A stretch of 64,000 nt of DNA, taken from positions 62,001 to 126,000 of the forward strand of contig NWQQ01000021.1 of the NCBI GenBank assembly GCA_002798255.1. The letters run 5' to 3'. The DNA comes from Lysobacteraceae bacterium NML95-0200. Lineage in GTDB: Bacteria; Pseudomonadota; Gammaproteobacteria; Xanthomonadales; Xanthomonadaceae. A program made the translations under genes and the position numbers. The notes under the pieces are model-generated. The model made no database searches. It had not been told where the DNA came from and saw only the letters and a list, made by a program, of their open reading frames with translations. Shown here piece by piece: positions 1 through 64,000 of this stretch. Within the stretch, counting starts at the first letter, position 1, and each line of letters begins with the position of its first letter.

Positions 1-1219
<1,219 letters not shown>

Positions 1220-1377
1220 ACAAAAAGGCCGCACACGCGGCCATCTGAAATAAAAAGATGGGCACCAATTATACGCGACTGTGCTTTTTGCAGTATGCGC
1301 AGGCTCAAGATGCGACGGCACAACAAGGCGCACAATGACCTTGCACCAGGTATCTGGCATCACTCGAAGGAGAACTC

Positions 1378-1869
1378 ATGATTCAAAACGTTTCCGGCGA
1401 CATTCTGCTCAGCCGCGCCCATGCCATTGCCCATGGCATCGCTCCCAATGATGACTTCCATCAGGGGCTGGCGCTGGCGCTGCGCGAACATGCGCCTTCG
1501 CTATACAAGGATTTCCGCCATTATTGCCATACGCAAAGCCCCAAGCCCGGCGAGTTGTGGGCATGGATGGGGGCGGACGGCCAGCGCGTGGTCAACCTGT
1601 TCACCCAAGAAGGCGCCGAAGGCCATAGCGGCGGCAAGCCCGGCAAGGCGACGCTCTCGCAAGTGCGCCATACGCTCAAGGCACTGCGCAAATTTGTTGA
1701 GGACGAAAAGCTGACCAGCCTTGCCCTGCCCAAGCTGGCAACGGGCGTGGGCGGCCTTGACTGGGCTGATGTCGAGCCGCTGGTACACGAATATCTGGGT
1801 GATCTGTCCATCCCGGTCATCGTCTATACCACCTTCCAGAAAGGTGAGGCGGCTGCCGAAAAACTCTGA
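1378..1869 (+). CDS. Macrodomain protein, TARG1/ALC1-like (ADP-ribose binding)
   Basis: The 163-residue protein is a single macrodomain. Residues 7-30 carry the GDIL...AHAIAHGI segment, which matches the first ADP-ribose-binding loop. Residues 118-129 carry PKLATGVGGLDW, the conserved glycine-rich loop before the last helix, and the protein ends in a VIVYTTF strand. Its layout resembles the TARG1 (C6orf130) branch, whose members hydrolyse ADP-ribose esters or act on ADP-ribosylated targets; this is inferred from family resemblance only. The start is supported by AAGGAG at 1367-1372. No DarT-like ADP-ribosyltransferase lies next to it, so it is not obviously a DarTG antitoxin. It sits alone between typA (divergent) and ppiB. 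Confidence 0.8.
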   Translation: MIQNVSGDILLSRAHAIAHGIAPNDDFHQGLALALREHAPSLYKDFRHYCHTQSPKPGELWAWMGADGQRVVNLFTQEGAEGHSGGKPGKATLSQVRHTLKALRKFVEDEKLTSLALPKLATGVGGLDWADVEPLVHEYLGDLSIPVIVYTTFQKGEAAAEKL

Positions 1870-1920
1870 TGGGGAGAGGGATGGGACGGCCTTGAATCAT
1901 GACAGGCGTGTCCCCATCCT

Positions 1921-1973
1921 GAAAGACACGCCCGCCTTGCTGGCAATTTCCACAAGCGCGGGCGTGCTCTTTC
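1921..1973 (+). promoter_or_regulatory. Long hairpin between the macrodomain gene and ppiB
   Basis: The arm at 1921-1935 (GAAAGACACGCCCGC) pairs with 1958-1973 except for one bulged C, leaving a 22-base loop. It ends about 9 bases before the ppiB ribosome-binding site (AAGGAAAAGG, 1982-1991). It has no U-tract on either strand, so it could be an inefficient terminator for the macrodomain gene or a structured 5' leader of ppiB. The sequence cannot decide between these. Confidence 0.4.
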
Positions 1974-1992
1974 ATCACCCTAAGGAAAAGGC

Positions 1993-2487
1993 ATGTCCCT
2001 GACTGCAATCATCGATACCGACCGCGGCGCCATCAAACTGGAGCTGTTTGCCGACAAGGCGCCGCTGACCGTGGCCAATTTCGTCAACCTCGCCCAGCGC
2101 GGCTTCTATAACGGCCTCAACTTCCACCGCGTCATCGCCGACTTCATGATTCAGGGCGGCTGCCCGGACGGACGCGGTACCGGCGGCCCTGGCTACCGCT
2201 TCGAGGACGAAACCAATAATGGCGTGCGCCACGAGCGCGGCGTGATTTCGATGGCGAACGCTGGCCCCAACACCAATGGCAGCCAATTCTTCATCACCCA
2301 TATCAAGACCGACTGGCTGGACGGCAAGCACACCGTGTTCGGCAAAGTGCTGGAAGGCCTGGAAGTGGTGGACAGCATCCAGCAAGGCGATGGCATCAAG
2401 TCCATCCGCATTGAAGGCGATGCCGAGGCCGCCCTGGCCGCCAAGGCCGATCGCGTGGCCGAATGGAACAAGATTCTGGCTACCTGA
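1993..2487 (+). CDS. ppiB: Peptidyl-prolyl cis-trans isomerase B (cyclophilin)
   Basis: This is a cytoplasmic cyclophilin that catalyses cis-trans isomerisation of Xaa-Pro bonds during folding. The 164-residue length matches bacterial PpiB. The catalytic FHR triplet is at residues 44-46 within [18 protein letters not shown] is at 97-100 and LDGKHTVFG at 109-117. There is no signal peptide, which separates it from periplasmic PpiA. A clear ribosome-binding site (1982-1991) supports the ATG at 1993. A strong terminator follows 20 bases after the stop, so it appears to be monocistronic. Confidence 0.95.
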
Positions 2488-2509
2488 GTGCATTGCACGC
2501 CTATCCCGA

Positions 2510-2538
2510 CAAGGCCGGCAACATGCCGGCCTTGTTTT
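2510..2538 (+). terminator. Rho-independent terminator of ppiB
   Basis: A perfect 11-bp stem, CAAGGCCGGCA (2510-2520) with TGCCGGCCTTG (2524-2534), has a 3-base loop and is followed by TTTTG on the plus strand. Confidence 0.85.
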
Positions 2539-2642
2539 GTCCGGCATCTGCCAGCTCGACAAGGTAAACTCGCCACACGCAAGCTGCTGATGTGTTGTCA
2601 GTGCCAGCCGAACCCCATCCACTTCGGCAATGAGGCAAGACA

Positions 2643-3215
2643 ATGCACGAGAAGAAAATTGCAGTCCTGGTCGGCAGCCTGCGCAAGGGCTCATACGCAC
2701 GCAAAACGGCGTTGAACGTCATCGAAATGTTTCCGTCTGGCTATCTGGCGGAAATTGTCGAAATCGGCGACCTGCCGTTGTACAACTTCGACTATGACGC
2801 CCCCGATGAGAGCGAAGTAACGCTGCCTGAACGCTATGTGCAGTTTCGACAGGCCATCAAGGCGGCCACCGGGGTGTTGTTTGTCACCGCAGAAAACAAT
2901 CGCACCATTCCGGCCTGCTTGAAAAACGCCATTGACATCGGCTCCAAGCCCAATAGCGATGTAGCGTGGAAAAGCAAACCGGCAGCCATCATCAATCACT
3001 CGGTCGGCAAGATGGGCGGCTACAGCGCCAGCAAGAATCTGCGTCTGGCCTTGTCGTATTTCGATATGCCCATTGTCGGCCAACCCGAGGTATTTCTGGG
3101 CAACTCTCCCAGCCTGTTTGATGCCAACGGGCGCATCCATGTCGAATCCACACACCAGTTCCTGCAAGGCCATATCGACCGCTTTGTGGCCTTGCTGGAA
3201 AAGCAGCTTGCTTGA
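2643..3215 (+). CDS. NADPH-dependent FMN reductase family protein
   Basis: This 190-residue flavodoxin-fold protein is predicted to use NAD(P)H to reduce FMN or a quinone/chromate-type acceptor. The flavin phosphate loop GSLRKGS is at residues 11-17. The family segment TAENNRTIPACLKNAID is at 82-98, corresponding to the usual TPEYNxSIPxxLKNAID. GAGG at about 2632 precedes the ATG. Only 9 bases separate its stop from the start of a truncated methyltransferase, so the two were probably one operon before IS insertion. The substrate cannot be told from sequence. Confidence 0.85.
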   Translation: MHEKKIAVLVGSLRKGSYARKTALNVIEMFPSGYLAEIVEIGDLPLYNFDYDAPDESEVTLPERYVQFRQAIKAATGVLFVTAENNRTIPACLKNAIDIGSKPNSDVAWKSKPAAIINHSVGKMGGYSASKNLRLALSYFDMPIVGQPEVFLGNSPSLFDANGRIHVESTHQFLQGHIDRFVALLEKQLA

Positions 3216-3224
3216 TGGGAGAGG

Positions 3225-3375
3225 ATGATGAAAACCAGTCTGAGCGGCGTACCAGAAACCACGCTCTGGCCTTTGCATAACCGCGCCAGCGAGGCGGCAC
3301 GAACCGATGGCTGCATCCGCGATGAAAAATGCCTGGAGATTTATCGTGCCATCGACTATGACTATGTGCGCAGCT
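3225..3375 (+). pseudogene. Truncated class I SAM-dependent methyltransferase (leucine carboxyl methyltransferase-like), N-terminus only
   Basis: The first 50 residues (SGVPETTLWPLHNRASEA...AIDYDYVRSFG) match the N-terminal region of the LCM/TcmP-like O-methyltransferases. That region normally precedes the SAM-binding glycine-rich strand. Homology stops abruptly at about 3375, where minus-strand IS3 transposase sequence begins, so the SAM-binding domain is missing. No continuation was found on the far side of the mobile debris, so the gene was disrupted and then deleted. A GGAGAGG ribosome-binding site precedes the tandem ATG codons at 3225 and 3228. The family call rests on a short segment. 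Confidence 0.6.
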
Positions 3376-3724
3376 TCGGCACATACAGCGGCACACGCTC
3401 GTGCTTGGGCAATCGTTGTTTGGCTTTGCGCCGCAGGTTGAGCTGCATGGCGGTGTAGACCCGATAAATCCGTTTGTGACTCCAGTCCGGTCGCGCACGC
3501 CGCAAGACCTGGCAGCACTTCCAAAAGCCGCGACTGGGACGTGTGGCAACCTGCTCGGTGAGTGCCGCGATGATCTCGGCATCGCGCACTGTCCAGTGCA
3601 GCGGCGGTCGATACCAGGCGGCTCGTGACAGGCCGACGCATTCGCAGGACCGGCTCAGGGGGCGGGCGTGTACCTGGGTCAGATACCGCACCGCCTCGCG
3701 TTTCTGCGCCGGCCCTACAGTTTT
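3375..3724 (-). pseudogene. IS3-family transposase orfB, N-terminal fragment
   Basis: Reading leftward, the frame reached by -1 slippage from orfA gives TVGPAQKREAVRYL, then CECVGLSRAAWYR and TRPSRGFWK, and RIYRVYTAMQLNLRRKAKQRLP. This is the HTH_21 and linker region that precedes the DDE catalytic core of IS3 OrfB. The sequence stops at VPLYVP, just before the DDE core would begin, because the element is cut at the junction with the methyltransferase remnant (about 3375). A-rich slippage sequence (seven A on the minus strand, 3721-3727) sits at the orfA/orfB boundary, as expected for IS3 programmed frameshifting. Confidence 0.85.
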
Positions 3725-3979
3725 TTTGCGATCAAATCCTTCATCGCTGCGTTGTCCAGTGCCAGCTCGGCATACAGCCGCTTGAGCCTGGCATTCTCCG
3801 CTTCCAGATCCTTGATCCGGCGCAGCTCGGAAGCCTCAAGGCCGCCGTACTTCGACTTCCACTTGTGAAGTCGGCATGCTGATGCCGGACTGCCGACAGA
3901 TGTCCTTGACGGGGACACCGGCATCGGCTTGCTTGAGGATGGAGACGATCTGGGTTTCAGTAAAACGGGACTTCTTCAT
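3715..3979 (-). pseudogene. IS3-family transposase orfA, frameshifted
   Basis: The minus-strand start at 3977-3979 reads MKKSRFTETQIVSILKQADAG, a typical IS3 OrfA HTH. After SGIS the frame breaks at about 3880. In another frame the text continues HKWKSKYGGLEASELRRI, then ENARLKRLYAEL and LIAKKL, the leucine-zipper end of OrfA. One base gain or loss near 3880 explains the break, so orfA is inactive. Confidence 0.85.
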
Positions 3980-4049
3980 GAAAACGCCTGGCTGGGGAAT
4001 CAGGCCAGAAAGTTCTACTTATGCAGTGTCTGGCGATTGGGGAAGCTTA

Positions 4050-4167
4050 CGTCAAAAGCTCACCGCCTTGGCAGTGAAGAGCGCCAAGCCGGGGAAACAC
4101 TTTGACGGTGGCGAGCTTTATCTCGGAGGTGACAGCCAAAGGCGGCAAGCGCTGGTATCTAAACAAA
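4050..4167 (+). pseudogene. Tyrosine integrase (DUF4102-type) N-terminal remnant
   Basis: The plus strand reads KLTALAVKSAKPGKHFDGG and ELYL, the N-terminal arm-binding domain typical of P4-like phage or genomic-island integrases. An extra G near 4125 then shifts the frame, and the downstream frame resumes with EVTAKGGKRWYLNK. No catalytic domain follows. This records a past island or prophage integration or a recombination scar; no tRNA lies beside it. Confidence 0.75.
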
Positions 4168-4216
4168 GTACCGGCGACCTGATGACCGGGAGAATCGCCT
4201 ATCGCTGGGGGCAGGG

Positions 4217-4345
4217 CTGTCTTTGTCGGATGCACGGATGCTCGAATACAACCAAACCCGTCCCCACGACGCACTCGGCCATCTGACACCCACCGAATAC
4301 CGTAATCACCTCGCCGGAAGCTCTACTTCTGAAATACATGCTTGA
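4217..4345 (+). pseudogene. IS3-family transposase orfB, C-terminal remnant
   Basis: The plus-strand frame reads LSLSDAR, then EYNQTRPHDALGHLTPTEY, and ends STSEIHA before a TGA at 4343-4345. The RPHDALGHLTPTEY motif and the ending are diagnostic of the IS3 OrfB C-terminus. The upstream DDE domain is absent and a short internal deletion seems to join the two motifs. Its orientation is opposite to the IS3 fragment at 3375-3979, so the two pieces are not one continuous element. Confidence 0.8.
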
Positions 4346-4347
4346 CA

Positions 4348-4835
4348 GGGAAACTTACATATGCAAATTGACTATCGGTAGCAGGCTGTTTTTAGCGCAC
4401 CCCAGCCTTTTATGAACAACTGTTCAGCATACATCCATGCTCGAATTTGAATTTTCCGACGCCCTTAAACATGCAGCTTGAGTGCGCTTGGAATTTACTC
4501 AAAACCCGCTAAAACCCGATACGGAATGCCGACTCAGTCACTACGTTCAAAGACAATCGCCATATGACAAGCATAAAAATATGCCAAAAATGTAAAACGT
4601 CATTCATCTTTTATTCTGTTTCTTCCTTCTAACTTCCGCCCACCTCTCGCCACCCCCTATTCAGCTTCACTCGGGTGGCTCCCCGGCGGCAGCGTCTTTT
4701 CATTCGAGACCCCCGCCCAGGGTAGATGCAGCGCCAACAGCCAAGCGCCGCCGCCCTCCCCACAACGCCATGCCGCTTTCGCCAGCATCCCATGTGGCTG
4801 CCAGCATGCGGCGCAACGAAACAAGGAGTACGACG
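4348..4835. other. Gene-free, AT-richer stretch after the mobile-element debris
   Basis: No convincing coding frame, RNA gene or strong repeat is seen here. Base composition is visibly lower in GC than the neighbours up to about 4620, fitting leftover foreign DNA. The last part carries the ribosome-binding site (AAGGAG, 4823-4828) of the next gene. A longer in-frame start at 4770 exists but has no Shine-Dalgarno and is not preferred. Confidence 0.5.
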
Positions 4836-5291
4836 ATGAAATTGGATTGGATTCTGTGGTTCGCCTCAATCCTTCCCCCGCAGGCCAGCGATTCTTTATG
4901 CCTGTCTGCCACGCTTTATCTTGAAGCCCGCAATCAGCCGGTCATCGGCCAGCAGGCCGTTGCCGAGGTCGCGCTGCGGCGCGGGGATAGCGGTCTTTGG
5001 GGCAATACCCTGTGCGAGGTGGTAACTGCCCGCAAGCAGTTCGCCCCCACGCTGGTGTCGCCGCAGACCAGGCTCAGCAATATCCAGGCCTGGTCGCAGG
5101 CAGTCAATGTGGCACTGGATGCCCAGGCCAATTGGGCGCTGCCGCAAGGCCAGCGTCAGGAAATCGTGCCTGGCGCCAGTCATTTTCTGGCACACAATAT
5201 TGCCCGCCCCAGCTGGCGCAATGCCTATCAGGTCGCCACCATCGGTGATCACACCTTTCTGAAGGTACAGTCACTGCAGCGCCGCGATTGA
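4836..5291 (+). CDS. SleB-like cell wall hydrolase (Hydrolase_2 family)
   Basis: The 151-residue protein resembles the catalytic domain of SleB-type lytic transglycosylases, which cleave peptidoglycan. LYLEAR at residues 28-32 carries the presumed catalytic Glu30. It is followed by the family features VIGQQAVAEVALRR (36-49), an LCEVV segment (59-63) and a SHFLAH...PSW...IGDHTFLKV ending (115-144). The N-terminus has a hydrophobic stretch (WILWFASIL), possibly a weak signal or anchor. The family pattern normally includes QF then W/Y residues, and here KQFAP is present. The substrate is inferred from the family only. The start at 4836 is set by AAGGAG seven bases upstream. Confidence 0.7.
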   Translation: MKLDWILWFASILPPQASDSLCLSATLYLEARNQPVIGQQAVAEVALRRGDSGLWGNTLCEVVTARKQFAPTLVSPQTRLSNIQAWSQAVNVALDAQANWALPQGQRQEIVPGASHFLAHNIARPSWRNAYQVATIGDHTFLKVQSLQRRD

Positions 5292-5343
5292 TGCGTTAGC
5301 CATTCACGTTATGCTTGGCAGCCCTTGATGTTGCGAGCTGCGG

Positions 5344-5823
5344 ATGAAAGCCTTACCACGCATCAGCCTTGTTTCGAGTTTGCTTCTCGCCCTGCTGGCA
5401 GGCTGTGCCAGCACCGGCAGCAAGCGCGTTTCCGAGCCTGCGACCAGCATTCAGCAACTTGCCATTGATGCGCAAGGCCAATGGCAAGTTGAGCTGCGGC
5501 TGCAAAACTACAGCAGCGTGGCGATGCGTTTTGACGAGGTAGCGCTTGCCCTCAGCATTGAGGGCAAGGAAGCCGGCCAGTTGCAGGCCACCCCTGCGCT
5601 GACGGTTGCGCCCGAGTCTGCCGAGATTCTCTCCATCACCCTGACCCCCAGTTTGCCGGCCAAGCTACAGGCGGCCGATGCGCTCGCTACCGGGCGCGGC
5701 TTTGGCTACCACTTGAAAGGCACGGTCAAGGCCAGTGTCGAAAACGGCAAACCGCGCAGTTATTCATTGCAGCGCAATAGCGCGCTTAGCCCGGCTCCCG
5801 GCCTGCCCGGTGTGCTGCGCTAA
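5344..5823 (+). CDS. Lipoprotein with LEA14/WHy-like domain
   Basis: The 159-residue protein has a lipoprotein signal peptide ending in LLAGC (Cys21), so it should be lipidated and membrane-anchored on the periplasmic side. The rest (QWQVELRLQNYSSVAMRF..., residues 48-65) follows the alternating beta pattern of LEA type-2/WHy domains, which are Ig-like beta-sandwich proteins linked to desiccation or stress. Xanthomonad genomes commonly carry such short lipoproteins. The function is unknown. Confidence 0.65.
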   Translation: MKALPRISLVSSLLLALLAGCASTGSKRVSEPATSIQQLAIDAQGQWQVELRLQNYSSVAMRFDEVALALSIEGKEAGQLQATPALTVAPESAEILSITLTPSLPAKLQAADALATGRGFGYHLKGTVKASVENGKPRSYSLQRNSALSPAPGLPGVLR

Positions 5824-6148
5824 ACGCCTGTTCAAAGCCCCTTCCCGATATCCGCAGTACGACCAATGTAGCGCCGCAACCAGGACTGGCTGGCTTGCGG
5901 CTATATCTACAACCATGCGGCAGCGCCGAACAGCAGCACAGATACGCCTGCCGCCGAGAATTTCGGCTAATCTCATAAAGCCGGAAACATCAATTAGCCC
6001 ATTGTTTTCCTTGAAAAAATATGGTTATCAGTTCACCCCCCCCCCCGAAATGTGACGAAAATCACGATTTACTTGAAATTGCTCGAAATCATCCACATTC
6101 CAGACCCACTGCTTACACTCCGCCGCCTGCTGTAGAGGGCTGTTGCTG
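5824..6148. other. Intergenic region with an 11-C tract and a CRP-like site
   Basis: There is no gene in this 325-bp stretch. It contains a homopolymer of 11 C (6036-6046), directly followed by a CRP/Clp-like palindrome (6051-6066). The rest appears to be the promoter region of the unknown gene that starts at 6149. Confidence 0.6.
6051..6066 (+). promoter_or_regulatory. CRP/Clp/Vfr-like binding site
   Basis: The sequence TGTGACGAAAATCACG matches the CRP consensus TGTGA-N6-TCACA at nine of ten conserved positions. It lies about 83 bp before the ATG at 6149. In Xanthomonads the CRP homologue Clp, which senses c-di-GMP, uses nearly the same site; which protein binds here is inference. Confidence 0.6.
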
Positions 6149-7096
6149 ATGCGTACCCTGGGTTTTGCTGGAATGGACTCCAGAACACATGCTTTGTTGC
6201 ATGAGGCCTTTCTGGCTGCCGCAGAGCGCCTGCAACTTAATCTCCACCTTTGCTCCGATGCCAATGCCGACTTCGTCGTCGTCGATATGGACAGCCTGTA
6301 TGGGCCACTGAGCTGGCTGCAGCTCTATAACGCCGGGGTCACCGTGATTGGCTATACCGCTGCCGCACGCAGCCAAACCCATTTCCGGCTCGCCCGGGAC
6401 TTTGATGAGGCAGCCCTGGAAAAGCTTCTGGATGAGCTTGCCATCCCGCCCAAATCAGGCAGCGCTGCCGCCCGGCATGCCGGTGCTGCGCAAACAGCAG
6501 TGACTGCAAGCCAATCCGAGCCACTTGAAGTGGAAGCCGACACTCGGGCAAAGCTGCTTGGCCACTGGCTTGACAGTGACGAGCTGCACGGCCTGGTTCG
6601 CTTGCAGCATGAGGCAGCTCCGGCACTGGTGCTGGACATGGATACCGGGCATTACTACGGCCCGCTGACCTTGAAACCGTTGCTGCCGCTGTTTGCAACC
6701 CCGCTGCGACAAGAAGATTTCGTGCCCTTGCCGGAGAATTTCGACATCGAATCCGCCGGGCATGAACAACAAATCTCCCGTCTGCTCTGGTTTGCTGCCT
6801 TGTTGCGCGGTGACGGCAAACTGCTGCCGCCACACGATGCCAATGCCCGCTACCGGCTCAGCAAATGGATTCAGACCGAACGTGAATACCCCAAACACTT
6901 GCGCATCGCTTCGGTATTGATGAAGGCGCCTGCCAGCATCGCGGAAATCGCCCAGGCCACCACTGCCAGCCAGGCCGAGGTCGCGGACTTTCTCAATGCC
7001 TGTCTTGCCATCGGCAGCGCAGAAGCGGTTCTGCCAAGCGAACCAGCCCCTGAGCCACCCCGCCCAGGACTCCTTGAAAGGTTGGGGCTGCACTGA
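6149..7096 (+). CDS. Unknown protein with receiver-like N-terminus and winged-helix-like C-terminus
   Basis: I do not recognise this 315-residue protein. Residues 1-75 alternate strands and helices like a pseudo-receiver (DFVVVDMDSLYGPLSWLQL at 41-59, GVTVIGYT at 63-70). A low-complexity Ala-rich linker follows. A middle part contains LVLDMDTGHYYGPLTLKPLL. Near the C-terminus, RIASVLMKAPASIAEIAQ and AEVADFLNACLA look like a winged-helix fold, and the end is Pro-rich. There is no signal peptide or membrane segment. A TTG two codons upstream is possible but the ATG is preferred. The CRP-like site and C11 tract upstream suggest regulated expression. A cytoplasmic regulatory role is a guess. Confidence 0.6.
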   Translation: MRTLGFAGMDSRTHALLHEAFLAAAERLQLNLHLCSDANADFVVVDMDSLYGPLSWLQLYNAGVTVIGYTAAARSQTHFRLARDFDEAALEKLLDELAIPPKSGSAAARHAGAAQTAVTASQSEPLEVEADTRAKLLGHWLDSDELHGLVRLQHEAAPALVLDMDTGHYYGPLTLKPLLPLFATPLRQEDFVPLPENFDIESAGHEQQISRLLWFAALLRGDGKLLPPHDANARYRLSKWIQTEREYPKHLRIASVLMKAPASIAEIAQATTASQAEVADFLNACLAIGSAEAVLPSEPAPEPPRPGLLERLGLH

Positions 7097-7159
7097 CTTT
7101 TTGGTAATGACACAGCCACTGGACAGGCTATTGACGCAAACTCGCCGTAAAATGCCCGG

Positions 7160-9067
7160 ATGATTGATTCCTCGCGCTACCCCCGCCTCTCGCAAATCAA
7201 TACCCCCGCCGACCTGCGCCGCTTTCCTGCCGAGGAACTGCAAGCGGTGGCCGATGAATTGCGCGCCTATCTGATTGAATCTGCCGGAAAATCCGGCGGG
7301 CATTTTGGTGCCAACCTGGGCGTGGTGGAGCTGACCTGCGCCCTGCACTATCTGTACGACACCCCCCATGACCGCCTGGTCTGGGATGTCGGCCATCAGG
7401 CCTATCCGCACAAAATTCTCACTGGCCGCCGTGATGCCATCCACACGGTCAAGCAAAAAGACGGCGTGGCGCCATTCCCCAAGCGCGAAGAAAGCGAATA
7501 CGACACCTTTGGCGTGGGTCATTCCTCCACCAGCATTTCCGCAGCCCTGGGCATGGCCATTGCCAGCGCCCGGACAGGCAGCGACCGCCATGTGGTCGCC
7601 ATCATCGGCGATGGCGCAATGACCGCCGGCATGGCCTACGAGGCTCTGAACCACGCTGGCGGCATGGATGAAGAGCCCAATATCCTGGTGATTCTCAACG
7701 ACAACCGCATGTCGATTTCCGAGGCAGTCGGTGGCCTGACCCGCATGCTCGGACGCATGAGCGGCAACAAGACCCTGAACGCACTGCGCGAAGGCGGCAA
7801 AAAGCTGCTGGGCGACAAGGACAACGCCCCGGCAAAATTTGTCAAACGCTGGGAAGAACACTGGAAAGGCATGTTCGTGCCCTCCACCCTATTCGAGGAA
7901 ATGGGCTTTCATTACACCGGCCCCATCGACGGCCACGACATGAACGCCCTGCTTGCCACCCTGAGCACGCTCAAGGGCTTGAAAGGCCCGCAGTTACTGC
8001 ATGTCATCACCACCAAGGGCAAGGGCTATGAACGCGCCGAAGCCGACCAAATCGGCTATCACGCCGTATCGCCCTTTGACCCGGCCGAGGGCATGGTGAA
8101 AAAGCCCGGTGCGGTGAAAAAACCCACCTATACCGATGTCTTTGGCGACTGGCTCTGCGAGATGGCCGCCGCCGATAACAAGCTGCTCGGCATCACCCCG
8201 GCCATGCGCGAAGGCTCCGGCCTTGTACGCTTTTCAAAGGAATACCCCAGCCGCTATTTCGATGTCGCCATCGCCGAGCAACACGCCGTGACACTGGCCG
8301 CCGGCATGGCCTGCGAAGGCGCCAAGCCGGTGGTGGCGATTTATTCCACCTTTTTGCAACGCGCCTACGACCAACTGGTTCACGATGTCGCCCTGCAAAA
8401 ACTGGATGTGCTGTTTGCCATCGACCGTGGCGGCGTCGTCGGCCCCGATGGCGCCACCCACGCCGGTAATCTGGATTTGTCCTTCCTGCGCTGTGTACCG
8501 AACATGCTCATCATGGCGCCCAGTGATGAAGCCGAATGCCGCAAAATGCTCTCCACCGGCTATCAATATCCGGGCCCCGCCGCCGTGCGTTACCCGCGTG
8601 GTGGCGGCACCGGCGTGGCAGCAGGCGATACCCTGGAAACCCTGCCCATCGGCAAGGCACAACTCAAGCGCCAAGGGCAGCGGCTGGCACTGCTGGCCTT
8701 TGGCGCAGTGCTGCCCGCCGCCGAACAGGTCGCCGCAGAATTTGGCCTGTCCGTCGTTGACATGCGCTTTATCAAGCCGCTGGACAAGGCGCTGATTCTG
8801 CAGCTGGCACAAAGCCATCAGGGCTTTGTCACGCTGGAAGACAATGTCATCGCCGGTGGTGCAGGCTCGGGCGTGGCCGAACTTCTTGCCGCCGAGGGCA
8901 TCACCCTGCCGATACTGCATCTGGGCCTTCCTGATGCCTTCCAGCAACATGCCAGCCGCGAAGACCTGCTGGCCGAAGCCGGACTGGATATTGCCGGTAT
9001 CCGTGCCGCCATCCTCAGGCGCTGGCCGCAATTGGCACAGGACAACACGCAGGCAGGCAGCGCATGA
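7160..9067 (+). CDS. dxs: 1-deoxy-D-xylulose-5-phosphate synthase
   Basis: This is the first enzyme of the MEP isoprenoid pathway; it condenses pyruvate with glyceraldehyde 3-phosphate using thiamine diphosphate. The 635-residue length is normal. The thiamine-binding motif GDGAMTAG is at residues 150-157 with the downstream NDN of ILNDNRMSI. His79-Gln80 lies in [23 protein letters not shown] carries the catalytic Glu, and the transketolase C-terminal domain is complete. It overlaps the next gene by ATGA (9064-9067), so the two are co-translated. Confidence 0.97.
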
Positions 9068-9483
9068 AGATCAACCTATCCGCCGCGCTGCTGGCCGCCT
9101 GCGCCCTGTTTTCCGTACCCGCAGCAGCACAGCAGGCCGAAACGCCATTCGTGGTCGAACAAACCTACTGGCTCAAGCCTGGCCGTACCGAGCAATTTAT
9201 CGCACTGTTCAAGAAAACCCGGCTGCCCCTGCTGGAGGCCGAACGCCAGGCAGGCCGTCTGCTGTCCATCCGCATAGCGCAGCCGCAATTGCTACAAGGA
9301 CGCGAGCAATGGGATTTTCGCCTCACCCTGACCTGGAAAGACCATGCCAGCGCCCAGCAGTTTTCTGCATCCCAGCGCAACCCCGAACCTGCTGGCACCC
9401 CCCGCCGCGCAATGGAAGAACAACTGCGCGATGAGCTGGTGATTGAACGCAATGACACCTTGCTGAGCGAAGAAATGCTGTAA
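9064..9483 (+). CDS. Small secreted protein, possibly ABM-like dimeric alpha/beta barrel
   Basis: The 139-residue protein has a Sec signal peptide ending in AAAQQA, about residues 1-22, so it is likely periplasmic. The mature part ([23 protein letters not shown], then [18 protein letters not shown]) has the beta-alpha-beta rhythm of ferredoxin-like ABM/Dabb domains, without the residues that would assign an activity. It is coupled to dxs by a 4-bp overlap. It probably has no direct role in isoprenoid synthesis. Confidence 0.6.
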
Positions 9484-9652
9484 ATGCCAGCTGGCATTGC
9501 AGACAGGCACCATTAGCCTCATCCCCACAGCCATGACAACGAGGCGGTCACGATGAGTCCGCCTCAAAGCTCTCCTGCTCGAAGCTCACCCAAGCATCAT
9601 TATTCATCCCAAACAACGATTGCAGGGCAAAGCCCATTTCCCTGCCACATAC

Positions 9653-9685
9653 AAGAAAACGGCCGGAAAAACCGGCCGTTTTCTT
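9653..9685. terminator. Bidirectional terminator between convergent genes
   Basis: A perfect 14-bp stem, AAGAAAACGGCCGG (9653-9666) with CCGGCCGTTTTCTT (9672-9685), has a 5-base loop. A- and T-rich ends give a T-run on either strand. It separates the dxs operon from the convergent TonB receptor. Confidence 0.9.
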
Positions 9686-9704
9686 GAGTGACTGCAACGG
9701 GCAA

Positions 9705-12700
9705 TCAGAAGGTCAGGCGGAAGCCCACCTGCGCCATCCAGCGCGATTCCAGGTTGCGGTACGGCATGTACGGCGTACTGGAGCGGCCGGTCGCTTCGTT
9801 GTGGAAGCTGCTGACGTCATAGACGTATTTGCCATCCTTGACACCGGCATAGTCAACAACGCCCATGGTGTACGGGAAGCCGGCTTCCTCAACCTGTCCC
9901 CACTTCTTGTTGAGCAGGTTGCCGAAGTTTTCGATGTCAAGGAACACTTCCGCCTTCAAACCGGACATGCCCAACGGGATATCCTGCTGGATGCGCACAT
10001 CAATGATATTGCGCCACGGGCTGCGGCCATAGTTGCGTGGCAACACACCGGCCATGCCCTTCAGGTATTTGTCGTTGGCAAGATAGTTCCAGAACACGGC
10101 CTGATCTTCGGCACTGGAATTGGCGGTGAAGCTCACATCCGCCGCACTGCCCGGCACATAGAACAAATCATTGCCGCGCACGCCATCGCCGTTGGCATCG
10201 TTCTTGAACACATAGCTGTACGGACGACCGTGGCGGCCTTCGTAGAACATCGAGAAGCGGGTCGGCGCACGTTCGCCAAAGAAGTGGAACTTCTTGCTGA
10301 GCGCCAGGGTCACGCGGCGGTCAATCTCGTAGTTGGAGCGATTGGCCATATCCTCGTTCTGGTTCAGCACGGTACGGTTCTGCCAGTTGGAAAGCGCCAC
10401 CGAGGAGGTACCCGGGCTGACTTCCGTCGAGCGCCCCCAGGTGAACGCCAACTTGCCGAACCAGCCGTCAGCCCAGGGTTTTTCCAGCGAGAAGGTCACG
10501 TTCTGGCTGCTGCCGCGGCGGGTGTTTTCCAGCACGATGGCATTGGTGTAACGGCAAGGGTTGCGGCTGGCGTGGAAAGCCTGCGCCGGATTCACCAGCA
10601 AGCAGTTGGCACGGATACGCGAGCGACTGCCACTGAGGTCGGCCCAGTAGTGCACGCGGCCATCAGGCAGGGTGCCATTGGCATCGCCCAGGGCGTAATT
10701 GACGTAGTTCACGCCGCGCTCGGTGCGTGCGGCCAGGAATTCCACACCGCCGGTCAGCCCCCACCACGGCAGCTGCTGGTCGATACCGAAGTTGGCCTTC
10801 CATACCGTCGGCTGGCGGAAGTCATTGGCCATGGCATTGACGTACTGGGCAGCCGTGGCATTGGCCGGCACATAGGGGTTGTTGGGATCCAGCGCACCGG
10901 CTGCCATGCCGGCGTTGCGGATATCGTAGCTATCCACCAGCACGCCGGCGTTGGAGAAGCTGTTGGAGAGCCAGACACCCGGCGCAGAGCCGACGAACAG
11001 GCCAATACCGCCACGGAACTGCGTGGTCAGGCCATCGGTGTCAAAGGTGTAGTTGAAGCCCAGGCGCGGCGCAATCGTCCATTTGCCATCCGGGGTATTG
11101 CGGTTATCAATGCCGAAATCGGCCAGGAAACCGGCGTTGAAGGCAGGCGTGCCCGCTACCCGGGTCTGGTCGGCGCGCAGGCCGTAAATCAGGGTCAGGC
11201 GCTCATTGACCGTCCAGGTGTCCTGCACGAACAAGCCGAGATTGCCCACCTTGAAGCGCGAAGCAGCGTCCTGGTTGTTGCCGGTACGGGCGCGCTGGTA
11301 GCGGTAACGGGCGCCGTTTCCGGAGAGGAAATTGCCAAGGGCATCATTGCCGGTGAATTCGTAGCTGCCCACCGCGTCCTGCAAGAACAGGTTGTAGATG
11401 TCGGAAGACTCGTAATCCACGCCGAACTTCAGCTCATGGTCGCCCACGTACCAGTTGGCAGCGGCAAATGCCGTCCAAGTATCCACCGACAGGCGGTTGG
11501 CCTGACGCGAGCGTTCCTGGCCGAACGCGATGGTGCCATCGTTGCCGCTGGGCGAAATGCCCGGGACGCGGATGGTGACCTGCGGAATGCTGGAGAACGA
11601 AGTCGGCGCCGAGCGATATTCGCTATAGGAGACATTCAGCTCGCTGGAGAAATTGTCCCCCCAGTTGCTGTAAAGCATCGCCGCCCAGTTTTCAAAGGTG
11701 ATGTTGTCCTGGAAGCGGTTGCTGCTGGCTTGCAGCGTGTTGCTGCTGTTGTTCTGGCGCAGCACACTGCCATCGGTCTTGTTGTAGCGCAGGCTGGCGC
11801 GGTGGTCATCGTTGATGTTCCAGTCCAGCTTGACAATCACTTTGCTGTCGGTATTGGCGATATTGTTGATTGGCGCAAAAGAGCCAATCGAATCTGCCGA
11901 TGCGCCCAGCGCCGCAGCCCGGGCGGTGACCGCATCCAGCTCGGCCTGGGTCAGGCGGAATTCATTGGTCGCCCCGGAGCCTGCCACGCCGGTGGAAACG
12001 GCTTCGGCATCGCGGCGGAACTTTTCATAACCGGCAAAGAAGAACAGGCGGTCCTTCACCAGCGGGCCACCCAGATAGCCGCCCCAGTTGGTTTCGCGCT
12101 TGAACGGCGAAGGCCGCTCGCTGCCCGCGACCTTTTTGCCAATCATGTCCGAATCACGATAGGTGCCATACACCGCGCCATGGAAGTCGTTGGTACCGGA
12201 CTTGGTCACGGCATTGACATTGGCACCGACAAAGTCGCCCTGGGTGACATCGTAATTGGAAATGCTGACGTTGAATTCCTGAATCCAGTCCATCACGATT
12301 GGCTGGTTCAATGCCGGCATGCCCGAATCGTTGAGGCCGAAGTTATCGTTGGTCGGCACCCCGTCGATGCGGATATTGTTGTAGCGGTTGTTCTGGCCGG
12401 AAGCGGAAATACCACCGCGCTCCTTGTCCACCTGCACGATGCGCGGGTCAAGCCGCACATAGTCTTCCAGCGAACGGCGCACCGAAGGCAGCGCCTCGAT
12501 TTCCTGGCGACCAATGATGGTGGCAGCGCCGGTGCTGTCGGGGGTAAACACATTGGCCATCGCCGTGCCGACCACGGTGATGGTATCGAGCGTGCCAGCA
12601 GCGGCAGCGATATCCAGATTCACATTATTGGTGGTATCCAGCGCCAGATAGACGTTTTCTTCGGTATCGCTCTGGCCGTTATGGCTGACCGAAATGGTGT

Positions 12701-12947
12701 AGGGACCGCCTACACGCAAGCCGCGCGCCACATAGCGGCCATTGCCATCGGTGACGGCACGGCTGACACTGCCCGACTCAACGTGGGTGATGGTGACTTC
12801 GACACCCGCAAGCGGCTGGCCGTTGCTGCCTGTCACCTGCCCGCCGACACCGGAGGAGGTGCTCTGGGCAAAAACGGGTGCCGCAGCCAGGGCGGCAATC
12901 AAGCCAAGCGTGAGCCTGGAACGCTGAAGAGTACGAGTACTGTTCAT
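9705..12947 (-). CDS. TonB-dependent receptor with N-terminal CarboxypepD_reg-like domain (Oar-like)
   Basis: This is an outer-membrane active transporter or adhesin-like receptor of 1080 residues. From the ATG at 12945-12947 (GAGATAA upstream) it has a signal peptide ending APVFAQ, then a carboxypeptidase regulatory-like Ig domain (VTGSNGQPLAGVEVTI...), a plug domain (RRSLEDYVRLDPRI, IRIDGVPTNDNFGLNDSG), and a large beta-barrel ending RLTF with the terminal Phe used for BAM insertion. Oar-like receptors are numerous in Xanthomonadales and Myxococcota; the ligand cannot be deduced. The in-frame start six codons upstream is less likely because it precedes the signal peptide with charged residues. 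It stands alone, without a neighbouring uptake gene. Confidence 0.9.
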   Translation of the reverse strand: MNSTRTLQRSRLTLGLIAALAAAPVFAQSTSSGVGGQVTGSNGQPLAGVEVTITHVESGSVSRAVTDGNGRYVARGLRVGGPYTISVSHNGQSDTEENVYLALDTTNNVNLDIAAAAGTLDTITVVGTAMANVFTPDSTGAATIIGRQEIEALPSVRRSLEDYVRLDPRIVQVDKERGGISASGQNNRYNNIRIDGVPTNDNFGLNDSGMPALNQPIVMDWIQEFNVSISNYDVTQGDFVGANVNAVTKSGTNDFHGAVYGTYRDSDMIGKKVAGSERPSPFKRETNWGGYLGGPLVKDRLFFFAGYEKFRRDAEAVSTGVAGSGATNEFRLTQAELDAVTARAAALGASADSIGSFAPINNIANTDSKVIVKLDWNINDDHRASLRYNKTDGSVLRQNNSSNTLQASSNRFQDNITFENWAAMLYSNWGDNFSSELNVSYSEYRSAPTSFSSIPQVTIRVPGISPSGNDGTIAFGQERSRQANRLSVDTWTAFAAANWYVGDHELKFGVDYESSDIYNLFLQDAVGSYEFTGNDALGNFLSGNGARYRYQRARTGNNQDAASRFKVGNLGLFVQDTWTVNERLTLIYGLRADQTRVAGTPAFNAGFLADFGIDNRNTPDGKWTIAPRLGFNYTFDTDGLTTQFRGGIGLFVGSAPGVWLSNSFSNAGVLVDSYDIRNAGMAAGALDPNNPYVPANATAAQYVNAMANDFRQPTVWKANFGIDQQLPWWGLTGGVEFLAARTERGVNYVNYALGDANGTLPDGRVHYWADLSGSRSRIRANCLLVNPAQAFHASRNPCRYTNAIVLENTRRGSSQNVTFSLEKPWADGWFGKLAFTWGRSTEVSPGTSSVALSNWQNRTVLNQNEDMANRSNYEIDRRVTLALSKKFHFFGERAPTRFSMFYEGRHGRPYSYVFKNDANGDGVRGNDLFYVPGSAADVSFTANSSAEDQAVFWNYLANDKYLKGMAGVLPRNYGRSPWRNIIDVRIQQDIPLGMSGLKAEVFLDIENFGNLLNKKWGQVEEAGFPYTMGVVDYAGVKDGKYVYDVSSFHNEATGRSSTPYMPYRNLESRWMAQVGFRLTF

Positions 12948-13098
12948 CGGATTTATCTCAAACATGGGGAAGGAAAAACAGGAATGACCCGGCAGGCATA
13001 CCGGGTCGAATGGTTAACATCAGTTTAACAGCATGCCCCAGGTTTGTGAAAATTCCGCTGCCAGAAAACAGACAAGGTTCACAACCTGAGCGACTTCT

Positions 13099-13290
13099 GA
13101 GCCTGTTCAAGGTCTCTTCTTGGCGCCCGTTGCTCCGCAAAAGCAGCAGATGCAAGGCGAAAGCGCGGGTGGCTTTGTCGCGCACGGTGGGCAAACATGC
13201 CCGCCCTACTGTGGTGCAATCCATTGGGCAAGGCACCCCATGCACAGGGGCTGCACTTGCGGGTACCGAGAACAGACCTTGAACAGGCTC
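13099..13290. repeat. MITE-like element with 17-bp perfect terminal inverted repeats
   Basis: GAGCCTGTTCAAGGTCT at 13099-13115 is repeated exactly inverted at 13274-13290. The arms continue inward for about 8 more bases with two mismatches. The 192-bp unit has no convincing gene and its right end touches the stop codon of the marC-like gene (13291-13293). A related short palindrome with the same CTGTTCAAGG core lies at 14611-14639. It may be a non-autonomous transposable element or a REP-type repeat. Confidence 0.65.
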
Positions 13291-13884
13291 TTACTTCACC
13301 GCATTGAAATACGAGCTCAAACCATCCAGCAACATCTGGATGGATATCGCCACCAGCAGCATCCCCATCAATCGCTCCACCGCGGTCAGCACCCGGTGCC
13401 CCAACCATTTGTAGAGCAGGGGTGCCATCAACAAAATGCTTGCTGTCGCTCCCCAGGCCACCAACAGCGCCAGACTCCATTCCCACATCCGGTCGGGATA
13501 TTGCGTGCCCATCAGCATCACCGCTGCCATGCCAGAGGGCCCGGCAATCATCGGAATCGCCAGCGGCACAATGAAGGGCTCTCCACCGTGCTGGTCGCCC
13601 ATAATGCCCTCGGCCGGCGGGAAAATCATGCGGATGCCAATCAGGAACAGCACGATGCCCCCGGCAATCGACACCGACTCCTGGCGCAGGTGCATGGCAT
13701 CCAGCGCGTATTTGCCAAACCACAGGAACAACATCAGCACCAGCAGTGCAATCAGCACTTCACGGGCAATCACGATAAGCTGGCGCTTGGGCGGCAGCGA
13801 GCGCAACAGGCTGAGCACCACCGGCACATTGCCAAGCGGGTCGAGAATGATGAAAAGCAGCAGGGCAGCAGAAGCGATGGTCAT
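13291..13884 (-). CDS. MarC/YhgN family integral membrane protein
   Basis: The 197-residue protein is almost entirely hydrophobic, with about six membrane segments, in the UPF0056 (MarC) family. Typical motifs are FIILDPLGNVPVVLSLL at residues 10-26, SIAGGIVLFLIGIRMIF in the middle, and PLAIPMIAGPSG. The role is unknown; the old link to multiple antibiotic resistance was withdrawn for E. coli MarC. Its stop abuts the MITE-like repeat. It is divergent from the short asparaginase-like gene with 77 bp between. Confidence 0.85.
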   Translation of the reverse strand: MTIASAALLLFIILDPLGNVPVVLSLLRSLPPKRQLIVIAREVLIALLVLMLFLWFGKYALDAMHLRQESVSIAGGIVLFLIGIRMIFPPAEGIMGDQHGGEPFIVPLAIPMIAGPSGMAAVMLMGTQYPDRMWEWSLALLVAWGATASILLMAPLLYKWLGHRVLTAVERLMGMLLVAISIQMLLDGLSSYFNAVK

Positions 13885-13961
13885 GGCGATATTATGCCTG
13901 CTATGGACATGGCAGACAGCCTACAATGCCGTCCATCCTGTCCCCGCACTTGATTTCACCC

Positions 13962-14447
13962 ATGGAAAACCTGCTTATCATTACCACCGGCGGCACCATC
14001 GACAAAGTGTATTTCGATGCCAAATCCGACTACCAGGTCGGCGAGCCGCAAATCGGCAAGATTCTCAGCGACCTGGGGGTTGCCTTCCGTTTCCATGTCA
14101 TTCCGCTGCTGCGCAAGGATTCACTGTTCATCGACCAGGCCGACCGCGAGCTGATGCGCGCCACCATCGCTGCGCAAAGCGAGCGCCATGTACTGGTTAC
14201 CCACGGCACTGACTCGATGGTGGAAACGGCCAAAGTGCTGGCCAGCATTCCCGACAAGACCATCGTGCTGACCGGGGCGCTGAATCCGGCGCGTTTTGCC
14301 GGCTCCGATGCCGAATTCAATATCGGCTGCGCGGTCGGCGCCGTGCAGGCGTTGCCGCCGGGCGCCTATCTGGCCATGAATGGCCGCATCTGGCAGCCGG
14401 ACAAGGTGCGCAAGAACGTCGATGCCAACCGCTTCGAGGCAGCCTGA
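13962..14447 (+). CDS. Short asparaginase-like protein (N-terminal domain only)
   Basis: The 161-residue protein matches the N-terminal alpha/beta domain of L-asparaginases. TTGGTID at residues 8-14 holds the nucleophile-type Thr12. THGTDSM at 80-86 gives Thr83/Asp84, and DKTIVLTGA around residue 99 contains a Lys corresponding to the third active-site residue. The C-terminal domain of the usual 320-350-residue enzyme, which completes the active site across a dimer, is absent. The clean TGA and tidy ending suggest a real short form rather than a recent truncation. Activity is uncertain. Confidence 0.75.
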   Translation: MENLLIITTGGTIDKVYFDAKSDYQVGEPQIGKILSDLGVAFRFHVIPLLRKDSLFIDQADRELMRATIAAQSERHVLVTHGTDSMVETAKVLASIPDKTIVLTGALNPARFAGSDAEFNIGCAVGAVQALPPGAYLAMNGRIWQPDKVRKNVDANRFEAA

Positions 14448-14610
14448 CTCTTTTTTGAATATAAGCTTGTTTGCAACGAAGTATTGAAGGCTCAAGCCTT
14501 AACTTCTTGTCCGCACATCCCGATATTGGCACAGGATGTGTGTCTCGCATACGTAAACGCCTTAATTTTCCAGGGGGTATGCCTGGAGTTTGGGTGACTG
14601 CCACTTAAGC

Positions 14611-14639
14611 CTGTTCAAGGGTTCAAAGCCCTTGAACAG
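14611..14639. repeat. Palindrome related to the 13.1-kb repeat
   Basis: CTGTTCAAGGG (14611-14621) pairs perfectly with CCCTTGAACAG (14629-14639) around a 7-base loop. The CTGTTCAAGG core and preceding GC match the ends of the repeat at 13099-13290, so this may be an internally deleted copy or a solo end-to-end remnant. Confidence 0.5.
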
Positions 14640-14707
14640 ACTCTCAGAAAGCCAATCACCCAACCGTCTATTGCCCAAAATTTTTGCAAAGCTGGAAGTG
14701 AGACAAT

Positions 14708-14737
14708 GAAAAACCCTGCCTGAAACAGGCAGGGTTT
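14708..14737 (-). terminator. Terminator of tRNA-Gly
   Basis: AAACCCTGCCTG (14711-14722) pairs with CAGGCAGGGTTT (14726-14737). On the minus strand the stem is followed by a run of T just downstream of the tRNA 3' end. Confidence 0.85.
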
Positions 14738-14742
14738 AAATT

Positions 14743-14818
14743 TGGAGCGGGAAACGAGGCTCGAACTCGCGACCTCAACCTTGGCAAGGTTGCGCTCTAC
14801 CAACTGAGCTATTCCCGC
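14743..14818 (-). tRNA. tRNA-Gly (GCC)
   Basis: The minus strand folds as a 76-nt cloverleaf: acceptor GCGGGAA/TTCCCGC, D-arm GCTC...GAGC, anticodon stem CAACC/GGTTG with loop TTGCCAA (anticodon GCC), T-arm GCGAG TTCGAGC CTCGT (one non-Watson-Crick pair), discriminator T and an encoded CCA. It lies downstream of pgsA in the same direction, with a terminator after it. Confidence 0.97.
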
Positions 14819-14885
14819 AGAGGTGAAGCGCGCATTTTACGCATTTTTTTGAAAATGCCAATACCTTTGGTGAAATTTTTTGCCC

Positions 14886-15491
14886 TTACTTCGGGACTGC
14901 CTTGTTTTCTTCAGCACGCAGGATGGGCCAGGCGGCGCGCAGGTATTGCAGACCCGACCAGAGTGTCAGCAAGGCCGCCGCTGCCAGCAACCAGTCGCCA
15001 ATCAGGAATACTTCGCGCCCCATCCACAGCCATTCCGGTGCGCTCTTGGAAGGCGAATACAGCAGGCAGGCAATTGCCACCATCTGCACGATGGTCTTGA
15101 ATTTGCCAAGCGCCTGCACTTTGACAGCGGCGCGCTGGCCAAGCTCGGCCATCCATTCGCGCAGGGCGGAGACGGCGATTTCACGCCCGACAATCACCGC
15201 TGCCCAGAAGGCCATCCACGGTGTGGGATGGGTCTGCACGATAAGAAACAAGGCGGTGGCGACCATCAGCTTGTCGGCCACCGGGTCAAGAAAGGCGCCG
15301 AATGCCGAATACAGGTGATAGCGGCGGGCAATCCAGCCATCCAGCCAGTCGGTCACCGCTGCCAGCACGAATACCAGCATCGAGGCGACGCTGGTCCATT
15401 TCCAGGGCAGGTAGAACACGGCAATCAGCACCGGAATCATCACGATGCGGGCGAGTGTGAGCCAGGTAGGGATGGTCAGCTTTGCTTTCAT
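14886..15491 (-). CDS. pgsA: CDP-diacylglycerol--glycerol-3-phosphate 3-phosphatidyltransferase
   Basis: This inner-membrane enzyme makes phosphatidylglycerol phosphate, the committed step to PG and cardiolipin. The complete CDP-alcohol phosphatidyltransferase motif is present: Asp48, Asp51-Gly52, Ala55-Arg56, Gly65, Asp69 and Asp73. Several hydrophobic segments follow, and the 201-residue length is normal. Its start overlaps the uvrC stop by 4 bp (15488-15491), so the two are co-translated; uvrC-pgsA is a classic gammaproteobacterial pair. Confidence 0.95.
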   Translation of the reverse strand: MKAKLTIPTWLTLARIVMIPVLIAVFYLPWKWTSVASMLVFVLAAVTDWLDGWIARRYHLYSAFGAFLDPVADKLMVATALFLIVQTHPTPWMAFWAAVIVGREIAVSALREWMAELGQRAAVKVQALGKFKTIVQMVAIACLLYSPSKSAPEWLWMGREVFLIGDWLLAAAALLTLWSGLQYLRAAWPILRAEENKAVPK

Positions 15492-17323
15492 TGCGCGCTA
15501 TTGTCACCCAAACCATGCAGGGCGGTGTAGATGCGTTCGGCCAGTGCGCGGCTGATGCCCTCTACCCGGCTGATTTCATCCATGCCTGCGGCTTTCAAAC
15601 CTGCAAGGCCGCCAAAATGCTTCAGCAAGGCGGCGCGACGGCGCGGGCCGATGCCGGGAATTTCTTCCACCCGGCTGCTACTGCGCGCTTTTTGGCGGCG
15701 TCCACGGTGGCCGGTGATGGCAAAGCGGTGCGCCTCGTCACGTACTTGTTGAATCAGTTGCAGGCCGGGCGAATGTGCGCCGGGCTGGATTTCCCGGCCA
15801 TCGGGCAAAATCAGGGTTTCCGCGCCAGCCTTGCGCTCCGCACCCTTGGCAACGCCGACCATCTGCACCTGGCTGATGCCAAGCTCGGCCAGCACTTCAT
15901 GCGCCTTGCGCAACTGCCCCACGCCACCGTCAATCAGCAGCACATCCGGCAGCACGCCGTCTTCCTCGACTGCGCGGCGGAAACGCCGCTCCAGCGCCTG
16001 GTGCATCGCCGCGTAGTCATCGCCCGGCGCAATGCCGCTGATGTTGTAACGGCGGTACTGGCTGCGCACTGCGCCCTCGCCATCGAACACCACACAGGAG
16101 GCCACAGTCGCCTCCCCCTGGGTGTGGCTGATGTCGAAGCACTCGATACGGCCGGGCACGCTGTCCATGCCCAGCATCTGTTGCAAATCCGCAAGCCGGG
16201 CGTGCTGCGCCATCTGGCTGGAAAGCTCGCCGGCCAGGGCAATGGCCGCATTGCGCCTGACCAAATCCAGATAGCCAGCGCGCTCGCCACGCACTGCATG
16301 CTTGATTTGCACCTTGCGCCCGGCGGCACTGCCCAGCGCCTCTTCCAGCAGCGGGATGTCGGCAATGGGCCTGTCCAGCACGATTTCGCGCGGCGCCGGT
16401 TGCTCGGCGTAATACTGCGAGACAAACGCCGCCAGCACTTCTTCGGCGCTATCTGCCCCATTCAATTTGGGAAAGTAATTGCGTGTGCCCAGGTTGCGGC
16501 CATCACGGAACATCAGCAGCACCACGCAGGCGCGCCCGGCCTCCAGCGCGCAGCCCAGCACATCCAGTTCCGCGGCATAGCCATCGACAAACTGGCGTGC
16601 CTGCACGGTACGGATGGCGGCGAGCAAATCGCGCAGCCGCGCGGCTTTTTCAAAAGCCAGCTCGGCGCTGGCCGCCTCCATGCGCGCGGTCAGCTCATGG
16701 GTCAGCTCATCACTGCGGCCATCAAGAAACAGGCTGGCCTGGCGCACCGATTCGGCATAATCGGCCTCGGTGATGCGCTCAACACAGGGCGCGCTGCAAC
16801 GGCCAATCTGGTGTTGCAGGCAGGGGCGGCTGCGGTTTTTGAACACGCTGTCCTCGCAATTGCGCAGCTGGAACAGCTTTTGCATCAGGTTCAGCGTTTC
16901 ACGCACCGCCCCGGTACTCGGATAGGGGCCGAAATAACGCCCCGGCACGCTGCGGCTGCCGCGCTTCCAGCCCATGCGCGGCCAGGTTTCGCGGGTAATC
17001 AGCACATACGGATAGCTCTTGTCATCGCGCAGCAGCACGTTGTAGCGCGGCTTGTGCGCCTTGATCAGCTGGTTTTCCAGCAGCAGCGCCTCGGCCGGGG
17101 TGCGGGTGACGGTGATTTCCATGCGCGCGATTTGCGCCACCATCCGGGCAGTACGCGCCGACAGCGCCTTGTTGAAATAACTCGCCACCCGTTTTTTCAG
17201 CGAAGCCGCCTTGCCCACATACAGCAGGCCACCATCAGCGGCATACATGCGGTACACCCCCGGCGCTGCGGTCAGCGCACGGGCATAGGCTTTGCCATCA
17301 AAGGGAGCAGGCGTCTCGGACAC
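15488..17323 (-). CDS. uvrC: Excinuclease ABC subunit C
   Basis: UvrC makes both incisions around DNA lesions in nucleotide excision repair together with UvrB. The 611-residue protein has the N-terminal GIY-YIG domain (GVYRMYAADGGLLYVGKA...), a Cys-rich linker (CLQHQIGRCSAPC), a UVR motif (ELTARMEAASAELAFEKAARLRD region), the RNase H-like C-terminal nuclease (FDISHTQGE, LLIDGGVGQL) and terminal helix-hairpin-helix repeats (IPGIGPRRRAALL). It is followed with a 4-bp overlap by pgsA. Confidence 0.97.
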   Translation of the reverse strand: MSETPAPFDGKAYARALTAAPGVYRMYAADGGLLYVGKAASLKKRVASYFNKALSARTARMVAQIARMEITVTRTPAEALLLENQLIKAHKPRYNVLLRDDKSYPYVLITRETWPRMGWKRGSRSVPGRYFGPYPSTGAVRETLNLMQKLFQLRNCEDSVFKNRSRPCLQHQIGRCSAPCVERITEADYAESVRQASLFLDGRSDELTHELTARMEAASAELAFEKAARLRDLLAAIRTVQARQFVDGYAAELDVLGCALEAGRACVVLLMFRDGRNLGTRNYFPKLNGADSAEEVLAAFVSQYYAEQPAPREIVLDRPIADIPLLEEALGSAAGRKVQIKHAVRGERAGYLDLVRRNAAIALAGELSSQMAQHARLADLQQMLGMDSVPGRIECFDISHTQGEATVASCVVFDGEGAVRSQYRRYNISGIAPGDDYAAMHQALERRFRRAVEEDGVLPDVLLIDGGVGQLRKAHEVLAELGISQVQMVGVAKGAERKAGAETLILPDGREIQPGAHSPGLQLIQQVRDEAHRFAITGHRGRRQKARSSSRVEEIPGIGPRRRAALLKHFGGLAGLKAAGMDEISRVEGISRALAERIYTALHGLGDNSAQ

Positions 17324-17352
17324 AGCGGGATTATCGCTTGAATTTCAGGTCA

Positions 17353-17757
17353 TCAATCCACTACACAGAGCCGAGAAAATGCCACTACGAGCTCATTCAG
17401 GATGGCTTCTTCTACCTCAAACCCGCCTTGGTGTTGATGCACCATGCAATCTTTTATCGCCCCCAGAGCGAAACGCAGCATCACCCGCCTGCCCTCCCCC
17501 TGAAATGCAAGCCATGTGCCCTCCGTGCCTTCCAGATGCGGCTGCAATTGGCGATTCAAAATAAAAGCATCCAATTGCTCGACAAATTTCTTCAATGCAA
17601 CAAAATGCACATCCTCAAGCTTCGAGCACATCTGCATCCAATCGCATCGAATATCAGCCAACACCCAAAAGCTGCTGTAACCCGCCACTGCCTCATTCCT
17701 GCCAACCTCAAGGCTGCACTGGCTTCCTTTGGCCTGAATTTTCACAAGCGGAGCCAT
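17353..17757 (-). CDS. Unknown small protein
   Basis: The 134-residue protein starts at the ATG at 17755-17757, seven bases after the stop of the upstream phosphatase gene, so it reads as part of that operon. It is rich in aromatic and acidic residues (SSFWVLADIRCDWMQMCSKL, HLEGTEGTWLAFQGEGRR) with no signal peptide. The alternating strands followed by a helix loosely recall small beta-rich immunity-type proteins such as the WapI-immunity family, but I cannot assign it. GC is lower than in the flanking uvrC and phosphatase, hinting at acquisition. The longer frame starting at 17973 overlaps the phosphatase and is not preferred. Confidence 0.55.
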   Translation of the reverse strand: MAPLVKIQAKGSQCSLEVGRNEAVAGYSSFWVLADIRCDWMQMCSKLEDVHFVALKKFVEQLDAFILNRQLQPHLEGTEGTWLAFQGEGRRVMLRFALGAIKDCMVHQHQGGFEVEEAILNELVVAFSRLCVVD

Positions 17758-17764
17758 TTCGCAA

Positions 17765-18232
17765 TCAAAGCCCACGCCTGATGCGGGCAAGAATCGCCCG
17801 GCCGCCTTCGGCCACCTGCTGCCAGCAACGCTCAAAATCCGCCTCGCTGCCGTAATACGGGTCAAGCACGTCCTGCGCGCCCAGCCCTGCCCATTGCAGG
17901 TACAAGCCGGTTTCCGCCCCGCCCTGGCCGCGTCCGCGCTCGCGCCCATCTCGCAAGGTGGCCGCATCGGCAAACAGGATCAGGTCAAAACGGGCAAAGT
18001 CCTCGGCCTGCAAAAAACGCGCGCGCTGGGCGGAAATGTCCACACCATGCCGCGCGGCCACTTTGATGGCGCGCGAGTCCGGCGCATGCCCCACATGCCA
18101 GCGACCAATCGCCGCAGAATCTACTTCCACCCGCCCGGCCAGACTGGCATCACGGGCGATTTCCGCCGCAAGCCAGCCCTCCATCATCGGTGAGCGACAG
18201 ATATTGCCAAGACAGACAGCAAGAATTCTCAT
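17765..18232 (-). CDS. Low-molecular-weight protein tyrosine phosphatase
   Basis: This 155-residue cytoplasmic phosphatase begins with the C-x5-R loop C7-LGNIC-R13 followed by SP, and carries the general-acid motif DPYY at residues 124-127. These two motifs are sufficient for the family. LMW-PTPs of this type (Wzb-like) often control polysaccharide export kinases or heat-shock factors, but no kinase or capsule gene is nearby. The ATG at 18230-18232 is chosen because the catalytic loop must lie a few residues from the N-terminus. Confidence 0.9.
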   Translation of the reverse strand: MRILAVCLGNICRSPMMEGWLAAEIARDASLAGRVEVDSAAIGRWHVGHAPDSRAIKVAARHGVDISAQRARFLQAEDFARFDLILFADAATLRDGRERGRGQGGAETGLYLQWAGLGAQDVLDPYYGSEADFERCWQQVAEGGRAILARIRRGL

Positions 18233-18409
18233 GGGCAGAAGACCAAAACCTGGACTGGGAAGTGAAGGACAGCCGAAGAAACAGCCAGCCTCGTTAAACA
18301 ATGAGGTGAACTATCGTACAGCGCCCATCAGGGAAGGTCTGAACAACGCCCTCCTGGCGTTGTCAGCCCACGCCAAGCCCGGCACCTCAATAGACAAAAC
18401 TATCCACAA

Positions 18410-18438
18410 TGAAACTAATTATATTAGCTGCGTATAAT
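18410..18438 (+). promoter_or_regulatory. Candidate promoter of the AAA ATPase gene within an imperfect inverted repeat
   Basis: A perfect -10 hexamer TATAAT is at 18433-18438, with a weak -35-like TGAAAC at 18410-18415 (17-bp spacer). The -10 overlaps an imperfect inverted repeat (18409-18423 with 18433-18443, arms of the type ATGAAA..TTATA). The region is strikingly AT-rich compared with its flanks. Confidence 0.4.
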
Positions 18439-18470
18439 TTCATCTAATCTTTCTCTGCTCGGGCATCCGG

Positions 18471-19541
18471 ATGCAAGACCCTCTGTATTTCCCCCGTACC
18501 GAATATGCCAGCAAACTGGTCAGCAGCTTGCAAAATGGCATCACGCATGCTTTTACCCTGTTTGCCCCGCGACGCATGGGAAAGACCGAGTTTCTGCTGA
18601 AAGACATCCGACCACTGGCCGAGCAGAACGGCTTCAATGTTCTCTATTTTTCCTTCATGGACAGTGCCACCCCGGCAGCAGACTTTCAGGCTGTCCTGAG
18701 CCGCTTTGCCACCGACATCCAGACCGGCGGGAAGGCCAAAACCCTGATTGGCAGCATCAGCAAAATCGACATCATGGGGCTTGGCATCGAGCGGCAGCCA
18801 GCAGCCGAAACCCTGCCGCGCCTGTCCGAGCTGATTGGACGAATTGCCGCCGACAACCGCCCCAGCCTACTGTTGCTGGACGAGGTACAGGAGCTGGCGC
18901 GCATCAAGCACACCGAGAGCCTGATAAAGTCCCTGCGCACTGGCCTCGACATCCACAAAGACCGCATCAAAACCATCTTCACCGGCAGCAGCACCAACGG
19001 CTTGCGCGCCATGTTCAACGACAACAAAGCGCCGTTTTTCCACTTTGCCCATGCGCTGGATTTCCCGCTTTTGGGACGGGAATTTACCGATTTTCTGGCC
19101 GATATTTACCATCAACGCACCAGCACCCCCCTGAACAAGGAGGCCCTGTACCGGGCGTTTGAAGCCATGAACCACACCCCGCTGTATATGCGGGCAGCCA
19201 TTCAGGACATGATTCTCAACCCCGCACTGGACATAGAACAGGCAAGCCGTGCACGCATTGAACAGATGCACGAAAACAGCAACTATCCTGCACTATGGCA
19301 AAGCCTGACTGCCATGGAGCAGCTGATACTGCAACAGATAGCGCAAGGCAACACCGCCCTTTACAGCGAGACAACCCGCCAAGCGATTGCCGAGCGAGCA
19401 GGGTTGGCCCGTATCACACCGGCTGCGATACAAGGCAATGTCCGCAAACTGGAGCGCAAGGATTTGCTCAGCAAAAGTGGCCGTACATGGGGCATCAATA
19501 GTCCGCTGTTTCAGACATGGATTGCCGAGCAGGCGACGTAA
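18471..19541 (+). CDS. AAA/ORC-like P-loop ATPase with C-terminal winged helix
   Basis: The 356-residue protein is a STAND/ORC-like ATPase: Walker A APRRMGKT at residues 32-39, Walker B LLLLDE at 133-138, and sensor-like FTGSS at 170-174. A helical lid and a C-terminal winged-helix segment (RQAIAERAGLARITPAAIQGNVRKL) follow. Such stand-alone ATPases (PF01637-like) are widespread, often mobile, and mostly of unknown role. The family was recognised by motif and layout. It sits between the LMW phosphatase and kdsB, where Xanthomonadales usually have no such gene, and has its own AT-rich promoter and flanking repeats. A second, frameshifted family member lies at 49179-50295. Confidence 0.75.
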   Translation: MQDPLYFPRTEYASKLVSSLQNGITHAFTLFAPRRMGKTEFLLKDIRPLAEQNGFNVLYFSFMDSATPAADFQAVLSRFATDIQTGGKAKTLIGSISKIDIMGLGIERQPAAETLPRLSELIGRIAADNRPSLLLLDEVQELARIKHTESLIKSLRTGLDIHKDRIKTIFTGSSTNGLRAMFNDNKAPFFHFAHALDFPLLGREFTDFLADIYHQRTSTPLNKEALYRAFEAMNHTPLYMRAAIQDMILNPALDIEQASRARIEQMHENSNYPALWQSLTAMEQLILQQIAQGNTALYSETTRQAIAERAGLARITPAAIQGNVRKLERKDLLSKSGRTWGINSPLFQTWIAEQAT

Positions 19542-19544
19542 CAC

Positions 19545-19571
19545 CCCTGCAACTACGCGCAGGGTGACAGG
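19545..19571. repeat. Half-copy of the dispersed CCCTGC...GCAGGGTGACA repeat
   Basis: The stretch CCCTGCAACTACGCGCAGGGTGACAG resembles the right-hand hairpin of the repeats at 19620 and 28650. It lies just after the ATPase stop codon. Confidence 0.45.
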
Positions 19572-19619
19572 GGGCGGGTAAAGCTTGCACAAGGCGACGT
19601 GGTTTGTTGAATCTGAAAA

Positions 19620-19712
19620 AATCAGCCCGTCATTCTGCGCAAGCGTAAGCGCGGTCGCAGAATCTTCCTGGGCTCATCAACAGACCCTGCGGCTGCGCGC
19701 AGGGTGACAAGG
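19620..19712. repeat. Dispersed intergenic repeat, copy A
   Basis: This is a two-hairpin unit. The first part runs CCCGTCATTCTGCGCAAGCG to GCAGAATCTT and the second is ACCCTGCGGCTGCGCGCAGGGTGACA. The same arrangement, about three-quarters identical, recurs at 28650-28742. It lies between two convergent genes and resembles the class of short palindromic intergenic repeats. Confidence 0.6.
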
Positions 19713-19734
19713 CATATTTCATGACCCGAGCAAC

Positions 19735-20508
19735 TCAGCCCCGGGTTTTCTGCCAATGCGCTTGGGCGCGCGCCAGGTCCTCGGGGGTATCCACGCCAGG
19801 CGGGAAAGCCTCCGGGGTGAGGCTGACCAGGATACGATGCCCGGCTTCCAGCACGCGCAATTGCTCCAGCGACTCAAGCTGCTCCAGCCGGCCCGGTGGC
19901 ATCGCGGCAAAGTGGCGCAAGAAGCCTGCGCGATAGGCATAGATACCAATATGCCGCAGCCAGTGCTGCCCCTGCGGCAAGTCATGGCCGGGACTGGAAG
20001 CGGCGAAGCTCTCGCGGTGCCAGGGAATCGGCGCGCGGCTGAAATACAGTGCCGTGCCATCGTCCGCGCGCACCACTTTCACCGCATTGGGATCGAAAAC
20101 TTGCTCGCGCTCAGTGATAGCGGTGGCCAGCGTCGCCATCGGCGCATCGCCCCCCGCCAGCAACGCGGCCACGGCACGGATGCCGCTGGCCGGGGCAAAT
20201 GGCTCATCGCCCTGCAAATTCACCACCAGCGTGTCATCGCTCCAGCCAGCGATAGCCGCACACTCGGCCAACCGGTCGGTGCCGGAGGCATGGGTTGGCG
20301 CCGTCATCACCACCTGCACGCCGGGCAGCTGCACCGCCTCGGCGATGCGTTCATCATCGGCGGCTACCCAAACCTCGCGCGCACCGGCGGCCAGCGCGCG
20401 GCGCGCCACATGCACCACCAAAGGCGTACCGCCAATCAGCCGCAAGGGTTTTCCGGGCAGGCGCGAGGCCGCGTAACGGGCAGGGATGGCTACGACAAAA
20501 TCAGTCAT
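19735..20508 (-). CDS. kdsB: 3-deoxy-manno-octulosonate cytidylyltransferase
   Basis: KdsB activates KDO to CMP-KDO for the LPS inner core. The 257-residue protein has the nucleotidyltransferase signature [14 protein letters not shown] at residues 9-22, NLQGDEPF in the middle, and the [12 protein letters not shown] segment. The start overlaps the lpxK end by 8 bp, so the two are co-translated. It is the last gene of the exbB-exbD-msbA-lpxK-kdsB run. Confidence 0.96.
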
Positions 20509-21511
20509 CAGAAGGCTTCCGCAATTGCGCCAGTTTTTCTTCCACCGCCAGCCAGAAGGCTTCCGGCAGGCGCGCCTCGATCGCCACGCACCAGCTGTTT
20601 TCCGGGGCGAAGCGGGCGCATTTCACCGCGTCTTTTTCAGTCATGAAAATCGGCAAGGGGCTGTCGAAGTCCAGGTCTTCTGCCGTATAGGCATGATGGT
20701 CAGGGAAGGCATGCGGCAGCACGCCCAGCCCCTGTGCGCGCAGCAGCTCGAAGAACCTCTCAGGCTTGCCGATACCAGCCACGGCATGAATACGCTGCCC
20801 GGCAAATTCGGCAAACGGCCGCGCGCGCGCACCATGCAGCGGAAAAGGATGACCAAAGACCAGGCGCTGTGGCCACTCACCCAGCACGGGCTCCGGCAGC
20901 GCGGCACTGATGCCATGGTTGATGACGCGAAAATCCACCTCGCCGGGCGGCTCGCGCAACGGTCCGGCAGGCAGCAGGCGGCCATTGCCATAGCGATGGC
21001 GGGCATCGACCACCTCGATGCGGATATCCGGCAGCAGGGCCAGATGCTGCAAGCCGTCATCGCAGACCACCACATCGCAACCGGCCTCGGCCAATGCAGC
21101 CACTGCGGCTACGCGGTTATTGTCCACTCGCACCCGGGCAGCAGTACGGCGGGCAATCAGCACCGCCTCATCGCCATGGGTTTGCGGATGACTGTCCGCC
21201 TCCACCCAGCGCGCAGTCGCGGCATCTTCACGGCCGTGCCCACGGCTGGCCACCCCCGGCGTCCAGCCCGCCTGTTTCAGGCGGTTGACCAGGGCAATCA
21301 CCAAGGGTGTTTTGCCGCTGCCGCCAGCGGTGAAATTGCCAACCACAATCACCGGCACCGCCGGCTTGTGGCGCTTCAAAAAACCTTTCTGGTAGAGCTT
21401 GCGGCGCAGGCTCACCGCGCCGCCGTACAACATCGCCACCGGGCGCGTGTACCACGGCGGCTTGCTATCGCCATACCACCAGTGCGGCGTGTGGGGCAGT
21501 TTGCGGCTCAT
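20501..21511 (-). CDS. lpxK: Tetraacyldisaccharide 4'-kinase
   Basis: LpxK is the membrane-associated kinase that adds the 4'-phosphate to make lipid IVA. In 336 residues it has the P-loop AGGSGKTP at 62-69 within the family motif [15 protein letters not shown], the VCDDGLQH segment, and [10 protein letters not shown] near the C-terminus. It overlaps msbA by 4 bp and kdsB by 8 bp. Confidence 0.96.
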
Positions 21512-23256
21512 GCGCTTTCACGAAATTGCAGTCGGTGCAGATGCGCGTACAGGCCATCGCGGGCGATGAGTTCGGCATGGCTGCCCTGCTCCACCAGCCG
21601 CCCCTCATCCAGCACCAGTACCTGGTCGGCGTGTTCAATGGTGGAAAGCCGGTGCGCAATCACCAAGGTGGTGCGGTCGGGCATCAGTTGTGCCAATGCA
21701 GCTTGCACCAGGCGCTCGGATTCGTTGTCGAGTGCGGCGGTGGCCTCGTCCAGAATCAGAATCGGCGCATCTTTGAGCAGTGCCCGGGCGATGGCAAGAC
21801 GCTGGCGCTGGCCGCCGGAAAGCTTGCCGCCGCGCTCGCCCACCGGGCTGTCGATGCCCTGCGGCAGACGCTCGACAAACTCCATGGCATTGGCGCCGCG
21901 AATCGCCGCTTCAATCGCTTCGCGGCTGGCCGCATGCAATTCGCCATAGGCCACATTCTCGGCAATGCTGCCGTCAAACAGCATCACCTGCTGGCTGACC
22001 ATGGCAATCTGGCGGCGCAGGTCGGCCAGGCGGTAATCATGCAGTGGCCTGCCATCGAGCAGGATCTGCCCTGATTCGGGTTCGTAAAAGCGCGGCAAGA
22101 GCTTCACCAGGGTGGACTTGCCACTGCCGGAGCGGCCGACAATCGCGGTCACCGTGCCGGGGCGGGCGACAAAACTCAAATCGCGGATCGCCGGTGTGGC
22201 CTGACCCTCGTAACGGGCACTGACATGGCGGAACTCAATCAGCCCCTTGGCGCGCGGCAGGGCATGCCCCCCATCATCGGCCTCGTCGGCCTGGTCGAGA
22301 ATGGCAAACACCCGCTCGGCCGAGGTGATGCCGCGATTGAGCATATTCTGCACATTGGTCAGCTGCCGCAATGCCGGCACCAGCGCCACCATCGAAGTCA
22401 GCAGCACGCTGAAATCCCCTGCCGAAAGACGCCCGGCGCTGGCCTCGAAGCCGGCCACCACCAGCATCGAAGCCAAAGTCACCGCCCCCAGGAACTGCAC
22501 GAACAGCGAGAGCATGCCGCGGGTGACTTCAACCTTCATCTCCAAGCGTACATTGCGCAGGGTCTGGCCGCCATAACGCTGCATTTCCAGCGCATGCCCG
22601 CCATAGGTCTTGACCTCCTGCTGCGCGTGCAAGGCCTGATCGGCGCTCTGCAATGCCGCTGCCGAAGCCTCCTGGATGGCGTGGTTGAGGCGCCGGTAAC
22701 GCTTGCCAATGCGCCCCATGGTCCAGGCCATGATCGGCGCCAGAATCAGCAATACCAGCGATACCCGCCAGCTGGTCCAGATCATCACTGCCAAAAGCGC
22801 CGCAACCTGCAAGGCATTGCCAATCATCACCTTCAGCGCATCCACCGCCGCACGCGCCACTTGATCGGCATCGCTGCCAAGGCGGGTCAGCATCGACGGT
22901 ACCGGCTCGCTGTCGAAATGCTGGCCGGGGATGCGCAGGTATTTGTCCATCAATTGCAGTCGCAAATCGCGCGCCACATTGCGGCCACTGCGGGCGATGG
23001 TGTAGTCGCCAGCCAAACCAAACAGGCCGCGCGCCAGCAGCAGCAACACCATGGCCACCGGCAGCCACCATTTGAAGGTCTGCGCCACCAACAAATCGTC
23101 AATGATGGGCTGCTGCAATTTGACCACAGCGGCGCTCACCAGCGCTTCGAGCAGCATGGCCGCCGCCGCGGCCAGCAACAGCCCACGATAAGGCCGGGCA
23201 TAGCCCTGCAAGCGCCGCCAGGTTTTTCTGGATGCCACCGTGCTGCTGTCCATCAT
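21508..23256 (-). CDS. msbA: Lipid A export ATP-binding/permease
   Basis: MsbA is an inner-membrane ABC half-transporter that flips lipid A-core. The 582-residue protein has a six-helix N-terminal permease followed by an ATPase domain: Walker A GRSGSGKST at 374-382, signature LSGGQ at 479-483, Walker B ILILDE at 499-504, then the His switch IAHRLS. The msbA-lpxK overlap is a conserved arrangement. Its start overlaps the exbD stop by 4 bp. Confidence 0.96.
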   Translation of the reverse strand: MMDSSTVASRKTWRRLQGYARPYRGLLLAAAAAMLLEALVSAAVVKLQQPIIDDLLVAQTFKWWLPVAMVLLLLARGLFGLAGDYTIARSGRNVARDLRLQLMDKYLRIPGQHFDSEPVPSMLTRLGSDADQVARAAVDALKVMIGNALQVAALLAVMIWTSWRVSLVLLILAPIMAWTMGRIGKRYRRLNHAIQEASAAALQSADQALHAQQEVKTYGGHALEMQRYGGQTLRNVRLEMKVEVTRGMLSLFVQFLGAVTLASMLVVAGFEASAGRLSAGDFSVLLTSMVALVPALRQLTNVQNMLNRGITSAERVFAILDQADEADDGGHALPRAKGLIEFRHVSARYEGQATPAIRDLSFVARPGTVTAIVGRSGSGKSTLVKLLPRFYEPESGQILLDGRPLHDYRLADLRRQIAMVSQQVMLFDGSIAENVAYGELHAASREAIEAAIRGANAMEFVERLPQGIDSPVGERGGKLSGGQRQRLAIARALLKDAPILILDEATAALDNESERLVQAALAQLMPDRTTLVIAHRLSTIEHADQVLVLDEGRLVEQGSHAELIARDGLYAHLHRLQFRESA

Positions 23257-23681
23257 TTTTTGGCTGCCACCTGTGGCGCCGTGGCAATCATGATTTGCTT
23301 GAAGCCAAGCTGCCCCAGCGCCTCGTAAGCGGTCACCACCGCCTGATGCGGGGTGCGGGCATCGGCGCGCAGCAGCACCGGGCGCTCACGGTCATCGCCT
23401 GCCGCCTCGCTGATGCTGCGCTTTAAGCTTTCCACATCGGTGCGCAGTACTTCGCGATCGGCCACGAAATAACGGCCATCGGCATTGACCAGTACCGACA
23501 ACGGCTGCACCTGTGCAGGCGCCGGGCTGCCATCGGCGCGCGGCAGTTGCAAACGCAGCACGGCGCGACTGTCAAACGTGGTGGTGACCACAAAGAAAAT
23601 GATCAGCACCAAAATCACGTCGATCAGCGGCACCAGGTTCAATTCCGGCGCATCCTCGGCGCTGCGGTCACGGATACGCAT
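23253..23681 (-). CDS. exbD: ExbD/TolR-type biopolymer transport protein
   Basis: The 142-residue protein has a short cytoplasmic N-terminus, one membrane helix with the conserved Asp (LVPLIDVILVLIIFF, residues 16-30) and a periplasmic domain. With ExbB it forms the proton-driven motor that powers TonB or a related envelope function. It is embedded in the lipid A operon, with 4-bp overlaps or short gaps on both sides, so in this lineage it may serve an envelope task as well as TonB receptors. Confidence 0.9.
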   Translation of the reverse strand: MRIRDRSAEDAPELNLVPLIDVILVLIIFFVVTTTFDSRAVLRLQLPRADGSPAPAQVQPLSVLVNADGRYFVADREVLRTDVESLKRSISEAAGDDRERPVLLRADARTPHQAVVTAYEALGQLGFKQIMIATAPQVAAKK

Positions 23682-23684
23682 GGT

Positions 23685-24296
23685 TCAGGACTTCCGGCCA
23701 CTGGCAAGCACATCCAGCAATTGCGCGGCCTCGTGCTCCATCTCGACGATATAGCCGTTGATGCGCCCCTTGAAATAGCGGTGGAACATCAGTGCCGGAA
23801 TCGCCACGATCATGCCGGTGGCCGCACATACCAGCGCCTTGCCGATGCCGCCTGCCAGCTGGTTGACATCCCCCACGCCGTGATCGCCAATCACCAAGAA
23901 CATCTGGATCATGCCCACCACGGTGCCGAACAATCCCAGCAAGGGGCCGGCCGAGGCAATGCTGCCCAGGGTGTTGAGATATTTTTCCATGCGGTGCACG
24001 ATGCGCCGGCCGGTATCTTCCACGCGCTCACGGATGATTTCGCGCGGCTGCTGGCGGGCATCCAGTGCTGCGGCCAGTAGCTCGCCCAGCGGCGATGTGG
24101 CGCGCAGCGACTCGATATGCGGCTGCTCCATCTGCCCACGCTTGGCCCAGTTGCGCACTTCATCGCCCAGCCCCTGCGGCAAGACTTCAGAGCGGCGCAA
24201 TGTCCAGAAGCGCTCGGCGATGATGGCGATGGCAACCAGGGTCAACAACAGCAGAGGAATCATCGGCCAGCCACCGGCCTTTACCAGTTCAATCAT
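23685..24296 (-). CDS. exbB: ExbB/TolQ-type proton channel protein
   Basis: The 203-residue inner-membrane protein has an N-terminal helix (GGWPMIPLLLLTLVAIAII), a cytoplasmic loop, and two C-terminal helices including GPLLGLFGTVVGMI and ALVCAATGMIVAIPALMF, typical of MotA/TolQ/ExbB. The ATG at 24294-24296 is preferred because it begins immediately before the first helix; the longer frame adds a basic stretch without a Shine-Dalgarno. It is divergent from the Hsp90-like gene, about 90 bp away. Confidence 0.9.
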   Translation of the reverse strand: MIELVKAGGWPMIPLLLLTLVAIAIIAERFWTLRRSEVLPQGLGDEVRNWAKRGQMEQPHIESLRATSPLGELLAAALDARQQPREIIRERVEDTGRRIVHRMEKYLNTLGSIASAGPLLGLFGTVVGMIQMFLVIGDHGVGDVNQLAGGIGKALVCAATGMIVAIPALMFHRYFKGRINGYIVEMEHEAAQLLDVLASGRKS

Positions 24297-24388
24297 GAGC
24301 TTGTCAGGATGCGGGTCAAATCGGGCATAAGCATAACTGATACGGCACCGGCGCTTGAGCGATAATCGCAAGCCCTTTTTCTACGCCA

Positions 24389-26272
24389 ATGCCCGTGAGC
24401 CATTCCGATTTTCCTGCCACCGCGTCGATTCACCGCGCCGGGGTGGACATGGGCGGACTGATGTCCGTCCTCAGCAAGCATCTGTATTCCACGCCGATGG
24501 TGGCGCTGCGCGAGCTGGTGCAGAACGCCCATGACTCGATTCTGCGCCGCAGGCTGGAAGCGCCCGGCTGGACAGCACCGGCGCGCATCGACATCCTGCC
24601 CGATGCCGCTGCCAACACGCTGCGCATCATCGACACCGGCGCTGGGCTGACCGAAGACGAAATCCACCAATACCTCGCCACCGTAGGCGTGGGCTATACC
24701 CGCCGCCTGCGTGAGGGCGGCCATGAGGAAAGCGGGCTGATTGGCATGTTTGGCCTGGGCTTTTTGTCGGCCTTCGTGCTCGCCAAGCGCGTCACCGTGC
24801 GCACCACCTCATGGCAAAGCCCGGACAGCGGCTGCCGTTATGTCTCCAGCAATGCCGAGCAATACAGCGTGGCGGCGATGCCCGCGCGTGCGGTCGGCAC
24901 GGAAATCGTGCTGGAGCTCAAAGACGAATATCACGCACTGACTCAACCGGTACATCTGCACGAGATTCTCGGCCATTACTGCGCCCTGCTTTCCGAGCCG
25001 ATTCATATCGCAGGTGAAACTGAAGCCATCAATCCCGAGCCGCCGCCATGGCGCAGGCCAGCCGATGCCCCGGCCTTGCTGCCACTCCAGCAGCGCAAGC
25101 AGGAACACGCCTTTGCCGCACGCTTCGAACACAACTTCGAGCCGGTATGCACCCTGCCGGTCAAACCCGACGGGCAAAGCGATGCCATCGGCATTTTGTG
25201 GGTACAGGACGGCGCCACCTATGGCACCAGCGACAACCGCAATCTGTCGGTATTCCTGCGCGGCATGTTGCTCGACGATGATGCCCGCGACCTGCTGCCG
25301 CACTGGGCAGGTTTCATCGGTGGCGTCATCGAGTCACAGCGTCTGACCCCCACCGCCAGCCGCGAGGATTTGCAGCGCGACGATGCCTACGAGGCCACCC
25401 GCCATGCATTGACCGAGGCACTGATTGCCGGCTTGGCCGAAGTCGCCCGCAGCCAGCCCGAAGCCTGGCGACGGGTACTGTGGCGGCATAACGAAGCCCT
25501 GCTGGGTGCAGCGCTGTGTGACGAGCGCCTGTTCGAGTTGCTCAAGGACAATCTGCGCATCCCCACCTCGCACGGCGACTTGCCGGCCAGCGAACTGCTG
25601 GCGCGCGGCGCAGTGCATGTGATGCTGGATAACAAGGCCGGATTTGAAGGCATGCTGTTCAATACCCTCGGCATTCCGGTGGCGCACGGCAATCGCTATG
25701 CAGTGGTGCCGTTCCTGCGCCGCTGGGCCGAGGCGCGCGGCGTGCGCTTGGCCGAGCTGGGCACCGATGCCGGCAACCGGCAACTGTTCCGCCCCGCGCC
25801 TTTGCCCAACGAAAAACAGGACTGGCTGAACCAGCATCTGGGCGATGGCGAAGAACTCATCGCCGCACATTTTGCCCCGCAGGAGCTGCCACTGGTGGTG
25901 GTACCCGACCGCGACAGCGCGCTCAAAAAGCGGCTGGAAGAAGACAATCACGACAAGCAAGTCTCGCTGGCCGCCCTGCGCCTTGCGCGGCAATTCACCG
26001 CCCAAATCGACGATCGCCACCCGGCGCGGCTTTATCTGAATCTGGACAACCCGGCGGTGCAATCCCTGCTTGCCGCCATCGACCGCCAGCCCAGCCAGGC
26101 CGCCACCGCCGCCGCCCTGCTGCGCGCATTCAAAACCATTCTTGCCAGCAACACCCCCGGCAACGCCAATGCGGCGCAATCACGCGAAAAGCTCAGCGCC
26201 GCCCTGCACCAGCTGGCCGACAGCATCCAGCAACTCACCCGCCACAATCCCCAGGAGCAATCCCAGGCATGA
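24389..26272 (+). CDS. Hsp90-family (HtpG-like) ATPase, divergent branch
   Basis: The 627-residue protein has a full GHKL ATP pocket: ELVQNAHDS at residues 42-50 (catalytic Glu42, Mg-ligand Asn46), DTGAG at 82-86, lid motif GMFGLGFLSAF at 119-129 and GTEIVLEL at 170-177. The middle domain retains the SRE triplet (324-326), matching the VSREILQ motif whose Arg contacts ATP in HtpG. It is not canonical HtpG: there is only about 40-50 % overall resemblance by eye even in the core, and the C-terminal dimerisation region is different. This branch, also known in Actinobacteria, is often annotated simply as HSP90 family protein. It overlaps the next gene, a TPR protein, by ATGA, so the two are made together and probably interact. 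Confidence 0.85.
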   Translation: MPVSHSDFPATASIHRAGVDMGGLMSVLSKHLYSTPMVALRELVQNAHDSILRRRLEAPGWTAPARIDILPDAAANTLRIIDTGAGLTEDEIHQYLATVGVGYTRRLREGGHEESGLIGMFGLGFLSAFVLAKRVTVRTTSWQSPDSGCRYVSSNAEQYSVAAMPARAVGTEIVLELKDEYHALTQPVHLHEILGHYCALLSEPIHIAGETEAINPEPPPWRRPADAPALLPLQQRKQEHAFAARFEHNFEPVCTLPVKPDGQSDAIGILWVQDGATYGTSDNRNLSVFLRGMLLDDDARDLLPHWAGFIGGVIESQRLTPTASREDLQRDDAYEATRHALTEALIAGLAEVARSQPEAWRRVLWRHNEALLGAALCDERLFELLKDNLRIPTSHGDLPASELLARGAVHVMLDNKAGFEGMLFNTLGIPVAHGNRYAVVPFLRRWAEARGVRLAELGTDAGNRQLFRPAPLPNEKQDWLNQHLGDGEELIAAHFAPQELPLVVVPDRDSALKKRLEEDNHDKQVSLAALRLARQFTAQIDDRHPARLYLNLDNPAVQSLLAAIDRQPSQAATAAALLRAFKTILASNTPGNANAAQSREKLSAALHQLADSIQQLTRHNPQEQSQA

Positions 26273-28566
26273 ATATCTGGCATTGGATGGAAAAGCTGCA
26301 GCAAGACCTCGCCCATGCAGGTCAGACGCACAGTGCCCAGCTGATTGACGATTTCAGCAGCGAAGTCTGCGACCTGCAGGTCGAGCGCGCCGAAGCGCTG
26401 CTACCGGAGGCCAAAGCGCTGGCACGCACGCTGGAAAACCCTTGGCTGGAAGTGTTCATCGGCCACTGGGAAATGCGTAACCGGCTTGGCAACAAAGGCG
26501 AGGGCGAAAGTGCCCTGGCCGATGCCGTGGCACTGTTTGAGCGCGCGCACCGCAGCGACACCCATGAATGCCCGCAGTCGGTGTGCATTACCCAAGACCT
26601 GTCTGCCTGCTATGCCAATATCGACGGCCCAGGCTGGGCAGCCGAGCGCATCGAAGTCTGCGATGAAACGCTTGCCCGCATCACCCCCAAATGGGGCTGC
26701 TTCCAGTGCATCTCCATTGAAAAGAGCGAGGCGCTGCTTGACCTTGGGCAGGCTCAAGCCGCTTACGACTATCTCGAACAGCAAACCCGCGCCATCGAGG
26801 CCGCAGGCGAAGAAGTCAATGCCGGCATCACCGAATTTCGCAACAAGCTGCTGCTGGCGCTGGGGCACTACCAGGAAGCGCTGGAGCATATCGCCAGTGA
26901 AGAAGCCAAAGCCGATGGCGCCCCGGAATGGGCCAATATCAAGCAGCCGCGCGATATTCTGAAAGCCCGCGCCCTGGCCGCACTGGGGCGTGACGACGAA
27001 GCCCTGGAGGCCCTGCCTGCACTGCGCGACATCCATCCCGGCACCCTGCACCGCTGGCTGAATGCCATCTTTCCGGTGTTGCAGCGCCGCCCGGAACTGA
27101 ACAATTGGAGCCTCGGCAGCCGCCTGCAACACGGGCTGGACACCCTCGCCCGCCATGGCGCACATCGCCATCTGCTCGACATGGCCGCGCAGTGCATTGA
27201 ACTGGCACTGACACGTGGCGCGCTATGGACGGCCAGACGACAAATGGCACAGGCGCGTCAGGCACACAGCAAACTGCGCGTGGATGCCGGTGCCGCGGCC
27301 AAACTCGATGCCCTGCAAGCGCGGATGGAGGCACAGGCAGCGATGCCACTGCCCACCGCCCCGGAAAACCTGCTGGCATGGCTGGACGCGCAAGATGCCG
27401 ACAGCGCCCGCAACCCGGAGGCAGAAGTCGAATGGCTGCTGGCCGCCCTCGCCCAGTGCCCGGATGATTTGGCGCTGCTCAAGCAAAGCGTCGAAGCGCT
27501 GGCCGCCATCGGCGCCCCTGCCGAAGCCATTGACCTGCTCTGGCGCAATGTCCGGCAGAACACCGATGGCGAATATCTACCGGCCTACTTCCTGCTCGAA
27601 TTGCTGCTGGAAAACGGCCGCAGTGAGGAAGTCGAACCACTTGCTGAGCTTTATCAATCCGGCGCGCCCGGTGCCACCTGCTGGATGCGCGCGCAATTGG
27701 CAAAACACAACCGCGACTGGACAGGGTGCGAGCTGCATTGCCGCAAGCTGCTGGCACACGCCCATCCCCCCATGTCACACGGCGCCAAGCGCCTGCTGGC
27801 GCAAAGCCTGATGCAGCAGCAACGCTTTGCCGACGCTGCCGCCACCTATGCCGAACTTATCCAAGACTTGCCCGAAGATGGCGCAGCGCACTGGGACTAT
27901 CTCACCGCCGCCAGCGCCGCCCAGGACTGGCAGGGCGTGCGCCGCATGGCCGCCGCAATGGGCATGGCACTGCCCGAAGGCGATGGCGCCCCACAGATGC
28001 AGCTGGGCTGGGTATTGATTCGCAGCATCGAAAACGGCGAGCCCATTGATTACTACGCCATGCGCTCAGGCCCCACCGATGCCCGCATCATGGAAAACGC
28101 CCCGCCGCGCTTTCCCCAGCGCAGCGGCGACCATGTGGCCTTTGATGCCCAGCCCTTGTTCCCGCCACCGGAAGACGATGAGGCGAAGCAATATTTTGTG
28201 CCGACCTTCATGGCCGTGCATACCCTCCAGCCCGGTGGCCGCGCCCGCAGCATCGTCGTCGAAGGCCCAGACCCCGGCGATGAAGCCATTGAAGCACTGC
28301 GCCAAACCCTGCAGGCGCAGGACGCACAACTCTGGGTACACCGCCGCGACGGCTACCAGCTTGAAGACCAGGAAACAGGCGAAGAACTGCCCGGCATCCT
28401 GTTTACCGTAGCGGCCCGCCAGGGCACCCCGGCTGCCGAAATCGACCAGCAACTGCGCCAGGCCACCGCCCACTGGCCAAGCCCCATGTGCTGGCTGGCA
28501 CTGGCCGAAGCCGCCGGCGCCAACCCCGCCCCCCACCAGGCCATCATTGACCGCTACGGTTTGTAA
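26269..28566 (+). CDS. TPR-rich protein coupled to the Hsp90-like ATPase
   Basis: The 765-residue cytoplasmic protein has no signal peptide or membrane span. Much of it is built from helical pairs with the TPR-like spacing (for example LLALGHYQEALEHIASEEA, ARALAALGRDDEALEALPAL and QQQRFADAAATYAELIQDLP), separated by less regular parts. A C-terminal segment (FVPTFMAVHTLQPGGRARSIVVEG) is probably a separate beta domain. Start and stop fit a 4-bp overlap with the Hsp90-like gene. Eukaryotic Hsp90 uses TPR co-chaperones, so a co-chaperone or client-adapter role is a reasonable inference, but no MEEVD-like tail is present on the partner. Confidence 0.75.
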   Translation: MNIWHWMEKLQQDLAHAGQTHSAQLIDDFSSEVCDLQVERAEALLPEAKALARTLENPWLEVFIGHWEMRNRLGNKGEGESALADAVALFERAHRSDTHECPQSVCITQDLSACYANIDGPGWAAERIEVCDETLARITPKWGCFQCISIEKSEALLDLGQAQAAYDYLEQQTRAIEAAGEEVNAGITEFRNKLLLALGHYQEALEHIASEEAKADGAPEWANIKQPRDILKARALAALGRDDEALEALPALRDIHPGTLHRWLNAIFPVLQRRPELNNWSLGSRLQHGLDTLARHGAHRHLLDMAAQCIELALTRGALWTARRQMAQARQAHSKLRVDAGAAAKLDALQARMEAQAAMPLPTAPENLLAWLDAQDADSARNPEAEVEWLLAALAQCPDDLALLKQSVEALAAIGAPAEAIDLLWRNVRQNTDGEYLPAYFLLELLLENGRSEEVEPLAELYQSGAPGATCWMRAQLAKHNRDWTGCELHCRKLLAHAHPPMSHGAKRLLAQSLMQQQRFADAAATYAELIQDLPEDGAAHWDYLTAASAAQDWQGVRRMAAAMGMALPEGDGAPQMQLGWVLIRSIENGEPIDYYAMRSGPTDARIMENAPPRFPQRSGDHVAFDAQPLFPPPEDDEAKQYFVPTFMAVHTLQPGGRARSIVVEGPDPGDEAIEALRQTLQAQDAQLWVHRRDGYQLEDQETGEELPGILFTVAARQGTPAAEIDQQLRQATAHWPSPMCWLALAEAAGANPAPHQAIIDRYGL

Positions 28567-28649
28567 ATCTGGTACACCGCGTCATTGATTGGCTCATCCT
28601 GAAGTGACCAGTGTCTGCTGGTCACTCCGGGCTACCAGCAATCCATCAA

Positions 28650-28742
28650 AAATTAACCCGCCGTTCTGCACAAGCGCAGCGCAGCTGCAGAATATCTTTT
28701 GGCGCTTCCGACAGACCCTGCGACTGCGCGCAGGGTGACAGG
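28650..28742. repeat. Dispersed intergenic repeat, copy B
   Basis: This copy parallels 19620-19712: CCCGCCGTTCTGCACAAGCG, then GCAGAATATCTT, then ACCCTGCGACTGCGCGCAGGGTGACA. It lies between the convergent TPR gene and pilE. The remaining sequence from 28567 to 28793 holds no gene. Confidence 0.6.
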
Positions 28743-28793
28743 TTGTGGATGCACTGGAAGGCAGCTTTTCAGCCGCCTTTTAGCGCCAGAAAA

Positions 28794-29210
28794 TCAGAAA
28801 CAACCGCTACCGCCACCACTGGCGCTTTTCGCACCCGTATGGGTAATGCGCAACGTGCCGCAACTGGTGTCTTTTATGGCCTGGACGCCTTGCGGCACGG
28901 CCTGCAAAGTATAAGCCGTTGCCGTGGGGCTACTCTGAAACGAGAACGCATAATGACCGGCCAATTCAGAACGGCAGGCGGTATTGGGCAGTGCCGCATC
29001 ATTCAGGCCGGAATAGCTCATTTTGGTGGTGTGGTGGCGTTCGGCAAATTGCGCCATTTCCATCAGGCAAGCCGCGCCTGCCGAACGGCGGCTCTTCACC
29101 ACAAAGCGGTCATAGGCCGGCAGGGCAATGGCAGCCAATATGCCAATGATGGCAACCACAATCATCAATTCAATCAGGGTAAAACCCGCCTGGTTGTTTA
29201 AACCTTTCAT
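28794..29210 (-). CDS. pilE: Type IV pilus minor pilin PilE
   Basis: The 138-residue prepilin has a short leader ending in Gly9, followed by [24 protein letters not shown], the class III signal with Phe+1 and Glu+5 cleaved and methylated by PilD. The C-terminal part contains paired Cys residues ([20 protein letters not shown]) for disulfide loops. It is the last gene of the fimT-pilV-pilW-pilX-pilY1-pilE operon, as in Pseudomonas, where PilE is a core-initiating minor pilin. It ends next to the repeat at 28650. Confidence 0.9.
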
Positions 29211-29265
29211 AAAATTTTCCTGTTTGATATAGCCGGAGGCATACGCCTCCGGCTAGCCATCACCA

Positions 29266-32200
29266 TCAGTTGGAGCGTACCAGCTCGCGCCAGTTGACAC
29301 GCTCACCCCGGCTGCCACCCCCCAACAGTTTGGTGGTCAGCAGGCTGCCATCCAGACCCGGTGTCACCGCCGACAAGCTGCCATCTTCATTCCTGTAGAG
29401 CCTGACGCCGCCGGTGCCCCTGCCCAGATCCACCGAGCTGATATGCCCCTGGGTTCCGGGAATCTTGTCGCCCGCGCCATCCCCATTGAAATCGAAATAG
29501 CCGCCATCTCTGGGATTGGTGCCGGTAAAGACATTCAGCGCAGTCAAATAACCACCAATCTCCGAAGAGCAGCCCTGTGATGCTTTCGGCACTAGCGAAG
29601 TGACCGCCAAAAGCTCACCTGAAAGCTCCGGCCGGGTCACAATGCGCTCACCCCGGTTAAGCGAGGCCGGCACCCCCAGATCCAGATACCAGCCACGCGC
29701 ACTGGCAGGCAGCTCGGAATAGTTTTCTGCCCCGCGTACCGCCCGGCCATCAGCACTTGTCCCCAGATAGGGGAAAGTGCGCTGTTGTAGCTGTGCTCGC
29801 CCGGTAACCGGCGTGTCTCCATCAATCAGCGTGTACAACGTCTGGGTTTGCAGCGTCCCTGAGACATCCTTGTCCTGTTCCGAGAGATATTTGCCCGTAC
29901 CAAAGCTGACAAATGCCCGCCCGGTTCTGCGCTCCACCGTGACCGTCAGCCCGCCGGTAATCGGCTGCAACGCGCCCGATGCATCACGCGCGGTAAACAT
30001 GGGGCTACCGCTATTGGCTACCCCCCAGCTTGCCGCACTGCTGCCACTGAGGTCGATTTTCCAGACATTACCCTGGATATCACCGGCATAGACAATATCC
30101 ACCTGGCCATCGGCATTGCGGTCATAGGCGGTAAAGCTGGTCATGCCATTGCCGCTGCCGCCGGTCTGCCCAAAGGCATGGCGCGCTGTCACCCGGCCTG
30201 CGGCATTCAGCTCATATACCAGCACTTTGGCATTGCCTCCCTGGCTTTCCAGGCCATTGGCGGTAATCATCAGCGTGCCGCCATGATTGCCGGGCACAAT
30301 CAACGGCTGGGAAAGGATATAGCCGATATCGGCATTGACTGTATGGTCTTCATCCCAGAGCACGTTGGCAGCCGCAAAGCTGGCCGGGTGAGTCACATCC
30401 AGGGCAAACAGCCCCCTGCCGCCACGCCCCAGGGACGAGACCAGGATATTCTTGCCCGCCGTTATGCTGCGCCGGGAAACTCTCGGGATACCATCCACAA
30501 AGAAACGGTGCTGATAATACGGGTCACTCAGGGTGGCCAGCGCCCGGTAGTCAATACCGCGCGGCATATAAGAAAACAGCGGCCTGCCATCGGCGGCATT
30601 GATGGCATGCAGCATGCCATCATTGGCGCCCACAAACAGGCTGTCATTTTCGGCCACATACTCCGGCACCGAGTTGACGATATCCCCAATCAGCGAACTT
30701 GAGCGGTCACGCAGGCGACCACCATTTACTTTTTCAAGGCTACGGTCACCCTTCAGGTAGTTCAAATTATCAATCGCCGATACCGCAGAAGAGCTACTGG
30801 TACGCGCCAGCAGTGCTGCCTTGCTGCCCAAAGCCGCCAAGGAAAGCGGCGCACCGCCACCACCCTGCCCCCAGGTGAAAATGGGACGGGTGGCAAAGCC
30901 CTGGCCTGTAGCGAACAAGTCCGGGTTAAGCGTGTGCTGTGCCAGTGACCACAGCTGCGGCGCATTGGCAGTATCGCCACTGCTGAAAGCAAACGCCTGC
31001 ACATCTCCATCCCAGCTGCCAGACTGGTAACGTCCCTGATATATCCGGCTACCACCGCCAATCTTGCGACCAGTATCACCCAAGCCACCGCCAGCACCAC
31101 TTTCTCTGGCAATTGTACTCAGCGCCCTGATTAATGCTTCAGAAAATTTATCCGCATCATCTGCTGCAACGAAACCACCTCGGCTATTGATGGCAGCATG
31201 CCAAAGATCATCAATACGGGTTGCATCTTCTCTAAGCAGAGGATTCGGCCAATTAATGACCCCCGAACGTAGCCTTGCAAGAGTTGCATCCGTCGGCTCC
31301 AAAGTTCCCTGCAAGCCAATGGAAATGGGGAATGTCACCATATGCTGCCAAGTGGCCGGATTATCAATGCTTGCTGCCACATCATTGACAAGATCCGGTC
31401 GAAGATCCGTTTTCCAAAAATACATGGCAATATCAGCAAGCGTGTCCGAATGACTATCCATATAAGGTCGTGCCGCCGCATAATTTGGCGGAGAACTAGT
31501 TCCATCCGAATTCCCATAGGGGCTACCTTCTCCATCCATCCCCAAATATCTTGGTCGACCACCTATCCCAGTATCATTCCAGTAACCATCAGTTGTCAGT
31601 ATGGCGTAATTCCTGCGGCAGCTATACTCCAAACCAGTCCCATTAACGGTCCATATTTTCTTGGTATCCCTGAAATAAACACCCGTCCTATGCAGGGAAT
31701 TTCTCAACGGAGTCCAGCCATTCGCATTAACCCTGTGCAACCTATTAAACCACCTGGATTTGTTTACACCCCTAAACAAGCCAGAATCGGTTTCAACCGG
31801 AATCCCCATATTAGGAGAACTCCCGGTTCTATTGATAACATCAAAACCCACACGATACTGCTCTCCCAAATCAGAGAACGCCTCACTCGCACCCGCCTTT
31901 GCAATTTTTGCGCGTGTACGATGATAGGTATACCAGGTTGCATAATTGACGTAAGGATCAACACCCGGCTTGGTTGGCGGATCTATAGTAGTATGGTTCC
32001 ACCAGTTATATACCCCGCCGGGACGCAACACATACTCACGACGAATCCATTTCCCCGTATCTTTATCAATCGTATAATACCAATAGTTCTTTCTATCGAG
32101 CTTTTCATCATCCGTAACCAATACTCGCTTTGGAATAAAGAATGCCGCCGCATCCTTACTTCCCAGCAAACTTATCGCATATGGATATGTACCATGCTCA

Positions 32201-32724
32201 CCCTGGCGCCTTTCACTATATTCACCCTCGAAGGTTGTCGCATCAACATCATGATTGGAAACCTGATGAATGGTAGTCCCGGCAGTCAACCTCCCGCCAT
32301 TCGCAGTCCTCCAGGGCTTGTATTCTTTCATTGGATCATAAGCGATAGCATTTAAACCCAGAGCAAGCCTGTAAAAATAAGCAAGATTCTTGCGCTCATC
32401 CTCCGGGAGATCCCAATTTGAACAACGAGCATTCTGCTCACTATCCCAATATCTGGCACTCCAGACACATGCCATAAAGTCCAATGTTGGGCCAATTGGC
32501 ATATAGTTAAGACGCATTGAGCCGGAGTCATCCAGAATAAACATGATATTAGGAGGAACCCGAGTCACACTGGTTTGCAGCGGGTAGTCCGGAAACGATG
32601 TCGCGGCCTGGCCTGCACCGGTTGCCACTGCAACCGCCAGCCCCAATGCAAAGGATAGCCGGGATGGCCTGGGCAGGCGCATGCCATGTTGCAGCGGGTT
32701 TTCTTTGGATTTTTGCATATTCAT
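29266..32724 (-). CDS. pilY1: Type IV pilus tip-associated adhesin PilY1
   Basis: The 1152-residue secreted protein has a signal peptide ending in GQAA, an N-terminal vWA-like domain with the MIDAS-type DDSGS at residues 65-69 (FILDDSGSM), and a C-terminal beta-propeller (FVGANDGMLHAINAADG) with a likely calcium site DRNADGQVD near residue 868, as in P. aeruginosa PilY1. PilY1 caps the pilus, promotes extension and mediates adhesion and surface sensing. The ATG at 32722-32724 is preferred to a GTG at 32736 that overlaps the pilX stop. The coding DNA from about 31080 to 32570 (residues about 52-548) is much richer in A+T than the rest, so the gene looks mosaic. Confidence 0.92.
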   Translation of the reverse strand: MNMQKSKENPLQHGMRLPRPSRLSFALGLAVAVATGAGQAATSFPDYPLQTSVTRVPPNIMFILDDSGSMRLNYMPIGPTLDFMACVWSARYWDSEQNARCSNWDLPEDERKNLAYFYRLALGLNAIAYDPMKEYKPWRTANGGRLTAGTTIHQVSNHDVDATTFEGEYSERRQGEHGTYPYAISLLGSKDAAAFFIPKRVLVTDDEKLDRKNYWYYTIDKDTGKWIRREYVLRPGGVYNWWNHTTIDPPTKPGVDPYVNYATWYTYHRTRAKIAKAGASEAFSDLGEQYRVGFDVINRTGSSPNMGIPVETDSGLFRGVNKSRWFNRLHRVNANGWTPLRNSLHRTGVYFRDTKKIWTVNGTGLEYSCRRNYAILTTDGYWNDTGIGGRPRYLGMDGEGSPYGNSDGTSSPPNYAAARPYMDSHSDTLADIAMYFWKTDLRPDLVNDVAASIDNPATWQHMVTFPISIGLQGTLEPTDATLARLRSGVINWPNPLLREDATRIDDLWHAAINSRGGFVAADDADKFSEALIRALSTIARESGAGGGLGDTGRKIGGGSRIYQGRYQSGSWDGDVQAFAFSSGDTANAPQLWSLAQHTLNPDLFATGQGFATRPIFTWGQGGGGAPLSLAALGSKAALLARTSSSSAVSAIDNLNYLKGDRSLEKVNGGRLRDRSSSLIGDIVNSVPEYVAENDSLFVGANDGMLHAINAADGRPLFSYMPRGIDYRALATLSDPYYQHRFFVDGIPRVSRRSITAGKNILVSSLGRGGRGLFALDVTHPASFAAANVLWDEDHTVNADIGYILSQPLIVPGNHGGTLMITANGLESQGGNAKVLVYELNAAGRVTARHAFGQTGGSGNGMTSFTAYDRNADGQVDIVYAGDIQGNVWKIDLSGSSAASWGVANSGSPMFTARDASGALQPITGGLTVTVERRTGRAFVSFGTGKYLSEQDKDVSGTLQTQTLYTLIDGDTPVTGRAQLQQRTFPYLGTSADGRAVRGAENYSELPASARGWYLDLGVPASLNRGERIVTRPELSGELLAVTSLVPKASQGCSSEIGGYLTALNVFTGTNPRDGGYFDFNGDGAGDKIPGTQGHISSVDLGRGTGGVRLYRNEDGSLSAVTPGLDGSLLTTKLLGGGSRGERVNWRELVRSN

Positions 32725-32732
32725 GATCGACC

Positions 32733-33251
32733 TCACTGGATTCTGTAGGTGGATTGCAGGACAACTTCTGTGCCATTGGCGGTCACGGCGCGCGCCACGA
32801 TGCGGTAAACCTGCTCAGCTGGCGGGCAAATGCTCGCCGTCAAGTCCACCTCTACGCAGGTATTGCTTTTACCCATGTCCTGAATGATGTATTTGGCCTC
32901 AACGCCCTGGTATTCCGCCCCCAGGCTGACGCTTGCAGTACTGGCATTAGCGCCCCAAAAGCCATTGGCCTCCCATACTGGCGCCGCAGCCGGCCCGGGC
33001 TGCGCACAAACGCCCGCGTCACAACCGGAAGCAGGCAAAGCCGGCTTGGTCTTGGCGTGCGCCTCGGCAACCCGCAACGCGGTTTCTGCGGCGTTGAAGG
33101 CCACGCTGCGGGCATAGGCGGCACCGGCCATACGCTCTTGCAGCAGGGCGCCACGCATGCTGGCCAGCCCCAATATCGTGATAACCAGCAACAAAATCAG
33201 CACCACCACCAAGGCTGCACCGGATTGTTTTTTCATGTTCATCATGTTCAC
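32733..33251 (-). CDS. pilX: Type IV pilus assembly protein PilX
   Basis: The 172-residue protein begins KKQSGAALVVVLILLLVITILGLASM, the PilX N-terminus with a prepilin-like Gly before a hydrophobic helix and an unusual +1 Ala. The C-terminal part has paired Cys residues. The start overlaps the pilW stop by ATGA. PilX is part of the minor pilin priming complex with PilV, PilW and PilY1. Confidence 0.85.
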   Translation of the reverse strand: MNMMNMKKQSGAALVVVLILLLVITILGLASMRGALLQERMAGAAYARSVAFNAAETALRVAEAHAKTKPALPASGCDAGVCAQPGPAAAPVWEANGFWGANASTASVSLGAEYQGVEAKYIIQDMGKSNTCVEVDLTASICPPAEQVYRIVARAVTANGTEVVLQSTYRIQ

Positions 33252-34210
33252 AGCACTCCTTTCCTGTTGCGCAAGGTGATGGTTGTGCTGACTTCACGGC
33301 TCAGCACATTGCCATCAGTCCCTTGGGCATCATCCGAGCCTTGCAGCACCAGCCTGACCTGTACGGCAATCACTTCTTTCCAGTCATCGTCGCCCCAGCC
33401 GGCATAAGCGGTTTGAAAAGCGGCATCGCCAGCACGGCGGAATGCCAGTGTCATCTGGGTCACATTTTCGGCCACTTCAGCGGCGCCCCCCATGTTGACA
33501 AAGCCGCCTGAGGCAAATTTGGCTGTCTGGCGATACAGGGACATGCCGCCACGGCCATTATCCCGAACCTCCCAGCGATAACGCACCGGCTTGGCGACAT
33601 AGGCCAGGGACTCGCCTTTCATGCCGCAATCACTATTCCATATTGCCCCTGTTGCAGGACGCCAGAAGCACAGGTTTGCGCCGTACCTGTTTTTCAGTGG
33701 CTGTGCCGGGGTCAGGTCCGCCCCGGACATGGACTGTACATTGAACAGCACACTGATATCGGCATTACAAACCAGCAATGTGTCATTTACGCTGTACTCG
33801 CTGTTTCCTGCCGCCAGTGTGATGGCAGCCGCCGCCTTGATATGGTCGCTTACCGCAGTCATGTACTGGTTTCCGGCATAAATATCCAGCACTGCGCCTG
33901 TGGCCGAAATGCCGCGTTTCAACGCGGACAGCAACAAGGCGGGCTCGCCTTCCAGATGGTCTGCGCCATTACAGGCAATGGCGCCGGCCTCGCGCACATC
34001 GCGGCTCATGATTTCAAAGGCAGAACGGGCATTTTCCTGAATCCGCCCAACCGATTCCGTGCTTCGATACACCTGGCTGTTGGAAAGGAACACCCCGCCT
34101 GCCGCAGCCACGACAATCAGGCCAATCAGCATGGCTATCATCAACTCGACCAGGGTGAAGCCCTGTTGCGTAGCAGGCCGCAAGTTCATTTTTTTGATGC
34201 TGGCGTTCAT
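33248..34210 (-). CDS. pilW: Type IV pilus assembly protein PilW
   Basis: The 320-residue protein has a prepilin leader ending QQG followed by FTLVELMIAMLIGLIVVAAAGG, then a long beta-rich periplasmic part (NPDIG-poor, CRxxTG-like GKxLCF segments). PilW is the largest minor pilin and links PilX/PilV to PilY1. It overlaps pilV by 4 bp and pilX by 4 bp. Confidence 0.88.
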   Translation of the reverse strand: MNASIKKMNLRPATQQGFTLVELMIAMLIGLIVVAAAGGVFLSNSQVYRSTESVGRIQENARSAFEIMSRDVREAGAIACNGADHLEGEPALLLSALKRGISATGAVLDIYAGNQYMTAVSDHIKAAAAITLAAGNSEYSVNDTLLVCNADISVLFNVQSMSGADLTPAQPLKNRYGANLCFWRPATGAIWNSDCGMKGESLAYVAKPVRYRWEVRDNGRGGMSLYRQTAKFASGGFVNMGGAAEVAENVTQMTLAFRRAGDAAFQTAYAGWGDDDWKEVIAVQVRLVLQGSDDAQGTDGNVLSREVSTTITLRNRKGVL

Positions 34211-34674
34211 TGGTCCACCCTGCTGGTAATTTCAAACACTTGATCTGCCGAGCCGCCTGTTGCGCGGCTTTCATCCCAACGGATACCCACCGTGCATTCG
34301 GCTGTACTGGTGCAGTTGATACGGCCTTGCGCCGAGGGGCTGACCATGCGCAGCAGGTTGGAGCGCCAGCCATCTGCCGTATTGAGGTCAGGCGATACAT
34401 TTGCCGAACCTGCTGCCCAGCCGGAATTAAAGTCTCCCTGTTTTGCTGCCTCCTTGTTTGCACGCAGCATGTCCAGCGCCCCGTAAGCCTGAATCACTGC
34501 CTGGCTGCGCTCAACCGAGTTGCCGCTATTGCGCAAAGTCACCGCCTGCAGGGCGGCAACCCCCAAAAGCCCGACGGCAAGCACCAAAACGGCAATCAGC
34601 ACTTCTATCAGACCCACGCCTTGCTGATATTTTTTGGGTGCAAGATAAAGTTTTGAATGAGAAAAAGTTTTCAT
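34207..34674 (-). CDS. pilV: Type IV pilus modification/minor pilin PilV
   Basis: The 155-residue protein has an N-terminal basic stretch, then QQG followed by VGLIEVLIAVLVLAVGLLGVAALQ, the type IV pilin helix with Val+1 and Glu+5. It overlaps the fimT stop as TAATG at 34672-34676. A short Cys-containing C-terminal domain follows. It belongs to the minor pilin priming complex. Confidence 0.88.
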   Translation of the reverse strand: MKTFSHSKLYLAPKKYQQGVGLIEVLIAVLVLAVGLLGVAALQAVTLRNSGNSVERSQAVIQAYGALDMLRANKEAAKQGDFNSGWAAGSANVSPDLNTADGWRSNLLRMVSPSAQGRINCTSTAECTVGIRWDESRATGGSADQVFEITSRVDQ

Positions 34675-35243
34675 TAGCTGTTTCCTGGTGCGTCACAAGC
34701 CGTATTGGTCACGCGAGTGATTGAAACCCGCCCCATGTTCAGATGAATATCCCTGGCGTTTTCATCTGGCAGGTCCTTGGTGCACACTCTCAAAGCACCG
34801 ACTTGTACAGGTGTATTGGCATTGCCCATGCGTACAAAGCCATCAGGCAGATACCACACCCGGTTGGTGGAAATTGAATTGCTGGAAAGGACATCAATAT
34901 TGGCTGCATCAATGCGGATATCACGCAATACCGTGCTTGTGCCGTTTTTGTTTGCCACCATAATCATCCGCTTCCAGCTGCCACCACCACAGGCGTTGCC
35001 ATTGGTGCTGGGGCATACATCTACCCGGCTATTGGTACGCAGCGCCTCCATACGCGCGCTTTGGAAAACGGCGAGCATTTCATTGCTGCTGGCTGTCAGG
35101 CGGCTTCTTTGCAACATGTTGCGGAAGCTGGGTACGGCAATCCCGGCGATAATGGCAAGCACCGCCACTGTGACTGCCAGTTCCACCAGGCTAAAGCCCG
35201 CTTGCTGCTGGCCGGATTTGTATTGGGTGTGTTTGATAAGCAT
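34674..35243 (-). CDS. fimT: GspH/FimT-type minor pilin
   Basis: The 189-residue protein has the leader ending QAG before FSLVELAVTVAVLAIIAGIAVPSF, the GspH/FimT signature, and downstream WYLPDGFVRMG with conserved Cys pairs. It is the first gene of the minor pilin operon, equivalent to fimU/fimT in Pseudomonas. The ATG at 35241-35243 follows a strong GGGAGG. Divergent from the histidine kinase gene 93 bp away, so the promoters of both must lie in that gap. Confidence 0.88.
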   Translation of the reverse strand: MLIKHTQYKSGQQQAGFSLVELAVTVAVLAIIAGIAVPSFRNMLQRSRLTASSNEMLAVFQSARMEALRTNSRVDVCPSTNGNACGGGSWKRMIMVANKNGTSTVLRDIRIDAANIDVLSSNSISTNRVWYLPDGFVRMGNANTPVQVGALRVCTKDLPDENARDIHLNMGRVSITRVTNTACDAPGNS

Positions 35244-35336
35244 ACGCCCTCCCTTCTTGCCTGCGAGTCTAGACAAAGACGGCATTGCCGGCGGATCAAG
35301 CTGACCAACGGCCACCCAGATGGCGTTACCGGCGTT

Positions 35337-36377
35337 ATGCTGCCGGTCATGCCGAAAAGTCCTGCCCTACCCTCCGGGAGCCCGCTGCTTTTACTGTGGC
35401 GTTCAAAGTCCATTTTGCTGGCCATGTTGCTGGCCGAAACGCTGGCCATCATCCTTTCACTCACCCCCGGCCTGGTGCTGGAGCCATTGGTTTACCTGGG
35501 CCTGATGTCGCTGCTGCTGCAATGGATTGCGCTTTCAACGCTTTGTCTGACGCGCTTGCTGCTGCCCTGGCTTGGCCGCCTTTCCATCACTTCGCTGCTG
35601 TGCTCACTGGTTGCACTGCTGGTGCTTTCTGCCATTTTGATGTCGAGCCTGGTCAGATGGCTGTTTCCCGAGATGCTGTTCCATATCTATGGCAAAGCCT
35701 GGTATGGCTGGCTGCAAATCCCGGCGCTGATATTGGTGCTGGGCACCCTGGGGGCGCTGGCATTTCATCGCCACTGGGAGTCCAAGCAACTGGCATTGCG
35801 CGCCAAGCAGGCCGAGCTGGATGTGCTGCGGGCGCGGGTTGACCCGCATTTCCTGTTCAACAGCCTGAATACCGCCGTGGCACTGGTACATATTGCGCCG
35901 GATCAGGCAGAGCAGGTACTGCTGGACTTGTCCGACCTGTTCAGGGCAGCACTTGCAAGCAATGAGCTGCATCCATTGTCACGCGAGCTGGAGCTGACAC
36001 GGCGCTATCTTGAAATTGAAAAGCTACGCCTGGGTGAGCGCCTGCAAGTGCAATGGCATTTGCCGAGACTGTTGCCAGAAACGCCAATTCCGTCATTGAG
36101 CCTGCAAACATTGTCCGAAAACGCAGTGCGTCACGGGATTGAAAAAATGCCGCATGGCGGACGACTTGCAATCCGTGTACTGATGAATGCCAGAAGACTC
36201 CGCCTTCAGGTCAGCAACCCCATGCCGCAACGCCCCAACCGTGCCGAGTCCACAGGTCACAGTGTAGGAATTGCCGCAACCCGGGCACGGATTGAGGCCA
36301 TCAGTCAGGGACAGGGCAGGCTGCTGACCTTCATTGAAAATGGTGAATATGTGGCCGAAATTGTTCTGCCGCAATGA
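35337..36377 (+). CDS. LytS/AlgZ(FimS)-type sensor histidine kinase
   Basis: The 346-residue protein has four or more N-terminal membrane helices (residues about 24-145) and a His_kinase (LytS) C-terminal domain: DPHFLFNSLN with His171, LSENAVRHGI at 259-268 (Asn262), and GHSVGIAATR at 307-316. It has the P. aeruginosa FimS/AlgZ architecture. FimS with AlgR controls the fimU-pilVWXY1Y2E operon there, so the divergent position beside fimT-pilV...pilE fits the same circuit. No algR-like response regulator follows it; the next gene is a siderophore receptor. A second ATG at 35349 is possible. Confidence 0.8.
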   Translation: MLPVMPKSPALPSGSPLLLLWRSKSILLAMLLAETLAIILSLTPGLVLEPLVYLGLMSLLLQWIALSTLCLTRLLLPWLGRLSITSLLCSLVALLVLSAILMSSLVRWLFPEMLFHIYGKAWYGWLQIPALILVLGTLGALAFHRHWESKQLALRAKQAELDVLRARVDPHFLFNSLNTAVALVHIAPDQAEQVLLDLSDLFRAALASNELHPLSRELELTRRYLEIEKLRLGERLQVQWHLPRLLPETPIPSLSLQTLSENAVRHGIEKMPHGGRLAIRVLMNARRLRLQVSNPMPQRPNRAESTGHSVGIAATRARIEAISQGQGRLLTFIENGEYVAEIVLPQ

Positions 36378-36463
36378 AGGCCATCCCAAGCAAGTTCAAG
36401 GCGGCATTGACCTGATGTTTGCTGACAGCCGTCGCCGTCTTGCAAATTCATGAAAAAATCAAA

Positions 36464-36478
36464 TGAGAATGATTTCCT
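36464..36478 (+). promoter_or_regulatory. Fur box upstream of the siderophore receptor
   Basis: TGAGAATGATTTCCT lies 125 bp before the receptor ATG and matches the TGAnAATnATTnTCA Fur half-site pattern in nine conserved positions. It sits in an AT-rich segment after the kinase gene. It would repress the receptor-piuC unit in iron-replete cells. Confidence 0.6.
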
Positions 36479-36602
36479 TTAGCAATCAGCACATGTAAGC
36501 TCGCCGCCCCGGGTTGTCCAAGCCTTTTATGCGCGCTATCCAGCCGTATCGGCTGTGTATCTGCATGCCTGCCCGGATTCCCCCCACTGCATCAAGACTG
36601 TC

Positions 36603-38804
36603 ATGTCCAAACATCAAAAAAACCCGCTTCCGCTGCTTGCGCCTGAGTTCTTCCAGGCCAGTTTCAACAAGAAAGTGCTGGCCGGTATCGCCCTGGGCAG
36701 CGCCGCCACACTGGCTGCCGGCACTGCGCTGGCCGAATCAGCTGACAAGAAAAAGTCTGACGATATCGACCGTGTGGAAGTGCTGGGCTCGCGCATCAGT
36801 GACAACCCCAAGATCAGCACGCCGCCGGTGGATACCCCGCGCACCATGACGCTGATGAGCGAAGAACTGATGCGTGAGCGTGGCGCGACCTCGTTGCAGG
36901 ATGTCTTGCGTACCACGCCCGGCATCACTCTGGGCGCTGGCGAGGGCGGCACGCCCAATGGCGATCGTCCGTTCGTGCGTGGCTATGAGGCCAGTACCGA
37001 TATTTTCATGGACGGCGTGCGTGACTACGCCCGCAGCTCGCATGAAATCTTCAATCTTGAAGCGGTGGAAGTCATCAAGGGGGCAAGCTCGGCCTTTACC
37101 GGCCGCGGCGGCACTGGCGGCAGCATCCATATGCAAAGCAAGCGTCCGCGTGCGGGCACTTTTACCGAAGTCACCGGCAGCTATGGCACTGCCGGCCAGT
37201 GGCGCGCCACTGTCGATACCAATCTGCATGTGGCCGATGCCATCGCGCTGCGCATCAATGCCATGCGCATGGGCGGTGGTGTGGCCGGGCGTGATGTACT
37301 GACCGTGGATCGCTTCGGGTTTGCGCCTTCTTTGACCTTTGGCCTTGGCCTGCCCACGCGGCTGACGCTTTCGCATGCACTGGTGCGCAACCACGATATG
37401 CCCGACCAGGGGATGCCGTTCAACAATGCGGCCAAACCATCGCGCAACACTCCGCCGAAAGTGCGCCGTGAAAACTTCTATGGCCGCGCGCATACCGACT
37501 TCCGCGAAAACAATAACGAGTCCACCACGCTACTATTCGAGCATGAGTTCAACGATGCGTTGCAACTGCGCCATATCAGCCGTGGCAGCACCACACTGAA
37601 TCACTATCTGGTTTCGCGGCCAAGCTTCAGCCACTGCACGGCAAGCTCCGGTGCGCCTTGCTCGGACGAGTCGCCCAATGTCCAGTTCCAGCGTGCATCG
37701 CGCGCCTGGTGGCGTGAGAGCAAATCCGTCATTCACCAGACCGATTTGCAGGGTCATTTCGCCACCGGCCCGATCCAGCACGATTACAGCCTGGGTTTTG
37801 AGGCCGGTCGCGAGCAAATCTTCACGCGCAGGATTTCCGGCACCCCGCGCACCGATCTGGATTCGCTCTACAACCCCAATCCTTACCGCAGCTATGACTA
37901 CACGCTGAGCTATGGCGAGCGCAGCGCCTCGGGTGAAATCAAAACCCGCGCGTTCTATCTCATCGACACCATGAAGATTGGCGAGCAGTTCATTGTCAAT
38001 CTCGGCGCACGCCGCGACCGTTTTGAAGTGACCAATTTCAATGCCGGCCGCAAGGATGCGTTCTGGAACTATCAGGCTGGCCTGGTTTACAAGCCGCTGC
38101 CGAATGCCAGCCTCTATGCCAATTACTCGACATCTTCCAACCCCGCCGGCGAAAACCTGGGACAGGGCGGCGGTGCCGACGGTGTGGCGGGCGCTGCGCA
38201 AATCCGCGATGTCGCCCCGGAAAAGAGCCGTAGCATGGAGCTGGGCAGCAAGTGGGATTTCAATGACGGCAAGCTCTCGCTGGCCGCATCGGTATTTGAA
38301 ACCAAAAAGACCGATGCCCGCTCCACTGACCCGCTGACTGGCGAAGTCACGCTCAGCGGCAACAACCGGGTGCGCGGCGTGGAACTGTCGGCGAGCGGCG
38401 CGGTTACCGAGCACTGGCATATCTGGGCTGGCTATACCTGGATGGATCCGGAAATCATCCGCTACCGCAGCGGCAGGAATGTATTCGATGGCAAGCAGAT
38501 GAAGTTCATCGCCAAACAAAGCGGCACGGTGTGGACGACGTTTGAAGTGCTGCCCGGCCTGACGCTGGGGGGCGGCGCCACCTATATGGGCAGCCGCTTT
38601 GCCAACGATGCCAATACCCTTGTGCTGCCCAGCCATGTACGCTATGACGCGATGGCACGCTATGCGTTCAGCAAGGACTTCTCGCTACAATTCAATGCCA
38701 ACAATCTTGGCAACAAGCCGCTGTACGATGCCTCGCATGTGGGCTTGTTTGCCAATATCGCGCCGGGACGCGCGTATACGCTGAGCGCCAGCTACCGGTT
38801 CTGA
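36603..38804 (+). CDS. TonB-dependent catecholate siderophore receptor (Fiu-like)
   Basis: The 733-residue outer-membrane receptor has a signal peptide with ALAES, then a plug domain beginning DDIDRVEVLGSRI, with PFVRGYEASTDIFMDGVRDYARSS typical of the Fiu/PiuA subgroup, and a 22-strand barrel ending SASYRF with terminal Phe. The Fur box and adjacent PKHD hydroxylase gene (as in P. aeruginosa piuA-piuC and E. coli fiu-ybiX) place it in the iron-regulated catechol/monocatechol uptake class. The ATG at 36603 is preferred to the upstream 36555 start, which would add a Cys-rich stretch before the signal peptide. Confidence 0.9.
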   Translation: MSKHQKNPLPLLAPEFFQASFNKKVLAGIALGSAATLAAGTALAESADKKKSDDIDRVEVLGSRISDNPKISTPPVDTPRTMTLMSEELMRERGATSLQDVLRTTPGITLGAGEGGTPNGDRPFVRGYEASTDIFMDGVRDYARSSHEIFNLEAVEVIKGASSAFTGRGGTGGSIHMQSKRPRAGTFTEVTGSYGTAGQWRATVDTNLHVADAIALRINAMRMGGGVAGRDVLTVDRFGFAPSLTFGLGLPTRLTLSHALVRNHDMPDQGMPFNNAAKPSRNTPPKVRRENFYGRAHTDFRENNNESTTLLFEHEFNDALQLRHISRGSTTLNHYLVSRPSFSHCTASSGAPCSDESPNVQFQRASRAWWRESKSVIHQTDLQGHFATGPIQHDYSLGFEAGREQIFTRRISGTPRTDLDSLYNPNPYRSYDYTLSYGERSASGEIKTRAFYLIDTMKIGEQFIVNLGARRDRFEVTNFNAGRKDAFWNYQAGLVYKPLPNASLYANYSTSSNPAGENLGQGGGADGVAGAAQIRDVAPEKSRSMELGSKWDFNDGKLSLAASVFETKKTDARSTDPLTGEVTLSGNNRVRGVELSASGAVTEHWHIWAGYTWMDPEIIRYRSGRNVFDGKQMKFIAKQSGTVWTTFEVLPGLTLGGGATYMGSRFANDANTLVLPSHVRYDAMARYAFSKDFSLQFNANNLGNKPLYDASHVGLFANIAPGRAYTLSASYRF

Positions 38805-38828
38805 CCGCGCCGGATACTGGCTACACTC

Positions 38829-38861
38829 GCCGACAGCCCTGCACCGGGCTGTCGGCTTTGT
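38829..38861 (+). terminator. Terminator between receptor and piuC
   Basis: GCCGACAGCCC (38829-38839) pairs perfectly with GGGCTGTCGGC (38846-38856), and TTTGTTTTT follows. piuC may therefore be expressed partly from its own promoter or by read-through. Confidence 0.85.
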
Positions 38862-38882
38862 TTTTGATGAGGGCGCAACATC

Positions 38883-39563
38883 ATGATGCTGGTGATTCCC
38901 GATTTGCTTGATTCGGCAAGCCTTGCCCATATCCGTACAGCACTGGCGGATGCCGCCTGGCAGGATGGCCGCGCAACTGCCGGTTACATTGCCCGCGGGC
39001 AAAAAACCAATCAGCAACTGGCGCCGGGCAGCGCGCTTGCACAAACCCTGGGACAGCCAATACTGGATGCACTCGCCCAACACCCGCTGTTCATCTCCTT
39101 TGCATTGCCCCTGAAAACCCTCTCGCCGATGTTCAACCGCTACATGGGCGGTGGCGAATACGGTTTTCATATCGACAATGCGCTGCGTATCGACCCGGTA
39201 AGCGGGCAACGTATCCGCGCCGACATTTCCACCACGGTGTTCTTGAACGACCCGGACGATTACGACGGCGGCGAGCTCATCATCCAGGACAGCTATGGCA
39301 CGCAACAGGTGAAACTGCCCGCAGGTCATGCCGTGGTCTATCCCGGCAACAGCCTGCACAAGGTCACGCCGGTGACGCGCGGCGAGCGGCTGGCCTCGTT
39401 CTTCTGGAGCCAGAGCATGATTCAGGACGATAGCCTGCGCGGCATCTTGTTCGAGCTTGACCAGAGCATCCAGCAACTTGCGCTGCGCGAGGAGAATCTG
39501 GCCGAAGTCACCCGCCTAAGTGGCAGCTATCACAATCTGCTGCGGCGCTTTGGCGATGTCTGA
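38883..39563 (+). CDS. piuC: Fe(II)/2-oxoglutarate PKHD-type hydroxylase PiuC
   Basis: The 226-residue 2OG dioxygenase-fold protein has the iron ligands His96-x-Asp98 (FHIDNA) and His159 (NSLHKV), with an Arg near residue 169 for 2-oxoglutarate. Members are linked to iron uptake genes and are needed with PiuA-type receptors in Pseudomonas; the substrate is not known. It overlaps the next gene by 8 bp, so it is co-translated with the alpha-hydroxy-acid oxidase gene. Confidence 0.92.
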   Translation: MMLVIPDLLDSASLAHIRTALADAAWQDGRATAGYIARGQKTNQQLAPGSALAQTLGQPILDALAQHPLFISFALPLKTLSPMFNRYMGGGEYGFHIDNALRIDPVSGQRIRADISTTVFLNDPDDYDGGELIIQDSYGTQQVKLPAGHAVVYPGNSLHKVTPVTRGERLASFFWSQSMIQDDSLRGILFELDQSIQQLALREENLAEVTRLSGSYHNLLRRFGDV

Positions 39564-40644
39564 AAGCATCGACATCGCACGCCTGGGCTGCCTTGCCGAT
39601 TACCAGCAAGCCGCGGCCGCGCTACTGCCGCCCGAGCGCTGGGCCTATCTGAACGCGGGTAGCGCCGACGGCCTTGTCGCCCGGCGCAACCGGGAGGCGC
39701 TCGACAGGCTCACCCTGATGCCGCGAATGCTGCGCGATATGCAGGGCGCCCATACCCGCATCGAACTGCTCGGTCGCAGCTATCCGCATCCGCTGTTGAT
39801 TGCCCCCACCGCGCAACACGCCCTGGCACACCCGCAGGCTGAAATCGCCACTGCCCTGGCCGCTGCCGCCATGCAGACGCCGTACATCGTCAGTTGCCAG
39901 GCCAGCACCCTGATTGAAGACATCCGCATGCGCGTGCCGCAGGGCGAGCGCTGGTTGCAGTTGTATCTGCATTACCCGCGCAAGGCATTGCAGGACTTGT
40001 TGCGCCGCGCAGAAGACACCGGATTTTGCGCCATCGTCATCACCGTGGATGCGCCCCTGCAAGGGTTGCGCAACGAAGACACACGCCAGGGCTTTGCGCC
40101 AGTTGCGCATGCAGCGGCAGTCAATCTCGCCACCTATCCGGCGCCGCCGGAAATCACCCTGGCCGCCGGGGAATCGCTCCTCAAAAGCGCCCGCATGGCG
40201 CAGCTGCCAGGCTGGGAAGATGTCGCCTGGCTGGTATCACAAACGCCACTGCCGGTTTGGGTCAAAGGCATCCTGAACCCACTGGATGTCGCTCCAGCAA
40301 TCGCCGCAGGCAGTGCAGGCATCATCGTTTCCAACCACGGTGGGCGCGCGCTGGATGCTGTTCCTGCCAGCATCGAGGCATTGCCCGCCATTGTGCAGGA
40401 AGTCGCCGGACGCATGCCGGTACTGATGGACGGCGGCATCCGTCGTGGCAGCGACATCTTGAAAGCACTGGCACTGGGCGCCGATGCGGTACTGATTGGC
40501 CGGCCGATATTGCATGGCCTGGCCGTGGGCGGCGCATCGGGCGTGGCGCATGTGCTGCATCTTCTATTGCGCGAGCTGGAGCACAGCATGGTGCTGTGCG
40601 GGCTGCGCCATCCCACCGAAGCGACAGCCACATGGCTTGCCTGA
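39556..40644 (+). CDS. FMN-dependent alpha-hydroxy-acid oxidase/dehydrogenase
   Basis: The 362-residue protein belongs to the lactate/glycolate/mandelate oxidase family, which oxidises L-2-hydroxy acids with FMN. It has the N-terminal YLNAGSADGLVARRNREALDR segment, IVITVDAP in the middle, and the active-site block SNHGGRALDAVPASI (His-Gly-Gly-Arg) followed by VLMDGGIRRGSD and GADAVLIGRP for FMN binding. It is translationally coupled to piuC. The exact substrate, and whether it reduces oxygen or the quinone pool, is not evident. Confidence 0.9.
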   Translation: MSESIDIARLGCLADYQQAAAALLPPERWAYLNAGSADGLVARRNREALDRLTLMPRMLRDMQGAHTRIELLGRSYPHPLLIAPTAQHALAHPQAEIATALAAAAMQTPYIVSCQASTLIEDIRMRVPQGERWLQLYLHYPRKALQDLLRRAEDTGFCAIVITVDAPLQGLRNEDTRQGFAPVAHAAAVNLATYPAPPEITLAAGESLLKSARMAQLPGWEDVAWLVSQTPLPVWVKGILNPLDVAPAIAAGSAGIIVSNHGGRALDAVPASIEALPAIVQEVAGRMPVLMDGGIRRGSDILKALALGADAVLIGRPILHGLAVGGASGVAHVLHLLLRELEHSMVLCGLRHPTEATATWLA

Positions 40645-40710
40645 CCGCCCCAGCCAGCAAGGCGCGATAACGGCTGCTAATATCGCTGCGCACTTCCAGG
40701 AGACGCGCCC

Positions 40711-41799
40711 ATGAACATCATGAATTTTGTCCGCAAGCAGCTGATTGAGATCATCGAATGGACTGATGACTCGCGCGATACGCTGGCCTATCGCTGGCCG
40801 GATGATGACAGGGAAATCAAAAATGGCGCGCAGCTGATTGTGCGCGAATCACAGGCGGTGCAATTTGTGGCGGCCGGGCAGTTTGCCGATTTGTTCGGGC
40901 CGGGCAAGCATACGCTGACCACGGAAAACATCCCGGTTCTTTCCACCATCTATGGCTGGAAATACGGCTTTCAATCGCCGTTCAAATGCGATGTCTATTA
41001 CGTCAATACCCGCCTGTTTACCGGCAATCGCTGGGGCACCTCCAACCCGGTGATGATGCGCGATGCCGACTTTGGCGTGGTGCGCCTGCGCGCTTTTGGC
41101 ACTTACGACTTCCGCGTGGTGGATGTGGCCAGGTTCCTGAAGGAAGTCGCCGGCACCGACCAGAACTTCCGCCTGGACGAGTTTGCCGACACCATGCGCT
41201 CGCGCATCGTCAGCATCTTCACCGAAGCGCTTGCCCGTGCACATGTGCCGGCACTGGACATTGCCCAGCGTTATGGCGAGCTGGGCGAGGCGCTCTTGCC
41301 CATCATCAATCCGGCGATGATTGAAAAATACGGGCTTGAGATTTCCAGCTTCATTGTGGAGAACGTCTCGCTGCCACCGGAAGTGGAAAAAGCCATCGAC
41401 GCACGCGCCAGTATGGGGGTGATTGGCAACCTCAACGAATACGTCAAATACCAGATGGGCGCCACCATGGCTCAGGGTGGCGAGGGCGCAGCCGCAGCTG
41501 CCGTGCCTGCGCAAATGGCCGTCGGCTTTGGCCTTGCCCAGGAGATGATGAAGGGCATGCAGCCACAAACCCCGCAAGCCGTCCCGCCGCCGCTGCCGCC
41601 AACCGCTACAGCTCCGGCAGCCACTTCTGCGCCTGCCGCCGGCATTGATGTACTGACCCCGGAGCAGGTAGCGCAGACTTTGGGCGTCGCCGTCGAAGAT
41701 GTCATGGCCGCCATCGAATCGGGCGAACTCAAGGCACGCCAACTGGGCAGCGCCTGGCGCATCTCCCGCAGTGCACTGGAAGCGTTCCTGAACGGTTGA
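40711..41799 (+). CDS. SPFH-domain protein with C-terminal excisionase-type helix-turn-helix
   Basis: The 362-residue protein begins with an SPFH/virion-core-like domain (residues about 1-250: KNGAQLIVRESQAVQFVAAGQ, VRLRAFGTYDFRV), the bacterial YdjI-type branch. A Pro/Ala-rich linker (290-310) follows, then a short helix-turn-helix (LTPEQVAQTLGVAVEDVMAAI, 315-335, with SAWRISRSALEAFL) of the MerR/excisionase HTH_17 type. AGGAG at 40698-40702 supports the start. There is no N-terminal membrane helix, which most prohibitin-type SPFH proteins have. It is adjacent in the same direction to the zinc-ribbon protein 15 bases away. Confidence 0.8.
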   Translation: MNIMNFVRKQLIEIIEWTDDSRDTLAYRWPDDDREIKNGAQLIVRESQAVQFVAAGQFADLFGPGKHTLTTENIPVLSTIYGWKYGFQSPFKCDVYYVNTRLFTGNRWGTSNPVMMRDADFGVVRLRAFGTYDFRVVDVARFLKEVAGTDQNFRLDEFADTMRSRIVSIFTEALARAHVPALDIAQRYGELGEALLPIINPAMIEKYGLEISSFIVENVSLPPEVEKAIDARASMGVIGNLNEYVKYQMGATMAQGGEGAAAAAVPAQMAVGFGLAQEMMKGMQPQTPQAVPPPLPPTATAPAATSAPAAGIDVLTPEQVAQTLGVAVEDVMAAIESGELKARQLGSAWRISRSALEAFLNG

Positions 41800-41814
41800 T
41801 TTTCAGGCGGACAC

Positions 41815-42945
41815 ATGGTCACCCCACCGCCACTGCCCGAGAGCGTGCAGCACAGCACTGCCATCGGCAAGCACCCCTGCGCCGAGTGCGGCGCCAATCT
41901 GGAATGGAGTGCCCGCAAGCAGGCTCTGGTCTGTCCTTATTGCGGCACGACGGCTCCATGGCAAGGCGCGCATGCCCAAACGGGCGATGCCATTGCCGAA
42001 CTTGACCTGGAGCGGGCACTGCGCGACCCCGCCATCACCCGGAAAAACTGGGGTGCTGAGCTTAAAGAAGTGAAATGCCAAAGCTGCCATGCCGTTTCGG
42101 TGTTTGTGGATAGCCGGGTGGCACAGCGCTGCGATTTCTGCGGCTCGCCCGCCATCGTGGCCCACGAGGATCAGGGCGATGCCATCACCCCGCAGAGCAT
42201 ACTGCCATTCAAAATCAGTGACGGACAAATCCGCGACCTCATCAAAAAATGGTATCGGACCCGCTGGTTTGCCCCCAACCGCCTCAAGACTGCTGCACTG
42301 ACCGACACCCTTCACGGCATCTATCTGCCCTATTGGACATTCGATGCACATGTCGATGCCCACTGGCGTGCCGAAGCCGGGCATTACTACTACGTGACCG
42401 AATCCTACCGCGACAGCAGCGGCCATAGCCAAACCCGGCAAGTGCAAAAAGTGCGCTGGGTACCGGCTTCCGGGCGGCTCAGGCATTTCTTTGACGATGA
42501 GCTGGTACCGGGCAGCAGTGGCGTGCATCAACAGCTATTGCGTGCCGTGGAACCCTTTCCCACCCAAACTGATCTCAAGCCCTATTCCCCGGAGTACGTC
42601 CGCGGCTGGACGGTGGAGCGCTATCAGATAGGGCTGGCCGATGCCGCCGCACTTGGCCGCAGGCAGATGGACAGCAAGCTGCACACGATGTGCGCCAGCC
42701 AAGTACCCGGCGATACCTATCGCAATCTGCAAGTTCATGCCGACTACCAAGGGCGCACGTTCAAGCACATCCTGGTGCCGGTCTGGCTGGTCAGCTATAC
42801 CTATGGGCGCAAGACTTTCCAGATTCTCGCCAATGGCTATACCGGCCAGATTGCCGGCGAACGGCCTTATAGCTGGGTCAAGATTTTCCTTGCCTCACTG
42901 GCCGCGCTCATCGTGCTCGGCATCGTGCTGTATTTCATGCAGTAG
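41815..42945 (+). CDS. Double zinc-ribbon protein with C-terminal membrane anchor
   Basis: The 376-residue protein has two four-Cys zinc ribbons near the N-terminus: Cys22/25/40/43 and Cys88/91/106/109. A beta-rich middle domain (IYLPYWTFDAHVDAHW, TFKHILVPVWLVSYTYG) follows, then a single C-terminal membrane helix (IFLASLAALIVLGIVLYF). Proteins of this layout are annotated TFIIB-type zinc ribbon-containing and are regularly next to SPFH virion-core-like genes. This suggests that the pair acts at the membrane, with the zinc-ribbon protein as the anchor. The function is unknown. Confidence 0.75.
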   Translation: MVTPPPLPESVQHSTAIGKHPCAECGANLEWSARKQALVCPYCGTTAPWQGAHAQTGDAIAELDLERALRDPAITRKNWGAELKEVKCQSCHAVSVFVDSRVAQRCDFCGSPAIVAHEDQGDAITPQSILPFKISDGQIRDLIKKWYRTRWFAPNRLKTAALTDTLHGIYLPYWTFDAHVDAHWRAEAGHYYYVTESYRDSSGHSQTRQVQKVRWVPASGRLRHFFDDELVPGSSGVHQQLLRAVEPFPTQTDLKPYSPEYVRGWTVERYQIGLADAAALGRRQMDSKLHTMCASQVPGDTYRNLQVHADYQGRTFKHILVPVWLVSYTYGRKTFQILANGYTGQIAGERPYSWVKIFLASLAALIVLGIVLYFMQ

Positions 42946-42947
42946 CC

Positions 42948-42973
42948 GGATTCAGGCCTCAAGGCCTGAATCC
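42948..42973. terminator. Hairpin between convergent genes
   Basis: GGATTCAGGCC (42948-42958) pairs perfectly with GGCCTGAATCC (42963-42973) around a 4-base loop. It has no clear T-run, but it lies between the zinc-ribbon gene and the convergent DUF2254 gene. Confidence 0.6.
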
Positions 42974-43012
42974 CCATCGCAAACCCGGATTCCAAGGCAT
43001 GAGTGCCTGAAC

Positions 43013-44344
43013 TTAGCAAGTGCGCGTATCCGTGCACTCGCTCCAGCGGCCTGCCACTTCGCGCGCCGCCTGCTCAAGCTGGGCTTGTTCCGTGCTCAAC
43101 GAGAGTTTGTCCTTGGCTTGCAGCCAACCAGCCCAGGCCACGCGCCGTGCCTCATCGGCCATGGCGCTATCCGGGTGGGCATCGGCAATGCCATTCAATA
43201 CTTTGATGAAGAACATCTGCACTTCGAACATGCCGCCGGCATCCCGTTGCAGCGGGATGAAGCTGTCACGAATGAAGTCTGCCTCGTCCAGAGACGGCAC
43301 GAACACGCGCGGATAACGGATTTCAGCCGGCTCCACTGCCTCGGAGGCACTGCCACAGTCTGCCAATACGCGCGCCAGGGCACCGGCCACGGCAATGGCC
43401 GTGCCACCATCGTTGACGGCCGCGGACAATGCCCGCTGACCAATCTCGCCCAGCACCACAACGCCAAAGCGCGGGTCTTGGTTGAAGTCCCGGTCGGCTG
43501 CGACCTCGATAAGCGCTCGGAGTTTCTCCTGCCGGTCTGCATCCATTTCCGGGGCGTATCCGCGATGCTCCGCCTCCCCATGGCCTGCCACCCATTTGGC
43601 GATTGGCTGGCCGACACAGACAAAGCTGCCAGGTCTCACCAGGACATGAATATCGGCATGCCCCGCCTCGGCCAGCTGCTGCAAGCCCTCCATATCGATA
43701 TGCTGGACATGGCCACTGCAAGCGGCACGCACCTGCACACCGGCCGTTTGCCCGCCTTCTGGCAGCGCCTGCCCGCCCAGCAGTGGTTGCGCCTGATAGG
43801 CCAGCATCGCCTCGGCGGCAACATGTTCGACTCGGTCAATGGTGTAGCCCATCCGTCCCAGCCGCGAGAGTGTATTAATCCAGCGAATCAGCATGATGAT
43901 GACGTTGATCATCACCACCACCGTAAATAACAGCAGTACAAAGCGCCCGGCTGCACCGTAATAGCCTACGCCCAATGCCATCAATGCAATCACCGAATAG
44001 ATGAAGGCGGAGATGAACGCCGCAATCGCAGTCTGCGCATTGTCGTCCGCCATGATGACCCGCAAGGCGCGCGGTGATGCGCTACTGGCTGCTGAGGAGA
44101 ACGCCTGCACCAGAATCGACAACGAAAATGTGCTGACCGCCAGCATGCTCGAGGCAATAATCGTCAACAGTCCCTGTAGCGTGTCCCTGCCGATATCAGG
44201 CACCAGGTCTTCTGCAATGAAGCGGTTGGCAATCGACCCCATCAGCGCGACTGCCGTTGCCAGCACCCCCCACCAGGCGGGTTTGAACCACAGTTGTTCA
44301 GACAGTCCCTTCCACAGGCGCTGCAAGCGGGCAATTGGCATCAT
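43013..44344 (-). CDS. DUF2254 family membrane protein
   Basis: The 443-residue protein has four N-terminal membrane segments (residues about 23-165: PAWWGVLATAVALMGSI, LTIIASSMLAVSTFSLSILVQAF, AFISAFIYSVIALMALGVGYYG and VLLLFTVVVMINVIIMLIRW), and a large C-terminal soluble domain (FGVVVLGEIGQRALSAAVNDGGTA) that is characteristic of DUF2254. The AVNDP-like stretch (here AVNDGGTA) is the best-conserved feature of the family. The function is not established. It stands alone, convergent with the zinc-ribbon gene. Confidence 0.85.
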   Translation of the reverse strand: MMPIARLQRLWKGLSEQLWFKPAWWGVLATAVALMGSIANRFIAEDLVPDIGRDTLQGLLTIIASSMLAVSTFSLSILVQAFSSAASSASPRALRVIMADDNAQTAIAAFISAFIYSVIALMALGVGYYGAAGRFVLLLFTVVVMINVIIMLIRWINTLSRLGRMGYTIDRVEHVAAEAMLAYQAQPLLGGQALPEGGQTAGVQVRAACSGHVQHIDMEGLQQLAEAGHADIHVLVRPGSFVCVGQPIAKWVAGHGEAEHRGYAPEMDADRQEKLRALIEVAADRDFNQDPRFGVVVLGEIGQRALSAAVNDGGTAIAVAGALARVLADCGSASEAVEPAEIRYPRVFVPSLDEADFIRDSFIPLQRDAGGMFEVQMFFIKVLNGIADAHPDSAMADEARRVAWAGWLQAKDKLSLSTEQAQLEQAAREVAGRWSECTDTRTC

Positions 44345-44509
44345 GACTCATCTCTATATACAAGGGGGAAGCACGACCTTTCTGAAGCCGATATCCTCCA
44401 AGGTCGTGCGCCGAAAGCATGGCATTGTTTTTGTGGATACCGTGTATTTCATGCCTCTGGCTCGAGTGAAACGCATCCGCGCCAAGCGCATGGCGCTGTT
44501 GGCCGGGTC

Positions 44510-45688
44510 TCAAGCCGGCGACACATGCACTTCGCCGCGCATCAGGACGCGCGCACTGCGGCTCATCACGGCTTTTTTCACTGTCCACTGACCATCAATG
44601 TTTTCCACTGCTGCACCGACGCGCAAGGTGCCGGAAGGGTGCCCAAAGCATACGGTTTCGGGCATACCGCCCCCTGCGGCACGATTCACCAGCGTCCCCG
44701 GCACCGCGGCAGCGGTGGCGATGGCGACCGATGCCGTGCCCATCATGGCGTGATGCAGCTTGCCCATCGACAACGCCCGCACCCGCAAATCAATGTCGGC
44801 AGCGTGGATGGTCTTGCCGCTGGAAGCGGTGTAATCGGCAGGCGGCGCGACGAAGGCGACTTTGGGTGTGTGCTGGCGCTTGGCTGCTTCTTCAGGACTT
44901 TGAATCAGACCCATGCGCAAGGCGCCGGCAACACGAATCGCCTCGAACTGCGCAAGCCGCGCGGCATCGGCATTGATGTCCTTTTGCAGCTCGCTACCGC
45001 TCAGGCCAATCGCCGCCGCATCAATGAACACTGTCGGGATACCGGCCGCAATCATCGTGGCCTCCAAACTGCCGACACCGGGAACCTCCAGCGTATCGAC
45101 GACATTGCCGGTCGGAAACATCGCACTGCCGTCTTCGCCATCATCGGACGGGTCGATGAACTCCAGCACGATTTCCGCCGCCGCAAAGGCCACGCCATCG
45201 AGCATGAAATCCCCCAGCTCCAGTACCTGCCCGTCCTTGACCGGCACATGCGCGAGGATGGTCTTGCCGATATTGGCCTGCCAGATGCGCACCTCCACCA
45301 TGCCGTCGTGCAGCCGCTCGGCCTCAATCATGCCGCTGGCAATGGCGAACGGCCCGACCGCGCTGGAGAGGTTGCCGCAATTGCCACTCCAATCGACAAA
45401 CGCCTCGCCAATCGCCACCTGGCCGTAGAGATAATCGACATCATGGCCAGGACGGGTCGATGGCGAGATGATCACGCATTTGCTGGTGCTGGAGGTCGCC
45501 CCGCCCATGCCGTCGATATGCTGGGCGTAGGGGTCGGGCGAGCCGATCACCCGCATCAGCAGGGCATCGCGCGCCGCCCCCGGCTGCTGCGCCTCGGGCG
45601 GCAAATCGTCAAGGCGAAAGAACACCCCCTTGCTGGTACCGCCGCGCATATAGGTGGCGGGGATGCGGCGCTGTTGATGTGAACGCAT
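44510..45688 (-). CDS. prpF: 2-methylaconitate cis-trans isomerase PrpF
   Basis: PrpF isomerises the 2-methylaconitate made by AcnD to the cis form used by aconitase in the methylcitrate cycle for propionate. The 392-residue protein has the YMRGGTSKGVFF start, the active-site Lys70 (SSTSKCVI) and Cys104 (WSGNCGNLS), and the two-domain diaminopimelate-epimerase-like fold. AGGAGAG upstream fixes the ATG at 45686-45688. The family also includes 4-oxalomesaconate tautomerase, but acnD in the same window favours PrpF. It is divergent from the TonB receptor at 45895 with a palindrome between. Confidence 0.88.
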   Translation of the reverse strand: MRSHQQRRIPATYMRGGTSKGVFFRLDDLPPEAQQPGAARDALLMRVIGSPDPYAQHIDGMGGATSSTSKCVIISPSTRPGHDVDYLYGQVAIGEAFVDWSGNCGNLSSAVGPFAIASGMIEAERLHDGMVEVRIWQANIGKTILAHVPVKDGQVLELGDFMLDGVAFAAAEIVLEFIDPSDDGEDGSAMFPTGNVVDTLEVPGVGSLEATMIAAGIPTVFIDAAAIGLSGSELQKDINADAARLAQFEAIRVAGALRMGLIQSPEEAAKRQHTPKVAFVAPPADYTASSGKTIHAADIDLRVRALSMGKLHHAMMGTASVAIATAAAVPGTLVNRAAGGGMPETVCFGHPSGTLRVGAAVENIDGQWTVKKAVMSRSARVLMRGEVHVSPA

Positions 45689-45770
45689 GACACTCTCCTG
45701 AAGGCAGAGCGCCATTATCGCCGCAGCGCGAACGCCGTGCCGGGTGGCTCGGCAATGCCCCGCCAAAAAA

Positions 45771-45800
45771 TATATCGCTTCATACGTATAAAGCGATTTA
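45771..45800. promoter_or_regulatory. 30-bp operator-like palindrome between prpF and the TonB receptor
   Basis: The arms ATCGCTT (45774-45780) and AAGCGAT (45791-45797) flank the palindromic core ATACGTAT (45782-45789). Outer TA/TA bases also pair, leaving two mismatched pairs in 30 bp. This is well placed, about 83 bp from prpF and 94 bp from the receptor, to control both divergent genes. The regulator is unknown; no regulator gene is nearby. Confidence 0.6.
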
Positions 45801-45894
45801 CTTTTTGCAAAAGATGCGGCAAGATGCGCGCCCTATTCAGCTATCAGGCTGACAGCACCCCCTCCCCCACTCTTCTGAATACGTGAGTCCTTCC

Positions 45895-48522
45895 ATGTCT
45901 CTTGCCCCTTTCTTTTCCCCGCCGCTGAAAAAACCACTGGCCGCAGCCGTGCTTCTTGCCCTGACGCTGCCTGCCGCAGCTCAGGAATCCTCCGAGCAGG
46001 CCACGATTGACCGCATCCAGGTCACCGGCAGCCATCTGCGCCGCACCGACATCACCGGCGTCAATCCCATCCAGAGCATCAGCCGCGAAGAAATTGCAGC
46101 CAGCGGCAAAGTCACCGTGGCCGACCTGTTGCGCAGTACCACGCTCAATACCGGCAACAGCTATAACGAACAATTCACCATCAGTTTCGCCTCTGGCTCG
46201 GCCGGACTGTCGCTGCGCGGACTGGCGCAGAAAAACACGCTGATTCTGGTCGATGGTTACCGCGTGGCGCCGTATGGCTTTGCCCAGAACACCCAGGACA
46301 ATTTTGTTGACCTCAACGCCCTGCCGTTGGCGGCAGTGGAGCGCATCGAAGTCTTGAAAGACGGCGCATCGGCACTGTATGGCTCCGATGCCATTGCCGG
46401 GGTCGTGAACATCATCCTGCGCAAGGATATTGAAGGCATCGAGGCCGACCTGTCCCTGGGCGCAGCCACCCGCGGAGGAACCCGGCAGGGCAAGCTGGCC
46501 TTGACTGGCGGTCATGGCAATCTGGCCGAAGACGGCTATTCGCTGCGCTTTGGTCTGGATATCCTCAAACGCAGCCAGCTGGATGCCGATGAGCGCCACC
46601 TGACCCGCAGCGGCGACTATCGCCACCTGCCCGGCGGACGACTGTCGGGCTGGTCCACTGCTGGCGGCAACTGGCTGCTCAATCCCGGCAAGCCACAACC
46701 CTTTGCCAGCTGCCCCGCAGGCAGCCAGCTGCGTCCCTATGCCGATTTCGGCAGCAACCTGCCCGGCCAGGCTTGCGCCTTCAACACGCAGAACTGGCGC
46801 ACCCTGTTGCCAGAGACACGCCGTATCCAGCTTTCGCTCTCCGGGGACTTCAAGCTCAATGACAGCGTGGAAGGTTTCGCGCAACTGCTCTATAGCCACG
46901 GCCAAAACTCCCAGCATTTCGCCCCGCCACTGACTGTTGGCGCCGGGCTGCGTGCCTATGACGCCACTACCGGCGGCCTGGCGCTGGTGCCGGTGACACT
47001 GCCTGCCGGACACCCGAGCAACCCCCACGGTGTTGATGCGCCGTTTGAATACACCTTCTTTGATGTGGGCGGACGCAAGAAATGGACGCATTCGGACTTC
47101 ACCCGCCTGCTTGCCGGACTGCGCGGCACGGGCGAGGTCTGGGACTGGGAAGTAGCCGCCAACTTCTCGCAAAACCAGCAACGCGAGTTTGCGGACAACT
47201 TCATCAACCGCTATGCCCTGCAACAGGTGCTGCAAGATGGCAGTTATGACTTTCTGAACCCGGCCAGCACCCCGGCTGCCCGTGATGCGCTGCGTCTTGC
47301 CACGCGCCGCCCCGGTACTGCCCGGGTGGCGCAGGTACAGGCGCGTGTTTCCGGGTTTCCCTGGCAATGGCGCGCCGGTGATGTAGGCATTGCCGCCGGT
47401 GCCGAGTGGCGGCGCGAGGGACAGGATTCGCGCACCAGCGCGGTCGTGCTTTCCGGCACCGAACTGCGTCCGGCCATCAACCTGATTGACGGCCATCGCC
47501 AGGTCACCGCACTGTTTGCCGAAGCCAGCCTGAAGCCATTTGAATCGCTGGAGCTGCAACTGGCCGCGCGTGGCGACCGGTACAGCGATTTCGGCACGGC
47601 CGTTTCGCCCAAAGTCGGCATCCGCTGGCAACTGGCACCAGAGTGGCTCGTGCGCTTCAATGCCTCACGCGGCTTCCGCGCGCCTTCGCTGCCGGAAATC
47701 ACCCGCAGCACCACCATTTCCTATAGCCCGGTCATCGACCCGTTCGACCCCTTGCTGCCCGGTGGCTCACACGGTGTAACGATACTGCGCACCGGCAATC
47801 CCGATTTGCAGCCCGAACGCTCCAGCAACCTCAATCTGGCCGTGCTCTGGGCTCCCGGCAGCAATACCAGTATTGGCCTGGACTTCTACCGCATCCGGCA
47901 GCGCAATCTGATTCAGGCCGACAGCCTGACACAAATCGTTGCCAACCCGCAGCTCTACCCGGGGCGGGTGACGCGTGATGCCCAGGGCCGCCTGCAACTG
48001 GTGGAAAACCGCTATACCAACCAGGGACAGCGCACCACCAGCGGCGTGGATATCGAACTGCATCAGGGCTGGCAGGCATGGGGCGGACAGTTCCAGCTCA
48101 ATGGTGTTTACAGCCGCCTGTTCAGCTTCAAGCAACCGCAGACACTGGGCGGCGCAGAAGTCCAGGGGGCAGGCAACAACCGGCTGGGCTCACTGCCGCA
48201 ATGGCGCGGCCTGACCACACTGGCCTACCAGCGCGGTGCATGGAACGGACAACTTGCCTGGCAATATGTGGATGGCTACCAACAGCAGGCAGTCAACGCG
48301 CGCAGCAATCCCGGCCTGAAAAACAGGGTTGCCAGCTATTCGCAATGGGATGCCTACCTGGGCTGGCAGGCGCATCCCAGGCTGACGCTGTATGCCAATG
48401 TGCAGAACCTGTTTGACCGCGACCCGCCATTTGACCCGGCAGGCAATACCCTGCCCTATGACATCAGCCAGTACAACGCACTGGGCCGCTATCTCAGCAT
48501 CGGCGCGCGCTACAGCTTCTAA
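45895..48522 (+). CDS. TonB-dependent receptor
   Basis: The 875-residue outer-membrane receptor has a signal peptide ending AAAQES, a plug with DRIQVTGSHLRRTDITG, NTLILVDGYRVAPYGFAQ and GASALYGSDAIAGVVNII, and a barrel ending ARYSF. These are the features of the general TBDR (BtuB-like plug) subgroup common in Xanthomonads. The GTG at 45883 also reads in frame, but the ATG is closer to the signal peptide. The ligand is not predicted; the shared control region with prpF suggests a carboxylate or propionate-related compound, as inference. Confidence 0.88.
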   Translation: MSLAPFFSPPLKKPLAAAVLLALTLPAAAQESSEQATIDRIQVTGSHLRRTDITGVNPIQSISREEIAASGKVTVADLLRSTTLNTGNSYNEQFTISFASGSAGLSLRGLAQKNTLILVDGYRVAPYGFAQNTQDNFVDLNALPLAAVERIEVLKDGASALYGSDAIAGVVNIILRKDIEGIEADLSLGAATRGGTRQGKLALTGGHGNLAEDGYSLRFGLDILKRSQLDADERHLTRSGDYRHLPGGRLSGWSTAGGNWLLNPGKPQPFASCPAGSQLRPYADFGSNLPGQACAFNTQNWRTLLPETRRIQLSLSGDFKLNDSVEGFAQLLYSHGQNSQHFAPPLTVGAGLRAYDATTGGLALVPVTLPAGHPSNPHGVDAPFEYTFFDVGGRKKWTHSDFTRLLAGLRGTGEVWDWEVAANFSQNQQREFADNFINRYALQQVLQDGSYDFLNPASTPAARDALRLATRRPGTARVAQVQARVSGFPWQWRAGDVGIAAGAEWRREGQDSRTSAVVLSGTELRPAINLIDGHRQVTALFAEASLKPFESLELQLAARGDRYSDFGTAVSPKVGIRWQLAPEWLVRFNASRGFRAPSLPEITRSTTISYSPVIDPFDPLLPGGSHGVTILRTGNPDLQPERSSNLNLAVLWAPGSNTSIGLDFYRIRQRNLIQADSLTQIVANPQLYPGRVTRDAQGRLQLVENRYTNQGQRTTSGVDIELHQGWQAWGGQFQLNGVYSRLFSFKQPQTLGGAEVQGAGNNRLGSLPQWRGLTTLAYQRGAWNGQLAWQYVDGYQQQAVNARSNPGLKNRVASYSQWDAYLGWQAHPRLTLYANVQNLFDRDPPFDPAGNTLPYDISQYNALGRYLSIGARYSF

Positions 48523-48545
48523 ACTGCCCCCCGGCTGATGACTCA

Positions 48546-48571
48546 CGCCCCCTGTACCAATGCAGGGGGCG
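48546..48571 (+). terminator. Hairpin after the TonB receptor
   Basis: CGCCCCCTG (48546-48554) pairs with CAGGGGGCG (48563-48571) with an 8-base loop. The T-run is poor, so termination may be partial. Confidence 0.5.
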
Positions 48572-48739
48572 CTGTAAACAACCCTCAGACGGCAACTCGC
48601 CTTGCCGGGCAGAACATCCTGCACATTCAAAATTGGTGAGCCAATCACCGGGCATCAGGCTGAAGCTACCGGAAGCCTTGCCGCCAACTCATCAGGTGTG
48701 GCGTCGGCAAACCCTTCTTCGATGGTTGTCGCATCCCGG

Positions 48740-49156
48740 TCATGCATTGAGCTCATCAGGCACAAACGCGGTGCCCTGATGAAAGCGCATGACCCAGCCA
48801 TCGGGGGTGCGCGTCCACAGGGAGGAACGATGCGTGTATTCAATCGCTCCGTTTTCTTGCGTCAAGATACTGTCGTACAGCAGTTGCGCGGTATCGGCAT
48901 CCAGAAGACGCACTTGCAGATTTGGCAGCGGCAGGCGGCAATTAATGGGTTGCGGCGCTGCGGCCAGGCACTGCGCCCGGTTGTAGATTCGCCCGGAGCG
49001 CCCCAGTTCGATGAAGTCGGCCGCCAAATGCTGCTGCATGAACTTCAAATCGAACCGGGTTTCCGCGCGCCACATGGCTTCTTCCAGCGCGGTCAACAAC
49101 GCGGCATCTGCCGGACTCAGCTCGCTCTGCCGCATGGCTTCCCCCGTGTCTTTCAT
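48740..49156 (-). CDS. NTF2-like (DUF4440) protein
   Basis: The 138-residue protein is a single cone-shaped SnoaL/NTF2-like domain: an N-terminal helix (LTALEEAMWRAETRFDLKFMQQHL), ADFIELGRSGRIYNR, and strands ending in HRSSLWTRTPDGWVMRFHQGTAF. Domains of this kind hold small ligands or catalyse varied reactions, so no activity is assigned. The ATG at 49154-49156 follows GGGG; a TTG at 49162 is less likely. The AAA ATPase remnant lies just upstream in the same direction. Confidence 0.75.
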   Translation of the reverse strand: MKDTGEAMRQSELSPADAALLTALEEAMWRAETRFDLKFMQQHLAADFIELGRSGRIYNRAQCLAAAPQPINCRLPLPNLQVRLLDADTAQLLYDSILTQENGAIEYTHRSSLWTRTPDGWVMRFHQGTAFVPDELNA

Positions 49157-49178
49157 GCGCAATCCCCGTCAAAATGCC

Positions 49179-50295
49179 TTATTTTTCAGAAAGCCTTGCA
49201 ATCCGTGCAGCGACATAAATTTCCAGGGCGCGGTCTTCAATTTCATACTCGCCCGCCTCTCCTTTTGGAGCAAGCACCATGTTTTTCACCATTCGATTGA
49301 CGGCTGTTTGAATCCGCTGCGGACTGTACGGCTTTTCCTCTCCGAGCAGCTTTGTAACCTTTGCACTGAACTCGGCACTGAAAAGGCTTATTGGCTGCTT
49401 GCTGGCCAGGTGTTCCACGATGACTTTATCCACTGGCTTGAGTTTCACCCATTGCTCGTATGCGCCTTGGTCACCCAGTGCTTGTTGCCAGAGGCTAAAA
49501 CCTTCCCACGGGTCAGCGGTTAGACTCACCATGGTATGCAGCACAATCTGGTTGAGATACATCGGAACGCGAGCAATTTTGTTGAAAACTTTGCCCAGCT
49601 CGACGGCATCCATCCGCTTCCCTGTGATTTCTTCAAATATCACTGCACGGTCCTCGACAAAATCGGCACCAAGCTCCGGCAGCGGCAACGGCATTGCTGA
49701 CTCAAACAAAGGTGCTTTGCGTTTTCGGAACATACTGTTCAATGCATCGCGCGATGAGCCGGTAAAAAAACAGTTTTAGCCGCAGCTGTAGTTCCTGCAT
49801 CGTCGCGCGGAAAGTGGAAACAAAGTCCTCGTGCTTTCCTGCCGCCAACGTCTGAAACTCATCCACAACCAACAATACTGATTCATTTCCCTGTCCAACC
49901 AGAGCTCGCATCGCCCGCTTCAAGCGACCTTGGAGGTCAATCTCAAGGTTAGATGCACCGCTCCATTCAGCCTGAATACCGGTACTGCCATAACCGGCTT
50001 TTGCCAGCAGCTTATCTGGCTTTTTCAGTGTTTGCTCCCGTTCTACAAAGCCCTCAAGTTCTTCGACCAGCCCAAGCTCAGGGTTGTCACGCCGCACCCA
50101 TAAGTCGATGTAATAAGCACGCCAGCGCCATGTTTCTGCTGCGGGTAGCAGCTCCTGTTTAACAAAGAGGGTTTTCCCCATGCGCCTTCCTGCAAACATT
50201 GTCAGCGCATGGGTAAGACCCGAGGTCAGCAGACCATGAATCGTCTCGACCAAATCCTTCCTCGGGAAATAGCGGATACTGTCCTGACTACCCAT
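49179..50295 (-). pseudogene. AAA/ORC-like ATPase, disrupted by a one-base frameshift
   Basis: Two frames together encode one ATPase related to that at 18471. The upstream frame has YFPRKDLV, Walker A AGRRMGKT, Walker B VLLVVDEFQTL and LRLKLFF, then shifts. Removing one A from the A7 run at 49764-49770 (seven T on the coding strand) restores FTGSS, the sensor motif of the intact paralogue, and a 371-residue frame ending SEK. The two proteins share the RRMGKT loop, the acidic Walker B and the C-terminal winged helix. It could be a real mutation, a sequencing error in the homopolymer, or slippage-based switching. The gene is AT-richer than neighbours. Confidence 0.7.
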
Positions 50296-50318
50296 CACGA
50301 GCCCCACCATTATTCATA

Positions 50319-50338
50319 ATTATGAAATTTATCATAAT
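50319..50338 (-). promoter_or_regulatory. Perfect inverted repeat upstream of the disrupted ATPase
   Basis: ATTATGA (50319-50325) and TCATAAT (50332-50338) are perfect inverted arms around AATTTA. They lie about 25 bp before the ATPase start in a very AT-rich patch and may be an operator. Confidence 0.4.
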
Positions 50339-50374
50339 TTTGCATAAATCGAGGGCAAGTCTCGCATGTAGCTG

Positions 50375-52987
50375 TCAGCCCGCCTCAGCAGACAAAAAAT
50401 CCTGGGCGAAGCGTTGCAGCACGCCGCCGGCTTCGTAGATCGAGACTTCTTCGTCCGAATCCAGGCGGCACTTCACCGGCACCTGCACCGTGCTTCCATC
50501 ACGGCGGTGAATGATGAGGGCGAGTTCCGCGCCGGGTTTGCGCTGGCCGGTGACATCGAAGGTTTCGCTGCCGTCGATGCCGTAAGTCTTGCGGCTTTCG
50601 CCGGGCAGAAACTCCAGCGGCAGTACGCCCATGCCGATGAGATTGGTGCGGTGGATGCGCTCGAAACCTTCGGCAACGATGGCTTCGACGCCGGCCAGGC
50701 GCACGCCCTTGGCCGCCCAGTCGCGCGAGCTGCCCTGACCGTAGTCGGCGCCGGCGATGATGATCAGGTTCTGGCCGCGCTGCATATGGGTTTCGATGGC
50801 CTCCCACATGCGCATTACGGTGCCGTCCGGCTCCAGCCGGGTCAGCGAGCCTTGCTTGACTTCGCCATCGACCACGGCCATTTCGTTGATGAGCTTGGGG
50901 TTGGCGAAGGTGGCGCGCTGCGCGGTGAGATGGTCGCCGCGATGGGTAGCGTAGGAGTTGAAGTCCTCCTCCGGCAGACCCATTTTGGCAAGGTATTCAC
51001 CGGCGGCGCTGCTGGGCAGAATCGCGTTGCTGGGCGAGAGGTGGTCGGTGGTGATGTTATCGCCCAGCACCGCCAGCGCGCGCATGCCCTTGAGCGTGCG
51101 CTCACCGGCCAATGCGCCTTCCCAATACGGCGGGCGGCGGATATAGGTGCTTTGCGCTCGCCAGTCATACAGCGGCTTGGCGCGCTCGCCGCTATCCAGA
51201 TGCAGTTTGAACATCGGCTCATACACGGCGCGGAATTGCTCAGGCTTGACGCTGGCTTTCACCACCGCGTCGATTTCGGCATCGCTTGGCCAGATATCTT
51301 TCAGGCGTACTTCATTGCCCTCAGCATCCACGCCGAGCACGTCTTTTTCGATATCAAAGCGCATCGTCCCGGCAATGGCATAGGCAATCACCAGCGGCGG
51401 GCTGGCCAGGAAGGCCTGCTTGGCATAGGGGTGGATGCGGCCATCGAAATTGCGGTTGCCGCTGAGCACGGCGGTGGCATACAGGTCGCGCGCGATGATT
51501 TCGTTTTGAATCGCGGCATCGAGCGCGCCACTCATGCCGTTGCAGGTGGTGCAGGCAAAGGCAACGATGCCAAAGCCGAGTTTTTCCAGTTCCGGCAACA
51601 GCCCGGCTTCTTGCAGGTACAGCTCGACCGCGCGCGAGCCGGGGGCGAGCGAGGTTTTCACCCAGGGCTTGCGCGTGAGTCCGCGCGCATTGGCATTGCG
51701 GGCGAGCAAGCCTGCGGCAATCACATTGCGCGGGTTGGAGGTATTGGTGCAGCTGGTAATGGCGGCGATGATGACCGCGCCATCGGGCAATTGTCCGGCA
51801 GCTTCTTCAGCGCGCGCGGCGGCCAGTTTCTCGGCATCGGCAATACCGCGCTCGGCCAGCGCCGTCACCGGCAGGCGGCGATGCGGATTGGACGGCCCGG
51901 CCAGCGTGCGGGTGACGCTGCCAAGGTCGAACTTCAGCACGCGCTCGTATTCGGCCGTGGCCAAATCATCCGCCCACAGCCCGGCGGTCCTGGCATAGGT
52001 TTCCACCAGCTTGACCTGGCTTTCTTCGCGCCCGGTCAGGCGCAGATAGTCCAGGGTTTGCGCATCGATATAGAACAGCGCCGCAGTCGCGCCGTATTCC
52101 GGCGTCATATTGGCGATGGTGGCGCGGTCGCCAATGGTCAGATGCGCCGCACCTTCGCCAAAGAATTCCAGATACGCCCCGACCACGCGCTCGGCGCGCA
52201 GGAACTCGGTCAGCGCCAGCACGATATCGGTGGCGGTGATACCCGGCGCCGGTTTGCCGGTCAACTCCACGCCGACGATATCCGGCAGGCGCATCCACGA
52301 AGCGCGCCCCAGCATCACGTTTTCGGCCTCAAGACCACCAACGCCAATGGCAATCACCCCCAGCGCATCCACATGCGGGGTATGGCTGTCGGTACCCACA
52401 CAGGTGTCGGGGAAGGCCACGCCATCCTGCACATACACCACCGGCGACATCTTCTCCAGATTGATCTGGTGCATGATGCCGTTGCCGGGCGGAATTACTT
52501 CGACATTACGAAAAGCGCGCTTGCACCAGTCGATAAAGTGAAAACGGTCGGCATTGCGGCGGTCTTCAATCGCACGATTCTTGGCAAAGGCATCCGGGTC
52601 ATAGCCCGGCGCTTCCACCGCCAGCGAGTGATCCACAATCAACTGCGTGGGCACCACCGGATTGATTTGCGCCGGGTCGCCACCGGCTTCGGCAATGGCA
52701 TCGCGCAAGCCCGCCAAATCCACAAATGCCGTCTGCCCGAGAATGTCATGGCAAACCACGCGCACCGGGAACCACGGGAAATCCAGGTCACGGCGGCGCT
52801 CAATCAATTGCCCCAGATAATCATTCAAGCGCGCAGGCTCGGCACGACGCACCAGATTCTCGGCATGCACGCGCGCGGTGTAGGGCAAACGCGCCCAAGC
52901 CCCCGGCGCGATAGCATCGACCGCAGCGCGCGCATCGTAAAAATCCAGCGAGGTTTCAGGCAAAGGTTTGCGAAAAGCAGCGTTCAT
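50375..52987 (-). CDS. acnD: 2-methylcitrate dehydratase, Fe/S-dependent, AcnD type
   Basis: AcnD, with PrpF, replaces PrpD in propionate catabolism, dehydrating 2-methylcitrate. The 870-residue protein is an aconitase-superfamily member with SCTNTSNP and CTTCNGM, which supply the cluster cysteines, and the C-terminal swivel domain (YGQGSSRDWAAKG, GMGVLPLEF). The N-terminus (KPLPETSLDFYDARAAVDAI) matches AcnD rather than AcnA. The ATG at 52985-52987 is chosen to give this N-terminus. prpF is 4.7 kb away; prpB, prpC and a regulator are not in the window. Confidence 0.88.
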   Translation of the reverse strand: MNAAFRKPLPETSLDFYDARAAVDAIAPGAWARLPYTARVHAENLVRRAEPARLNDYLGQLIERRRDLDFPWFPVRVVCHDILGQTAFVDLAGLRDAIAEAGGDPAQINPVVPTQLIVDHSLAVEAPGYDPDAFAKNRAIEDRRNADRFHFIDWCKRAFRNVEVIPPGNGIMHQINLEKMSPVVYVQDGVAFPDTCVGTDSHTPHVDALGVIAIGVGGLEAENVMLGRASWMRLPDIVGVELTGKPAPGITATDIVLALTEFLRAERVVGAYLEFFGEGAAHLTIGDRATIANMTPEYGATAALFYIDAQTLDYLRLTGREESQVKLVETYARTAGLWADDLATAEYERVLKFDLGSVTRTLAGPSNPHRRLPVTALAERGIADAEKLAAARAEEAAGQLPDGAVIIAAITSCTNTSNPRNVIAAGLLARNANARGLTRKPWVKTSLAPGSRAVELYLQEAGLLPELEKLGFGIVAFACTTCNGMSGALDAAIQNEIIARDLYATAVLSGNRNFDGRIHPYAKQAFLASPPLVIAYAIAGTMRFDIEKDVLGVDAEGNEVRLKDIWPSDAEIDAVVKASVKPEQFRAVYEPMFKLHLDSGERAKPLYDWRAQSTYIRRPPYWEGALAGERTLKGMRALAVLGDNITTDHLSPSNAILPSSAAGEYLAKMGLPEEDFNSYATHRGDHLTAQRATFANPKLINEMAVVDGEVKQGSLTRLEPDGTVMRMWEAIETHMQRGQNLIIIAGADYGQGSSRDWAAKGVRLAGVEAIVAEGFERIHRTNLIGMGVLPLEFLPGESRKTYGIDGSETFDVTGQRKPGAELALIIHRRDGSTVQVPVKCRLDSDEEVSIYEAGGVLQRFAQDFLSAEAG

Positions 52988-53074
52988 CGGGTCTGGCATT
53001 GGGCTGGGATGAAAGATAGGCAGCATTTTAGCTGCCCCCATCCATCGATGCCCCTACCTTGTTTCAAACCCCGC

Positions 53075-53779
53075 TTAATGACAGCGCAAAACCAGTACGG
53101 TGATATTGTCGCTGCCGCCACCATCGAGTGCGGCGGCCACCAGGGTATCGGTACACTCCTGGGCACTGATGCCAGGGCGGGCGAGGATTTCTGCAATCAC
53201 GGCATCATCCACGTCTTCGGTCAGGCCATCGCTGCATAGCAGTAGCTGCATACCGGGGCTGAAGCGGCCACTGATATGCGCCACATCCAGCTGTCCCGGC
53301 GCAGTCACTCCCAGCGCCTGCGTCACCATTTTGCGTTGCGGATGATGACGGGCTTCTTCGCTGGTTAGCGTGCCCTGCGAAATCAAATCCTGCACATAAT
53401 TATGGTCATGCGAAAGCTGGACAAGCCTGCCCTGATGCCACAGATAGGCGCGACTGTCGCCAACCCAGGCAACCTCAAACTGGTCATTGATGATGCGCAC
53501 AGCCACCACCGTGGTGCCCATGGGGAGTTGCTCGCCACGGCGGCGCGAATTGCGCAGGATTTCCTCGCCGGCCACGGCAATGGCCTGGGTCAGCGACGTG
53601 CCTGCGCGGGTTTCACTGACAATGACCTCACGCGCGATGGCGCTGGCGACTTCACCATAATCATGCCCGCCCATGCCGTCGGCCACCAGCCACAGGCCGA
53701 GTGCGGCATCACCGTAATAGGTGTCCTCGTTGAGTGCGCGGCGCAGGCCGCAATGGCTGAGATGACCGAATTCAATCAT
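53075..53779 (-). CDS. PP2C-family serine/threonine phosphatase
   Basis: The 234-residue cytoplasmic phosphatase has the metal-binding motifs of PrpC/Stp1-type PPM enzymes: RALNEDTYYGD near residues 14-24, VADGMGGHDYGEVAS, WVGDSRAYLW, LCSDGLTEDV and GGSDNITVLVLR. Such enzymes usually oppose a Hanks-type kinase and may act in type VI secretion or cell-wall control. No kinase gene is adjacent. It is transcribed away from tRNA-Ser. Confidence 0.92.
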   Translation of the reverse strand: MIEFGHLSHCGLRRALNEDTYYGDAALGLWLVADGMGGHDYGEVASAIAREVIVSETRAGTSLTQAIAVAGEEILRNSRRRGEQLPMGTTVVAVRIINDQFEVAWVGDSRAYLWHQGRLVQLSHDHNYVQDLISQGTLTSEEARHHPQRKMVTQALGVTAPGQLDVAHISGRFSPGMQLLLCSDGLTEDVDDAVIAEILARPGISAQECTDTLVAAALDGGGSDNITVLVLRCH

Positions 53780-53899
53780 GGTTATGACTTAGAAAATAAG
53801 TCATGCATCATCGCTGTACTGCGCCATATCAGCAAGTCGGGTGACGATGGGCTTGTATGCATGTCGCACACCCCGTATCATGCACGGCTCACTGCACCC

Positions 53900-53990
53900 G
53901 GAGAGGTGGCAGAGTGGTTGAATGTACCTGACTCGAAATCAGGCAGGCGTTTATAGCGCCTCGGGGGTTCGAATCCCCCCCTCTCCGCCA
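53900..53990 (+). tRNA. tRNA-Ser (CGA)
   Basis: The 91-nt sequence has the acceptor GGAGAGG/CTCTCC (G-C closing), a long variable arm, the anticodon loop CTCGAAA (anticodon CGA) between CCTGA/TCAGG, T-arm GGGGG TTCGAAT CCCCC and an encoded CCA. The long extra arm confirms tRNA-Ser. It is followed 26 nt later by the 4.5S RNA. Confidence 0.97.
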
Positions 53991-54015
53991 GCATTGATGA
54001 TTTTGCTGTAGCTAT

Positions 54016-54123
54016 GGCGGCTCCGTTGGCCCCTCGCGACGCTAGTTCGAAAACCCCGCCAGGGCCGGAAGGCAGCAACGGTATCGGATGATGCGGGCGC
54101 CGAGGATCGTCGGCGGAGCCGCC
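54016..54123 (+). ncRNA. ffs: Signal recognition particle 4.5S RNA
   Basis: The conserved domain IV is present (GCCAGGGCCGGAAGGCAGCAACGG, in pieces at about 54058-54081) with the GGAA and the AGCA loop asymmetry used by Ffh. The arms GGCGGCTCCG (54016-54025) and CGGAGCCGCC (54114-54123) close the hairpin, followed by GCCTTTT. The roughly 100-nt size fits the short SRP RNA of gammaproteobacteria. It sits downstream of tRNA-Ser. Confidence 0.9.
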
Positions 54124-54167
54124 GCCTTTTGTGCCGCCACACTTGCGACAGACCCAGGAGCCTTGCG

Positions 54168-54563
54168 ATGTCCGAAATTTCCGTCCCCGTTTCCTTTGGC
54201 GAGCTGCTCGACAAAATCGCCATTCTTGAAATCAAATCCGAACGCATGAGCGATGCCGCCAAGCTCGCCAATGTGCGCAGCGAACTTGCCGCGCTTGAGA
54301 AGACCTGGGCGGCACATCCGGCCTCGGCGCAGGATATTGCCGCGCTGCGCGCCGCACTGAAGGCCGTCAACGAACGCCTCTGGGTGATTGAGGACGACAT
54401 CCGCCTGAAAGAAAAAGCGCAGGCCTTTGATGATGAATTCATCAGACTCGCCCGCAGTGTGTACTTTGAAAACGACGAGCGTGCACGCATCAAGAAGGAC
54501 ATCAATCTGGCGCTGGGCTCGACTTACGTTGAAGAAAAGTCCTACCAAGATTACCGCGCCTGA
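54168..54563 (+). CDS. DUF6165 family protein
   Basis: The 131-residue protein is nearly all helical, starting SEISVPVSFGELLDKIAILEIKSERM, with the coiled-coil-like ANVRSELAALEKTW and ALKAVNERLWVIEDDIRLKEKAQAFDDEFI, and ends EEKSYQDYRA. These are conserved in DUF6165 proteins of many bacteria, often near LPS or glycosyltransferase genes. The function is unknown. AGGAG at 54156-54160 fixes the ATG at 54168. Confidence 0.85.
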   Translation: MSEISVPVSFGELLDKIAILEIKSERMSDAAKLANVRSELAALEKTWAAHPASAQDIAALRAALKAVNERLWVIEDDIRLKEKAQAFDDEFIRLARSVYFENDERARIKKDINLALGSTYVEEKSYQDYRA

Positions 54564-54955
54564 TTTTACCGGTAACCAGCTACTTGCAGCATCACCTGGA
54601 GCTGAGCTGCCGAGCTTTGTATGGAAGCTTATGACTGAAAGATGGGCAAAAGCATGAGCAGCCAATAAAGAGAAAGCCCGAAGCAGCGGGCTTTCTCGAT
54701 ATTTCCTGCGAAATGGCAAGGTTACGGGCTTATTTGCACCGCACCGAATCAGCGCGGTCTTTCAAGCCTGTGACAGATGCGCATTTTCAGGCTTGTCAAA
54801 CATCCCGCCCCGCCTTTAAGTAAGGTTCATGAATATTAAGGACGAGCCGCAGCAAAAACAAGCGCAGGCAAAAATCCCGGTTTTCATCACCTGCCGTGCG
54901 CCAGACACATGCTTCCCCATACAATAAGCGGCTTTCCCAACCCACCGGAGTTTGC
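54564..54955. other. Intergenic region, no gene seen
   Basis: The 392 bp hold the terminator at 54670-54697 and the promoter region of the aminotransferase, but no convincing reading frame. GC falls slightly in the last 150 bp. Confidence 0.5.
54670..54697. terminator. Terminator after the DUF6165 gene
   Basis: GAGAAAGCCCG (54670-54680) pairs perfectly with CGGGCTTTCTC (54687-54697) around a 6-base loop, with A-rich and T-rich flanks. Confidence 0.75.
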
Positions 54956-56437
54956 ATGAGCCTGCTCGATACCCTTGCGCCGTTGCGCGCCCACGGCAAT
55001 GCCCGCACCACCGGCCTTGACGATGCCACTATCGAACGCTTTGCCAAGAGCCATCCGCAGCTGGCCGAAGCCATCGAAGCCGCTGCCACCGAATACGCTG
55101 CCATCAAGGCCGAGTTCCCGGAGCTGCTGGCGCTGGATGAAAACACCCAGATTGAAAAAATCCAGGCCGGCTTCGTCAACTTCTATTCTGCCGATACCGT
55201 CAACCCGTATGTGGCCATCGCCGCGCGCGGGCCGTGGATTGTCACCCTGAAGGGCGCGGTGCTGCATGACTCCGGCGGTTACGGCATGTTGGGTCTGGGG
55301 CACACCCCGAAGGCGGTGCTGGAAGCAATGGCCAAACCGCAGGTGATGGCCAACATCATGACCCCGTCGATTGCGCAGATGAAGTTCACCCGCGCCATGC
55401 GCCGCGAAATCGGCCAGACCACCGGCAAGGACTGCCCGTTTGTCGCCTTCATGTGCCTGAACTCCGGCTCCGAATCGGTCTCGCTGGCTTCGCGCATCGT
55501 CGATGCCAATGCCAAGACCCAGACCGACCCCGGCGCCCGCCACGCCGGCAAGACCATCAAGCGTCTGGTGGTGAAAGGCGCCTTCCACGGCCGCACCGAT
55601 CGCCCGGCGCTGTATTCGGACTCCACCCGCAAGACCTATGTGCAGCACCTGGCGAGCTACCGCGATGAAACTTCCGTCATCAGCGTGCCGCCCTATGACG
55701 TGGACGCACTGAAGCAAGTCTTTGCCGATGCCGATGCCAACGGCTGGTTCATCGAAGCGATGTTCATGGAGCCGGTGATGGGCGAAGGCGACCCCGGCCG
55801 CAGCGTGCCGCGCGACTTCTACGATGTGGCGCGCGAACTGACCGCTGCTCACGGCGCCCTGCTGCTGGTGGACTCCATCCAGGCCGGTCTGCGTGCCTCG
55901 GGTTACCTGTCCATCGTCGATTACCCCGGCTTTGAAGGCATCACCCCGCCAGATATGGAAACCTATTCCAAGGCACTCAACGCCGGCCAATACCCGCTGT
56001 CGGTGCTGGCCGTAGGCGAGCGCGCCGCCGAAACCTACAAGCGCGGCCTGTACGGCAACACCATGACTGCCAACCCGCGCGCCCTGGATGTGGCCTGCGC
56101 CGTGCTGGGCAGCCTTACCCCGGAGCTGCGCGCCAATATCCGCGATCGTGGCGCCAAAGCGGTGCAGAAACTCGAAGCCCTGAAGGCCGAGCTTGGCGGC
56201 CTGATCACCAAGGTGCAAGGCACCGGCCTTCTGTTCTCCTGCGAACTCTCCAAGGAATACAAGGGCTATGGCGCAGGCAGCACCGAAGAATGGATGCGCG
56301 AGCAAGGCATCGGCGTGATTCACGGCGGTGAAAACTCGCTGCGCTTCACCCCGCACTTTGCCTATGACCAGGCCGAGCTTGACCTGCTGATTGAAATGAT
56401 TCGCCGCGCCCTCAAGGAAGGCCCGCGCAGTCACTGA
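54956..56437 (+). CDS. PLP-dependent class III aminotransferase
   Basis: The 493-residue enzyme has the aminotransferase III fold: NSGSESVSLASRI (PLP phosphate loop region), FHGRTDRPALYS, the Asp of LLLVDSIQAGLRASG, and the catalytic Lys of TYSKALNAGQYPLS that binds PLP. It is longer than ornithine or GABA aminotransferases at the N-terminus. The substrate cannot be told; neighbours give no hint. CGGAG precedes the ATG at 54956, and a strong terminator follows. Confidence 0.85.
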   Translation: MSLLDTLAPLRAHGNARTTGLDDATIERFAKSHPQLAEAIEAAATEYAAIKAEFPELLALDENTQIEKIQAGFVNFYSADTVNPYVAIAARGPWIVTLKGAVLHDSGGYGMLGLGHTPKAVLEAMAKPQVMANIMTPSIAQMKFTRAMRREIGQTTGKDCPFVAFMCLNSGSESVSLASRIVDANAKTQTDPGARHAGKTIKRLVVKGAFHGRTDRPALYSDSTRKTYVQHLASYRDETSVISVPPYDVDALKQVFADADANGWFIEAMFMEPVMGEGDPGRSVPRDFYDVARELTAAHGALLLVDSIQAGLRASGYLSIVDYPGFEGITPPDMETYSKALNAGQYPLSVLAVGERAAETYKRGLYGNTMTANPRALDVACAVLGSLTPELRANIRDRGAKAVQKLEALKAELGGLITKVQGTGLLFSCELSKEYKGYGAGSTEEWMREQGIGVIHGGENSLRFTPHFAYDQAELDLLIEMIRRALKEGPRSH

Positions 56438-56460
56438 TCTGCCAGCACTACTGCAAGCAA

Positions 56461-56485
56461 AACGCCGGGGAAACCCGGCGTTTTT
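56461..56485 (+). terminator. Terminator of the aminotransferase gene
   Basis: AACGCCGGG (56461-56469) pairs with CCCGGCGTT (56474-56482), followed by TTTG. A second hairpin (56531-56545 with 56551-56565) lies between it and the convergent infC stop; it has a T-rich run only on the plus strand. Confidence 0.85.
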
Positions 56486-56567
56486 GTTTATCAAGAAGGC
56501 TTGGCAAGCCCCCCATCAGAGCCAGCTTTTGCAAAGCCCTGCTCCAAACAGGAGCAGAGCTTTGCTT

Positions 56568-57092
56568 TTACTTCTTTTTGGGCGCAATCATCATCACCAT
56601 CTGCCGGCCTTCAAGGCGCGGACGCGACTCGATGACCACATCTTCACCCAAATCGGCTTCGATGCGTGCGGCCATTTCCCGACCCAGCTCCTGATGGCTC
56701 ATTTCACGGCCACGGAAGCGGATGTTGACCTTGACCTTGTCGCCTTCTTCAAGGAAGCGGCGCATATTGCGCAGCTTGATCTGGTAATCGCCCTCGTCAG
56801 TGACCGGGCGGAATTTCAGCTCCTTGATTTCGACCTGCTTCTGCTTTTTCTTGGCCTCGGCCGCTTTCTTTTGCTGTTCAAACTTGAACTTGCCAAAGTC
56901 CATGATTTTGCAGACCGGCGGCTCGGCATTGGGCTGGATTTCCACCAGATCCAAGTCTTCTTCCTCAGCGCGCGCCAAGGCTTCGTCACGGGAAAGAACG
57001 CCGATCATTTCCCCGTCGCTGCCAATCACCCGCACGCGGGGCACACGGATTTCGTGGTTGCGGCGGTTCTGTTTCGAGTCGAACGTACTGAT
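56568..57092 (-). CDS. infC: Translation initiation factor IF-3 (AUC start)
   Basis: IF-3 binds the 30S subunit and checks the start codon and anticodon. Reading from the ATC at 57090-57092, with GGAG eight bases upstream, gives [22 protein letters not shown], the normal N-terminal domain, and 174 residues in all. GTG at 57042-57044 would remove the first 16 residues, so ATC is preferred. AUU/AUC starts are used by infC for autoregulation, because IF-3 discriminates against non-canonical start codons. The C-terminal domain is complete ([10 protein letters not shown]). It follows thrS by 57 bp in the same direction. Confidence 0.92.
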
Positions 57093-57149
57093 GTTGCAAT
57101 CTCCAAAGAGGGATGGGGTGGCGCGCGTTTTTCATGGCGCGCCACGGTT

Positions 57150-59072
57150 TCACACCGCGTGTTGCACCGCCGGAACGTGCTCGATACGCAGACGTGCGAT
57201 GAAATCCTGAAGGCTCATGCTGCCCAAGTCTTCCCCCCCACGGGTACGCACCGCGACCTGGCCGTTTTCCTTTTCGCGGTCACCCACGACCAGGAGATAC
57301 GGCACGCGCTGCAAGGTGTGCTCGCGAATCTTATAGCCGATCTTTTCATTGCGCAAATCAGAAGCCACGCGGAAGCCTTGGTCTGCAAGGGTTTTGCGCA
57401 CTTCCTCGACATAATCGGCCTGCGCATCGGTGATATTGAGCACCATCGCCTGCACTGGCGCCAGCCAGGTCGGGAACACCCCGGCATGATGCTCGATAAG
57501 TATGCCGATGAAGCGCTCCATGGAGCCGACAATCGCCCGGTGCAGCATCACCGGATGGCGGCGCTGGCTGTGCTCATCCACATATTCTGCGCCCAGACGT
57601 CCCGGCATCATGAAGTCCACCTGCATGGTGCCAAGCTGCCAAGTGCGGCCGATGGCATCTTTCAGGTGATACTCGATTTTCGGCCCGTAGAACGCGCCTT
57701 CGCCGGGCAGCTCTTCCCATTCCACACCGGCGCCGCGCAGCGCCGAGCGCAGGGCGTCTTCGGCCTTGTCCCAAGTGGCGTCATCGCCCAGCCGTGATTC
57801 CGGGCGCAGTGCGATTTTGATCTGGATGTCATCAAAGCCGAAATCGGCATAGACCTTCAGCGCCTGACGATGGAAGGCGGCCACTTCCGATTCAATCTGC
57901 GCTTCGGTGCAGAAGATATGGCCATCGTCCTGGGTAAAGCCGCGCACGCGCAGGATGCCATGCAAGGCGCCGGAGGGCTCGTTGCGGTGACAGGCGCCAA
58001 ACTCACCATAGCGAATCGGCAGGTCGCGGTAGCTGTGCAGCCCCTGATTGAACACCTGCACATGGCCGGGGCAGTTCATCGGCTTGACCGCATAGGTGCG
58101 CTTTTCCGACTCGGTGAAGAACATATTGTCCTGATAATTGTCCCAGTGGCCGGATTTCTTCCACAAGGTTACATCCAGAATCTGCGGGCAGCGCACCTCG
58201 CCATAGCCGGTGGCGCGATACACGCCACGCATGTACTGCTCCACCACCTGCCAAATGCTCCAGCCCTTGGGATGCCAGAACACCAGCCCCGGGCCTTCTT
58301 CCTGCAAGTGGAACAGCTCCTGCGCCTTGGCAATCTTGCGATGATCGCGCTTTTCGGCTTCCTCGATGCGCTGGATATAGGCCTTGAGCTGCTTGGCATC
58401 CGCCCAGGCGGTGCCATAGATGCGCTGCAATTGCTCGTTCTGCGAATCACCGCGCCAGTACGCGCCGGATACCCGAGTCAGCTTGAACGCTTTCAGAAAG
58501 CGGGTATTGGGCACATGCGGGCCGCGGCACATGTCCACGTATTCCTGGTGGTAGTACAGCCCCATATGGCTGACTTCCGATCCCATGTCTTCAATCAGGC
58601 GCAGCTTGTAGTCCTCGCCACGCGCCTTGAACACTTCAATCACCTCGGCGCGCGGGGTCATTTTCTTGATGACGTCATAGTCCTGGGCAATCAGCTCGGC
58701 CATGCGCGCCTCGATGGCCGCCATGTCCTCGGGCGTGAACGGGCGCTCGCTGTAGATGTCGTAATAGAAGCCGTCCTCGATCACCGGGCCGATCACCATT
58801 TTGACCTCGGGATAGAGCTGCTTGACGGCATGGCCAACCAGATGCGCGCAGGAGTGGCGGATGATTTCCACGCCTTCCGGGTCTTTGGCAGTGATGATGC
58901 GCAAGCGGGCATCGGCCTCAATCACATCGCTGGCATCAACCAAACGTCCATCGACCTCACCGGCGATGGTGGCCTTGGCAAGGCCGGTGCCGATATTGGC
59001 GGCCACCTCCATCACCGAAACAGGCTGGGCAAACTCGCGCTGCGAGCCATCAGGTAGCGTAATCTTGATCAT
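57150..59072 (-). CDS. thrS: Threonyl-tRNA synthetase
   Basis: The 640-residue synthetase has the TGS domain ([12 protein letters not shown]), the HxxxH editing motif [12 protein letters not shown], class II motif 2 ([28 protein letters not shown]), and the zinc ligands of that domain, with the anticodon-binding C-terminal domain ending [22 protein letters not shown] precedes the ATG at 59070-59072. infC follows. The usual rpmI-rplT-pheST continuation is missing here. Confidence 0.97.
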
Positions 59073-59323
59073 GATTCTCTCCCCTCCCGTTGACGGGAGG
59101 CTTGGCGGCAACGCCGCCATTGGTCATTGGGTATGCCCGGCGCTGCAAACGGGCAAAGCGCATCGCAGCATGGAGCTGCAGGTTGATTCAGGCGCAGATG
59201 CTAGTGCTCATGTCACACACTCGACCGGCGTTGCCGCGGGCCACCTTGCAGGCTTTTGTAAAGGGATTGTGAATTCTAGGCTGTCAGAGACAGTGCCACA
59301 AGCACAGCCTCTCATGTCTCGCT

Positions 59324-60283
59324 TCATTGCGGCCAGAATGCCCGAATGGCCGCTATCCCCTGCGCACCGTGCCTGCGTGCCTGTATCAAATCGCGCCGAT
59401 TCAGACCGCCAATGGCATACATCGGCAAACTCGTGACTTCACGCAGCCGGGAAAAGCCCGGCCAGCCTATCCCCGGCGCGCCGGGATGGCTAGGGCTGGG
59501 TTTGATTTGTCCGACAACCACGTAGTCACAACCAATCGCCTCGGCATGACGCAAGGCATACTCGTCATGACAGGAGGCGCTGAGCGCAAGCCCATCGGGA
59601 AAGTCTCGCGTCATGCGTGCACGCAACAGTTTCTCGGGCAAATGCAGGCCGATATGGTGCTGCAAGGCAAGTGCCGGCTCACCATTGACGCTTAGTTGCA
59701 CATCACTGCTCTGCGCCAAGGCCACAGACTCGGCTACCAATGTCCGCCAACGATTTGGACTGCAACCTGGCGCACGCAACTGAATGCGCCCAACACCTGC
59801 CGCCACTGCAGCCTCCACTCCGGCCAGCCACTCTGAATCACGCATCGCATCCGGCGAGGGCGTCACCAAGCAATACTCCGTTTGCAGCAATGCCGCAACG
59901 ATCGGCCGATCAGCAGGCGGCATCGGATATTGCTGCAAATGTTCGAGCCAAACCCATTCAAACGCCTGCCCTTCCAGGCCGCATATCTGTCCTTGCCATT
60001 GTTTGATGCAGTGCGCTTCGAGCACGATACGCTTGTGCGGCATGGCCTGCGGCACGGCAATCAAGAATTCCCCGGAGCCAATCTCGACCCCCAGCTCCTC
60101 GCGCAGCTCACGCTGCAATGCGGATGCCGCATTTTCGCCAGGCTCCAGCTTGCCGCCGGGGAACTCCCACAGACCGGCCATATCGCGCCCCTGCGAGCGC
60201 TGTGCAAGCAATACCCGTCCCTGGGCATCGCAAAGCACACCGGCAACCACATGCAGCGGCGGGGACAGGAGATTTTCACTCAT
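59324..60283 (-). CDS. Nudix hydrolase fused to a ThiE/TenI-like domain
   Basis: The 319-residue protein starts with a MutT-type Nudix domain, with the full box G44-x5-E50-x7-R58-E59-x-x-E62-E63-x-G65 (GGKLEPGENAASALQREL...). A thiamine-phosphate-synthase-like barrel follows (residues about 165-319). This fusion is known in gammaproteobacteria. The ThiE-like half lacks the canonical Lys of QxREK (here QLRAPG), the Asp of the IND motif (here SVNG) and the T-x-T-K loop (here PSPSHPG), so it is probably not an active thiamine phosphate synthase. The Nudix half should clean oxidised or unwanted nucleotides. Start is supported only weakly. Confidence 0.82.
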   Translation of the reverse strand: MSENLLSPPLHVVAGVLCDAQGRVLLAQRSQGRDMAGLWEFPGGKLEPGENAASALQRELREELGVEIGSGEFLIAVPQAMPHKRIVLEAHCIKQWQGQICGLEGQAFEWVWLEHLQQYPMPPADRPIVAALLQTEYCLVTPSPDAMRDSEWLAGVEAAVAAGVGRIQLRAPGCSPNRWRTLVAESVALAQSSDVQLSVNGEPALALQHHIGLHLPEKLLRARMTRDFPDGLALSASCHDEYALRHAEAIGCDYVVVGQIKPSPSHPGAPGIGWPGFSRLREVTSLPMYAIGGLNRRDLIQARRHGAQGIAAIRAFWPQ

Positions 60284-60299
60284 GCCGCTTGCCTGCACA

Positions 60300-61703
60300 T
60301 CAGGTCATCACCTGATATACCGGCTTGTATTCGCCAGAAATTTTCATGCGCCGCTGTTCAACAAAAGCACGCAGCAAGGCATCGAGTGAAGCCATCATGT
60401 CCGTAGCGCCATTGATTTGGAACGGCCCACGCTCGGCAATCCTGCGCATCCCGGCTTCCTTGACATTGCCAGCGACAATACCGGAAAACGCCCGACGCAA
60501 ATCTGCGGCCAGCTCATGCGGTTTGCGTTCATGATGCAAATCCAGCCCAGCCATCGCCTCATGGGTAGGATCGAAAGGATGCTGAAAATCCAGTGGAATA
60601 TTCAGCCGCCAATTGAAGAAGAACGAGTCCTTCTCTGCCACGCGTTGCTCGCGCACGCGGCGAATGCCATCACTCATGTGACGCGCCACTTCTGCCGGCT
60701 CACCGATGATGATGCGGTAATGCCCGGTGGCGGCCTCACCCAGGGTCAGACGGATGAATTTGTCGATTTGCTCAAAATAACTGGCCGCCGAGGCCGGGCC
60801 GGTGAACACCAAGGGCAGCTCGATATCGCGATTTTCCTCTTGCAGCAAGATACCCAGCAGGTAGAGGATTTCTTCAGCCGTCCCCACGCCGCCCGGAAAC
60901 ACGATGATGCCGTGCGCCATGCGCACAAAAGCCTCCAGGCGCTTTTCGATATCCGGCATGATGACCAGATGGTTCACAATCGGGTTGGGAGATTCGGCAG
61001 CAATGATGCCCGGCTCGGTAATGCCGATATAACGCGAACGTCGCTGGCGCTGCTTGGCATGTGCGATGGTTGCGCCCTTCATCGGCCCCTTCATGGCACC
61101 CGGGCCGCAGCCGGTGCAAATATCCATGCCACGCAAGCCGAGCTGATAGCCCACTTCCTTGGTGTAAAGATATTCTTCGCGGCCAATCGAATGCCCCCCC
61201 CAGCACACGACAAGATTGGGATCACCCGGATGCAATACGCGCGCATTGCGCAATACCCGGAAGACCGCATCGGTAATCCCGTTGCTGCTTTCCAGTTCGC
61301 TGGCATATTCAGGACTGAGCTCAATGGCGGCATAGGCCAGGTCTCGCACCGTGGCAAACAAAAGTTCGCCCACCCCGCGGATGATGCGTCCGTCGACAAA
61401 AGCCATGGCAGGCGCATTCTGCAGCTCAATGCAAATGCCGCGGTCTTGCTGGGTCACCTGAATATCAAAATCCGGGTACTGCTCACTGGCCGCCGTCGGG
61501 TCATCGGAATTGCTGCCTGTAGTCAAAACAGCCAGGGCGCAACGTCGCAGCAACTCGTGCATCCCGCCAGTGGACGCATCTTTGAGCCGGGCAACCTCTT
61601 CGCGCGAAAGGATATCCAGCCCCCCTTTGGGATAGATATTGGCGCAGACCGTGGGCAGAGTGGAACGGGAAGGTTCTTTTTGTAGGTTGATTCTAGTATC
61701 CAT
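60300..61703 (-). CDS. ppnN: Pyrimidine/purine nucleotide 5'-monophosphate nucleosidase PpnN (LOG family)
   Basis: The 467-residue protein matches PpnN/YgdH, which cleaves nucleoside monophosphates to base and ribose 5-phosphate and is regulated by (p)ppGpp in E. coli. The LOG-family motifs are present: CGPGAMKGPMKGA (residues about 200-212) and VFPGGVGTAEE (about 270-280). The N-terminal and C-terminal PpnN extensions are complete. It follows the Nudix gene by 16 bp, so the two nucleotide-processing proteins may be one transcript. Confidence 0.9.
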   Translation of the reverse strand: MDTRINLQKEPSRSTLPTVCANIYPKGGLDILSREEVARLKDASTGGMHELLRRCALAVLTTGSNSDDPTAASEQYPDFDIQVTQQDRGICIELQNAPAMAFVDGRIIRGVGELLFATVRDLAYAAIELSPEYASELESSNGITDAVFRVLRNARVLHPGDPNLVVCWGGHSIGREEYLYTKEVGYQLGLRGMDICTGCGPGAMKGPMKGATIAHAKQRQRRSRYIGITEPGIIAAESPNPIVNHLVIMPDIEKRLEAFVRMAHGIIVFPGGVGTAEEILYLLGILLQEENRDIELPLVFTGPASAASYFEQIDKFIRLTLGEAATGHYRIIIGEPAEVARHMSDGIRRVREQRVAEKDSFFFNWRLNIPLDFQHPFDPTHEAMAGLDLHHERKPHELAADLRRAFSGIVAGNVKEAGMRRIAERGPFQINGATDMMASLDALLRAFVEQRRMKISGEYKPVYQVMT

Positions 61704-61767
61704 GCGCTGACTTTAGCGCATGATTGTGACAATCATGCAAAGCCACCAACAAGAACCTGCTCAACGT

Positions 61768-62805
61768 CTAACTGCGCCAAAGGGCGTGCCAGTTCTGCAA
61801 CAGCGCCAACACGGCCAGGTCAGCGCGGATGGGGGTGCGCAGCAGGTTACGGCATTGGTTGGCCTCATCAAACCAGTGCGCGAGTTTCTTGATGCGTTCG
61901 GCATCGGCTTTGCTGGCTGCCTGCAAGGCGATATCCGCCGCAAATGACAGTCGTTGCGCGGCGTTTTCATCGGCCACCCATTGCTGTGCCAGGGTGCTGA
62001 TGGCGCTGACATCGCGGCGCAGGTTTTGCAGGGCTTCGGCCACTTCGGTGCGCAGGGCCAAAACACCATTGCCGAGCCACTGATCGGCAAGACCGGGATG
62101 GCCACGGGCGATGGCAAGGGCATTTTCGGCATCACTCTGGCTGTGTCCTTGGGCGATGAGCCATTGCAGGGCTTCGGCCTGCGCGGGCAGGCGAAATTCC
62201 AGTTTCTGAGTGCGGCTGCGGATGGTCGCAGGCAGCCGCGCCGGATGGGCGCTGATGAGCCAGATGAAGCGTCCCGGCTGGGGCTCTTCCAGAGTTTTCA
62301 ATAGCGCATTGGCCGCCGCGTGGTTGATGGCATCGGCCGGGTCCAGCAGCGCCACCTGATGCACACCGTACTGTGATGTCAGTGCCAGCTTTTCCGACAT
62401 CTGCCGGATTTGCTCAATGACGATTTCGCCGCGCATCTTCGGTGGGCTGACTTTTTCATTCCAGCTCTGGCCGATGAACTGCACATCCGGGTGGGCGCTA
62501 TAGCCAAATGGATGCACCAGCTCGCCATCGGGACGAGTTTCGGGCATTTCGCTCAATTCGCCCTTGTCATTGCTGCGCGTCCATTGCCTGCGGCTGTCGA
62601 ACAGCTGGCAGCTGCGGCATTGCCCGCAGGCTTCTTCACCCATGCCGCGCTCAAGACAAAGTGCCCGGCGCGCCAATTTTTCCGCCACCTGACGTTTGCC
62701 AAGCCGCGCCGGGCCTGCAAACAGCAGCGCGTGCGGCAGGCGCGCCTGGTCAAGCGCATCCGCGGCCTGCTGGTAGATGCGTTGCTGCCAAGGGGCAAGA
62801 TTCAT
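61768..62805 (-). CDS. holB: DNA polymerase III delta-prime subunit
   Basis: HolB is a clamp-loader AAA+ subunit. The 345-residue protein has the degenerate P-loop GPARLGKRQ near residue 32, the Cys4 zinc ribbon (CLERGMGEEACGQCRSC), and the SRC-equivalent IRSRTQKL. The start overlaps tmk by ATGA; tmk-holB is a classical pair. Confidence 0.92.
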   Translation of the reverse strand: MNLAPWQQRIYQQAADALDQARLPHALLFAGPARLGKRQVAEKLARRALCLERGMGEEACGQCRSCQLFDSRRQWTRSNDKGELSEMPETRPDGELVHPFGYSAHPDVQFIGQSWNEKVSPPKMRGEIVIEQIRQMSEKLALTSQYGVHQVALLDPADAINHAAANALLKTLEEPQPGRFIWLISAHPARLPATIRSRTQKLEFRLPAQAEALQWLIAQGHSQSDAENALAIARGHPGLADQWLGNGVLALRTEVAEALQNLRRDVSAISTLAQQWVADENAAQRLSFAADIALQAASKADAERIKKLAHWFDEANQCRNLLRTPIRADLAVLALLQNWHALWRS

Positions 62806-63440
62806 GGCCAGTACGCCTCCAGCGCTGCTACTGCGGCAGCGGCGACCTGTGTCGCGCTGCGTGAGGCATCGATCACGCAAAAGCGCTCGGGTTGCCTTCG
62901 CGCGCGCTGCAAAAAGCCTTCGCGCACGCGCTCGAAAAAGGCATCCTGCTCGCGCTCGATACGGTCGGGCGCGCCGCCGCGCAGGCGGGTACGCGCGCGG
63001 CCTGCGGCCACATCCAAATCCAGCAGGAAGGTCAAGCCAGGCTGGATGCCGACCACTTCGCGCTCCAGCGTTTCAATCAGCGATAGCGATACCCCACGGC
63101 CAGCGCCCTGATAGGCGTAGCTGGAGTCGGTGAAGCGGTCGCACAACACCCAGGCACCGGATTGCAGCGCCGGGCGAATATGCTGCTCGACATGCTGGCT
63201 GCGTGCGGCAAACATCAGCAGCAGCTCGGTATGCACGGTGGCGGGCTCATGTTCGGGATCGAGCAGCAGCTGGCGGATTTTTTCCGCAAGCCGCGTACCG
63301 CCCGGCTCACGGCTTTGCACCACACGCTCGCCACGGGCGCGCAGTGCTTCGGCCAGGGCACCAATCACTGTACTTTTGCCTGCGCCCTCGCCGCCTTCGA
63401 TACTGACAAAGCGTGGGTGATTAGCAATGGTTGGATTCAT
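62802..63440 (-). CDS. tmk: Thymidylate kinase
   Basis: The 212-residue kinase makes dTDP from dTMP. It has the P-loop GGEGAGKST at residues 16-24, the DR(F/Y)TDSS(Y/F)AYQG stretch (DRFTDSSYAYQG) and the Arg-rich lid (RLRGGAPDRIERE). It overlaps mltG by 4 bp at its start and holB by 4 bp at its end, giving a coupled mltG-tmk-holB operon. Confidence 0.96.
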   Translation of the reverse strand: MNPTIANHPRFVSIEGGEGAGKSTVIGALAEALRARGERVVQSREPGGTRLAEKIRQLLLDPEHEPATVHTELLLMFAARSQHVEQHIRPALQSGAWVLCDRFTDSSYAYQGAGRGVSLSLIETLEREVVGIQPGLTFLLDLDVAAGRARTRLRGGAPDRIEREQDAFFERVREGFLQRARRQPERFCVIDASRSATQVAAAAVAALEAYWP

Positions 63441-64000
63441 GGTCTGGATGATTCCGTAGCGGGCATGGCTGTGCTCTGGGCTGCACGGCGGTTGGCCAGA
63501 TAGGCCGCGACATTGCGCTGGTGTTCGGCATAGGTTCTGGCAAAGCGACTACGGCCACTGCCATCGCCCACGGCGACAAAGAACAGGGCATCACCCGCGG
63601 CCGGATGGGCGGCCGCCTGTAGTGAATCACGCCCTGGCATGGCAATCGGGGTGGGTGGCAGCCCGGCGCGGGTACGGGTGTTGTAGGGGCCATCGGTGCG
63701 CAGATGCGCCCAGGTGAGGTCGCCATTCCAGGCATCGCCCAGGCCATAGATGATGGTCGGGTCGGTTTCCAGACGCATGCCGACATTCAGGCGGCGCACG
63801 AATACCCCGGCAATCTGGGCGCGCTCATCGGCAAGGCCGGTTTCCTTTTCCACAATCGAGGCCAGGGTCAGCAGCTCATACGGGGTTTTCAGGGGCAGCC
63901 CCGGCTCCCGCGTTTGCCAGACTTCATCCAGGGTTTTGCTCATCGCCGCATGGGCGCGCTTCAATACGCTGATATCGCTATCGCCACGGTTGTACTGATA
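63437..64000 (-). CDS. mltG: Endolytic murein transglycosylase MltG (N-terminus outside window)
   Basis: About 188 codons of the C-terminal YceG-like domain are visible, ending RPxxx just before tmk. It contains SIVEKETG, with the catalytic Glu, then RRLNVGMRLETDPTIIYGLG and PTPIAMPGRDSLQAAAHPA, typical of MltG. MltG cleaves nascent glycan strands in the inner membrane leaflet. The frame is open to the right edge, and the N-terminal membrane anchor lies beyond it. Confidence 0.93.
   Translation of the reverse strand, partial: YQYNRGDSDISVLKRAHAAMSKTLDEVWQTREPGLPLKTPYELLTLASIVEKETGLADERAQIAGVFVRRLNVGMRLETDPTIIYGLGDAWNGDLTWAHLRTDGPYNTRTRAGLPPTPIAMPGRDSLQAAAHPAAGDALFFVAVGDGSGRSRFARTYAEHQRNVAAYLANRRAAQSTAMPATESSRP

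Follow-up and report, generated by a model that had tools for sequence, protein, structure and literature searches.

A seven-base tract splits an ORC-like ATPase gene in a Lysobacteraceae genome: probably a recent null allele of a laterally moved gene

The stretch of DNA analysed here, called the window throughout, measures 64,000 nucleotides and carries, next to acnA, a gene for a P-loop ATPase interrupted by a single change of frame in a run of seven identical bases. The locus raises the question whether the gene has recently died, is intact in the cell and broken in the assembly, or still yields product by a variable tract, by slippage or by separate translation of its two parts. The reading favoured, with fair confidence, is that of a null allele which arose recently in an ordinary ATPase gene of lateral origin.

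The broken gene and its intact orthologue

The gene and its parts are located as follows.

49179–50295, minus strand: frameshifted ATPase gene, coding for an ATPase domain and a C-terminal winged helix; probably starts with the ATG at 50295 and stops at 49179
49702–50310, minus strand: upstream ORF, 202 aa; carries the P-loop and Walker B and ends in 20 out-of-frame residues
49179–49742, minus strand: downstream ORF, 187 aa if started at TTG; encodes the lid region and the winged helix; overlaps the upstream ORF by 41 bases
49764–49770, minus strand: T7 tract (A7 on the plus strand), site of the frame change, at the strand before the T-G-S-S motif
50170–50187, minus strand: Walker A motif RRMGKT, in invariant or near-invariant columns of an alignment of 14 members
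49858–49875, minus strand: Walker B motif LLVVDE, in invariant or near-invariant columns of the same alignment
49200–49442, minus strand: C-terminal winged-helix region, approximate limits, from the secondary structure in a model of the intact relative

Translation of the first ORF (49702–50310, minus strand) reads Walker A as GRRMGKT and Walker B as LLVVDEFQTL; at the tract the ORF departs from the homologous frame and meets a stop after 20 unrelated residues. The second frame begins at 49763 with TGSSRD and is open through to the stop at 49179. T-G-S-S motifs on the strand after Walker B serve as sensor-type motifs, and in the broken gene this motif is out of frame with the ATPase half. The frameshift is a real feature of the assembly. 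Its placement by the initial annotation in the A7 run at 49764–49770, at a sensor-type motif, is borne out by the position of the frame change, by the opening residues of the second frame, and by a six-base tract with an open frame in a related genome; the 371 residues given there for the restored protein equal the sum of the two parts, in codons, from the ATG at 50295. The tract is not unusual for the window, where A7/T7 runs number 5, against 5.24 expected from shuffles.

A scan of the genome contigs found one intact relative locus, in Lysobacteraceae bacterium NML07-0707, which belongs to the same genus and carries the gene at the same genomic place; a literature search by this isolate name found no paper. 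The NML07-0707 orthologue is one open frame of 376 aa, and its tract is one base shorter (six). The two DNAs are identical at 1248 of 1295 positions over 49106–50400, flanks included. The ratio dN/dS between the two copies is 0.20 before the tract and 0.28 after it, with 6 and 8 nonsynonymous differences, respectively. Up to residue 368, which the comparison covered, 13 residues differ (6 before the tract, 7 after), and the invariant and near-invariant columns are spared. Residue 284 is Y or F in 12 of 13 other members, Y in the window copy and H in NML07-0707. Had the window lineage evolved freely since the split, and the other at a ratio of 0.2, some 17 nonsynonymous differences would be expected after the tract by a rough Poisson estimate, and the probability of finding 8 or fewer is 0.01. 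A second one-base indel, at 49201, separates the window from NML07-0707 (locus record L003:6060–6131) near the 3' end of the gene, and the last residues of the two proteins differ.

The part after the break is without other decay, which leaves three possibilities: a very recent break, an assembly artefact or a function that persists. Most weight goes to the first, because slippage in short runs is common and the gene is dispensable (see below). Gain of one base in a short T run by replication slippage is a common event, and such a gain would have split a single-gene ATPase, which the lineage carries between acnA and a DUF4440 gene as an insert of lateral origin. The seven-base allele would be present in the cell's DNA. 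Translation would stop 20 residues past the tract, and the T-G-S-S motif, the lid and the winged helix would not be made from the same start, so that the broken gene is most likely inactive. As in recent-indel pseudogenes, an intact orthologue resides in a near relative and a single lesion disrupts the gene in the assembly.

A patchily distributed insert with relatives on plasmids

The surroundings of the gene, and a second gene of the same type in the window, are the following.

49163–50374, no strand assigned: insert between acnA and the DUF4440 gene, delimited by a near-empty site in another genome of the genus (G010) and by composition
50375–53041, minus strand: acnA
48740–49162, minus strand: DUF4440 gene (Pfam)
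18471–19541, plus strand: intact paralogue, 356 aa, a solitary insert flanked by genes for a low-molecular-weight phosphatase and a cytidylyltransferase

The GC content is 0.52–0.54 in windows over the ATPase gene, against 0.58–0.67 on either side. In a set holding one genome per species, the ATPase gene was found in 2 of 17 genomes of the genus, the window's own included, and an acnA match in all 17. Absence from the other 15 makes the gene dispensable. In G010, 5 bases separate the match to the end of acnA from that to the start of the DUF4440 gene. In G001, the nearest by acnA of six genomes compared (94.8% DNA identity), the ATPase gene is absent and the sequence adjoining acnA differs. 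The gene was probably acquired from outside.

At synonymous sites, the window and NML07-0707 diverge by 0.07 in each of the two parts of the ATPase gene, by 0.33 in acnA and by 0.53 in the DUF4440 gene; the lower value in the ATPase gene is significant by Fisher tests against acnA (p about 2e-12) and against the DUF4440 gene (p about 2e-11). Low divergence extends from about 49106 to 50389, slightly beyond the insert and into the DUF4440 gene, and for this reason homologous recombination fits better than independent insertion. Exchange between species by homologous recombination would be the simplest account of the low divergence. Divergence within acnA (50375–53041) is itself uneven, stretches of 1–4 differences per 100 bases lying beside stretches of 10–19, a possible sign of recombination between species.

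The gene was also considered as a single-gene mobile element with defined ends. A repeat search over 49100–50460 found neither terminal inverted repeats nor a clear target duplication, and this candidate was rejected. So was a phage origin: tblastn of the first ORF against 50,697 phage records gave no match, and 153 stretches in viral contigs that matched the sequence pattern include none encoding a relative by tblastn.

Relatives are found on plasmids. By tblastn, 111 plasmid records match the family, 97 with a match that covers 80% or more of the query. Among the matches listed (24 of the 111 records), a single tblastn piece runs across the T-G-S-S motif in 23; the exception is a Xanthomonas citri record, in which the match is confined to residues 276–368. 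A role in conjugation was considered and set aside: mobH and traD follow the ATPase gene on both Rhodanobacter plasmids, and neither is annotated in the other 14 regions (3–5 kb on each side, one cut at the end of its record). Apart from these two genes in the Rhodanobacter plasmids, no partner gene is shared among the 16 plasmid regions. In the copy on the megaplasmid of Acidithiobacillus caldus SM-1 (L073:2995–4140), residue 287 is followed by an in-frame stop, and the annotation gives two hypothetical proteins there. This lesion is of a different kind and lies much nearer the C-terminus than the break in the window; a member of the family has thus died elsewhere too.

Kinship of the broken gene with the ATPase at 18471, asserted from the outset, was recovered by comparison with the ORF 18471–19541 (31% identity over residues 9–182, E 4.6e-12); the intact NML07-0707 relative is 27% identical to this paralogue. 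In the region of the paralogue (18218–19749) the flanking matches lie 23 bases apart in G001, and about 1 kb of unmatched sequence is found there in NML07-0707.

The protein family and its promoter repeats

By its predicted fold, the gene product is an SSO1545/ORC-like ATPase with a winged helix at its C-terminus; its gene stands alone and has a patchy distribution. Residues G45 K46 and D150 E151 are invariant in an alignment of 14 members, and Walker A and Walker B both reside in the first ORF of the window. A T/A-G-S-S motif is found in all aligned intact members, as TGSS in 15/17 and AGSS in 2/17. The 17-member alignment omits the Acidithiobacillus copy, which has the in-frame stop; the Polaromonas, Xanthomonas and Variovorax copies are omitted as well from the 14-member alignment. 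In the model of the intact relative, helices at 292–302, 312–322 and 330–342 and strands at 346–348 and 355–357 may be interpreted as a winged helix, and the C-terminal block (residues 291–360) has pLDDT values of 76–89. The model was built from two sequences and is of moderate quality (pLDDT 62.2, pTM 0.49), and its structural matches speak to fold only. In the intact protein, this ATPase with its winged helix would probably be DNA-binding.

A profile of the 14 members matches SSO1545 (PDB 2fna) at positions 23–345 with E 1.2e-7. In Foldseek searches, archaeal P-loop ATPases of the SSO1545/PABY2304 type come first (2qen, E 5.9e-8) and fourth (2fna). Aligned to the model with VIA-align, 2qen gives Z 13.3 (rmsd 7.6, 306 residues aligned) and 2fna gives Z 11.7 (rmsd 8.2, 310 aligned). 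SSO1545-type ATPases are archaeal, whereas the family described here is bacterial and often plasmid-borne. ORC/Cdc6 initiators share the AAA+ core followed by a winged helix, and 1w5t and 2qby are within one Z unit of 2qen, a distance at which structures are regarded as tied; sequence identity to ORC/Cdc6 is, however, 11–15%, and no replication context was seen at the window locus. The many ORC entries do not demonstrate an origin-binding function. TnsC, MuB and NLR proteins are also among the structural matches.

Pfam ATPase_2 (PF01637) is matched by 12 of the 14 members and AAA_14 also by 12 of 14, at E ≤0.01. The gathering score of ATPase_2 (33.2) is reached neither by the paralogue (28.1 bits) nor by the first ORF (14.5); the paralogue is above the AAA_14 cut-off (31.6 vs 27), and the intact relative has no Pfam match at E 0.01. 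The family works and folds like SSO1545-like ATPases and is not a member by Pfam. A weak match to the PADLOC model PDC-S27 involves the ATPase half alone (P0004, E 5e-7, profile positions 5–164 of 484); this model is matched by 2 of the 14 members, and any PDC-S01 model by at most 3. PDC-S27 and PDC-S01 are described, in a part of PMC12988326, as an ATPase fused to a PD-(D/E)xK nuclease, whereas the family here has a predicted winged-helix C-terminus, and no nuclease is among the six Pfam families matched by the 14 members. Similar in design is IniR, a mycobacterial regulatory ATPase for which an excerpt of PMC5760070 gives a predicted SSO1545-like ATPase domain, a DNA-binding domain and reported promoter binding. 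IniR of M. marinum measures 818 aa and has a MalT-like middle domain which the family here lacks.

NCBIfam has no match for the paralogue or for either half of the broken gene. PHROGs gave a single weak match, to a DnaB-like helicase (E 0.065), and phmmer with the intact relative against PDB gave none at E up to 1. A literature search on STAND/MNS, SSO1545 and PDC candidates brought up nothing on the ATPase family beyond the portions of PMC12988326 and PMC5760070 cited above.

Both genes of the window are preceded by inverted repeats.

50318–50339, minus strand: inverted repeat AATTATGA-N6-TCATAATT, candidate operator, 22 bp before the ATG at 50295
18417–18439, plus strand: inverted repeat AATTATA-N9-TATAATT upstream of the paralogue, candidate operator

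The repeat before the broken gene is identical in NML07-0707. A perfect inverted repeat (arms of at least 6, spacer of 4–10) is found within 100 bp before the start in 14/18 family genes, against 8/53 neighbouring genes (Fisher p 2e-6), and in a narrower upstream stretch in 12/18 against 6/53. The 53 control starts were picked by hand from annotation tables and are not exhaustive; the NML07-0707 copy, a near duplicate, was excluded from the family count, the two Rhodanobacter copies are related to each other, and the starts used for Polaromonas and Variovorax differ from the annotated ones. Comparison with shuffles matters, since the family promoters are perhaps richer in A and T. When all sequences are combined, family genes surpass their own shuffles (p about 2e-6), in contrast to the controls (p 0.90). 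Taken singly, 5/18 family sequences and 5/53 controls reach p ≤0.05 over 100 bp, a weaker contrast than that by arm length; in the narrower stretch the counts are 6/18 and 4/53. No repeat with arms of 6 was found in four members (Vibrio tubiashii, Stutzerimonas, pQBR103, Polaromonas). The member on a Xanthomonas euvesicatoria plasmid, 534 aa long with a C-terminal extension, has a perfect 18-bp inverted repeat with a spacer of 7 just before the start codon, 13–55 bp upstream of 2983 (L076).

Repeat sequences vary from member to member, as would be the case if every protein recognised a site of its own. The enrichment suggests self-regulation of the ATPase: the winged helix may bind the inverted repeat, and the intact protein may by this means control its own promoter. 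A frameshift alone is an everyday way for a dispensable acquired gene to die. The more useful by-product is a family of solitary ORC-like winged-helix ATPases without an NCBIfam name and with promoter repeats more frequent than in neighbouring genes. The repeats make self-regulation a simple bench question, for which the near-identical broken and intact alleles are a natural control.

Alternative readings of the tract

ORFs of three near genomes were mapped onto the window at 60% identity or more and 70% coverage or more, with overlaps removed. Those split between frames number 1/19 for NML07-0707 (G006), 0/21 for G001 and 0/14 for G010; the 54 mapped ORFs, which are not all distinct loci, cover 22.2, 27.0 and 16.4 kb, respectively, and the mapping is blind to a frame change in the last tenth of a gene. 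The sole split ORF among the 54 is the ATPase gene at 50295–49179.

The main rival of a recent null allele, itself rather unlikely, holds that the chromosomal gene is intact and that the extra base is a homopolymer artefact of sequencing or assembly. The position of the base in a homopolymer and the draft state of the assembly (46 contigs) speak for it. The absence of decay past the tract, in dN/dS and in residue differences, weighs against a recent null allele in that it equally fits an assembly error or a still-functional gene. Isolated, BLASTp-validated frameshifts are moreover expected, in the section of PMC3711429 that treats them, to be sequencing errors rather than genuine indels; the singleton frameshift genes of that section (indel pseudogenes or sequencing errors) likewise have one isolated frameshift and intact homologues, and no feature was found that distinguishes the gene studied here from them. 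On the other hand, 53 of the 54 mapped ORFs are unbroken despite other runs of 6–11 bases in the window (not all within mapped ORFs), and the second indel at 49201, in the same gene, could reflect a tolerance of indels, although an error in one of the two assemblies would give the same picture. Phase variation, a reversible change of tract length that switches the ATPase on and off, is improbable. Six bases with an open frame in NML07-0707 and seven with a broken one in the window are what such a switch would give, and coding constraint is still visible past the break; yet the tract is short, A7 runs are as common in the window as chance predicts, and the paralogue (18471–19541) contains no A, T or G runs of 6 or more and no C runs of 7 or more. 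The synonymous divergence of acnA between the two genomes (0.33) points to one change between species, not to switching.

Recoding, in which RNA polymerase or ribosome slippage on U7 would yield some full-length protein, has very little probability. In its favour, the frame changes right at the homopolymer, 41 bases are shared by the two ORFs, and constraint after the break would fit. Full length would nevertheless require a +1 shift or loss of one U, as a −1 slip gives LPAHRAMH (eight codons) and then a stop; in E. coli, according to a passage of PMC5574713, runs show mainly single-base insertions, deletions within runs being rare. As for run length, PMC1088944 reports that many genomes show selection against slippage-prone runs at nine nucleotides, with the length varying and the trend unclear in GC-rich genomes. 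The frameshift site is not conserved either, the NML07-0707 copy, the paralogue and 15 plasmid members being in frame. No more credence is given to a functional split, in which both ORFs are translated, the second by reinitiation, into an ATPase piece and a free winged-helix piece. TTG and ATG codons in frame with the second ORF lie just upstream of the stop of the first, and the promoter inverted repeat is intact; against this, no clear Shine-Dalgarno sequence was seen by eye before these codons, and no homologue is broken at the same place among those examined. It is likewise very improbable, if marginally less so, that the tract slowly switches a self-regulating ORC-like ATPase of plasmid type, whose OFF state leaves a free winged-helix piece on its own inverted-repeat operator; were this true, a one-base change would convert an ATP-controlled regulator into an ATP-independent one.

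The initial annotation had held slippage, phase variation and sequencing error to be equally possible. This parity does not stand: NML07-0707 has an intact orthologue whose tract is shorter, the −1 frame leads nowhere, the tract falls short of the run length at which many bacteria show selection against slippage (PMC1088944), and it holds the sole break among the mapped ORFs, counted as above with loci partly repeated. A plain recent mutation, which had not been named, is the leading reading.

At the level of single bases the survey is less clean than the ORF mapping. Against NML07-0707, the tract and 49201 stand out; other unpaired frame-changing differences are, by location in the ORF table, near gene starts, intergenic, or in a 69% alignment. 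Against G001, a cluster at 31220–31370 is added, in the divergent alignment of a PilY1-like ORF. The longest entry in the list of runs for the window is a C11 run at 6036–6046, apparently intergenic, about 100 bp upstream of the ORF 6143–7096, which is followed by an ORF at 7160 that we take to be dxs-like. For length variation, this C11 run is a stronger candidate than the A7 tract.
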